A DNA stretch of 35,371 nt. Origin: an uncultured Mycoplasmatota bacterium (GTDB taxonomy: Bacteria > Bacillota_I > Bacilli_A > RF39 > UBA660). Each line of letters begins with the position of its first letter. Within the stretch, counting starts at the first letter, position 1. The notes beneath the pieces are model-generated. The model ran no database searches and had not been told where the DNA came from. It saw only the letters and a list, made by a program, of their open reading frames with translations. Made by a program: the position numbers and the translations under genes. Below are positions 1 through 35,371 of the stretch, piece after piece. Location: positions 1-35,371 of the forward strand of contig CAOJYR010000014.1 of assembly GCA_948465965.1 (NCBI GenBank), read 5' to 3'.

Positions 1-71
1 AATTCTATGTGTCTTTTTTTATGCCCTTTTCGGACACTTAACCTTTCAATTTATAAACCAAAGCTAAGATT

Positions 72-554
72 TTATTTTGCTGTACATTCTACATATCCAG
101 AACCAGGAGTTGTTTTGTATGAACCTCCTGTTACAGCTACATCATTACGAGTTAATTTATCAGCCTCTTTAAGAGAACTAGCATTATAGACTACTCCATG
201 AGTACCATCAGTAAGCTGAACATAATATTTATCTCCATCAATAATTACAAATCCCTTAACATCATCACTACCCCATGAGGATTTACCTCCTGATTGTAAT
301 AAATCATTTTTATTTGTACTAGAATCAATTGCAACATAATATTTAGTTCCAGCAGCACAACTTAACTCATCTGCAGCATGAAGATTTCTTACTGCATTAA
401 CATATTCTTTAGCAGTACTAAGAAATGTATCTTTTCTAGAATTATTGATATATCTTTGCATAGCTGGAATAGCCACCATCATCAAAATACCCATAATAAC
501 AATAACTGCAAGTAATTCAATTAAAGTAAATCCTTTTTTATTTAATTTTTTCAT
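72..554 (-). CDS. Type IV pilin-like protein (prepilin N-terminal methylation motif)
   Basis: A 160-residue protein with a class III prepilin leader: short basic start (KKLNKKG), predicted cleavage between Gly8 and Phe9, Glu at mature position 5 (residue 13), then a hydrophobic helix to about residue 30. Such proteins are processed by a prepilin peptidase and assembled into type IV pili or competence-type pseudopili outside the membrane. The rest is a small soluble head with a YYVQL strand also found in the neighbouring pilin, plus two cysteines (one near residue 65, one near the C-terminus) that could form a disulfide. A strong AAGGAGG site precedes ATG. No assembly ATPase, platform protein or peptidase is visible here, so pilus versus competence function is undecided. 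Confidence 0.85.
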   Translation of the reverse strand: MKKLNKKGFTLIELLAVIVIMGILMMVAIPAMQRYINNSRKDTFLSTAKEYVNAVRNLHAADELSCAAGTKYYVAIDSSTNKNDLLQSGGKSSWGSDDVKGFVIIDGDKYYVQLTDGTHGVVYNASSLKEADKLTRNDVAVTGGSYKTTPGSGYVECTAK

Positions 555-582
555 TTTCTTTCCTCCTTATTTTAACAATATA

Positions 583-611
583 ATTATATATTATTAATTT
601 TAATTATGCAA
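583..611 (-). promoter_or_regulatory. Candidate sigma-A promoter for the downstream pilin gene
   Basis: On the minus strand TTGCAT and TATAAT are separated by 17 bases, about 30 bases before the first pilin start. The -10 box is perfect but the -35 is weak and the region is very AT-rich, so this could be chance. Confidence 0.35.
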
Positions 612-655
612 TAATTTAATTTATTTTTTTAATTTTATATGTAGTGTTGACATAT

Positions 656-1210
656 TTAGCTTGTCTTATCATAATATTCAGACAAAGATTTTTGACCACC
701 ATTTCCACAATCTATAAAATGAACAGTTCCATGCCCTACAGATCGTCTTTCTGAACAAAAACCTTCATTTCTAAGAAGATCCTTAGGTGCATACTCTACC
801 AAATAATTAGTTGGACTAAGCACTATTCCCCTAGAACTTTCTTCATTAATATCCTCCACCAACTGGACATAATAGTCATATGAACCACCACTATTTCTTA
901 TTAAAACATAAGATTTTTTTTTGTTATAACTCCCATTATTAGGAGCATTTTCAAACTCCGAGTTATCTAAATAATCAAGTGTTAACAGAATACTCTGACC
1001 ATCCCCAGGTTTTTTTATAGTTGTAGAACTTCTAAACTTATATTCAGCAAGTGAGACTAATTTCTTAGCATCTGCAACATACGCACTTGCTCGACTATTA
1101 TTTAAAATCCCCATAATATTAGGAACTGCTACAGCCATAATAATTCCAAGTATTACCATAGCAGCAAGTAACTCAACTAATGTAAAACCTCTTTTATTTA
1201 TCTTCTTCAT
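656..1210 (-). CDS. Second type IV pilin-like protein
   Basis: A 184-residue prepilin with leader KKINKRG, cleavage expected between Gly8 and Phe9, Glu13 as the mature +5 glutamate, and a hydrophobic helix to about residue 32. The C-terminal head contains YYVQL, like the neighbouring pilin, and two cysteines in the last 40 residues that may form a disulfide loop. It lies 101 bases upstream of the other pilin on the same strand, so the two are probably expressed together as major and minor subunits. The start is set by GGGTGATGAT directly before ATG. Head domains differ enough that this is not a recent duplicate. Which is the major subunit cannot be told. Confidence 0.85.
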   Translation of the reverse strand: MKKINKRGFTLVELLAAMVILGIIMAVAVPNIMGILNNSRASAYVADAKKLVSLAEYKFRSSTTIKKPGDGQSILLTLDYLDNSEFENAPNNGSYNKKKSYVLIRNSGGSYDYYVQLVEDINEESSRGIVLSPTNYLVEYAPKDLLRNEGFCSERRSVGHGTVHFIDCGNGGQKSLSEYYDKTS

Positions 1211-1258
1211 ATCATCACCCTACATTAATTATAACAGAAAAACAATTTTAGTGAATCA

Positions 1259-2431
1259 CTAATTTAAAATTTGCTTCATATTTTCAATTTCTTTCATAGT
1301 AGTACTAGTTTGCAATTCACGATTAAACAAATAATCATACCTAAATAAAGAAAAACCATTATAATGATTTAAATTTCTGCTCAAAACGATTTCCCTCATA
1401 ATCATATCATTATTATCAATCCATTCATTAACCCCACTTTTTGCATAATTATCAGCAAGACCTACTTTATAAAATGCAAGCGCAATCATTAAATCTACAT
1501 CTTTATCAGTAATTAAACTATCCCACTCATCAATAACATTTTTAAAAGCCTTCGTCTCATTATAAAAGCCATAATAAATTTGAGGCATTAAATAATCAAC
1601 ATAGGAACTACTACTTCCCCACCTTCTTACATCAGCATAATTTTTATTATAATTATTTTCAATATTCCCGTCAGGTGATATCCCAAATAATTTATTATAT
1701 TTTTTACAAATATTATGAACTTTTTCAACCATCTTATTTACATTAGACAAGTGATAATCTTCTAAAGTAAGATAAGTATTATTTTCAATATATAAATTAT
1801 ACTCATCCATATCTATTTCATTATTAGGATAAAAATAATCATCAAATAATATTCCATCTACATCATAATTTTTAACAATCTCTTCTACTCCATCAGCAAT
1901 TAAATCAATAACCTCCTCCTTCGCAGGATTATAATAAATACCATTTCCAACATATAAAGTATCACTATCTATATATTTAAAGGCCGGATTTTCCTGACTG
2001 ATACTATTTACATCCTCTGTTGTTCTAACACGATAAGGATTAACCCAAGCATGAAGTGCAATCCCCTCTTTATGTGCTTCCTTAATAAAATACTCTAAAA
2101 CATCATACCCTGGATTTGTCCCCTCTTCTGATGCAACACAACTACTCCAAGGATAAATATTAGAATCATATATAGCATCAGAAAAAGTTCTCACCTGCAA
2201 CAAGATCATATCAAACCCTAAATCATGAATATTTTTAACCATAGTTTTAATATTATTTTTACCACTATCTACATCATTATTTTTAATGTATTTTCCAAGT
2301 TCTATATAACTAATAAAAATGGCCCTTTTTTCTAAAGAATCATTTTTTATATCTATTTTTTCTTTTTGCCCATTAAAAATAAAAAAGAGCAAAACCATCG
2401 TAACAATTAATAAAACAAAATATTTTCTCAT
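1259..2431 (-). CDS. Glycosyl hydrolase-like 10 (GHL10/DUF187, YngK-like) secreted or anchored protein
   Basis: A 390-residue protein. Residues 1-20 form a hydrophobic signal or anchor segment, followed by a TIM-barrel-like domain of the GHL10 family (PF02638; B. subtilis YngK). Family hallmarks are visible: an early segment ending in LLQVRTFSDAIY, HAWVNPYRVR, DGILFDDYFYP, FGISPDG and YLMPQIYYGF. The acidic residues in DGILFDD and the MPQIYYGF strand are where glycosidase families of this fold keep catalytic residues, but the substrate is not established; a role in cell-wall or surface glycan turnover is inferred. The longest frame begins at TTG four codons upstream, but GGTGATTCTT lies just before this ATG, which I take as the start. 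Confidence 0.85.
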   Translation of the reverse strand: MRKYFVLLIVTMVLLFFIFNGQKEKIDIKNDSLEKRAIFISYIELGKYIKNNDVDSGKNNIKTMVKNIHDLGFDMILLQVRTFSDAIYDSNIYPWSSCVASEEGTNPGYDVLEYFIKEAHKEGIALHAWVNPYRVRTTEDVNSISQENPAFKYIDSDTLYVGNGIYYNPAKEEVIDLIADGVEEIVKNYDVDGILFDDYFYPNNEIDMDEYNLYIENNTYLTLEDYHLSNVNKMVEKVHNICKKYNKLFGISPDGNIENNYNKNYADVRRWGSSSSYVDYLMPQIYYGFYNETKAFKNVIDEWDSLITDKDVDLMIALAFYKVGLADNYAKSGVNEWIDNNDMIMREIVLSRNLNHYNGFSLFRYDYLFNRELQTSTTMKEIENMKQILN

Positions 2432-2476
2432 AAGAATCACCAAAAAAAATATACTACTAATAATAAAAATATTTTG

Positions 2477-3121
2477 TCACTTTATCGCTTCTTTTCGAAT
2501 AAGAAATAATTTCTTTTTTTGATAAAATCCATAAAAAACATCTTCCAATCTATAACTCTCCATTTTTAAAGCCTCTTGTAACCAACTCTTACTCTTACCT
2601 ATTTGCATTAAGACATCTTCCTGAATCTCACCATCTATAATTATTGGTAAAGGATAACTTCTAGTTTTATCATCTTCTTTTTTAAACACAGATAATTTAC
2701 CACTTGTCTCAAGTATCGCATAATCAACCTCTTCAATTGATTTAATACTTTTACTTCTAAGTTGCACAAGCAAGTCATCCAAATTATACCTCTGGCGTAG
2801 CATTTCTTTAAAGTTAACCTTACCGCGATTGATAATAACAGAAGGATCTCCATCAATAGCACTCCTAACCTTAGAACTTTTTAAAGAAACCTTAGCTATA
2901 CCAATTTGTAATACCACAAGTATCATCATAGGAATCAAAGACATAAAAATACTTTCATCATACTTATCAATAGAAATAGCCGCAAGTTCTGCAATAAAAA
3001 TAGAAACAATAAAATCCATTATTGAAAGTTCCCCAACTTCTCTTTTTCCCATAACTCTATATACTACAGTAATCAAAACATAAAAGAACAGAGTTCTCCC
3101 TAATACAACCAAATATTCCAT
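2477..3121 (-). CDS. YetF/DUF421 family membrane protein
   Basis: A 214-residue protein with three hydrophobic segments in the first 85 residues (starting MEYLVVLGRTLFFYV) followed by a soluble domain with the DUF421 landmarks MGKREVGELSIMDFIV, GDPSVIINRGK and LRQRYNLDDLLVQLR. B. subtilis YetF, YkjA and YrbG belong here. They are membrane proteins of poorly defined function, with a cytoplasmic C-terminal domain. An in-frame ATG lies eleven codons upstream, but GGGTGATATT sits immediately before the ATG chosen, and alignment with the family start supports it. It is the first gene of its strand here and diverges from the TIGR04086 gene. Confidence 0.85.
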   Translation of the reverse strand: MEYLVVLGRTLFFYVLITVVYRVMGKREVGELSIMDFIVSIFIAELAAISIDKYDESIFMSLIPMMILVVLQIGIAKVSLKSSKVRSAIDGDPSVIINRGKVNFKEMLRQRYNLDDLLVQLRSKSIKSIEEVDYAILETSGKLSVFKKEDDKTRSYPLPIIIDGEIQEDVLMQIGKSKSWLQEALKMESYRLEDVFYGFYQKKKLFLIRKEAIK

Positions 3122-3138
3122 AATATCACCCATTAATA

Positions 3139-3167
3139 TTGTGATATCTTTCATAACTTTCTATACA
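3139..3167 (+). promoter_or_regulatory. Weak candidate promoter for the TIGR04086 gene
   Basis: TTGTGA and TATACA are separated by 17 bases, ending 28 bases before the plus-strand gene. Each box matches consensus at four of six positions. It is the only reasonable candidate in the divergent gap. Confidence 0.3.
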
Positions 3168-3195
3168 AAAACATAAATATTATTGAGGTGCTTTT

Positions 3196-3564
3196 ATGAC
3201 TTACTTAATAAAATATGGAAAAAGATTATTGTGGACTACAATCTCTTTGTTGATTAGTATGCTAATCATTTCCACTCTATATTACTTCAACTTAATTTCA
3301 TCAAATACTTTCAAGGTATTAGAAATAATTATTCTTCTCCTAAATATTTTTATTAGTACTTATATTTTAGGAAAAGAAACAAGTAAAAGAGGTTATTTAG
3401 AAGGAATAAAATTCAGTTTCATCATAATAATTCTATTTATACTTTTAACCCTTTTATCTAGTGAACCACTAAAATTAAGATCCATCATTTACTACCTAAT
3501 TATTATGATTACTTCAATATTTGGTTCCATGTTTGGAATTAATAGAAGAAATGAAAAAGAATAA
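3196..3564 (+). CDS. TIGR04086 family (YrzE-like) membrane protein
   Basis: A 122-residue, almost entirely hydrophobic protein with four predicted membrane helices: about residues 11-32, 38-58, 72-90 and 95-113. A basic loop (GKETSKRGYLEGIKFS) separates the second and third, and the tail is charged. Length, topology and the KRGYLEG-type loop match the TIGR04086 family, which is common in Bacilli and clostridia and has no known function. GAGGTG lies 6 bases before ATG. It is a single-gene unit, divergent from the DUF421 gene and convergent with the next gene, with which it shares a terminator. Confidence 0.75.
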   Translation: MTYLIKYGKRLLWTTISLLISMLIISTLYYFNLISSNTFKVLEIIILLLNIFISTYILGKETSKRGYLEGIKFSFIIIILFILLTLLSSEPLKLRSIIYYLIIMITSIFGSMFGINRRNEKE

Positions 3565-3568
3565 AAAC

Positions 3569-3606
3569 AAAAGATTGATTAAATCACACTTTTTAATCAA
3601 TCTTTT
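3569..3606. terminator. Bidirectional intrinsic terminator
   Basis: A perfect 15-bp stem (AAAAGATTGATTAAA at 3569-3583 against 3592-3606) with an 8-base loop. The A-run on the left and T-run on the right let it act in both directions. It ends the plus-strand membrane gene and overlaps the last codons of the convergent minus-strand gene. Confidence 0.8.
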
Positions 3607-4144
3607 TAATTAAATAAAATCCAGCCCCATTTTCTCTTCCATGAACATTTATTGCTTGTACAAGTTTTTCTATTGTTACAGTCTCATAATCTCGCTTTAA
3701 AGATGTCTCAAGTATACCAACATCAACTCCATCAATATGATCAAACAACACCATATGTCCCCAATTCGCATGTGGCGCATCGTATAAAGTTCCACAATGA
3801 AAACATATTAATATATCATTTTCTTTATTTGCCAAAAGAAATTTCTGTACTTCTAATACATTAGTAATAAAATAATATTCTTCTTTTAATGGAATATTAT
3901 TTTTCTTAAAATAATGATTAATAGAGTATTGTCTTTTTTGAATCTGTGTTCCATATCCACCGTCAGGCCTATTTCCACTTCTCGCTTTTTTAAAAAGATG
4001 TCTATCCTCATCTGGTACCACCAAACCCAACTGATAAGCAATATCTTCTTGCCCAGTATTACAAATACCATGTCTATTTAAAATCATTTCAATGCATGTA
4101 CCAACACAACAGTGAGGTTTTTGAACAATTTTATTATATCTCAT
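3593..4144 (-). CDS. Probable papain-fold (C39-like) cysteine peptidase domain protein
   Basis: A 183-residue soluble protein with no signal peptide. The N-terminal HCCVGTCIEMIL segment (Cys12, Cys13, Cys17) at the start of a predicted helix, and a late NWGHMVLFDH segment (His130, Asp135), have the Cys...His...Asp layout of C39/papain-like folds. The order and spacing are right for a bacteriocin-processing-like or DUF-type cysteine peptidase, but I do not recognise the exact family. It could equally be an inactive or amidotransferase-like member of the fold. AAAGGTGAAGTAGT precedes ATG. It stands alone between the bidirectional terminator and the RhuM-Fic gene, with no transporter or precursor peptide beside it, so a role in bacteriocin export is not supported. 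Confidence 0.4.
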   Translation of the reverse strand: MRYNKIVQKPHCCVGTCIEMILNRHGICNTGQEDIAYQLGLVVPDEDRHLFKKARSGNRPDGGYGTQIQKRQYSINHYFKKNNIPLKEEYYFITNVLEVQKFLLANKENDILICFHCGTLYDAPHANWGHMVLFDHIDGVDVGILETSLKRDYETVTIEKLVQAINVHGRENGAGFYLIKKID

Positions 4145-4199
4145 ACTACTTCACCTTTTCAAAAGAATTAAATTTAATAAGTATTCTATTATTACATCA

Positions 4200-5135
4200 C
4201 TATTCTACCAAAAAATTCATTATCAAGTCCACTATAATATCTTTCTCTTTTGGATTAGAAAGAGCTACTAATAAAGTTAAAGCTACTAAAGTATTATTAT
4301 CTATAGATTGCTTACCATTTATATACAAAACATCATAAAACTGCAAAAAGTAAATAAATAGGGTTGCAGCTATTCTTTTATTGCCATCTATAAAAACATG
4401 ATTTTTTACTAGCATATACAAAAAATTAGCTGCCCTTTCTTGAGTACTATTATAAACATCAACACCATCAAAAGTTTGATATATATCATCAATGATAGAT
4501 TTTAATCCACCATTCCTTTCTAATGCAAATAAAGAACTTTCTTCATTAAATTTAAGTTTATTTATTATACGTATACATTCCTGATAGGTAATTCTATTAT
4601 CACTACTATCTCCCTTTAATTTTCTAACCGACTTATGATCATAATCATCTAGTAAATCTAGAGCTTTAGAATAATTACCTATAACTTTTAAAATCTCTTT
4701 TGCATCATTTTCTTCTAATCTATCATCTATCCTATTAGCTATATCAATAAGTTTAACTGTTTTTTCTAGATATTCAAGTCTTTTCTGATTCACTGCATAA
4801 CCTTGTAACATATAATCCTTAAGTACCTTATTAGCCCACTTTCTAAAGATAATACCATTTTGTGATTTTACACGATATCCAACACTAATAATCATATCTA
4901 AATTGTAATATTCAACCTGATACGTTTTACCATCACTAGCAGTTGTTGCAAATTTTGCAACAACTGAACTATCAGTTTCTTCACTTAAAGAATTTTTTAT
5001 ATGACGAGATATAACCGACTTATCTCTACCAAATAATTTCGACATTTGTTCTAAAGATAACCATACAGTCTCATCCTTCATATTTACTTCTAACTTTACT
5101 TCTTGATTTTCAAATATTACTATTTCATTCTTCAT
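4200..5135 (-). CDS. RhuM-Fic/Doc fusion protein
   Basis: A 311-residue two-domain protein. Residues 1-115 match the RhuM virulence-protein family: opening EIVIFENQEV, ETVWLSLEQMSKLFGRDKSVISRHI (helix-turn-helix-like), and YNLDMIISVGYRVKS. The C-terminal part carries a Fic/Doc core with motif H-V-F-I-D-G-N-K-R at about residues 246-254. This is closer to the Doc/death-on-curing form than to the classical HPFxDGNGR AMPylator form. Such enzymes transfer nucleotidyl or phosphate groups to target proteins; the target here is unknown. I chose the ATG preceded by GCGAGG and matching the usual family start; an in-frame ATG seven codons upstream (5156) is possible. No separate antitoxin gene is adjacent, so control within the fusion is possible. 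Confidence 0.85.
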   Translation of the reverse strand: MKNEIVIFENQEVKLEVNMKDETVWLSLEQMSKLFGRDKSVISRHIKNSLSEETDSSVVAKFATTASDGKTYQVEYYNLDMIISVGYRVKSQNGIIFRKWANKVLKDYMLQGYAVNQKRLEYLEKTVKLIDIANRIDDRLEENDAKEILKVIGNYSKALDLLDDYDHKSVRKLKGDSSDNRITYQECIRIINKLKFNEESSLFALERNGGLKSIIDDIYQTFDGVDVYNSTQERAANFLYMLVKNHVFIDGNKRIAATLFIYFLQFYDVLYINGKQSIDNNTLVALTLLVALSNPKEKDIIVDLIMNFLVE

Positions 5136-5299
5136 TTTATTTTGCCTCGCTTTCATTCAATGATTCCCTAATATCCTTTCTTATCCTCCTCTCCTAAAAT
5201 CAAGCATGATACTACCTAAAAACTTGTAGTTTATGTATAACATATGTCTACATACAAAACAATCGAACATAAATAATTTTCACCTACCAATTATTTCCA

Positions 5300-5328
5300 A
5301 AAAAAACTCAAATTCACATGAATTTGAG
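5300..5328 (-). terminator. Intrinsic terminator of the dnaG-rpoD-trmK operon
   Basis: Nine-bp stem CTCAAATTC/GAATTTGAG (5307-5315 with 5320-5328), a 4-base loop, then an eight-base T-run on the minus strand. It begins just after the trmK stop codon. Confidence 0.85.
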
Positions 5329-5329
5329 C

Positions 5330-5998
5330 TTACTTTTCTAAAACGATATTTAATAATTTAAGTTCTCTTTTTAAAACAAATCTTTTCCATCTATAATTTT
5401 TTGGTAATAAGTTCATAAGTATTTCTCGAGATTTTAATTCTCTTAAATAATACTCTTTAAATAACTTCCCTTTTTTCTCTAATAAAACAGGTCCAAAGAA
5501 ATATTCACGCCTTGTATACCTCTTTTTTCCCTTCTTTAGCTTTATAATTTGATAAATAAATTTACCCTCTTTAACTAATACTTCATTATCTATATAAAAA
5601 CCACATTTAACTAAAAACCTTTTTACATCCTCTTGATAATTATTAGGACTAATTATAATAGTATCTAATTTTTTCGTAATATCTAAATTATTTTTGAAAA
5701 TACCAATCATATTTCTACCACCCATACCAGAAATAATAACTGTATCAACATCATCACTATAAGTATCTAAGCCATTCCCAAATCTAACCTCAATTTCCTT
5801 ATCTAGTCGCTCACGTTTTATATTTTCCCGAGCTTGCTTTACCGGACCTTCTGCAATATCACTAGCAATAGCCTTAATATTCATATCTTTTTTTATCAAA
5901 TAGATATCTAAAAAAGCATGATCACATCCAACATCTAAACAAAAAGAGTTAGCCTCTACTAAATCTCCTATTTGTTTTAATCTATTATTAATTTTCAT
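5330..5998 (-). CDS. trmK: tRNA (adenine(22)-N1)-methyltransferase TrmK
   Basis: A 222-residue class I SAM-dependent methyltransferase of the TrmK/YqfN family, which methylates N1 of A22 in the D-loop of tRNAs using S-adenosylmethionine. The SAM-binding motif FCLDVGCDHAFLDIYL is at residues 19-34, followed by the acidic strand end IASDIAEGPVKQA and the family-specific VIISGMGGRNMIGI. The basic, helical C-terminus fits the coiled-coil-like RNA-binding extension. Its ATG overlaps the rpoD stop by one base (TAATG), so translation is coupled. Position directly after rpoD is the conserved Bacillus-type order (dnaG-sigA-...-yqfN), which supports the call. Confidence 0.95.
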   Translation of the reverse strand: MKINNRLKQIGDLVEANSFCLDVGCDHAFLDIYLIKKDMNIKAIASDIAEGPVKQARENIKRERLDKEIEVRFGNGLDTYSDDVDTVIISGMGGRNMIGIFKNNLDITKKLDTIIISPNNYQEDVKRFLVKCGFYIDNEVLVKEGKFIYQIIKLKKGKKRYTRREYFFGPVLLEKKGKLFKEYYLRELKSREILMNLLPKNYRWKRFVLKRELKLLNIVLEK

Positions 5999-7089
5999 TA
6001 GTCAGTTAAGAAGTCCTTTAGCTTTCTAGAACGTGATGGGTGTCTTAATTTTCGTAATGCTTTTGCTTCTATTTGACGAATACGTTCACGAGTAACTCCA
6101 AAAATTTGACCCACCTCTTCAAGGGTACGACATTGTCCATCATCAAGTCCAAATCTAAGTCTTAATACTTTTTCTTCTCTCTCAGTTAAAGTTCCCAAAA
6201 CACCTTGAAGTTCTTCTTTTAGCATTTCAATAGTTGCATACTCCTCAGGTCCCATAGTTCTCTCATCCTTAATAAAGTCCCCTAAATGAGAGTCATCCTC
6301 TTCACCAATTGGCGTTTCAAGCGATACTGGATCTTGTGAGATTTTATATACTTCACGAACCTTCTCAATAGTAATCCCTAACTTTTTAGCAATCTCTTCA
6401 TCAGTAGGTTCACGATTCAACTCTTGTGTTAACTGTCTTTGAACACGTGCAAGTTTATTGATAGTTTCAACCATATGAACTGGAACACGAATCGTTCTTG
6501 CTTGATCAGCAATAGCACGAGTGATTGCCTGTCTTATCCACCAAGTAGCGTAAGTTGAAAATTTATATCCCTTAGTTGGATCAAATTTTTCTACAGCTTT
6601 CATAAGACCAATATTTCCTTCTTGAATCAAATCTAAAAATAACATTCCACGTCCCACATATCGCTTCGCAATACTAACAACTAAACGTAGGTTAGATTCA
6701 GCTAGAAGCCTTTTAGCTTCCTCATCCCCCTCTTCAGCTCTTTTTGCATACTCAAACTCCTCATCAGATGTAAGTAAGTTTATACGTCCAATTTCCTTTA
6801 AATACATTCTTACTGGATCATTAATTTTAACATCCTTAGATAAAGTTAAGTCTTCAACTTTTACTTGTTCAGTAATCTCTTCTCCACTAGCATCGTCACT
6901 TCCATCTTCCGTAACAATATCAATATCTGCTTCCATCAAAGCATTATATAATTCATCTAACGTATCACTATCAATTTCTAGTCCTTTTAATTCATCAGCT
7001 AATTGTTCATAAGTTATATACCCCTGTTTTCTTCCTAATGCTAGTAACTTATTTTTTCTTTCTTCTATTGTTTTAATTTCTCCAACCAT
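5998..7089 (-). CDS. rpoD: RNA polymerase primary sigma factor SigA/RpoD
   Basis: A 363-residue group 1 sigma factor that directs core RNA polymerase to housekeeping promoters. It has a region 1.1-like N-terminus (residues 6-60), an acidic linker, region 1.2 ([11 protein letters not shown], about 91-101), regions 2.1-2.4 ([47 protein letters not shown], ending near 204), region 3, and region 4.2 ([20 protein letters not shown]) near the C-terminus. Length matches B. subtilis SigA. AGGAGA lies 6 bases before ATG. It follows dnaG by 2 bases and is followed by overlapping trmK, forming the classical macromolecular-synthesis operon. Confidence 0.98.
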
Positions 7090-7091
7090 AT

Positions 7092-8813
7092 CTATTCTCC
7101 TATTCGTAACTCCATAATCTTATTAGCAATCATAGCCTGTTCTATTGGATCAACTTCCTTTTTCATAAGTTCAGTAAGTCTTTTAATCTCTTGCCTTTTA
7201 CTATAATCCTTTATCACCTTAAAATACTGAAACAATTCTTCTTTAGTAGTCGATTCCAAATAATTACCAGCTAAAATATCATTAAGTAGACCTAATACAT
7301 CTTCTCTATCTTGAACATAAGTATAAAAATCAGGAATATTAATATTACCATTTTTAGAATAATAATAAGTTATTTCACTTGCTAATACACGACTCACATC
7401 ATTTGGAAAAATTAATCTTTCCTTTTCCATTTGGCTGATTACCCAATCGTTATTAAGCATAAAGTAAAGTATCTGTTCCATAGCCTTTTCATACTTTGTC
7501 TTTTTCTTTGGTTTATATATAGTTATATTTTTTGGCGTTTCTTTTTTTCTCTCACCCTTTAAGTCATGAAACCGCATGTCCAGTGTATTATAACTCAAAT
7601 CAAACTCTTTTGCAAGTTTTTTTAATACAATCTCAACGCGAATAGGATCTTCTATCTTAGCAGTTTCTTTTAAAACTCTATTTATATAGTTAGCCTTTTC
7701 TTCATCACTCCTGAAATCTACTTTCTCTTTTAATTTGTTTAACTTAAAATCATTAAAATTAATTGCACTATCAATTAAATTTCCAAATCTTTCTTTCCCA
7801 TTTTTTAAAATAAAACTATCTGGATCATCTGGATTTGGAAGAACAGCAACCTTAACCTCTATTCCCTTATCTAGAAGATGATCACCAATACTTATAGTTG
7901 CACGAACCCCTGGATCATCACCATCTAAACATAAAATAATATTATTAGAAAGTCTTTTAAGCAAATTAACTTGCTCATTCGTCAAAGCAGTTCCCATTAT
8001 AGCAACTGTATTTTTAATGCCCACAGTACTAGCCCGAATGACATCCATAAACCCTTCCATAACAATAACGCTTTTCTTTAACCTACACTCCTCGCGAGCT
8101 ATATGATAATGATATAAAAGTTGTCCTTTTTTAAATATTTCTGTCTCCTTAGTATTTAAATATTTATTTTGTCCATTATCCCTATAAATTCTACCACTAA
8201 ATCCAACTGGCTTACCACTAATATCATATAAAGGAAACATAATTCGATCATTATAAATATCTCTATTATCACTAGATAGGCCTATACTATTTAACGTTTT
8301 TAAATCGTAATTTTTATTTAAAAGCAATTTAGTTAAATCATCCGAAGAATCAAGAGATAATCCAATTTCAAATTCTTTAATAACGGCATCAGTAATATTT
8401 CTAGAACTTAAATAACTTCGAGCATCTTTTCCAACTTTAGAGGATAAATTATTTTGAAAATATTTTAAAGAGAAATTATATGCATCATAAAACTTATCAA
8501 ACTTAGTTGATTTCTTTCTTATTGAAATATTAGATACATCTACTCCAACCTTTTCTCCTAAGTAATGGAGTGCTTCCTTAAAATCAATATGTTCATAATT
8601 CATTAAAAAAGTATAAACATTCCCTGTAGCATGACAAGAAAAACACGTATATATCTGCTTTTCACGCGATACACACATAGAAGGACTAGAATCATCATGA
8701 AAAGGACATACACCAAAAAAATTTTTACCACGTGCAACAAGTGGAATTCTTTCGCCTATGATGTCAACTATATCCGTCTTACTTCTAATAATACTCGTAA
8801 GTTCATTATTCAC
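7092..8813 (-). CDS. dnaG: DNA primase DnaG
   Basis: A 573-residue primase that makes RNA primers on the lagging strand with the replicative helicase. The N-terminal CHC2 zinc finger is complete (Cys36, His39, Cys57, Cys60). The catalytic core follows, with [21 protein letters not shown] and the TOPRIM acidic motifs [11 protein letters not shown] and [14 protein letters not shown]. The C-terminal helicase-interaction region is short and divergent. The start is GTG, with AGGAGG 7 bases upstream. It is co-transcribed with rpoD and trmK. Confidence 0.97.
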
Positions 8814-8847
8814 TGGACAATCCTCCTATAAAATCTTTTCTATTATA

Positions 8848-9393
8848 TCACATTTTTTTAATATATGCCATCTCTTTATTCCTATATTCAGATAGATTTT
8901 CTTCAATAAAGGAAAATAACTCTTCTCTATTATCTAAAACACCTGCACTACTACCAACAGAATAACCGATTCCCATAGACGCATAATATAAAGAGTCTAT
9001 CATACTACTAAAATAATTATAATTAAGTATCAAATTATGATCTAAAAATTTACTAAGTTTATAAACGTCTAAATAATTATCTTCATCAACTATTTCCATT
9101 AACCCATTTTGATAATCTATACCTTGTAAAATCAGATCAAGCTGTTCAGTTATATAATGTAATTGCTGTTTAAAATACATAACGCCATTATTACTATTAA
9201 AAAATAAATCTAAAAATTTAGTTATAAAAATATTCCTATGACATATCCTTGCATCATGAAGTGTAGAAAGCTTCATTTGCTCTTCATCTTCTATAAACAT
9301 CTCCATCATACCTAAGGCTTCATCCTTATTCGTTATAAAATAATCAACATCTAACAAATCATACTCAATTTTTAACTTTTCTTCACGACTCAT
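8848..9393 (-). CDS. Protein of unknown function, first gene of the dnaG-rpoD operon
   Basis: A 181-residue acidic, mostly helical protein that I do not recognise. There is no signal peptide; a short glycine/serine stretch near residues 142-151 (MGIGYSVGSSAG) is the only low-complexity feature. There are few cysteines and no catalytic-looking motif. It starts at the ATG behind AGGTGGTCTGT rather than three codons upstream, lies 34 bases before dnaG and just behind a good promoter, so it is the leading cistron of the replication/transcription operon. That position is often held by unrelated genes in different Bacillota, so context does not define its role. Confidence 0.75.
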   Translation of the reverse strand: MSREEKLKIEYDLLDVDYFITNKDEALGMMEMFIEDEEQMKLSTLHDARICHRNIFITKFLDLFFNSNNGVMYFKQQLHYITEQLDLILQGIDYQNGLMEIVDEDNYLDVYKLSKFLDHNLILNYNYFSSMIDSLYYASMGIGYSVGSSAGVLDNREELFSFIEENLSEYRNKEMAYIKKM

Positions 9394-9414
9394 ACAGACC
9401 ACCTATAAACTAAT

Positions 9415-9442
9415 ATTCTAACAACTCTAAACTTTTTGTCAA
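9415..9442 (-). promoter_or_regulatory. Sigma-A promoter of the dnaG-rpoD-trmK operon
   Basis: A perfect -35 TTGACA and a near-perfect -10 TAGAAT with 16-base spacing on the minus strand, the -10 box lying 22 bases before the first gene. It is the strongest promoter match in this part of the window. Confidence 0.75.
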
Positions 9443-9494
9443 TAGGAATAAATAAAAGGAATAAGGCTATAATTATAATGAAGGGAGTGATCAT

Positions 9495-10001
9495 ATCAAA
9501 AAAATATTTATAAACACAATCATTATATTTATAATCTCATCCATTGCTCATTTTATCTATGACCTATTTCCAAATTCTCTAACTGCTATATTCTTTCCAG
9601 TGAACGAAAGTATCTTTGAACATTTAAAATTAGTTTTTACAGCAGGAATAATTTTTTCTATAATAAACCTAATAATTACAAAGAATAAAAAAAATTTCTA
9701 TTTTATAACACTTGCAAGATCAATTTTGTTAATAATAATCCTATTAATTATCTATTTACCAATTTACTATTTATTTGGTGAAAACTTAATTATAACATTA
9801 ATTATTCTATTCATAACCATTTTCATTACTGAATATAGCATCTCTAAATTAGAAACAAAAAAACACTATAATTTTTTAAATTTAATTAGTGCTTTTCTAA
9901 TTATCCTATTTTATTTAACTTTTATATATTTAACATATAATCCTCTGCACCTGGATCTGTTTTTAGACCATAAAACCAATAGTTATGGTCTAAATAAGTG
10001 A
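9495..10001 (+). CDS. DUF6512-like membrane protein with apparent ATC start
   Basis: The conserved frame runs 168 codons from an ATC at 9495. Reading upstream from the conserved FPVNESIFEHLKLVF motif gives a first helix (KKIFINTIIIFIISSIAHF) and then YDLFPNSLTAIFF, as expected for the DUF6512 family. About five hydrophobic helices follow. The frame has no ATG, GTG or TTG before the GTG at 9600, which encodes the conserved Val of the VNES motif and would cut off the first helix. The ATC is preceded by GGGAGTGATCAT, placed like the GGTGAT sites of neighbouring genes. It is either a rare non-AUG start or an ATG-to-ATC mutation or sequence error. Function unknown. Confidence 0.65.
   Translation: MKKIFINTIIIFIISSIAHFIYDLFPNSLTAIFFPVNESIFEHLKLVFTAGIIFSIINLIITKNKKNFYFITLARSILLIIILLIIYLPIYYLFGENLIITLIILFITIFITEYSISKLETKKHYNFLNLISAFLIILFYLTFIYLTYNPLHLDLFLDHKTNSYGLNK
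9962..9994. terminator. Palindrome in the overlap of convergent genes, possible terminator
   Basis: A perfect 12-bp stem (TTTAGACCATAA against its complement, 9-base loop) lies in the last codons of the DUF6512-like gene and extends to the yqeH stop. No clear T-run follows on either strand, so termination is uncertain. Confidence 0.4.
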
Positions 10002-11000
10002 TTTTCGCATAAATGTATCTACATTCTTATCAATATAAACATCCACTACTGCTTTATTAACTATTTTTATAAATCCTAGACCATTAATAACTAAATCTTC
10101 TCCATACTTAACATGATAAGTAACTTTATTTAAATTCTTTAAATCATCCTTATTACTAGCATTTAAAAACCTCTTTACTCTTAAACTATTAGAAGCATAA
10201 AGTGTGAAACTATTTTTTTCTCCTTCAACATAATCTATTCTAACTAAATCTTCAATAACAATAGATTGATTACGACGCAGTTGATAGGTCTTTGGTTTAA
10301 TCTCCTTAACTGGAGATATTTTTTTTGTCATTTTAGGATCTACATAATTCAAAATAGAACCAGTATCGACAAGACCTGGAGTATCTATTAAAGTCAAGTA
10401 ATCATTAATTTCAATATTTACTGTATTTAAAGTAGTAGAAGGAAGGGCTGACATAGTTAATTCCTGTGTTTTATCAGAATAATTTTTAATCAGTTTATTA
10501 ATTAAGCTACTTTTTCCCACATTCGTATGCCCAACTGCATAGACATTCTTACTCGTTTGATGATACTTAATACGTTTTAACAAATAATCTATATTATAAT
10601 TCTTACTAACACTTACTACTATAATCTCCTCAAAATGAAGACCTTTATCTTCTATATATTTAATCAATTTAGCTTCCTTTACAGATTTAGGTAAAGCATC
10701 TTTTTTATTTAACACTAAAATCATTTTGTTGGAAATATAATTCCTAACCTCATCTAAATCCTTATCCAGATTTAATAAATCAGTAATATACAAAACCAGA
10801 TCCTTAGTTTCTCCAACGCTCTTTAAAATGGATAGATATTCATCATTAGATTTAGTAACAACCTGATATTCCCCATAATTTTTCATTCTAAAACACCTTT
10901 GACAAATATCATTATCTAAACTAGTCGTATAACCTTCCTGTAAAACATTTTCATCTTGTAAAACAACACCACATCCAGCACACTTTTTCTCACTATTCAT
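9990..11000 (-). CDS. yqeH: Ribosome biogenesis GTPase YqeH
   Basis: A 336-residue circularly permuted GTPase needed for 30S subunit assembly. The N-terminal treble-clef zinc finger is intact (Cys7, Cys10, Cys33, Cys36). GTPase motifs occur in permuted order: G4 NKKD at 98-101, then G1 GHTNVGKS at 157-164, then G3 DTPG at 206-209. The C-terminal region is the expected RNA-binding part. The start at 11000 is set by GCGAGGTAAGTATT; the longer open frame into yqeG is not needed. It overlaps the yqeG stop by 8 bases, so the two are translationally coupled, as in many Bacilli. It converges with the DUF6512-like gene, overlapping its end by 12 bases. Confidence 0.95.
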   Translation of the reverse strand: MNSEKKCAGCGVVLQDENVLQEGYTTSLDNDICQRCFRMKNYGEYQVVTKSNDEYLSILKSVGETKDLVLYITDLLNLDKDLDEVRNYISNKMILVLNKKDALPKSVKEAKLIKYIEDKGLHFEEIIVVSVSKNYNIDYLLKRIKYHQTSKNVYAVGHTNVGKSSLINKLIKNYSDKTQELTMSALPSTTLNTVNIEINDYLTLIDTPGLVDTGSILNYVDPKMTKKISPVKEIKPKTYQLRRNQSIVIEDLVRIDYVEGEKNSFTLYASNSLRVKRFLNASNKDDLKNLNKVTYHVKYGEDLVINGLGFIKIVNKAVVDVYIDKNVDTFMRKSLI

Positions 11001-11511
11001 AATACTTACCTCGCTCAAACGTACCACGTTTTTCATATTTCTCTATAATCTTAGCCTCAAAAAAACGATTAAGTCCCGTTATCTTTAAATCTTTTTTACC
11101 CAAAGGATCAACTAAAATAGTCATAATTTTAAATCTCTTTCCAGCTAAAATATCTGTAACAATCTGATCACCTATTATTACCATCTCTTTCTTTTTTAAA
11201 TGGTAATCGTGTTTTATTTTTCTAAGCCCTCTAGTTGATGGTTTTAAACTCATAGAAACACCACCAATACCTAATTCCTCCAAATAAGGCTTTATGCGTC
11301 TTTTTGTATTATTTGAAACAATAAAAACTAAAAAATCATCTTGAAGACTTTTTATCAGCCTTTTAGTCTTTAAAGGACATTTTTTATTTTCTAGTAATCC
11401 TAAAGTATTATCTAAATCAAAAATCAAGCACTTAATTCCCATATCTTTTAATTTAGAATAATTAACATCATGAACATCTTTTTTATACATAGTAGGTTTA
11501 AAAATTCCCAT
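10993..11511 (-). CDS. yqeG: YqeG family HAD-type phosphatase
   Basis: A 172-residue HAD-superfamily phosphatase. Motif I is DLDNT at residues 32-36, motif II is the VFIVSNNT strand, the motif III lysine follows in STRGLRKI, and motif IV is VIIGDQIVTD. Length and order fit the YqeG (TIGR01668) group, whose physiological substrate is unclear. It precedes and overlaps yqeH, the conserved Bacillota arrangement; the aroE, yhbY and nadD genes that often follow are absent. The start is fixed by AGGTGATGTTAT. Confidence 0.92.
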   Translation of the reverse strand: MGIFKPTMYKKDVHDVNYSKLKDMGIKCLIFDLDNTLGLLENKKCPLKTKRLIKSLQDDFLVFIVSNNTKRRIKPYLEELGIGGVSMSLKPSTRGLRKIKHDYHLKKKEMVIIGDQIVTDILAGKRFKIMTILVDPLGKKDLKITGLNRFFEAKIIEKYEKRGTFERGKYYE

Positions 11512-11530
11512 ATAACATCACCTATCTTGT

Positions 11531-11559
11531 ATTATACATGATTTTTTTCAATTCGTCTA
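11531..11559 (-). promoter_or_regulatory. Candidate promoter for yqeG-yqeH
   Basis: On the minus strand TAGACG, 17 bases, TATAAT, ending about 20 bases before the yqeG start and touching the stop codon of the upstream deacetylase gene. The -35 matches four of six positions. Confidence 0.4.
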
Positions 11560-13071
11560 ATTATTTACTTTTTGACATAACATTTCAGTAGAATCTATAA
11601 TATTTGCAAATCGATAACCATTATTCTTTCCATACAAAATAATTTCTCTTAAAGCATCTCTAGTATAAGGTTTTATATCATGCATTAAAACTACATTAAC
11701 CCTATCAAGAGATAACTTACTAATAACATTATTATAAATCTCATCTGCAGTATGTTCCCCAAATTCGGCATCTCCTGATAAAATATTCCAATCATAATAT
11801 CTAAATCCACGATTTATAACCTCTTGTGTTAACGTACTCATAATTCCAGGACTATACCTTCTACTAACTGTATTACTTGATCCCCCTGGAAAACGAATAA
11901 TCTTACTTTCATACCCAGTAATTCGCTTTACTCTATCTTGTACAGAATATAAGTCATTAAAGTAATTATCAATAGAAGAATAAACATAACTATAATTATG
12001 ACTAGCAGTATGAAGTGCCACAGTATGTCCCTCATCATACTCACGCTTAATAAGTTCGTCTGGACCACTATTAGTAACAAAAAATGTCGCCCTTACTCCT
12101 TCTTCTTTCAATATATCTAAAATAACATCTGTAGTACCACTCTTGGGGCCATCATCAAAAGTTAAATAAATAACTCCATTTTTACTTCTTTCAGATACAA
12201 TTACCTTTCTTGTTTTTTTAGAAGTGTTCCCTGCTTTATCTATAACTTTATAAACCAACTTATACTCACCAGCAACTCTATCATCAACTTTTCCACTAAC
12301 TTTAACTTGATTCGTTATATCTCCATCACAATTATCAATAGCCTTATACCCACTATCTTTATATTCTTCTCCAATATAAGAATAAACTGTATCGCCACCC
12401 TCTAAAGAAATAACCGGCCTTTCTCTATCTTCATACTTAATATTTTTCCTTAAAACCTTACTATTACCAAAACGATCACTTACCTTATATAAGATATAAT
12501 TATTTCTTTTTATCACTTTAACTTTATCAGTAATATTTCCATCATAATTATCAAAAGCCTCATATTTTGGGTTCTTATACTTTCTTCCAGGACAAACAGA
12601 AATATCTCCTTTATTAGCAAAACGAATAACAGGAGCACTTTTATCCTTTACCTCAACCTTACGAACTACACTTCTGGATAAAGATCCATATTTAACTTCA
12701 TAAATAATTTTATAAATACCTAACTTATTAGAATTAACGCATCCTTTAACTTTAACATACTCACTAATATCTTCACCCTGATAAAACGCCTTAAATCCAG
12801 ACTCTCTATATTTCTCTTTATAATTAAGGGTAATAAAACGATTACCCTTTAATACAATTCGAGGCATTAAAACATAATTAAAGAACAACAAAGCAAAAAG
12901 AAATAAAACAAAAATCAAACACCAAATACAAAAATTATTCCTTTTAGCTTTTCCCTTGACATGACTAAACTTTAAACCCTCATTTTCACTAAACTCATCT
13001 TTAAATTTAGAAAGATTAATTTTTCTATAACTAGTTCTATATTTTTTATACTCTTGTCTTTTTTTCGACAT
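11557..13071 (-). CDS. Membrane-anchored polysaccharide deacetylase (NodB/PgdA type) with Ig-like repeats
   Basis: A 504-residue protein: basic cytoplasmic tail, one membrane helix at about 46-68, three Ig-like repeats of the DUF5011 type at about 75-143, 146-213 and 218-293 (the last two with the DNYDGNIT/DNCDGDIT signature), then a NodB deacetylase domain from 300. The catalytic motifs are complete: TFDDGP (304-309), H354 and H358 in HTASH for the metal, RFPGG (393-397), DWN (427-429) and LMHD (462-465). Such enzymes remove acetyl groups from GlcNAc or MurNAc in peptidoglycan and protect against lysozyme. The repeats probably span the wall to position the enzyme. ATG after GCGTGATTTTT is preferred to an upstream in-frame start. 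Confidence 0.9.
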   Translation of the reverse strand: MSKKRQEYKKYRTSYRKINLSKFKDEFSENEGLKFSHVKGKAKRNNFCIWCLIFVLFLFALLFFNYVLMPRIVLKGNRFITLNYKEKYRESGFKAFYQGEDISEYVKVKGCVNSNKLGIYKIIYEVKYGSLSRSVVRKVEVKDKSAPVIRFANKGDISVCPGRKYKNPKYEAFDNYDGNITDKVKVIKRNNYILYKVSDRFGNSKVLRKNIKYEDRERPVISLEGGDTVYSYIGEEYKDSGYKAIDNCDGDITNQVKVSGKVDDRVAGEYKLVYKVIDKAGNTSKKTRKVIVSERSKNGVIYLTFDDGPKSGTTDVILDILKEEGVRATFFVTNSGPDELIKREYDEGHTVALHTASHNYSYVYSSIDNYFNDLYSVQDRVKRITGYESKIIRFPGGSSNTVSRRYSPGIMSTLTQEVINRGFRYYDWNILSGDAEFGEHTADEIYNNVISKLSLDRVNVVLMHDIKPYTRDALREIILYGKNNGYRFANIIDSTEMLCQKVNN

Positions 13072-13093
13072 AAAAATCACGCTCACTAAAACC

Positions 13094-13122
13094 ATTATAC
13101 TGATATTTTGAATCAATGTCTA
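13094..13122 (-). promoter_or_regulatory. Sigma-A promoter of the deacetylase gene
   Basis: On the minus strand TAGACA (five of six), 17-base spacer, perfect TATAAT, about 20 bases before the chosen ATG. Its position agrees with the internal start chosen for the gene, because a start at 13116 would lie upstream of the transcript. Confidence 0.75.
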
Positions 13123-13168
13123 GAAATTATACCAATACAAAAGAAAAACAAAAACATAAGTTTTTATT

Positions 13169-13864
13169 TTAATCAATCTTATTATCTCTAATAAACTCCC
13201 GTAATATTTTGGTTAATGCTCGCTTCTCAATTCTAGAAACATAACTTCTTGAAATTTTGAGTTTATTCGCAATAACTTTCTGTGTTTCTTCATCACGATT
13301 ATTTAATCCATATCTTCTAATTAATATTTCTCTTTCCCTCGGCGTTAAAACATTCATATATTTATTCAAAAGTTTGATATTATCTTTTATATCAATATCC
13401 TCAATAAAATCAGGCTTCGGTGCCTTTAAAACATCAAGTATAGCAATTTCATTCCCATCCTTATCAAAGCCAACTGCCTCATTTATAGAAATATCCCTAC
13501 TATATTTATTATTACTTCTAAAAAACATGAGTATCTCATTTTCAATACACCTTGCACAATACGTTGTAATTTTAACCCCTTTATTGCTAGAAAAAGTATC
13601 AACTCCCTTAATAAGACCAATAGTTCCAATACTAATCAAATCATCAGAATCCTCAACATTCTTATCAAACTTCTTAACAATATGGGCAACGAGCCTCAAA
13701 TTATGTTCAATAAGTTTATTCCTTGCGTTCACATCACCTTCCTCTTTTAATTTTATATATTTCTCCTCCTCCTCACGACTTAAAGGCTCCGGAAAAACTT
13801 CATTTGAATAACTTCCTGTAAAACAAAATAAATTCTTTACGATAGAAAACAAATTAAAAAACAT
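13169..13864 (-). CDS. sigK: Sporulation-type sigma factor, SigK-like, with pro-sequence
   Basis: A 231-residue sigma-70 family factor closest by eye to sigma-K. Residues 1-17 are hydrophobic, like the pro-sequence of B. subtilis pro-sigma-K, then SYSNEVFPEPLSREEEEKY corresponds to the start of the mature protein. Region 2 carries LIEHNLRLVAHIVKKF, DLISIGTIGLIKGVDTF and TYCARCIENEILMFFR; region 4 carries LTPREREILIRRYGLNN and ISRSYVSRIEKRALTKI. In Bacillus, sigma-K runs late mother-cell sporulation genes after cleavage by SpoIVFB. The gene is continuous, with no skin-type insertion. AGGTGATTGT sets the start. No other sporulation gene lies in this window; sigma-E is the main alternative, but the pro-sequence context favours sigma-K. 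Confidence 0.85.
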   Translation of the reverse strand: MFFNLFSIVKNLFCFTGSYSNEVFPEPLSREEEEKYIKLKEEGDVNARNKLIEHNLRLVAHIVKKFDKNVEDSDDLISIGTIGLIKGVDTFSSNKGVKITTYCARCIENEILMFFRSNNKYSRDISINEAVGFDKDGNEIAILDVLKAPKPDFIEDIDIKDNIKLLNKYMNVLTPREREILIRRYGLNNRDEETQKVIANKLKISRSYVSRIEKRALTKILREFIRDNKID

Positions 13865-14080
13865 ACAATCACCTAAGTAATTATATGTCGAAATTTATCA
13901 GATTATTTTGCATTTTATATACAATCATAACTTTACTCTTATAAAAAATGTATAACTATATACAATTAATTCTCTTTTAAATTATTAATCTCAATAAATT
14001 AATCCTCAGAGCGATACATATTAAATAAACACTCACCCTTAACAAAGAAATTCATATCTACATTGATATAAACCATCACC

Positions 14081-14770
14081 TTAAATATATTTATAAATTA
14101 CAATTATATACTTATTCGTTTTCGTTTTAGATAGAACTTCTACTAACCTAAATTTACCTACTCCCCTTATAGAAAATATATCATTATCTTTTAAAGTATA
14201 ATTTCTATTTTTTAATATTTGATAATTTACGATTACCTTTTTTAAACTAATCATTTCATTACTAACACTTCTACTAGTTGGTACTAGTTTAGAAATGATG
14301 CCATCTATTCTTAAAGAACTTACGTGCAACCTTATTTCCCTAAATTTTAAGTGATACCCTTTCACAGTATCCAAATCCCTTTCTACTAGTTTAACTTTCT
14401 TCTTGCCTATATTATCAAAACTATAAATTAATTCTTTCTTTACTTTATTTAAAACAACTATATAGTACCTATCATCATCTACTATAATATCTCCAAAAAC
14501 ATCTTCACATAAATTATGACTAAAAAAGGCCCCCAATATTTCTCTATGAGTAAGTTGAGAGGCTGTTATTATTTCAAATAATGTAATAGCTAACCTATCT
14601 CGATATATTATTAATTTTTCACTTTCTAAAAATAATCTAAACACTTTATATCCTACATTATTTTTCTTTAAACCATTTATAACATAATTTGCATCAATTG
14701 GATTTAAAAAAGAGGTATTTTCTCCTCGCAATACCTTTTCTATTTGATTTTTTAAAGAGTATTTTTCCAT
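14081..14770 (-). CDS. ylmH: YlmH/RqcP2-like S4-domain RNA-binding protein
   Basis: A 229-residue protein matching the YlmH family: central TASQLTHREILGAFFSHNLCEDVFGDIIVDDDRYYIVVLNKV, and a C-terminal S4 RNA-binding domain (about 157-229) with RSVSNEMISLKKVIVNYQILKNRNYTLKDNDIFSIRGVGKFR. In B. subtilis this protein acts on obstructed 50S subunits in ribosome-associated quality control, stabilising peptidyl-tRNA. Usually it lies in the sepF-divIVA region after ftsZ; here it is separated from ftsZ and placed after tag. GGGGATTAGTAT precedes ATG, formed from the tag stop region 4 bases upstream. Individual identities are low, so sequence divergence is notable, but the motif order is clear. Confidence 0.8.
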   Translation of the reverse strand: MEKYSLKNQIEKVLRGENTSFLNPIDANYVINGLKKNNVGYKVFRLFLESEKLIIYRDRLAITLFEIITASQLTHREILGAFFSHNLCEDVFGDIIVDDDRYYIVVLNKVKKELIYSFDNIGKKKVKLVERDLDTVKGYHLKFREIRLHVSSLRIDGIISKLVPTSRSVSNEMISLKKVIVNYQILKNRNYTLKDNDIFSIRGVGKFRLVEVLSKTKTNKYIIVIYKYI

Positions 14771-14773
14771 ATA

Positions 14774-15322
14774 CTAATCCCCTATTTTATATTTAAAACA
14801 ACCCTCATCATGCGAATTAATTACTCCTATTGCTTGTAAATAAGAATAAATGATTGTACTACCAACAAACTTCATCCCCCGAGATTTTAAGTCCTCTGAC
14901 ACTTCATCTGATAATATAGATTTCGTTTTATCTCGTTCATATATTACCTTATTATTTGTAAAATGCCAAATATAATTAGAAAATGTTGTATATTCTTTTT
15001 GTATTTTTATAAAAATCTTAGCATTATTAATAGAGGCCCTTATTTTTAATTTGTTACGAATAATATTTTTATTTTTCAAAAGTTCTTTAATTTTATCTTC
15101 ATCATAATTAGATACTTTTACCACATCAAAATTATCAAATGCCAGACAAAAATATTTTCTTTTATTAAGTATACATTCCCATGATAATCCTGCTTGAAAA
15201 GATTCAAGCAATAACATTTCAAAAAGCTTCTTATCATCAAAAACTTTTTCTCCCCACTCATTGTCATGATAATCTACATAATTATTATTTTCTAAATTTA
15301 CCCATTTACATCTATTCTTCAT
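14774..15322 (-). CDS. tag: DNA-3-methyladenine glycosylase I
   Basis: A 182-residue Tag-family glycosylase that excises 3-methyladenine from alkylated DNA. The zinc ligands of the family are present: Cys5, His19, His171 and Cys175. Family motifs are RCKWVN, YVDYHDNEWG, LFEMLLLESFQAGLSWECILNKR (with the catalytic-site Glu) and FVGSTIIYSYLQAIGVINSHDEGCF. Length matches E. coli Tag. AGAGGTATGAG precedes ATG. It is immediately followed by ylmH, so the two are probably one transcript; no ada-type regulator is nearby. Confidence 0.95.
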   Translation of the reverse strand: MKNRCKWVNLENNNYVDYHDNEWGEKVFDDKKLFEMLLLESFQAGLSWECILNKRKYFCLAFDNFDVVKVSNYDEDKIKELLKNKNIIRNKLKIRASINNAKIFIKIQKEYTTFSNYIWHFTNNKVIYERDKTKSILSDEVSEDLKSRGMKFVGSTIIYSYLQAIGVINSHDEGCFKYKIGD

Positions 15323-15365
15323 CTCATACCTCTATATTTATAGTTTTAATAATAAAATTATCTCT

Positions 15366-15689
15366 TTAATTGTTTTTTTTAAATATATTTAAAATCTTAG
15401 TTTTAACTTTCTCTCTTTTCTCTTGTTTATCACTTTCCTTAAATATTTTATCTAACCTATCATCAAGCCTTTTTCTACTACTTTTAAATGATAAATTATT
15501 AAGATTTACAAATGTAGTATATTCTCCACTACCGACCATAGTAACCATTCTATCTTTACTCTTTTTCTTTATAACCCTATGGTTTTGAATTAACTTTTGT
15601 TGCTCATCAAACTCATTATATGGAATGCCCAGTTCTCTTTCAATAGTATATTTTGTATTTTCAACTGACTTTTCATTTTTTCTACTCAT
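15366..15689 (-). CDS. Small charged protein of unknown function
   Basis: A 107-residue, very lysine-rich protein that I do not recognise. It has no membrane segment or signal peptide and reads as helix-rich, with a small possible strand region in the middle (DRMVTMVGSGEYTTFVNLNNL). GGAGTGATTGG precedes the ATG, and a TATACT box with 17-base spacing to a weak -35 lies upstream, so it is likely a real gene. It precedes tag on the same strand by 43 bases. Confidence 0.6.
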   Translation of the reverse strand: MSRKNEKSVENTKYTIERELGIPYNEFDEQQKLIQNHRVIKKKSKDRMVTMVGSGEYTTFVNLNNLSFKSSRKRLDDRLDKIFKESDKQEKREKVKTKILNIFKKNN

Positions 15690-15783
15690 CCAATCACTCC
15701 ATCTCTTAATAACAGTATACTACAAAATTATATAGTTTGAAATCATTATTAAAAAACCTTATAAAGAAAAAAATCAGAAAAAA

Positions 15784-17193
15784 CTAACTTCTTCCTAATT
15801 TTTTAAAAATAGTATTCTTAGTCGATATAAGAAAATCTTTATTTAATATAACAGCATAAACAACAACTACTACTAAATTAATAATATTTAAAATCATATT
15901 TTTCTGATAATACAAGAAAATAGAAAAAGAAAATATGAATAAACTCTTAACAAGTAATCCCTTATCATATTTTATATTGACATATTTTTTTAAGTCAAAG
16001 TGTCTATAAATCATCATTATAAAATAAGATATTGCAGTAGATGCACTTGCTGCATAAAGACCAAACCTCTTAACGAATAAAAAATTAATTAAAATATTTA
16101 TAATAGCCCCCATAATCGTAGTAGATGCAACCTGTTTTGTCATCTTCTTAGCAATGTAGATTCCTGTATATATACAAATAGAAACATTAAATACAGATCC
16201 CAACACTAAAATAGGAATATAATTAAACGCTTCATTATATTTAGCATTAATTAATATTGGAAAAACAAATGGCATACAAGCAATCATTCCAACACCTAAA
16301 GATGTAAATAATTTAGTGACAGTATTTAAAACATCCGAGAAAAATTCGTCTCTGTCACGACTATTTATATGTAATGCAGCACTCTCGCTCCAGGATAAAT
16401 TAAATATTCCAAGTAAACTAGATAGAATGGTTGGAAACTTATTACTAATTGCATAAACCCCATTCGCCGCAGCCCCAAGAACTATTGAAATTATTGTTCT
16501 ATCACTAACATTAACTATCCACCAACTAACGCCATTCGGAACCAAAGGAATAGAATATTTATACATACTTTTAATTAATTTAGTATCTCTTAATTTAAAA
16601 TCAATCTGTTTATATAGTCCTAATTTAAAAAATAAATATAAGGCACCAAATCCATTCGCAAGCATCATAGATGTAATCATACCTAATGCACCCATATGTA
16701 AAAAAACAATAAATAAAATGTTTAATAGAACAGTAGAAGCACCAGTTACAATACAACTAATCGCATAATCAAGCGTTTTCCCAAGTCCCCTAGAAATCTG
16801 TAAAAAATTTCCCGAAAAAGTACAAATAATAATATCAATTAAAATAAGCCATCTAAAATCAAACTTCCAAAAACAAGTCACAACGGTATAAAGTATACTA
16901 AAACCAAGTAACGACAGTAGAAGGACTAAAAAGTTATTACTAAGTATTTTTTTTGTTTTATCCTTATCTTTTCTAGAATCAATTAAATATCTAAAAACAC
17001 TCATCTCCAGTTCAAGCGTTATAATAGGAACAAGTAAAGTGACATAAGTAGTAATTAAATCAACTATTCCATAATCTTTAGTTAATAAATAACTAGTATA
17101 TAAAGGTAATAAGAAAAAAGAAATTAATTGTGTACATACCCTACCCATAAATATAATAATTGTATTCTTCATTAACTCACGTTTCTTACTCAT
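15784..17193 (-). CDS. Wzx-type oligosaccharide/lipopolysaccharide flippase
   Basis: A 469-residue polytopic membrane protein of the MOP superfamily (polysaccharide biosynthesis protein family), with about twelve to fourteen hydrophobic helices. The N-terminus (NTIIIFMGRVCTQLISFFLLPLYTSYLLTKDYGIVDLI) and the repeated pattern NGVYAISNKFPTIL are typical of Wzx flippases, which move lipid-linked oligosaccharides across the membrane for surface polymers. It is not MurJ-like in its charged motifs. Its start overlaps the upstream VanZ gene by 8 bases, with AAGGAG before ATG. No glycosyltransferase is adjacent, but four GT-C-like genes lie about 8 kb away. Confidence 0.85.
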   Translation of the reverse strand: MSKKRELMKNTIIIFMGRVCTQLISFFLLPLYTSYLLTKDYGIVDLITTYVTLLVPIITLELEMSVFRYLIDSRKDKDKTKKILSNNFLVLLLSLLGFSILYTVVTCFWKFDFRWLILIDIIICTFSGNFLQISRGLGKTLDYAISCIVTGASTVLLNILFIVFLHMGALGMITSMMLANGFGALYLFFKLGLYKQIDFKLRDTKLIKSMYKYSIPLVPNGVSWWIVNVSDRTIISIVLGAAANGVYAISNKFPTILSSLLGIFNLSWSESAALHINSRDRDEFFSDVLNTVTKLFTSLGVGMIACMPFVFPILINAKYNEAFNYIPILVLGSVFNVSICIYTGIYIAKKMTKQVASTTIMGAIINILINFLFVKRFGLYAASASTAISYFIMMIYRHFDLKKYVNIKYDKGLLVKSLFIFSFSIFLYYQKNMILNIINLVVVVVYAVILNKDFLISTKNTIFKKLGRS

Positions 17194-17659
17194 ATTTTTT
17201 CTCCTTAAATTTCCTATATTTAGTATAACATATAAAGTAAATAATTACTCCAAATAAAGAACCGAAGGTGTCAATAAAAATATCTCTAACCTCACCACTT
17301 CGACCTGGAATAAAAAGTTGATGTACCTCATCACTACAAGCATATAAAAAACAAATTCCTATAGAAAGTAGCAAAGAAATATAATCAATACTTCTAAACT
17401 CTCCTATAAAACTTATCATTAATATCCCAAGTACAAAATATATAAAAAAATGGGCACTCTTCCTTACTGGAACAACAAACCTATCTATATATTTTTGATA
17501 TTCCTTACTACTTAATCTCTTACCTAAAAAAACTTGTGTTGCCTTAATAATTACTGTATCACTCTTCTTTGCAGAGCAATCTGCATTATCGCTCGAAAAT
17601 AAAAATATAGTTAGCATTACTAGTATAATTAAAATAAATTTTATAACCTTTTTATACAT
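17186..17659 (-). CDS. VanZ family membrane protein
   Basis: A 157-residue VanZ-like protein with about four membrane helices. Family motifs are FSSDNAD after the first helix, VRKSAHFFIYFVLG, ACSDEVHQLFIPGRSGEVRDIFIDTFGS. VanZ gives low-level teicoplanin resistance in enterococci, but most chromosomal homologues have an undefined envelope role. AGGTGATTAG lies directly before ATG. The gene is coupled to the flippase by an 8-base overlap, which suggests a shared role in surface glycan processing. Confidence 0.9.
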   Translation of the reverse strand: MYKKVIKFILIILVMLTIFLFSSDNADCSAKKSDTVIIKATQVFLGKRLSSKEYQKYIDRFVVPVRKSAHFFIYFVLGILMISFIGEFRSIDYISLLLSIGICFLYACSDEVHQLFIPGRSGEVRDIFIDTFGSLFGVIIYFICYTKYRKFKEKKYE

Positions 17660-17710
17660 CTAATCACCTTATTAAATATAACATAAAGATAGCAAAAACA
17701 AAACCATTAC

Positions 17711-17739
17711 TTGAAAAAGTACTACATTTGTGAGATTAT
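17711..17739 (+). promoter_or_regulatory. Candidate promoter for a plus-strand antisense RNA
   Basis: TTGAAA, 17 bases, GATTAT. It would start an RNA near 17746 that runs to the hairpin and T-run at 17823-17857, antisense to the small hydrophobic ORF. Confidence 0.4.
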
Positions 17740-17940
17740 GAATTTGTCAAGAAAACTTGCATAAAATAAAAAAGAGGAACATTTGAGTAGCAATTGAATG
17801 TCACCTCTAAAAATTTTGGTTTGACACTCTATCAAGGCTGATGAGTGTCTATTTTTTATAACTACTATCATTACGATAAGGAGTAATAAAATGATAGCAA
17901 TGTAGCGAAGAACTTTTATTATGAAAGTTCTTTTCTTCAT
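17722..17940 (-). CDS. Small hydrophobic protein, toxin-like
   Basis: A 72-residue reading frame from the ATG at 17940 with an excellent GGAGGAG site 6 bases upstream. Residues 1-11 are basic (MKKRTFIIKVL) and about 10-28 form one membrane helix, followed by basic KNRH and a poorly conserved-looking tail. The layout (one helix, charged ends, strong ribosome site, antisense RNA candidate, folded leader) resembles type I toxins. Two cautions: I do not recognise the sequence, and the minus-strand terminator at 17763-17809 falls inside the frame near residue 57, so the last 15 residues would be made only from read-through transcripts. The longest frame begins at a GTG fourteen codons upstream, which is less likely. 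Confidence 0.4.
   Translation of the reverse strand: MKKRTFIIKVLRYIAIILLLLIVMIVVIKNRHSSALIECQTKIFRGDIQLLLKCSSFLFYASFLDKFIISQM
17763..17809 (-). terminator. Minus-strand intrinsic terminator within the small ORF
   Basis: Stem AGAGG-ACATT paired with AATGT-CCTCT across a small internal loop, followed on the minus strand by TTTTTTATTTT. It lies within the tail of the hydrophobic ORF. Confidence 0.55.
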
Positions 17941-17998
17941 TTTTATCTCCTCCATTCTCTTTCCAAGATTGGAGGTAGACACTCACATCAAATGTTCC
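17776..17998. repeat. Nested split inverted repeat around the small ORF
   Basis: Two perfectly complementary arm pairs are nested: GGAACATTTGA at 17776-17786 with 17988-17998 (11 bp), and GAGTGTCTA at 17843-17851 with 17976-17984 (9 bp). The right-hand arms are 3 bases apart; the left-hand arms are 56 apart. In the minus-strand RNA they would join the 5' leader to the 3' region. Confidence 0.75.
17823..17857 (+). terminator. Plus-strand intrinsic terminator
   Basis: Stem GACACTC-ATCA with TGAT-GAGTGTC (one bulged T), 4-base loop, followed by TATTTTTTAT. It faces the plus strand, where no annotated gene precedes it, which implies a small plus-strand RNA. Confidence 0.7.
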
Positions 17999-18021
17999 AA
18001 TTAAAGTATTTCATGTGTTTA

Positions 18022-18050
18022 CTTATAAAGTAATTGAACAAAATTTACAA
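18022..18050 (-). promoter_or_regulatory. Candidate promoter of the small hydrophobic gene
   Basis: On the minus strand TTGTAA, 17 bases, TATAAG. Transcription would start near 18015 and give a leader of about 75 bases carrying both right-hand repeat arms. It lies just past the end of the PHP gene. Confidence 0.45.
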
Positions 18051-18052
18051 AG

Positions 18053-18964
18053 TTATTTAATCTTTTTCTTTAAACTATTTATATTATTAAAATAAGGTCC
18101 TACCCAATCTTCAACGATTTTCTCATCTATATTTAAATTGCCATGTCCAATTCCTAAATTATGATTTATTTTTCCAGTTCCATGAAAATCACTTCCACCA
18201 CTCATATACATCTTTCTCTTCTTACACAATTGCACCAAATAATCTGACTGTTTTTCTGTAAAAGTTGTATAAAAACATTCAAGTCCATCCAAATCATAAT
18301 TGTCTATAATATTCAAAAGTTCATTAGCGATATTCTCTGAATAAGCAAAAGTATGGGCTAAAAAAGCGAAACCACCAGATTGATGGATAATATTAATTGT
18401 CCTTTCTAAACTAGGAAATAAAGATGACTGATCAACATAAAGTAAACTTTTAGGATTATACACTTCATTCCTAGTAAAACCACTATTGGTTGTTATAGAC
18501 TCCTCATTAAGAAAAAACTTATAATTTTCGGGATGCCTCTTTATCTCAGTAGCAAAAGCAACACGACATGATTCCTTTTTAGGATCAAATCGAATATTAT
18601 CTCTATTAAAAATAACCCCAATTTTTTCATATTGATCTTTTATTAATTCATATTCCCTTAATTGTTTCTGTTCAAAAGTTAAAACATTCGATTGTAAAAA
18701 CTCATCCATCATTTTAAGATCAAAACCATAGCCTAACACTTCTATTACTTCACCTTTATAAGTTGTCGTAATTTCAATACCAGGAATAACTTTACCAGCA
18801 AAAATATTTCTTATATTAGAATTCTTTAATTCCTGATATGCTTGTATTGTATTATGATCTGTTATTGATAATAATGATAAACCAATACGTTCTGCCTTCT
18901 CTAAAAGCTCACGCACCGAAAAACTACCATCTGAATACGTAGTATGAGAATGCATATCTATCAT
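18053..18964 (-). CDS. PHP-domain metal-dependent phosphoesterase
   Basis: A 303-residue PHP-superfamily protein. Metal-binding motifs: HSHTTYSDG (His5, His7, Asp12), ITDHN (Asp36, His37), PGIEITT, LAHTFAYS and GGSDFHG near the C-terminus. Proteins of this type include 3',5'-nucleoside bisphosphate phosphatases and RNase AM-like enzymes as well as less defined phosphoesterases; the exact substrate cannot be told. The longest frame begins at GTG three codons upstream, but GGAGTGATTATA points to the ATG used here. It follows murE by 44 bases on the same strand, so co-transcription is possible. Confidence 0.88.
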   Translation of the reverse strand: MIDMHSHTTYSDGSFSVRELLEKAERIGLSLLSITDHNTIQAYQELKNSNIRNIFAGKVIPGIEITTTYKGEVIEVLGYGFDLKMMDEFLQSNVLTFEQKQLREYELIKDQYEKIGVIFNRDNIRFDPKKESCRVAFATEIKRHPENYKFFLNEESITTNSGFTRNEVYNPKSLLYVDQSSLFPSLERTINIIHQSGGFAFLAHTFAYSENIANELLNIIDNYDLDGLECFYTTFTEKQSDYLVQLCKKRKMYMSGGSDFHGTGKINHNLGIGHGNLNIDEKIVEDWVGPYFNNINSLKKKIK

Positions 18965-19008
18965 TATAATCACTCCTATTCCATATTTATCTTATAAATG
19001 ATATTAAA

Positions 19009-20424
19009 TTAATTACTAAAATAATCCTCTATAACATCATAATCACAATAAGGAAGGTACGCTTCTCCTATGGCCATATAATTATCTCTTCCCTTTCCTG
19101 CAATAAACACAATATCATCCTCTTCTGCAAGTGATAAAGCTTTTTGAATAGCTAAGGTTCTATCTACTTCTCTTATATAATTAGTATTAGAGCTATCTCC
19201 TATTAAGTCATCAATTATACTATCAACATTTTCATCCCTGGGATCATCCATAGTAAATATAACTAAATCTGAATTTTCTAAAACCACCTTTCCCATAAGA
19301 GGTCTCTTCTTTTTTTCACGCCCTCCTGCAGAACCAGTAACTGTTATAATTCTTTTTTTCTTAATACTATTTAAATATTCTAATACCTTAAGTAAAGCAT
19401 CAGAAGTATGAGCATAATCAAGTAATATTAAATATTTATCTGTAAAAGGCAACACTTCCATTCTACCTTCAGTTTGTGATAACACTTTAATTCTATCAGA
19501 AATGGTATGGATATTCATCCCCTTAGCTAAACAAGTTAAAATAGCACAAGCTACATTTAATACATTAAAATTACCAAGTAAAGGACTATAGACTTTATAT
19601 TCCTCACCATGATAAACAAAACAAATCTCTGTAATATTACCATTAACAGAATAATCCTTAATATATAAATCATCACTTATATTAAAACCATAAGTTAAAA
19701 TCTTACCATTACAAGCAGATCTTACTCGATCGAAATACTTTGAAGAACTATTTAATATACAATAACCATCTTTCTTTACTTGTCTAAATAACTGACATTT
19801 ACAATCTATATAATTATCTAATGTCTTATGAATATTTAAATGATCCTCATCTATATTAGTAAGAATCCCAATATCATATGCTACTTCATCAAGTCTATGT
19901 CGATAAAAAGCTTCACTACTAGCTTCCATACATAAACTATCGCACCCCTGATCAACAAACTCACTCATATATTTATATAATCGATCAACATCAGGAGTGG
20001 TATTTCGAATAGACTCACTTTCACCCTTATACTTCTTTCCATTCGTACCCAAATAGGCACAACCATCTCCCAATAATTGGTATAAAATCTCTGCAACTGT
20101 AGTTTTCCCTGTAGTACCTGTAACACCTATCATAAAAAGCTTCTTATATGGATAATCATAAAATCTACTGCAAACTTTTTGTAGTTCCCTATTCGTATCC
20201 TTAACTTTTATAATTGGCACACTTTTTTTCCCTACATCACGGCTAACAACAACCGCACTCGCTCCATTCTTAATCGCATCATCTATAAAATCATGACGAT
20301 CCGCAACAACCCCCATTGTACAAACAAACAAGTCCCCTTCCACACAATCTTTTGAATTTAATTTTATACCAGTAATCTCAATAGCAGAGTTTGCCTCTGG
20401 ATATAAATCTTTTAATTTTTTCAT
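19009..20424 (-). CDS. murE: UDP-N-acetylmuramyl-tripeptide synthetase MurE
   Basis: A 471-residue Mur ligase that adds the third amino acid to UDP-MurNAc-L-Ala-D-Glu in the cytoplasm. The ATP loop GTTGKTT is at 103-109, the UDP-MurNAc contacts are in NTTPD (141-145), the lysine normally carbamylated is Lys209 in DCKCQLF, and the third domain begins with TEGRMEVL. The amino-acid selectivity motif reads DDPR (393-396); the meso-diaminopimelate enzymes have DNPR and lysine enzymes usually lack the arginine, so diaminopimelate is somewhat favoured but not certain. AGGTGATTGT precedes ATG. It stands apart from the other dcw genes and diverges from the arginase-like gene. Confidence 0.95.
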   Translation of the reverse strand: MKKLKDLYPEANSAIEITGIKLNSKDCVEGDLFVCTMGVVADRHDFIDDAIKNGASAVVVSRDVGKKSVPIIKVKDTNRELQKVCSRFYDYPYKKLFMIGVTGTTGKTTVAEILYQLLGDGCAYLGTNGKKYKGESESIRNTTPDVDRLYKYMSEFVDQGCDSLCMEASSEAFYRHRLDEVAYDIGILTNIDEDHLNIHKTLDNYIDCKCQLFRQVKKDGYCILNSSSKYFDRVRSACNGKILTYGFNISDDLYIKDYSVNGNITEICFVYHGEEYKVYSPLLGNFNVLNVACAILTCLAKGMNIHTISDRIKVLSQTEGRMEVLPFTDKYLILLDYAHTSDALLKVLEYLNSIKKKRIITVTGSAGGREKKKRPLMGKVVLENSDLVIFTMDDPRDENVDSIIDDLIGDSSNTNYIREVDRTLAIQKALSLAEEDDIVFIAGKGRDNYMAIGEAYLPYCDYDVIEDYFSN

Positions 20425-20479
20425 ACAATCACCTATGATATATTATACAATAAATTAACATAAAGTTAAATATTTTTTC

Positions 20480-20508
20480 TTGATAACAAAGTTCATTTAA
20501 GATAAAAT
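20480..20508 (+). promoter_or_regulatory. Sigma-A promoter of the arginase-family gene
   Basis: TTGATA (five of six), 17-base spacer, TAAAAT (five of six), with the -10 ending 18 bases before the GTG start. Confidence 0.75.
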
Positions 20509-20526
20509 TAGATAAGGTGATGATAT

Positions 20527-21429
20527 GTGAAATGTATAATTTTTGGAGCAGGAAGTGATTTAGGCGTTCATATAGATGGAGCATCCCTTGGACCACTTCA
20601 ATTAATGAATGACTTAAAAGGATTCTTTAAGGGAGAAACTTATTTACTAAAACAAGATGAAGCCATTATAAAAAGCAAAAATTTATCTGATCGAAGAAAA
20701 AACGAATATGAAATAGATAAGTTTAACACAAAACTGTATACTACAATAGTAGAACATACAAAAGAAGAATGCTTTCCTATTACTATAGGTGGAGACCACT
20801 CTACATCAGTCGCTAGTACCCTTGCAAGTGTTGAAAAAAATAAAAATATTGGCATCATTTGGATTTCTGCACACGCAGATTATAATACTTTTAAAACGAC
20901 AGTAAGTGGTAACATTAATGGAATGAGCCTGGCTGCTATAAATGGATACAAAAATAATGAACTAACATATTTCCATAAGGGTGCTAACATCCAACCAGTA
21001 AGAAGTGTAATATTTGGTAGCAGAAGCATTGATGAAGCAGAACAAGATAATATAAAGTATTCAAATGTTAATATTATAACTGATAATGATATAAAAGAAA
21101 AAGGACTAGAAAGTTCATTAGAGGAAGCTTTTAAACTAGCTTTAGAAAAAAGTGATGGAATACATATATGTTATAATTTAGATATAATAGATCCGGATAT
21201 TGCACCAGGTGTTGATATTCCTGTATTTGACGGAATCAGTGAAGAAGAAGCAATGAAAATAAATGAAATAATTATTAAACATATAGATGAGGTCGTATCA
21301 TTCGACTTAATGGAATTTAATCCATTAAGAGATCAAAATAGAAAAACAGAACAAATCGCTATCAATATACTCGCTCAAATAATAAAAGCATCTGATACAA
21401 AACAAAAATTTGTAAGAAAAAAATACTAA
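20527..21429 (+). CDS. Arginase/agmatinase-family protein with substituted bridging metal ligands
   Basis: A 300-residue member of the ureohydrolase (arginase) fold. GGDHS (His91) and MEFNP (near Glu263) are intact, and the overall spacing is that of bacterial arginases. The two other metal motifs are altered: DAHxD has become SAHAD (Ser114, His116, Asp118) and SFDVDxxDP has become CYNLDIIDP (Asn217, Asp219). In arginases those two aspartates bridge both manganese ions. Arginine hydrolysis by the usual mechanism is therefore doubtful; a one-metal enzyme, another substrate or a non-catalytic role are possible. Start is GTG behind AGGTGATGATAT. It is a single-gene transcript with its own promoter and terminator. 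Confidence 0.8.
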   Translation: MKCIIFGAGSDLGVHIDGASLGPLQLMNDLKGFFKGETYLLKQDEAIIKSKNLSDRRKNEYEIDKFNTKLYTTIVEHTKEECFPITIGGDHSTSVASTLASVEKNKNIGIIWISAHADYNTFKTTVSGNINGMSLAAINGYKNNELTYFHKGANIQPVRSVIFGSRSIDEAEQDNIKYSNVNIITDNDIKEKGLESSLEEAFKLALEKSDGIHICYNLDIIDPDIAPGVDIPVFDGISEEEAMKINEIIIKHIDEVVSFDLMEFNPLRDQNRKTEQIAINILAQIIKASDTKQKFVRKKY

Positions 21430-21432
21430 AAC

Positions 21433-21469
21433 AAAAATCGTTAAAGGTATATTACCAATAACGATTTTT
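21433..21469. terminator. Bidirectional intrinsic terminator
   Basis: Eleven-bp stem AAAAATCGTTA/TAACGATTTTT with an inner GGTA/TACC helix. T-rich bases flank both ends. It separates the convergent arginase-like gene and the minus-strand unknown gene. Confidence 0.85.
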
Positions 21470-21470
21470 A

Positions 21471-22415
21471 TTATAAAGTTTTACTTTGTGTATTACTCTC
21501 AATAGATCTATCATTAAGCATATCTTCAAGTTCACTACTTATACTCTGCTCTTGCTTTGCTTTCATCTCTTGTTTTAAAGCGTATCTTTGAGCAGGTGTT
21601 AATTCACCTTCTCTATATATCATATCTTTATGCCAATTAACATCCTTGTCCTCAATCAAATGTACTAAATCAGTCATTACAGAAGATGCATAACCATCTC
21701 TAGCCATAAACCCTCTTCCATAATAATCACTATCAAAATCATGTGGAATACCAGCTTTTACATCTATACCATATTTTCGATATATCTTCATATTGTCTAC
21801 CGAAAATCCAGATGTAAAACTACCATCTGTAAAAATTCTCTCAATATCTTTAGTAGCAGGATATGCCCCTTGGAAACTATGTCCCGCCATTTTCATAGAA
21901 ATAATTACCCTAGTAAAATCATCCAACGTTCTTTTTAAGTCCATAATCTTAGCATCAGCCTCTTCTTTGGATAATTCGCTATTTAATAATTCATTTTGAT
22001 CATTTCTAATTTTTTTCTTAAAATCAGTTAAATACTTGTTAGAAAGAGTCTCATCAGTATTAAGTTTCTTTATTATCTCATTGAAATTTTCAGCATCAAA
22101 ATCAACACCTTGTTGAACCCAATTAGCAACTCTTTCCATATAAGGTTGTCTTTCCTGTTCTGCCTTTACACCCTGTCTAAATAAATATTCATGAAGTTCA
22201 GGAGATAGATTTTCTATTGAAGAACTACTAATACCATTTTCATTACCATATTTATGTGCCTCATTTATTCTTCCCATTCGTTCTAACTCTCTAACTTCAT
22301 CTTTTTCATATCTCTCATCTGTTTGATTATAAGCAACATTCACAGGTTCCGGAACAATCTTAGGACCATCCCCCTCTTCACGTACATAAGAACCATCCTT
22401 AGCCCAATAACCCAT
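21471..22415 (-). CDS. Hydrophilic protein of unknown function downstream of ftsZ
   Basis: A 314-residue, highly charged soluble protein that I do not recognise. It opens with MGYWAKDGSYVREEGDGP and has an extended, low-hydrophobicity N-terminal 70 residues, a helical, probably coiled-coil middle (about 105-175), and a more ordered part with FTSGFSVDNMKIYRKYGIDVKAG and DFDSDYYGRGFMARDGYA. The tail is glutamate/serine-rich. No signal peptide or membrane helix. GGAAGGTAGATAAT precedes ATG. It follows ftsZ by 129 bases beyond a likely terminator, so it may be transcribed separately. No function is inferred from position alone. Confidence 0.7.
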   Translation of the reverse strand: MGYWAKDGSYVREEGDGPKIVPEPVNVAYNQTDERYEKDEVRELERMGRINEAHKYGNENGISSSSIENLSPELHEYLFRQGVKAEQERQPYMERVANWVQQGVDFDAENFNEIIKKLNTDETLSNKYLTDFKKKIRNDQNELLNSELSKEEADAKIMDLKRTLDDFTRVIISMKMAGHSFQGAYPATKDIERIFTDGSFTSGFSVDNMKIYRKYGIDVKAGIPHDFDSDYYGRGFMARDGYASSVMTDLVHLIEDKDVNWHKDMIYREGELTPAQRYALKQEMKAKQEQSISSELEDMLNDRSIESNTQSKTL

Positions 22416-22483
22416 ATTATCTACCTTCCTTCTTTATTATATTATAACATAAACTATTATATATTTTGATTCTTATAGCCAAT

Positions 22484-22502
22484 TTTACATTTAGAATGTA
22501 AA
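22484..22502. repeat. Small perfect palindrome between ftsZ and the next gene
   Basis: TTTACATT/AATGTAAA with a 3-base spacer, directly beyond the candidate ftsZ terminator. It could extend termination or be a binding site upstream of the unknown gene. Confidence 0.35.
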
Positions 22503-22527
22503 TTAAAAAATGACATCACTGCCATTT
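22502..22527 (-). terminator. Likely terminator after ftsZ
   Basis: On the minus strand AAATGGCA pairs with TGTCATTT (8 bp including one G-T pair, 4-base loop), followed by T-rich sequence, 18 bases after the ftsZ stop codon. Confidence 0.55.
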
Positions 22528-22544
22528 TAAACTAATCATAAATA

Positions 22545-23675
22545 CTAATAATTTCTATCTCTTAAGAATGGAGGTAGATCAAAATCTCCATCTGAATCAT
22601 CTGAAGAACTATCATTCATATCCAATACCTCTGGAGTAATATAGCTATCATTACTAGAAGAACTTCTTCTACTAGGAGCTGCATTACTAAATATTGGTTC
22701 TTTTACTTCTTGCATCTGTTTCTTATTCTTATCAAATCCAGTAGCTATAACAGTAACAATTACCTCATCTGATAAATTCTCATTAATAACAGAACCGAAA
22801 ATAGTATTAATATCAGTGTCAGCCGCACTTCTAACTACTTCAGCTGCTTGTTCTGCTTCAAATAAAGTTAAATTAACTCCACCTGTAATATTGATAATAG
22901 CATCAGTTGCTCCTGTAATTGAAGTTTCAAGAAGTGGAGAAGATACTGCCTGTTTTGCAGCTTCAATTGCTCTGTCTTCTCCCATACCAATACCAATACC
23001 AATAATAGCATGTCCACTCTTCTCCATTACTGCTTTAACATCAGCAAAATCCAAGTTAACAAGTCCCACAACAGCAATCAAATCAGAAATAGACTGAACA
23101 CCACGACGAAGTACATTATCAACCTCTTTAAATGCTTCTAACATTGGAGTCGTTTTATCAATAATTTCTCTTAATCTATCATTTGGAATAACAATTAAAG
23201 TATCAACATGTTTCTTTAATTCCTCTATTCCCTTTAATGCATTGTCCATTCTTCTTTTCCCCTCAAAAGAGAAAGGTTTAGTAACAATTGCTACTGTTAA
23301 CGCTCCAAGCCCTTGGGCAATTTCTGCAACAATTGGAGCAGCACCAGTTCCAGTACCTCCACCCATTCCACAAGTGATAAATACCATATCAGCACCAGCT
23401 AATGCATCTTCTATTTCCTTTTTAGATTCAAGTGCAGCTTCCTTTCCTATTTCAGGTTTTGCTCCTGCTCCAAGACCATCAGTAAGTGATGCACCAATTT
23501 GAATTTTTACATCAGCTTTAGAGGAATTCAACACCTGCAAATCTGTATTTGCTGCAATGAATTCAACACCCTTTACTCCAGACTCTACCATTCTATTAAC
23601 AGCGTTACCCCCGCCGCCACCTAAACCTATAACTTTTATTTTTGCTAATTGATCCATTTCTAATCCGCCTAACAT
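22545..23675 (-). CDS. ftsZ: Cell division protein FtsZ
   Basis: A 376-residue tubulin-like GTPase that polymerises into the cytokinetic ring. The nucleotide loops are intact ([13 protein letters not shown] at 17-29; GGGTGTG at 105-111), as is the T7 loop [11 protein letters not shown] that completes the neighbouring subunit's active site. After a short serine/aspartate-rich linker the C-terminal peptide [11 protein letters not shown] is the binding site for FtsA and other tethers. AAGGAGG lies 7 bases before the first ATG. It is separated from ftsA by 12 bases and shares its promoter. Confidence 0.98.
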
Positions 23676-23687
23676 ACCTAGTCCTCC

Positions 23688-24926
23688 TTAATTATCAAAA
23701 AAATGCCCAAACACTTTACTTATAATACTATTATTATTTATGGTTTTCCCATCTGAAGAGATAACGATTCTAATATCTTCATCAGATAACATACTACAAT
23801 TTTTACCTCTCAAAGATAATTTGTCATCAAAGTATTTAACGACACCAAAGACACTACTATATTTATTATGTCTTATTCCCATAGTGTTAACATTACAAAC
23901 CCTAGCCTTAAGGCCAAGCTTTTCTTCCACTATATATTGAAACCCAGCCAATTCGCTAAGCCCACCTGTTATTATTATATAACGTATTTCTCTATTTGTT
24001 AAGTTTTTTAATTCATTTTTTGCAAGTTTTAATATTTCTTCAAGCCGCGCTTCCACAACCTTAGAAATACCAACTTGTGATATTTCTTTTTTTTCTGTAC
24101 CACGCAAGGCTACATCAACAACATCATTACTATCAGCATAACTCTGCATGCTAACTGCAAAAGTTTCTTTTAATCTTTTAGAATCATCTGAAGGAATCTT
24201 AAAAATATAAGAAATATCCTTATCAACATTCTTACTACCTATGGGAATAGTTGCATTTTTTATTTGAATGCCTTTATTAAAAATAGAAATATTACTACTC
24301 AACTCACCTATATTTATAATAGCACCTACTTCTTTATCCATTTTACTATTCTTAATAGAATAATAATCTCCTGTAGAAGTAAATGCAACATCAATAGCCT
24401 CTACTCCACTAAGCTTTAATACCTCAAGTATTCTATATAGTGGCTCTTTAGGTAAAGTAGCAAGAACAACTTTTGTCTCTAAAACCTCACCCTGCATTCC
24501 CTTAGGATCCTTTATATTAGTAACCTCATCTACCGTAAAATTAATCGGAACAGCAGTAATTAATTCCTCCTCTTCCTTAACCTGACCAATAAGTGCATCC
24601 TTTAATACATTCGAAACATCTTCCCCAGTTATACATGAAGGATCTAAAACTGAAACCGATCCTATTGCTATATCCATAAAACAGTTAGTAGGAGGCACTG
24701 CCGCAATTACTTTCGTAATCTTGATTCCCATCATATCATTAACCTTTTTTAAAGCCGCTTTTACACTAGAAACAGCCTTTTTGGTATCTTCTATTTGCCC
24801 ATTTCTAATTCCTAAAGAAGGACTACTAACAGATGCTAAAACATGTAATTTATCATTAGTCTTTTCTAAAACTACTATTTTAATACTATTGGTACCTAAA
24901 TCAATACCAGTATATACACTACTCAT
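23688..24926 (-). CDS. ftsA: Cell division protein FtsA
   Basis: A 412-residue actin-like ATPase that tethers FtsZ to the membrane. The phosphate-1 motif GIDLGTNSIKIVVLE opens the protein, domain 1C follows (SSPSLGIRNGQIED onward), GAIINIGELSSNISIFNKG is the phosphate-2 region, and YIIITGGLSELAGFQYIVEE the adenosine motif. The last about 15 residues (ISKVFGHFFDN) form the membrane-targeting amphipathic helix. GGAGGTG precedes ATG by 5 bases. It heads a two-gene ftsA-ftsZ unit with its own promoter. Confidence 0.95.
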   Translation of the reverse strand: MSSVYTGIDLGTNSIKIVVLEKTNDKLHVLASVSSPSLGIRNGQIEDTKKAVSSVKAALKKVNDMMGIKITKVIAAVPPTNCFMDIAIGSVSVLDPSCITGEDVSNVLKDALIGQVKEEEELITAVPINFTVDEVTNIKDPKGMQGEVLETKVVLATLPKEPLYRILEVLKLSGVEAIDVAFTSTGDYYSIKNSKMDKEVGAIINIGELSSNISIFNKGIQIKNATIPIGSKNVDKDISYIFKIPSDDSKRLKETFAVSMQSYADSNDVVDVALRGTEKKEISQVGISKVVEARLEEILKLAKNELKNLTNREIRYIIITGGLSELAGFQYIVEEKLGLKARVCNVNTMGIRHNKYSSVFGVVKYFDDKLSLRGKNCSMLSDEDIRIVISSDGKTINNNSIISKVFGHFFDN

Positions 24927-24951
24927 TAAAGCACCTCCTACCTTTAAATTA

Positions 24952-24980
24952 ATTATACTAGCAAATTAATAATTTGTCCA
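24952..24980 (-). promoter_or_regulatory. Sigma-A promoter of ftsA-ftsZ
   Basis: On the minus strand TGGACA (five of six), 17-base spacer, perfect TATAAT, 25 bases before the ftsA start. It allows ftsAZ to be expressed independently of the long upstream envelope operon. Confidence 0.7.
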
Positions 24981-24998
24981 AGATTTTTAGATAAATTA

Positions 24999-26423
24999 TC
25001 ATTTTTTCATCTCATAAATAACTACTTTCTTATCACTAAATACTAAACTATAACTATCATTGTTATCTAAATAAGTTGCCAAACCAATATCTTTAGGAAT
25101 TATAAAATAATCAAAGTCATATTTTTTTATTATTTTTTCATATCCATACGCCAAACTAGATATTTTATAATAATCCTTATAATTATAATTAGAATATAAA
25201 TCAGCCCTACCATCAATAAAAACTGAAATATTACAATAAATTAAATAACCACCGTAATCATAATAATTATAAAGTCTTTTTGCATTTTTTGTTTTTATAT
25301 AAGAAACAACTTCATCATTTAAAACCTTTTTATTGATATTTTTAATAATCATTTTATTATTAATTGCAAAAATAATAATCAACAATATACTAAGTATAAA
25401 TAATACAAATTCTGTGCCATTATCATTTTTTCTACTAGGAATATAATAAAATATAATATAAGACATAACAATATAAGTATATGGCCAAAAGCGAATGCTT
25501 TTTAACCCCAAAAACAAAACAAAACAAAATAATAATAAATCAATCAATTTAATTTTTTTACTACTAAAAAGAAATACACAAACGATAATAATTATTAATA
25601 CAAAATAGGTATAATGAGAAAAATCATTTAAGTTTGTAGGTTGCCATTCGGCAATCGTTTTTAACATAAAACCATCCAACATATTCTGATAAGGATAAAA
25701 CAACATCTTTATACCATGTGGATTAACTGAAATACATAACACACACACAATCATAATTAAAAAGTATTTGAAAAATTGCTTTTTTGAATATCTTCTTGCA
25801 CTGATTTTTTTGAATGAAAAACCAAATATTCCACCTATCAAAAATACTAAAGACAATAAATAAGGTAAATTACTAGACCCTCCATGAACATTAGACCAAA
25901 TAATAGTAACAACAGGCAAAATAAGATACTTCTTAGAATTCTCATCTTGATAAAGATCATATAAGACCCAAATGGTAATTGCTAAAAGATTATAACTAAT
26001 TAAATGTGGACGACATTGAATAACTCCTATAAAAATCATTGATAATGAAAGCCAAAATAAACTAAACGGTATATTTTTTAAATATTCTTTCCTATTAGTC
26101 AAAAATAAAATTATCATCATCGAAAAAAGAAAAAGAAATGCATAAATAAAAATATGATAATTATTAGATACTAATTTAAGTAAATAAATAATAATCTCGA
26201 ATAACCATTCATGACTCATCCAATATTTACCCTTTACAATCCAAGAAAATATATCCCTAGTTAAAAATCTACTATTTTTCACCATATACTCTCCAGCCTT
26301 AATATGCCAAAAATAATCAGTCTCCCTAACCAAAAAAGACATTAAAAACAAAGAAAAACTAAATATAAGAAATAAATACAAGAAAAATATCTTTTTATTA
26401 ACAAAAAATTCTTTTATTTTCAT
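24999..26423 (-). CDS. GT-C type membrane glycosyltransferase-like protein, divergent member
   Basis: A 474-residue protein with about ten hydrophobic helices and a C-terminal soluble part. The first outside loop has TDYFWHIKAGEYM, where GT-C enzymes (PMT/ArnT-like families using polyprenyl-phosphate sugars) carry their catalytic acidic residue. Other landmarks are a later IWSNVHGGSS loop, SVNPHGIKMLFYP, and the C-terminal YDYGGYLIY and VFIDGRADLYSNY. This combination is typical of a widespread bacterial GT-C subfamily of unknown acceptor. It differs from the three upstream paralogues. AGAAGGG precedes ATG. Last gene of the envelope operon before the ftsA promoter. Confidence 0.7.
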   Translation of the reverse strand: MKIKEFFVNKKIFFLYLFLIFSFSLFLMSFLVRETDYFWHIKAGEYMVKNSRFLTRDIFSWIVKGKYWMSHEWLFEIIIYLLKLVSNNYHIFIYAFLFLFSMMIILFLTNRKEYLKNIPFSLFWLSLSMIFIGVIQCRPHLISYNLLAITIWVLYDLYQDENSKKYLILPVVTIIWSNVHGGSSNLPYLLSLVFLIGGIFGFSFKKISARRYSKKQFFKYFLIMIVCVLCISVNPHGIKMLFYPYQNMLDGFMLKTIAEWQPTNLNDFSHYTYFVLIIIIVCVFLFSSKKIKLIDLLLFCFVLFLGLKSIRFWPYTYIVMSYIIFYYIPSRKNDNGTEFVLFILSILLIIIFAINNKMIIKNINKKVLNDEVVSYIKTKNAKRLYNYYDYGGYLIYCNISVFIDGRADLYSNYNYKDYYKISSLAYGYEKIIKKYDFDYFIIPKDIGLATYLDNNDSYSLVFSDKKVVIYEMKK

Positions 26424-26459
26424 ATTAAAAATCCCTTCTACCTAAAATATATAACCAAA

Positions 26460-27779
26460 TTACTTTATAATATACACATCATAAATATCTATAGTATTTA
26501 TCTTCTTTCCATGTTCCATAATATATCTAATAGCCTGTTTATCTGTCTGCCTACCCCTTTTTAATTCATCCCTATCAATTAAAAATATATAATCATCCTT
26601 CGCTTTAATTTCTTTCAACAATTTATAACTACCATTGTAGCCCCAATTACCAACATTAATCAAATCTAAATAACTAATAGGATACCCATTAACAATTTTA
26701 AAATAATAACCATTGGAATCCAAAAAAACGAATTTGTTATAATTATTACTTTTTAAAAATCGATTAACATTATTAGTAAGAGAAATACCATCATTATCTA
26801 ACAATCTATACTCAAACGCCTTAATATTATTAGGATAAATTACAGGGTTAAGATCCCTAGTATTCCATACAATTAACGCTTCCCCCAAAACCACACCAAT
26901 ACTAAGCAATCTGCAATTAATAGGAATAGCTCTTTTTACATTTAATAAAATAATTACCAAAAAAGCCAAAAAGCCCTCCTGAAAATGTTTTATATCAAAA
27001 AGTGGGATAATTATACTATAGAAGGCCAAAGCATAATAATTAGAAATATTTTTCGGATCCCTTTTAATAAAAAATAATGTGAAAACAATCAATAGAATTA
27101 ATAATATAAAGTTGATATTAAGTATTTTCCCATTTCCAGAAGCAAAATCAAAAAGTCCGAATACACATAAATCTAAAAATGAATATAAAGAATTAGTGCA
27201 TATTAAATAAAGCAAAAAAAGAAGCACAGGTACACTAAACCCTAAAATACGTCTCAAAATTTTTTTAGGATATTTTAAATAAAATAAATTAGGTAATAAA
27301 AAACAGATACCTACACTTTGTTTAGTAAGAACACTTAGTGCTAATACAAAACCAATGAAATAATCATTAGCTTCCCTTTTCTCCAGCCAAACAATCAATA
27401 GAAACATAAAAAATAACAACAAATTATATCCCGGAAAAAAGATAGGTGTAGGAAAAAAGAAAAATAAAATTACTATCCAACTCTTCTCATCTAAAAGATC
27501 AAATAAAAAATATGAAAGCATTGTAAAAAGCAGAGCCTGCGTAATATGAAAAATTAATAAATTAGAACCAAACAAATGAAATACTAAAGATATTAAAAAC
27601 GGATATAGAGGTGTAACAACTATATTAAAATCTTTATATGGAACAAGGCTACTATAAATATTATGACTAAATCCATAGCTCCATATCTCATCCAAATCCG
27701 TAGGAGAAATAATTAAATTCCATATTAATATTATCGAAAATAAAATTATATATTTTAAAATAAACTTATATCTTTTCAT
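26460..27779 (-). CDS. GT-C type membrane glycosyltransferase-like protein (paralogue 3)
   Basis: A 439-residue polytopic protein. The first loop contains VPYKDFNIVVTPLYPFL, the acidic motif expected of GT-C enzymes; helices follow to about residue 300, then a soluble tail with NVGNWGYNGSYKLLKEIK. The segment NSLYSFLDLCVFGLFDFASG is shared nearly unchanged with the next two genes upstream, showing tandem duplication. Such enzymes transfer sugars from lipid carriers on the outer face; substrate unknown. The longest frame starts at GTG four codons upstream, but GAGGTGAGGAATATA favours this ATG. It begins 14 bases after the previous stop. Confidence 0.7.
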   Translation of the reverse strand: MKRYKFILKYIILFSIILIWNLIISPTDLDEIWSYGFSHNIYSSLVPYKDFNIVVTPLYPFLISLVFHLFGSNLLIFHITQALLFTMLSYFLFDLLDEKSWIVILFFFFPTPIFFPGYNLLLFFMFLLIVWLEKREANDYFIGFVLALSVLTKQSVGICFLLPNLFYLKYPKKILRRILGFSVPVLLFLLYLICTNSLYSFLDLCVFGLFDFASGNGKILNINFILLILLIVFTLFFIKRDPKNISNYYALAFYSIIIPLFDIKHFQEGFLAFLVIILLNVKRAIPINCRLLSIGVVLGEALIVWNTRDLNPVIYPNNIKAFEYRLLDNDGISLTNNVNRFLKSNNYNKFVFLDSNGYYFKIVNGYPISYLDLINVGNWGYNGSYKLLKEIKAKDDYIFLIDRDELKRGRQTDKQAIRYIMEHGKKINTIDIYDVYIIK

Positions 27780-27793
27780 TATATTCCTCACCT

Positions 27794-29167
27794 CTACTGT
27801 TTATAATACACATTATATTCATTAACACTTTCAATAAAATTAGAACTTTTTATTATATATTCAACAATTTCAGAGTCAAATTGTGTCAAACTATTAGAAA
27901 AATCTTTGCTGTACTTATAATCATTCATATTAACTATAAAATAAACGTCATTCATTTTTTTTATCCTTTTAATCATTTTCTTAGTTCCATTATAACCATA
28001 ATTACCACGATTTAAAATAGTAAAATAATTAGTCCTTTCCTCATTAATTATCTTCATCCAAATATCACCACAATTAGATATAAAAAACGTATTACCCTTA
28101 GCCCTATACTTTTTATAAACACCATTAGCAAGCATTACACTATTTTTAGATCCCTTAGAATTTACAAAATAATTAAAATTATTAATATTATGATATCTTT
28201 CAAGCCCCAATTCCATTTGATTCCAATTAATATAAAAAATAATATTTAATCCTATTATTAAAAAAGATAATAGTAATGATATATTTCTAATATACTTACC
28301 AGACAAAATACTTTTTCCAGAAATTATCAATAAGCTAAAAAATAATACATATACAAAAAAATGATATATAGAAAAATTAGGAATCATAATAAAGAAAGAG
28401 AAAACAACATACCAATTTAGAATTTTTTTGCGATTCCTTGTTAACACAAATAAAGAAACAAAAAACAAGATAAGTGACAAAGGAAAATAAACTATATGAA
28501 TAACAGTATTTTTAGAGGCAAAATCAAAAAGACCAAATACACATAAATCTAAAAAAGAATACAAACTATGAGTAATCAATAAATATATAAAAAAGATAAT
28601 ACAAGGAATAGTTAGACCAACAAATCTTTTTAAGATTTTCTTTTTATTTTTAAAATAATAAATAATACTAGGAAAAAGCAAAAATATCCCTACTGTATAT
28701 TTGGTAAGTAAAGTTAATCCTAAAAAAAATCCTATTAAGTAATCACTTTTCTTTTTTTCTTCTAAATATAATACTATGGTAGTTAGAAAAAATAAAAAAT
28801 AATTATAAGTAGGAGAAAAGGATACAAAAATAGGAAAACACATAATAGGAAGTAACATCCAAGCCCTATTATCATACATTTTATATAAAAAATAAAAATT
28901 TACAGTAATTAATATAGCCTGCTCTATTAAAAAAACTATATTATTATGAGAAATAAAAATTAAACCTAAAGACATTATAAAATTATAAAAAGGCGGAATA
29001 ATCATAGTAAAATCAAGATAAGGCAATTCCCCCTTAGCCATAGAATAGCTGAATCCATAATTCCAAATAGCATCCCAACTATTTGTATACATACCAAAAA
29101 AGACCATAACAAACAAAGTAAAAACAAAAACAAAAATGTATTTTAAATTACTTCTAACTAAACTCAT
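27794..29167 (-). CDS. GT-C type membrane glycosyltransferase-like protein (paralogue 2)
   Basis: A 457-residue polytopic protein with LPYLDFTMIIPPFYNFI in the first outer loop, about ten helices, HSLYSFLDLCVFGLFDFASK in the middle, and a soluble tail containing NRGNYGYNGTKKMIKRIKK. It shares these three blocks with the flanking paralogues, although the first block is the most divergent (TMIIPP instead of NMVVTP). The GTG four codons upstream gives a longer frame, but the GGTG site fits the ATG chosen. Sugar donor and acceptor cannot be told from sequence. Confidence 0.7.
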   Translation of the reverse strand: MSLVRSNLKYIFVFVFTLFVMVFFGMYTNSWDAIWNYGFSYSMAKGELPYLDFTMIIPPFYNFIMSLGLIFISHNNIVFLIEQAILITVNFYFLYKMYDNRAWMLLPIMCFPIFVSFSPTYNYFLFFLTTIVLYLEEKKKSDYLIGFFLGLTLLTKYTVGIFLLFPSIIYYFKNKKKILKRFVGLTIPCIIFFIYLLITHSLYSFLDLCVFGLFDFASKNTVIHIVYFPLSLILFFVSLFVLTRNRKKILNWYVVFSFFIMIPNFSIYHFFVYVLFFSLLIISGKSILSGKYIRNISLLLSFLIIGLNIIFYINWNQMELGLERYHNINNFNYFVNSKGSKNSVMLANGVYKKYRAKGNTFFISNCGDIWMKIINEERTNYFTILNRGNYGYNGTKKMIKRIKKMNDVYFIVNMNDYKYSKDFSNSLTQFDSEIVEYIIKSSNFIESVNEYNVYYKQ

Positions 29168-29206
29168 ACAACCACACACCCTCTCTTTTTAATAAACTTC
29201 ATCATA

Positions 29207-30562
29207 TTACTCCTTATAATATATATCATAATTTCCAATCGTTTTTATATTTTTAAACTGCCTAACCTCATTACTCAACTCTTTAATATATTGTTGACAA
29301 TCATCAGTATTATTATATAAACTTTTATCAATAACAAATATTGCATCGCTGATTTTTCTTAATCTATTTAAAATTTTATTAACTCCATCATACCCGTAGT
29401 TGCCATAATTAGGCAAATCAAAGTAATCAATTTCTTTATCATTGATAATTTTGTAAAAATAGTTCTCTGATCCCCTTAAAAGGTAAATAACATTACAATC
29501 TTTATTATCTAAGTATTCATTCAGTTCGAAAACATTATTAATATAACGTCTAGATGTAATAGTAATCTCAAAGTTATGATAACTTGTAATAACCATATCT
29601 TTCAAAAAGATTTTCTCAACACCAAACCATATAAAAGCCAAAGAAATTATAAATAGAATTGCTTGTTTGCAAATATGCTCCCTTTTTAAATTATAATCAC
29701 CTAAAAAAACATATATGAACACCAATAAAAATAAAGAAACATGATAATAATCAACAATAGGAACAACAACAATAGAAAAACATAAGGCATAATAATAAAT
29801 TATATTATGTTTGTTTTTTAATGTTTTCGCAAATAAAAATAGAAAAGAAAATATAAATAATAACAGATAAAACACATCAATAGAATGATTATAATCACCA
29901 AAATCAAAAAGACCTAAAAAACACAAATCTATAAAATTATATAAACTATGTGAAACTATTAAGTATATAACCAAAATAAATACAGGGATAATATACCCCA
30001 CTAACCTTTTAGCAAACCTAACCCTATCCTTAATTAAATAATAAAAGCAAGGAACAAATAAACTAAGTCCAATTGTTTGTTTTGAACAAAATATTAATCC
30101 TAAAATAAAACCTATCAAATAATCACTTTTCTTGTTTTGCTCCAAATAAATCAAAATAACAAACAGGAAAAAAGCTAAAAAATTATATCCGGGAAACAAA
30201 GTACTAACCATAGCTACAGGATAAGGAATACAAAGACAAACCAAGAATAGCCAAGCTTTTTCACCAAGCAATTTAAATAAAAAATAAAACATTATAGTCA
30301 AAAGTATGGCCTGTTCTAAATAATAAATAATAATAGATTTAGAAAACAAAAGTCCAATTGAATACAAAAAAGGTGCAAAGGGAGTAACAACCATATTAAA
30401 GTCTCTATAAGGTACCTCGCCGATACTTATAGCATAACTAAAACCAAAATTAACATAAGTGTCATTTTTGCTTAATGTATAAAAATAAACAAGTCCGAAA
30501 AAGAAAAAGAAAAACAACATTATATATTTAGTATAATAAAAGATTTTCTTATTAGTCATCAT
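29207..30562 (-). CDS. GT-C type membrane glycosyltransferase-like protein (paralogue 1)
   Basis: A 451-residue polytopic protein. The first loop carries VPYRDFNMVVTPFAPFL, the middle SHSLYNFIDLCFLGLFDFGD, and the tail NYGNYGYDGVNKILNRLRK, matching the two downstream paralogues block by block. It is the first of the series, starting 4 bases after the divIB stop; AAGGAGTAATTAT, which includes that stop, is its ribosome site. The longer open frame into divIB is therefore not used. This tight junction shows that the glycosyltransferase block is transcribed with the division genes. Confidence 0.72.
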   Translation of the reverse strand: MMTNKKIFYYTKYIMLFFFFFFGLVYFYTLSKNDTYVNFGFSYAISIGEVPYRDFNMVVTPFAPFLYSIGLLFSKSIIIYYLEQAILLTIMFYFLFKLLGEKAWLFLVCLCIPYPVAMVSTLFPGYNFLAFFLFVILIYLEQNKKSDYLIGFILGLIFCSKQTIGLSLFVPCFYYLIKDRVRFAKRLVGYIIPVFILVIYLIVSHSLYNFIDLCFLGLFDFGDYNHSIDVFYLLLFIFSFLFLFAKTLKNKHNIIYYYALCFSIVVVPIVDYYHVSLFLLVFIYVFLGDYNLKREHICKQAILFIISLAFIWFGVEKIFLKDMVITSYHNFEITITSRRYINNVFELNEYLDNKDCNVIYLLRGSENYFYKIINDKEIDYFDLPNYGNYGYDGVNKILNRLRKISDAIFVIDKSLYNNTDDCQQYIKELSNEVRQFKNIKTIGNYDIYYKE

Positions 30563-30566
30563 ATAA

Positions 30567-31256
30567 TTACTCCTTAATCTGAAAATGATTCCCATTATCT
30601 AAATATAAAATTCCTTTTTTATCTTCCAATTGACTTAAAACATCATTATAATAATTTATCATTTTAAATTTAGTTAATGTTAAATAAACCATATTCCCAT
30701 CATCCATATAAAGTAAAAATCGATCTTTATCATAATCATTCGGTTGATATTCAATATCAGAAATTTTTCCTAAAATATCACTATTTATATTTTTCATCCC
30801 CTTAACAAAAGATGAATACTTATCATCCGGAACATAATTTATTACTCTAGGAATTCTAAATAAGTCAATTTTTTCATCGACTGAAATTTCCTCTTTGTTT
30901 TCAAAAACAATTGTATTTTTACCACTATTGATAAATAAAGCCTTATTCTCTTTTATCTTTATAACAAGAATATGATAAAACTCCCTTTTAACATCCACAT
31001 CTTCTATATATACTGATTTAAGTAATTTTTTTCTTAGGCTTCTACTAGAAGTCAAATAGAAGCTAGGATAATCTTTTATTCCAGCCATATCAATAATATA
31101 ATCGTCATTTAGATAATTATTACCTTCAATAATTATATTCTTAGTATTTGTATTTAAAAATAAATAAGTGCTAAAAACTAGTCCTCCTAAAAACAGAAGT
31201 ACTAGTAATAACGTAAATACCTTAAGTTTTCTTTTTTTGACGATTTTTTTTGCCAT
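30567..31256 (-). CDS. divIB: Cell division protein DivIB/FtsQ
   Basis: A 229-residue bitopic membrane protein of the divisome, which with DivIC and FtsL regulates septal wall synthesis. It has a basic cytoplasmic tail (KKIVKKRKLK), one membrane helix at about 12-34, then an external POTRA domain (about 38-105: TKNIIIEGNNYLNDDYIIDMAGI and YIEDVDVKREFYHILVIKIKENKAL) and a beta-rich C-terminal domain. The family is poorly conserved, but topology, domain order and position after murB make the call firm. GGGAGTAATGT precedes ATG, overlapping the murB stop region. Confidence 0.9.
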   Translation of the reverse strand: MAKKIVKKRKLKVFTLLLVLLFLGGLVFSTYLFLNTNTKNIIIEGNNYLNDDYIIDMAGIKDYPSFYLTSSRSLRKKLLKSVYIEDVDVKREFYHILVIKIKENKALFINSGKNTIVFENKEEISVDEKIDLFRIPRVINYVPDDKYSSFVKGMKNINSDILGKISDIEYQPNDYDKDRFLLYMDDGNMVYLTLTKFKMINYYNDVLSQLEDKKGILYLDNGNHFQIKE

Positions 31257-31259
31257 ACA

Positions 31260-32165
31260 TTACTCCCAATTTACAAATTCTTGCTCTACTTTTAAATCCA
31301 CTTTATATTCATCTTTTACTCTGCTATGTACATAATCTATCAATTCTTTTATATCTCTACTACTAGCATTATCCTTATTAACAATAAAATTAGCATGTTT
31401 GCGGCTAACCATAGCGCCACCTTTTTTTAATCCCTTAAGGCCAAGTTTTTCAATCATCTCACCAGCAAACATTCCATCAGGATTCCTAAAAACACTTCCC
31501 GCTGATGGATATTCAAGAGGTTGTGATAAAACCCTTCTTTTTCTTCTGTCCTTAATTACTGATTCTATTGCGCTTCTTTCACCCCTTTTTAGTCGAATAA
31601 CTACCTCTAAACAAATATAGTCTGGATGTTTTTTTAAAAAAGAAGTCCTATAATGAAAATCCATTTCTTTATTCTCTAGAGTAATGATTTTAAAGTCAGG
31701 TGTTAAAACTTTAACCTCTTGAACAATATAACCCATATCACTTTTATAAGCACCTGCATTCATAAAAACAGCTCCTCCAACCGTTCCCGGAATACCAGAT
31801 GCAAACTCAAGTCCTGTAAGTCCTTTTTTCGCAGCCATTAAAGAAAGCTTAACTAAAGAAAATCCAGCTCCTACTCTAACCTTATTATTAAAAAATTCAA
31901 CATGATCAAGTTCACTTAGCTTAATCAAAATCCCTTCATAAACCTTATCACTAAAAAGTAAATTAGATCCATTTCCTAAAATCTTATATTTAATGGAATG
32001 CTTCTTAAGAATCTTAATTGTTCTTACTAAACTATCAATATCTTTAGGATAAACAATACCTCTTGCAAGTCCTCCTGCCCTATAAGTAGTATATTTACTT
32101 AAAAAAACATCAGTCTCAATTTTACCAACATTACTTTTCTCTAATTCTTTAATTGTATCTTTCAT
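31260..32165 (-). CDS. murB: UDP-N-acetylenolpyruvoylglucosamine reductase MurB
   Basis: A 301-residue FAD enzyme that reduces enolpyruvyl-UDP-GlcNAc to UDP-MurNAc with NADPH. FAD-binding motifs are TTYRAGG, YKILGNGSNLLFSD and GLEFASGIPGTVGGAVFMNAGAY. The catalytic serine lies in YPSAGSVFRNP and the catalytic glutamate in VEQEFVNW at the C-terminus. The absence of the extra loop of E. coli-type enzymes makes it a type II (Bacillota-type) MurB. Start set by GGGTGAAGTAGTT; the stop of murG lies 7 bases upstream. Confidence 0.97.
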   Translation of the reverse strand: MKDTIKELEKSNVGKIETDVFLSKYTTYRAGGLARGIVYPKDIDSLVRTIKILKKHSIKYKILGNGSNLLFSDKVYEGILIKLSELDHVEFFNNKVRVGAGFSLVKLSLMAAKKGLTGLEFASGIPGTVGGAVFMNAGAYKSDMGYIVQEVKVLTPDFKIITLENKEMDFHYRTSFLKKHPDYICLEVVIRLKRGERSAIESVIKDRRKRRVLSQPLEYPSAGSVFRNPDGMFAGEMIEKLGLKGLKKGGAMVSRKHANFIVNKDNASSRDIKELIDYVHSRVKDEYKVDLKVEQEFVNWE

Positions 32166-32172
32166 AACTACT

Positions 32173-33249
32173 TCACCCAATTAACTTTCTAATTTCATCA
32201 TATATCTTTGTTGCAGAATCTAAAACACCAAACTTCATAGAACTATTCTTCATTTTACTATACAAAACCTTATTGTTTATCATCTCATCAATAGAGGCAA
32301 TAACTATATCACTATCAAAACTATTTTCTTCTATAATCTTACAAGCTCCAACATCCTCTAATTCCTTAGCATTTAAAAATTGATGATTATGTGTAACATA
32401 AGGAGAAGGAACCAAAATAGAAGGAAGCCCTATTGCCGTAATTTCTGCAATCGTAGAAGCTCCAGCACGAGAAATCATTAAATCAGTATCCTTCATCAAA
32501 TGAATAAGATTATCTAAAAAAGGAACAAGCCTAACATTGGAAGGAACTGAAACATTTTCATACTCTTTATAATAAGCCTTACCAGTAATAATTAAAACTT
32601 GATAATTTTTACCCTTAAATTTAGGAATCATATCCTTTATTTTTCTAGTCATTGTAGTAGACCCTAAAGACCCCATAACAAAGACTACAAGCTTCTTATC
32701 CTTTTTAAATCCAAAATTCTCTTTTGACACCTTTTTAATTGCAACAATCTCTTCACTTCTAGGATTACCCGTATAAACAACCTTTTCTTTAGGAAAATAT
32801 TTTTTGCTGTTAGGAAAAGACAAACAAATTTTATTAACAAAGTTCGCTAAAAACTTATTAGACACTCCAGGAATTGAATTTTGTTCATGAATAATTGTCT
32901 TATATTTTAATTTATGAGCAGCATAAAGCACTGGAGCTGTGATATAACCACCCGCACCAATAACAATGTCCGGATTAAAATCCTTTATTATTTTTTTTGC
33001 TTTAGAATATGCTTTTCCTACTTTAACTAAAATACTAAAATTAGCTAAAATATTACGACGATTGAACCCTGCCATTTCTAATCCAACAAAGTCAATTCCA
33101 AGTTTTGGAACAATATCTTTTTCCATTCTATCGCTTGTTCCAATATATAATATCTCACTATTTTTTTCTTTTTCCTTAATTTTATTTACAATGGCAAGAG
33201 CTGGATAAATATGACCACCAGTTCCCCCCGCTACAACAATTACTCTCAT
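32173..33249 (-). CDS. murG: Lipid II-forming N-acetylglucosaminyltransferase MurG
   Basis: A 358-residue GT-B glycosyltransferase at the cytoplasmic face that adds GlcNAc to lipid I. The first glycine loop is GGTGGHIYPALA (8-19); the second is in VIGAGGYITAP; the third is VMGSLGSTTM; and the UDP-GlcNAc contacts are in SRAGASTIAEITAIGLPSILVPSPYVTHNHQ. GAGGGGATG precedes ATG by a short spacer. It is the first gene of the murG-murB-divIB-glycosyltransferase operon; the usual preceding mraY, murD and ftsW are not adjacent. Confidence 0.97.
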   Translation of the reverse strand: MRVIVVAGGTGGHIYPALAIVNKIKEKEKNSEILYIGTSDRMEKDIVPKLGIDFVGLEMAGFNRRNILANFSILVKVGKAYSKAKKIIKDFNPDIVIGAGGYITAPVLYAAHKLKYKTIIHEQNSIPGVSNKFLANFVNKICLSFPNSKKYFPKEKVVYTGNPRSEEIVAIKKVSKENFGFKKDKKLVVFVMGSLGSTTMTRKIKDMIPKFKGKNYQVLIITGKAYYKEYENVSVPSNVRLVPFLDNLIHLMKDTDLMISRAGASTIAEITAIGLPSILVPSPYVTHNHQFLNAKELEDVGACKIIEENSFDSDIVIASIDEMINNKVLYSKMKNSSMKFGVLDSATKIYDEIRKLIG

Positions 33250-33284
33250 TTTTTCATCCCCTCAAAAAGGCACTATATCATTTT

Positions 33285-33312
33285 ATTATATGAAAATAAA
33301 TAAAAATGTAGA
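33285..33312 (-). promoter_or_regulatory. Candidate promoter of the murG operon
   Basis: On the minus strand TCTACA (four of six), 16 bases, perfect TATAAT, about 36 bases before murG, within the divergent gap of 224 bases. The gap is very AT-rich, so the assignment is tentative. Confidence 0.4.
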
Positions 33313-33417
33313 CCTATTATAAATAAGATCTTAGCACTTAAATATTTTAATCTTTATTAACCTTATTAAAATTATAACCCAAACAGAAAAATAAGTAAAT
33401 AAACATAGGCAACTAAA

Positions 33418-33446
33418 TTGAAAAAAAATAATTTGTATGATAAACT
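33418..33446 (+). promoter_or_regulatory. Candidate promoter of tmcAL-gmk
   Basis: TTGAAA (four of six), 17 bases, TAAACT (four of six), 27 bases before the tmcAL start. Confidence 0.5.
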
Positions 33447-33473
33447 ATTCTAACAAGAAAAGAGGTGCTTACT

Positions 33474-34637
33474 ATGAGTAGTGTTGGAATTATCGCTGAA
33501 TACAATCCATTTCATAATGGCCACTTATACCATATAAACAAAATCAAGGAAAAATATCCAAACGATACTATAATATTAATAATGAGTGGTAATTTCACAC
33601 AACGTGGTGATACTTCAATTATTGATAAATGGAAAAAAACAAATATCGCCTTAAAAGCTGGAGTTGATTTAATTATAGAACTACCCTATCCCTTTGCTAC
33701 ACAAAGTGCAGACTACTTTAGTTATGGCGCAATTACCTTACTTGAAAAACTAAAAGTAGAAAAATTTGTATTCGGAAGCGAAAGTGACAACCTAGAGGAT
33801 ATAAAATGTATCGCTAGTGAACAACTAAGTAATCCTGAGTTTGATAATCTAGTAAAAATATACTCCAAATTAGGAAAAAACTATCCAACTGCTCTATCAC
33901 TTGCTTTACAAGATCTAACAGGAAAAACTATAAAAGAACCAAATGACTTACTTGCAATAAGTTATATAAAAACAATTATAAAAAACAATTATAAAATAGA
34001 ACCAATTCCCATAAAAAGAACCAACAATTACCACAACAAAGATTTGGAAACATCCATTTCTAGTGCTACAGCAATCAGAAATGCCATAAAAGAAAAGATA
34101 GATATTAAAAATCAGGTACCAAATTATGTACTCCCTTATTTAACTAATTTTCATTTTATAGAAGACTACTTTCCCCTATTAAAATATAAAATTATTACAG
34201 AAAATGATCTATCAATATATCATACAGTTGATGAAGGGCTTGATAAAGTTTTAAAAAAAGAAATAATAAGTGCTAAAACATATCAAGAATTTATTGAAAA
34301 AATAAAAAGTAAGCGTTATACTTACAATAAAATCTCTAGAATGCTAATACATATTCTATGTAACTTCACTAAAGAAAAATCCAAAAATTTTAAAGATATC
34401 ACCTATATTAGAATACTAGGATTTAATAACAAAGGAAGAAAATATTTAAATAAAATAAAAAAAGAAGTAGACCTTCCAATAATTAGTAAAATAAATAAAA
34501 ATAAAGAGGAAATGTTAGAGTACGAATTAGAAACAACAAAAATATATGCCCTAAGTCTAACCCCAGAAAAACAAATAGAATTAATAGAATCAGAATATAA
34601 AAATCACATATATCAAGGAGGAAATAAAAATGATTAA
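33474..34637 (+). CDS. tmcAL: tRNA(Met) cytidine acetate ligase TmcAL
   Basis: A 387-residue nucleotidyltransferase-fold enzyme of the YlbM family that uses ATP and acetate to make N4-acetylcytidine at the wobble position of elongator tRNA-Met. The HIGH-like motif is HNGH at 14-17, in GIIAEYNPFHNGHLYHI. MSGNFTQRGD, ELPYPFATQSADYFSYGAI and the later SSATAIRNAI complete the nucleotide-binding signature, followed by a basic C-terminal RNA-binding part. An in-frame GTG three codons upstream is less likely than this ATG behind AGAGGTG. Its stop overlaps the gmk start by 8 bases. Confidence 0.95.
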   Translation: MSSVGIIAEYNPFHNGHLYHINKIKEKYPNDTIILIMSGNFTQRGDTSIIDKWKKTNIALKAGVDLIIELPYPFATQSADYFSYGAITLLEKLKVEKFVFGSESDNLEDIKCIASEQLSNPEFDNLVKIYSKLGKNYPTALSLALQDLTGKTIKEPNDLLAISYIKTIIKNNYKIEPIPIKRTNNYHNKDLETSISSATAIRNAIKEKIDIKNQVPNYVLPYLTNFHFIEDYFPLLKYKIITENDLSIYHTVDEGLDKVLKKEIISAKTYQEFIEKIKSKRYTYNKISRMLIHILCNFTKEKSKNFKDITYIRILGFNNKGRKYLNKIKKEVDLPIISKINKNKEEMLEYELETTKIYALSLTPEKQIELIESEYKNHIYQGGNKND

Positions 34638-35319
34638 ACAAAAGAAAACTGGACAACTAATAATTGTATCAGCACCAAGTGGTAGTGGAAAAGATAGCAT
34701 TATACAAGGACTTATGAAAAAAGATAGTAATAATAAATGGATATCAGTATCCGCAACGTCTCGCCCAAAAAGAGGAAAAGAACAAGAGGGTGTTGATTAC
34801 TACTTTCTATCAAAAGAGGAATTTGAACAAAAAATAGAAGAAAACTTCTTCTTAGAATACGCTGAATATGCAGGAGCTTACTATGGGACTCCTAAAAAAT
34901 ATATAAAAGAAAAACTAGATCAAGGAATAGATGTAATATTGATAATAGAAATTCAAGGTGCTAAAAAAGTAAAAGAACTCCTACCAGAATCTCTTTTAAT
35001 ATTTATCATGCCACCATCCTTAAAAACACTAGTAAAAAGACTTAAAAAAAGAGGAACTGATTCTAATGAAAAAATTATTGAAAGATTTCATACAGCCTAC
35101 AGAGAAATAAATGAAGTCACAAAATATAACTACGTTGTAGTAAATGACGACCTAGACGAAGCAATTGATAAAGTTGAAGCTATAATTAAAGCGGAAAAAT
35201 GTCGAGTAGATCGTATCGAAGAAGTATACCTTGATACAAAAGAAGAAGAAATTCACGAACTTCTAATGAAGGAAGACAAAGAATTTATAAATGAAAGTAT
35301 TTCAGAAAAAATTAATTAA
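34630..35319 (+). CDS. gmk: Guanylate kinase
   Basis: A 229-residue kinase converting GMP to GDP with ATP. The P-loop is SAPSGSGKDS (14-23), GMP contacts are in SATSRPKRGKEQEGVDYYFLS and the EYAEYAGAYYGTP segment, and IEIQGAKKVKE and KRLKKRGTDSNEKIIERF complete the core. The C-terminal about 25 residues, rich in Glu and Lys, extend beyond the usual length of roughly 205 residues and look like an unstructured tail. AAGGAGG lies in the tmcAL end, 7 bases before ATG. Gene pairing with tmcAL is less usual; gmk more often precedes rpoZ, whose presence beyond the window cannot be seen. Confidence 0.97.
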   Translation: MIKQKKTGQLIIVSAPSGSGKDSIIQGLMKKDSNNKWISVSATSRPKRGKEQEGVDYYFLSKEEFEQKIEENFFLEYAEYAGAYYGTPKKYIKEKLDQGIDVILIIEIQGAKKVKELLPESLLIFIMPPSLKTLVKRLKKRGTDSNEKIIERFHTAYREINEVTKYNYVVVNDDLDEAIDKVEAIIKAEKCRVDRIEEVYLDTKEEEIHELLMKEDKEFINESISEKIN

Positions 35320-35327
35320 ATAAAAAT

Positions 35328-35371
35328 CTACCAGCTTAGCTGGTAGTCTTTCATAAGCCCTATAAGGGCTC
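35328..35371 (+). terminator. Double hairpin after gmk
   Basis: Two adjacent perfect hairpins: CTACCAGC/GCTGGTAG with a TTA loop (35328-35346), then after TCTTTCATA a second, AGCCCT/AGGGCT with an ATA loop (35356-35370), cut by the window edge. The first, followed by TCTTT, may terminate gmk. Two short GC-rich hairpins in a row also resemble ends of IS200/IS605-type elements, so this may be both or either. Confidence 0.5.

Follow-up and report, generated by a model that had tools for sequence, protein, structure and literature searches.

The gap between divIB and ftsA in the dcw cluster is a lineage-specific hot spot for gtA-C genes. The divIB-ftsA junction is usually among the tightest in the cluster. 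Here it is instead occupied by a variable set of predicted outer-surface glycosyltransferases, and in the window (the whole stretch of 35,371 nucleotides that was analysed) it holds four intact polytopic genes on the minus strand, gtA to gtD (Table 1). We think it likely that this block encodes an outer-surface glycosylation module that would depend on polyprenyl-phosphate sugars and be co-expressed with murG, murB and divIB; its donor, activity and transcript are predictions. The chemistry is of a known kind, and the dcw-embedded arrangement is new.

Table 1. Features of the divIB-ftsA gap and its flanks (positions in the window)
Feature	Position	Strand	Description
murG	33249-32173	minus	TIGR01133, 313 bits; likely first gene of the train reading into the block
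murB	32180-31260	minus	NF010480, 331 bits; same gene train
divIB/ftsQ	31256-30567	minus	FtsQ-type POTRA domain, POTRA_1 E 2.5e-12; upstream flank
gtA	30562-29207	minus	451 aa, ~9-10 TM; predicted GT-C paralogue 1
gtB	29158-27794 (alternative start 29179)	minus	454 aa; predicted GT-C paralogue 2
gtC	27779-26460 (alternative start 27791)	minus	439 aa from 27779; predicted GT-C paralogue 3
gtD	26423-24999	minus	474 aa; predicted STT3/AglB/PglB-like GT-C protein, small C-terminal domain
Promoter-like site of ftsAZ	24952-24980	minus	TGGACA-17-TATAAT, between gtD and ftsA
ftsA	24926-23688	minus	TIGR01174, 198.5 bits, above cut-off; downstream flank
ftsZ	23675-22545	minus	TIGR00065, 425.6 bits

The initial annotation described four polytopic genes on one strand exactly between divIB and ftsA, the first beginning 4 bases past the divIB stop, and a separate promoter for ftsAZ after the block. 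All of this held up: the reading frames are intact, and gtA starts at the ATG at 30562, 4 nt past the divIB stop. Another ATG, upstream at 30595, would overlap divIB. The 72 nt from the gtD stop to ftsA contain the promoter-like site, which matches the consensus at 11 of 12 positions and was equalled in 0 of 100 shuffles. A TATAAT is found at a similar distance 5' of ftsA in nearly all relatives, whether the block is present or absent. Terminator-like matches in a scan of this stretch all lay within genes, with none in intergenic gaps, and an Rfam search of the window found no RNA element. Three trivial origins of the arrangement were considered and rejected. Recent foreign DNA is contradicted by the GC3 of the block (0.17-0.21), which equals that of its neighbours (0.16-0.20). 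Pseudogenes are contradicted by full-length frames in the window and by 168 homologous ORFs of 400-480 aa. Mis-assembly of this single contig is contradicted by independent genomes with the same arrangement.

Loci for comparison (72) were collected from named genomes with family motifs as the sole criterion. The block is not a product of chance, because intact homologues occupy the same gap in 45 of these loci; a further 11 end at a contig edge beside divIB or ftsA, two of them being loci with copies directly 5' of murG (L155 and L159). Gene-order comparison, suggested with the initial annotation, thus found the same insertion across genera. The first slot gene lies 3-8 nt past the divIB stop in most relatives, and the gap holds from zero to six gtA-C copies, in some cases together with other envelope genes, GT39 among them. 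Many relatives, one within the same genus, have clean divIB-ftsA junctions. The relatives' genomes come from ruminant and rabbit gut. The block was probably ancestral to one clade and then repeatedly lost. It is dispensable for division, because these losses left the cluster otherwise intact. The coupling of surface sugar transfer to septal wall genes, also proposed in the initial annotation, therefore stands as gene order and not as a need of division.

It is quite possible, if somewhat short of an even chance, that the gap is a tolerant insertion site with no functional tie to division, where the genes would be carried because the murG gene train is constantly expressed and the ftsA promoter insulates ftsAZ. 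Unrelated cargo occupies the same gap in some genomes, for example a PRPS-like gene in L058 and L059, and in L065 an M23 peptidase. The many clean junctions, and an ftsA -10 box that is kept whatever stands upstream, also fit such a site. However, the cargo is mostly envelope-related, and gtA, gtB and gtC each fall in an old clade whose members are largely in the slot. In addition, gtD, which is in the slot in the window's genus and elsewhere in the genome in most sister genera, moved in beside gtA-C in one genus. A tolerant site would explain location, and it is compatible with the enzymatic function that we propose.

The initial annotation took all four proteins to be GT-C-like. It was right on the fold, because the AlphaFold models of gtC and gtD show GT-C, but the four are not one family: gtA, gtB and gtC are paralogues, and gtD belongs to a distinct family. 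Of the findings that the initial annotation named as refuting it, clean junctions do exist among relatives, but the predicted fold is GT-C and the genes are intact. The three paralogues are mutually ~35% identical (gtA is 35-36% identical to gtB and gtC). In the tree, gtA groups with slot genes from several genera (SH-aLRT 98), and gtB is in a separate old clade (SH-aLRT 100). The AlphaFold2 model of gtC (pLDDT 95.0, pTM 0.93) supports a GT-C fold of the PMT/ArnT type. Its best Foldseek match is ArnT (E 1.7e-4), and VIA Z scores are 19.1 to Pmt4/Pmt2 over 302-304 residues and 18.7 to ArnT over 389 residues. High-probability Foldseek matches of the gtC and gtD models are nearly all GT-C enzymes that use lipid-linked donors. 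The assignment of gtA and gtB to GT-C is predicted from their ~35% identity to gtC and from family-wide conservation. Among 114 gtA-C homologues, 112 keep the acidic first-loop residue D30 of gtC, and H265 is invariant (114/114). The gtA-C proteins share the predicted fold (gtC) and the conserved first-loop Asp with ArnT (GT83) and PMT (GT39), but they are shorter. None of the four gt proteins had a Pfam or NCBIfam match above cut-off or a relative in the PDB by sequence profiles. PMT_2 (PF13231) scored below its cut-off of 26.1 bits on both gtA (17 bits, E 0.007) and gtC (13.3 bits). It matched 8 of 32 relatives at E <=0.01 (best E 4.6e-7), and a GT87 match among relatives reached 2e-5.

The model of gtD (pLDDT 89.4, pTM 0.88) has a GT-C fold with a first outer loop and supports the fold of an STT3-type catalytic subunit. 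It matches STT3/AglB/PglB over its whole length, with a VIA Z of 19.8 to human STT3A (427 aligned residues, rmsd 3.8), and its C-terminal domain resembles AglB-S2 (VIA Z 8.9). Residues D36 (in the first outer loop), R138, N178 and E259 are present in 41 of 41 homologues, and R311 in 40. The C-terminal domain contains YYDYGGYL (residues 387-394), in which the third position is D in 28 of 41 homologues and G391 is present in all 41; YYDYG may stand at the place expected for the WWDYG of OST. Unlike the known enzymes, gtD is only 474 aa long. A profile search with 10 gtD relatives gave no PF02516 (STT3/OST) match at E <=1, and an Asn-x-His motif (N178, H180) appears to take the place of the DXD-type motif of OST. 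gtD also adjoins gtA-C relatives outside the dcw cluster (L205, L206, L208, L209, L210).

The genome encodes proteins that could supply lipid-linked sugars. There are two GtrA proteins and two near-identical copies of a PgfS-like GT2, one of which has PF04464 and an ABC-2 exporter as cluster neighbours. A DPMS-like GT2 lies immediately before GtrA; its cluster also includes PF04464 and an ABC-2 exporter together with the exporter's ATPase. The PgfS-like protein scores 326.7 bits against NF047588 (cut-off 500) and is thus related to PgfS, not an equivalog. Its co-occurrence with the block is weak evidence, because it is widespread (266 of 372 genomes) and absent from at least one genome that has the gt genes (G016); its distribution is too wide for its presence to mark the block strictly, and such a use was rejected. 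A search of G001, a genome of the same genus without the block, found no gtA-C, gtD or PgfS-like match, although this genome retains a GtrA and DPMS-like pair.

Besides ArnT/PMT and STT3-type enzymes, two known systems are closest to this arrangement. In three-component GtrA/GtrB/Gtr* glycosylation, a GT-C enzyme uses a polyprenyl-phosphate sugar (PMC11127046). Points in common are a GT-C enzyme predicted to act on the outer side of the membrane, the presence of both GtrB-like and GtrA-like proteins in one genome, and GtrA in the slot of some relatives. In contrast, the block has several paralogous GT-Cs in the dcw cluster, apart from the synthase genes: contigs C9 and C17 carry GtrA/GtrB and contig C14 carries the block, so the three Gtr genes do not form one locus. 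The Pgf system of Streptococcus mutans (PgfS-PgfM1-PgfE-PgfM2) carries out surface glycosylation in Bacilli (PMC5856776). Like it, this genome has a PgfS-like GT2 and putative polytopic membrane partners of ~10 TM, but neither PgfS nor an epimerase shares an operon with the block.

We postulate that PgfS/GtrB-like and DPMS-like GT2 enzymes, cytoplasmic and encoded elsewhere beside GtrA-type proteins, would make polyprenyl-phosphate sugars that are then flipped to the outer face. There the long-separated paralogues gtA, gtB and gtC could each transfer a sugar from a lipid-linked donor to an acceptor on the cell surface; the conserved first-loop Asp is likely to serve as catalytic base. gtD, compact and STT3-like, could work alongside them on the same glycoconjugate. 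The block probably forms the 3' part of the murG-murB-divIB transcript and is translated from it, and ftsAZ would keep its own promoter. A shared transcript would tie surface glycosylation to wall growth.

Which molecule receives the sugars may be indicated by copies outside the slot. Of 41 non-dcw copies, 16 have a tad-pilus, prepilin or SipW-type gene at most three genes away, compared with 10 of 127 background genes (8%). This association was seen before it was counted, and two of its three gene classes are defined by loose patterns; the other 25 copies have no such neighbours. In L145, L290 and L301, a gtA-C relative is flanked by TadC and TadE-type genes. Secreted or surface filament proteins (pilin, tad or SipW-type) are therefore a candidate acceptor, to which we give close to an even chance, and we lean towards them over a teichoic-type polymer.

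Alternatively, gtA-C could add side-chain sugars, after polymerization, to a wall- or lipid-linked glycopolymer (teichoic- or LTA-type) or to a glycolipid, in the manner of the Gtr* enzymes of serotype conversion, and the variable copy number in the slot would reflect antigenic or phage-driven variation. We regard this as possible but somewhat doubtful. In some relatives the slot also holds a CDP-OH_P transferase with an LTA-synthase-like sulfatase (L055, L130), DUF6056 (L047), a UGM-like FAD enzyme (L151, L153, L156, L161, L163) or GtrA with a GDSL hydrolase (L069, L075), and the exporter-linked PgfS-like copy described above points the same way. At most slot loci, however, the GT-Cs are the only polymer-type genes, the non-slot copies favour filament-protein neighbourhoods, and gtD most resembles protein glycosyltransferases in its fold, which by itself does not determine the acceptor. 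Decoration of peptidoglycan or lipid II as septal wall precursors would explain the position beside murG, murB and divIB, and a second dcw position directly 5' of murG (L155, L159, L283; both positions are occupied in L127), but it is improbable given repeated complete losses with the rest of the cluster intact and given the copies found within tad operons, at a distance from wall genes. No GT-C enzyme is known to us to use lipid II as a substrate.

Returning to filament proteins as acceptors, we speculate that an STT3-like gtD and ArnT/PMT-like paralogues form a lineage-specific system, built into the dcw cluster and with family members in tad operons, that glycosylates surface filament proteins in step with septal wall synthesis. 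This full version is unlikely; if true, the gt family would be dedicated to the glycosylation of pili or filaments.

The standard teichoic-acid pathways are reported to be absent from related uncultured orders of Bacilli (PMC10868615). For the question of how such cells coat their surface, the block supplies candidate enzymes, a candidate partner in gtD and natural block-minus relatives. Copies next to filament genes give an entry point to pilus glycosylation in these tiny gut genomes. The fold and location are well supported, and this lineage of gut Bacilli may co-express surface glycosylation with the synthesis of its cell wall.

The minus strand carries murG, murB and divIB, then four polytopic genes (gtA to gtD, the block), then ftsA and ftsZ. 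The window is the entire contig C14 from a genome of 1.29 Mb in 45 contigs. The initial annotation had placed four GT-C-like membrane glycosyltransferase genes between divIB and ftsA, the first starting 4 nt past the divIB stop; the four genes are there, at the coordinates it gave, and the gtA start matches. gtA, gtB and gtC are about 35% identical to one another, and gtD aligns poorly with them and represents a separate family. In most relatives 3-8 nt separate divIB from the first gene of the block, and a scan found no terminator-like site between genes of the murG-to-gtD stretch. Judging by this spacing, the single strand and the uninterrupted stretch, the block would be co-expressed with murG-murB-divIB. 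The 72 nt between gtD and ftsA contain a promoter-like site. Because the AT-rich sequence here yields many such sites (87, with 79 expected), we place weight on the TATAAT upstream of ftsA, which almost every relative examined retains, whether or not it has an insert, rather than on a single match. This conservation supports the proposal that ftsAZ probably has its own promoter after the block. Downstream of ftsZ is a gene for a 314-aa protein with no Pfam or NCBIfam match above cut-off (Table).

The predicted folds of gtC and gtD, extended to gtA and gtB by homology to gtC, argue for the GT-C reading. Against sequence libraries, the window's proteins gave only sub-threshold PMT_2 matches; of 32 relatives, PMT_2 is matched by 8 (best 4.6e-7) and GT87 by 5. 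The gtC model (114 sequences, pLDDT 95.0, pTM 0.93) has ArnT as its top Foldseek matches (1.7e-4 and 4.7e-4), and Pmt4/Pmt2 (Z 19.1) and ArnT (Z 18.7) are tied. The gtD model (10 sequences, pLDDT 89.4) is closest to the catalytic subunit of oligosaccharyltransferase (STT3A, Z 19.8 over 427 residues), followed by AglB (18.1), PglB (16.4), PMT (14.7) and ArnT (13.4), on a scale where helical membrane proteins can attain Z around 13 from arrangement alone. The C-terminal domains of gtD and AglB-S2 match each other (Z 8.9, 105 residues). The matches of both models are whole-chain and almost all to GT-C enzymes, and the first unrelated rows in the gtD list, at Z about 6, fall well below them. Near-invariant residues (D30, K153 and H265 in gtA-C; D36, R138, N178, E259 and R311 in gtD) fit a GT-C active site. 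From the predicted fold and established knowledge of the superfamily, the assignment as putative GT-C enzymes, acting at the outer face with a polyprenyl-phosphate sugar donor, is well supported. A donor route is plausible, since the genome encodes two GtrA proteins, a PgfS-like GT2 present in two copies of 99% identity (Table) and GT2 proteins of the DPMS-like type. One DPMS-like gene immediately precedes GtrA, and PF04464 and an ABC-2 exporter belong to the same cluster. G001, a genome of the same genus, gave no gtA-C, gtD or PgfS-like match, a joint absence that is only suggestive because PgfS-like genes are so widespread (266/372 genomes).

The comparison of gene order across relatives bore out the insertion. 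When 84,980 species genomes were scanned for two gtA-C family motifs, 72 loci emerged: 45 lie wholly between divIB and ftsA, 11 are cut by a contig end beside either gene (in two of these, L155 and L159, the gene is instead upstream of murG), one is mixed and 15 are elsewhere. One locus (L110) has six gtA-C copies and a GT39 protein; another (L160) carries a Clostridia MAG title. Loci fetched separately around ftsA carry 0 to 5 copies in the gap across the family; some share contigs with the scan, and the two sets of counts are not additive. Within the genus, the gap holds gtA, gtC and gtD in G003, gtC and gtD precede ftsA at a contig end in G002, and G001 has a clean 64-nt junction. The gtA-C family occurs in 68/372 genomes and 33/150 genera of the window's family; among 188 genomes sampled from the class, many of them members of that family, it was seen nowhere else. 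Slot occupancy mapped on an unrooted FtsA tree takes 7 changes, which fits an inferred gain before one large clade, then repeated loss. gtA, gtB and gtC form three separate clades, each spanning several genera, and are thus long-kept paralogues rather than products of recent duplication. A gtA-C relative also lies directly upstream of murG in L155, L159 and L283, and L127 has both positions occupied. This second position may mean that the link to wall genes has more than one origin.

Most genomes of the clade have a gtD orthologue, which as a rule occupies a different conserved place; gtD has moved into the block in the window's genus. Outside the dcw cluster, gtD adjoins gtA-C relatives in L205, L206, L208, L209 and L210, and the two are close together in L207 and L211. 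In sister genera (L214-L222), gtD at its conserved place adjoins a gene coding for some 250 aa, judged RecX-like by eye, opposite PrsA-like lipoprotein and HIT-family genes (both by eye). The gtD of each of two species of genus g18 has one in-frame TAG (Table).

A UGM-like FAD protein accompanies gtD or gtA-C in six loci (L161 and those in the Table). This pairing recurs inside and outside the dcw slot, and the protein might make the donor sugar. Other genes in the divIB-ftsA gap encode GT39/PMT_2, DUF6056, a CDP-alcohol transferase with an LTA-synthase-like sulfatase, GtrA with a GDSL hydrolase, an M23 peptidase and, assigned by eye, methyltransferase-like and sulfatase-like proteins (L127) and a PRPS-like protein (L058, L059). 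The PRPS-like gene belongs to one genus, whose gap is without gtA-C.

Coordinates of companion, candidate donor-sugar and other features
Feature	Location	Remarks
UGM-like FAD protein	L151:14819-16360; L153:12022-13563; L156:13297-14871; L163:9685-11220; L207:5625-7214	NF005546
PgfS-like GT2 copies	L265:5979-6950; L267:2626-3573	contigs C9 and C17, two different glycan gene clusters
gtA-C relatives in tad pilus operons	L145:7920-9314; L290:6718 region; L301:6976 region	between TadC-type and TadE/CpaE-type genes
gtD with in-frame TAG	L202 (G020); G331:C1:254011-255402
PRPS-like gene	L058:4151-5236	equivalent in L059
314-aa protein	window:21471-22415:-
Two type IV pilin-like genes	window:72-1210:-	KKGFTLIELL, KRGFTLVELL

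We suspect, at slightly below an even chance, that the acceptors are proteins. Outside the slot, a gene of the tad, prepilin-like or SipW type lies no more than three genes away in 18/44 loci with gtA-C relatives (16/41 once the duplicate contigs L285, L289 and L297 are removed; about 12/33 independent cases, as we grouped related loci), against 10/127 for background genes with a length of 300 aa or more. The p value of 2e-9 is overstated, as some loci were already known when the test was drawn up, and prepilin and SipW genes were recognised by pattern; tad neighbours were assigned by BLAST. In three loci the gtA-C relative is inside the tad operon itself (Table). These neighbourhoods favour protein acceptors, as in the Pgf system of S. 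mutans, whose PgfS acts with two membrane proteins to modify surface adhesins (PMC5856776). The genes that share the slot favour a polymer or glycolipid instead, and we rate a polymer acceptor as only somewhat less likely than proteins. Two type IV pilin-like genes in the window, about 24-29 kb from the block, are candidate acceptors.

No paper describing a dcw-embedded glycosyltransferase block was found in the literature searched, which covers few subscription journals. Judging by the repeated loss of the block, division can do without it. We conclude that the block is part of a glycosyltransferase hot spot of the dcw cluster that varies across the lineage as a whole and includes an STT3-like partner.
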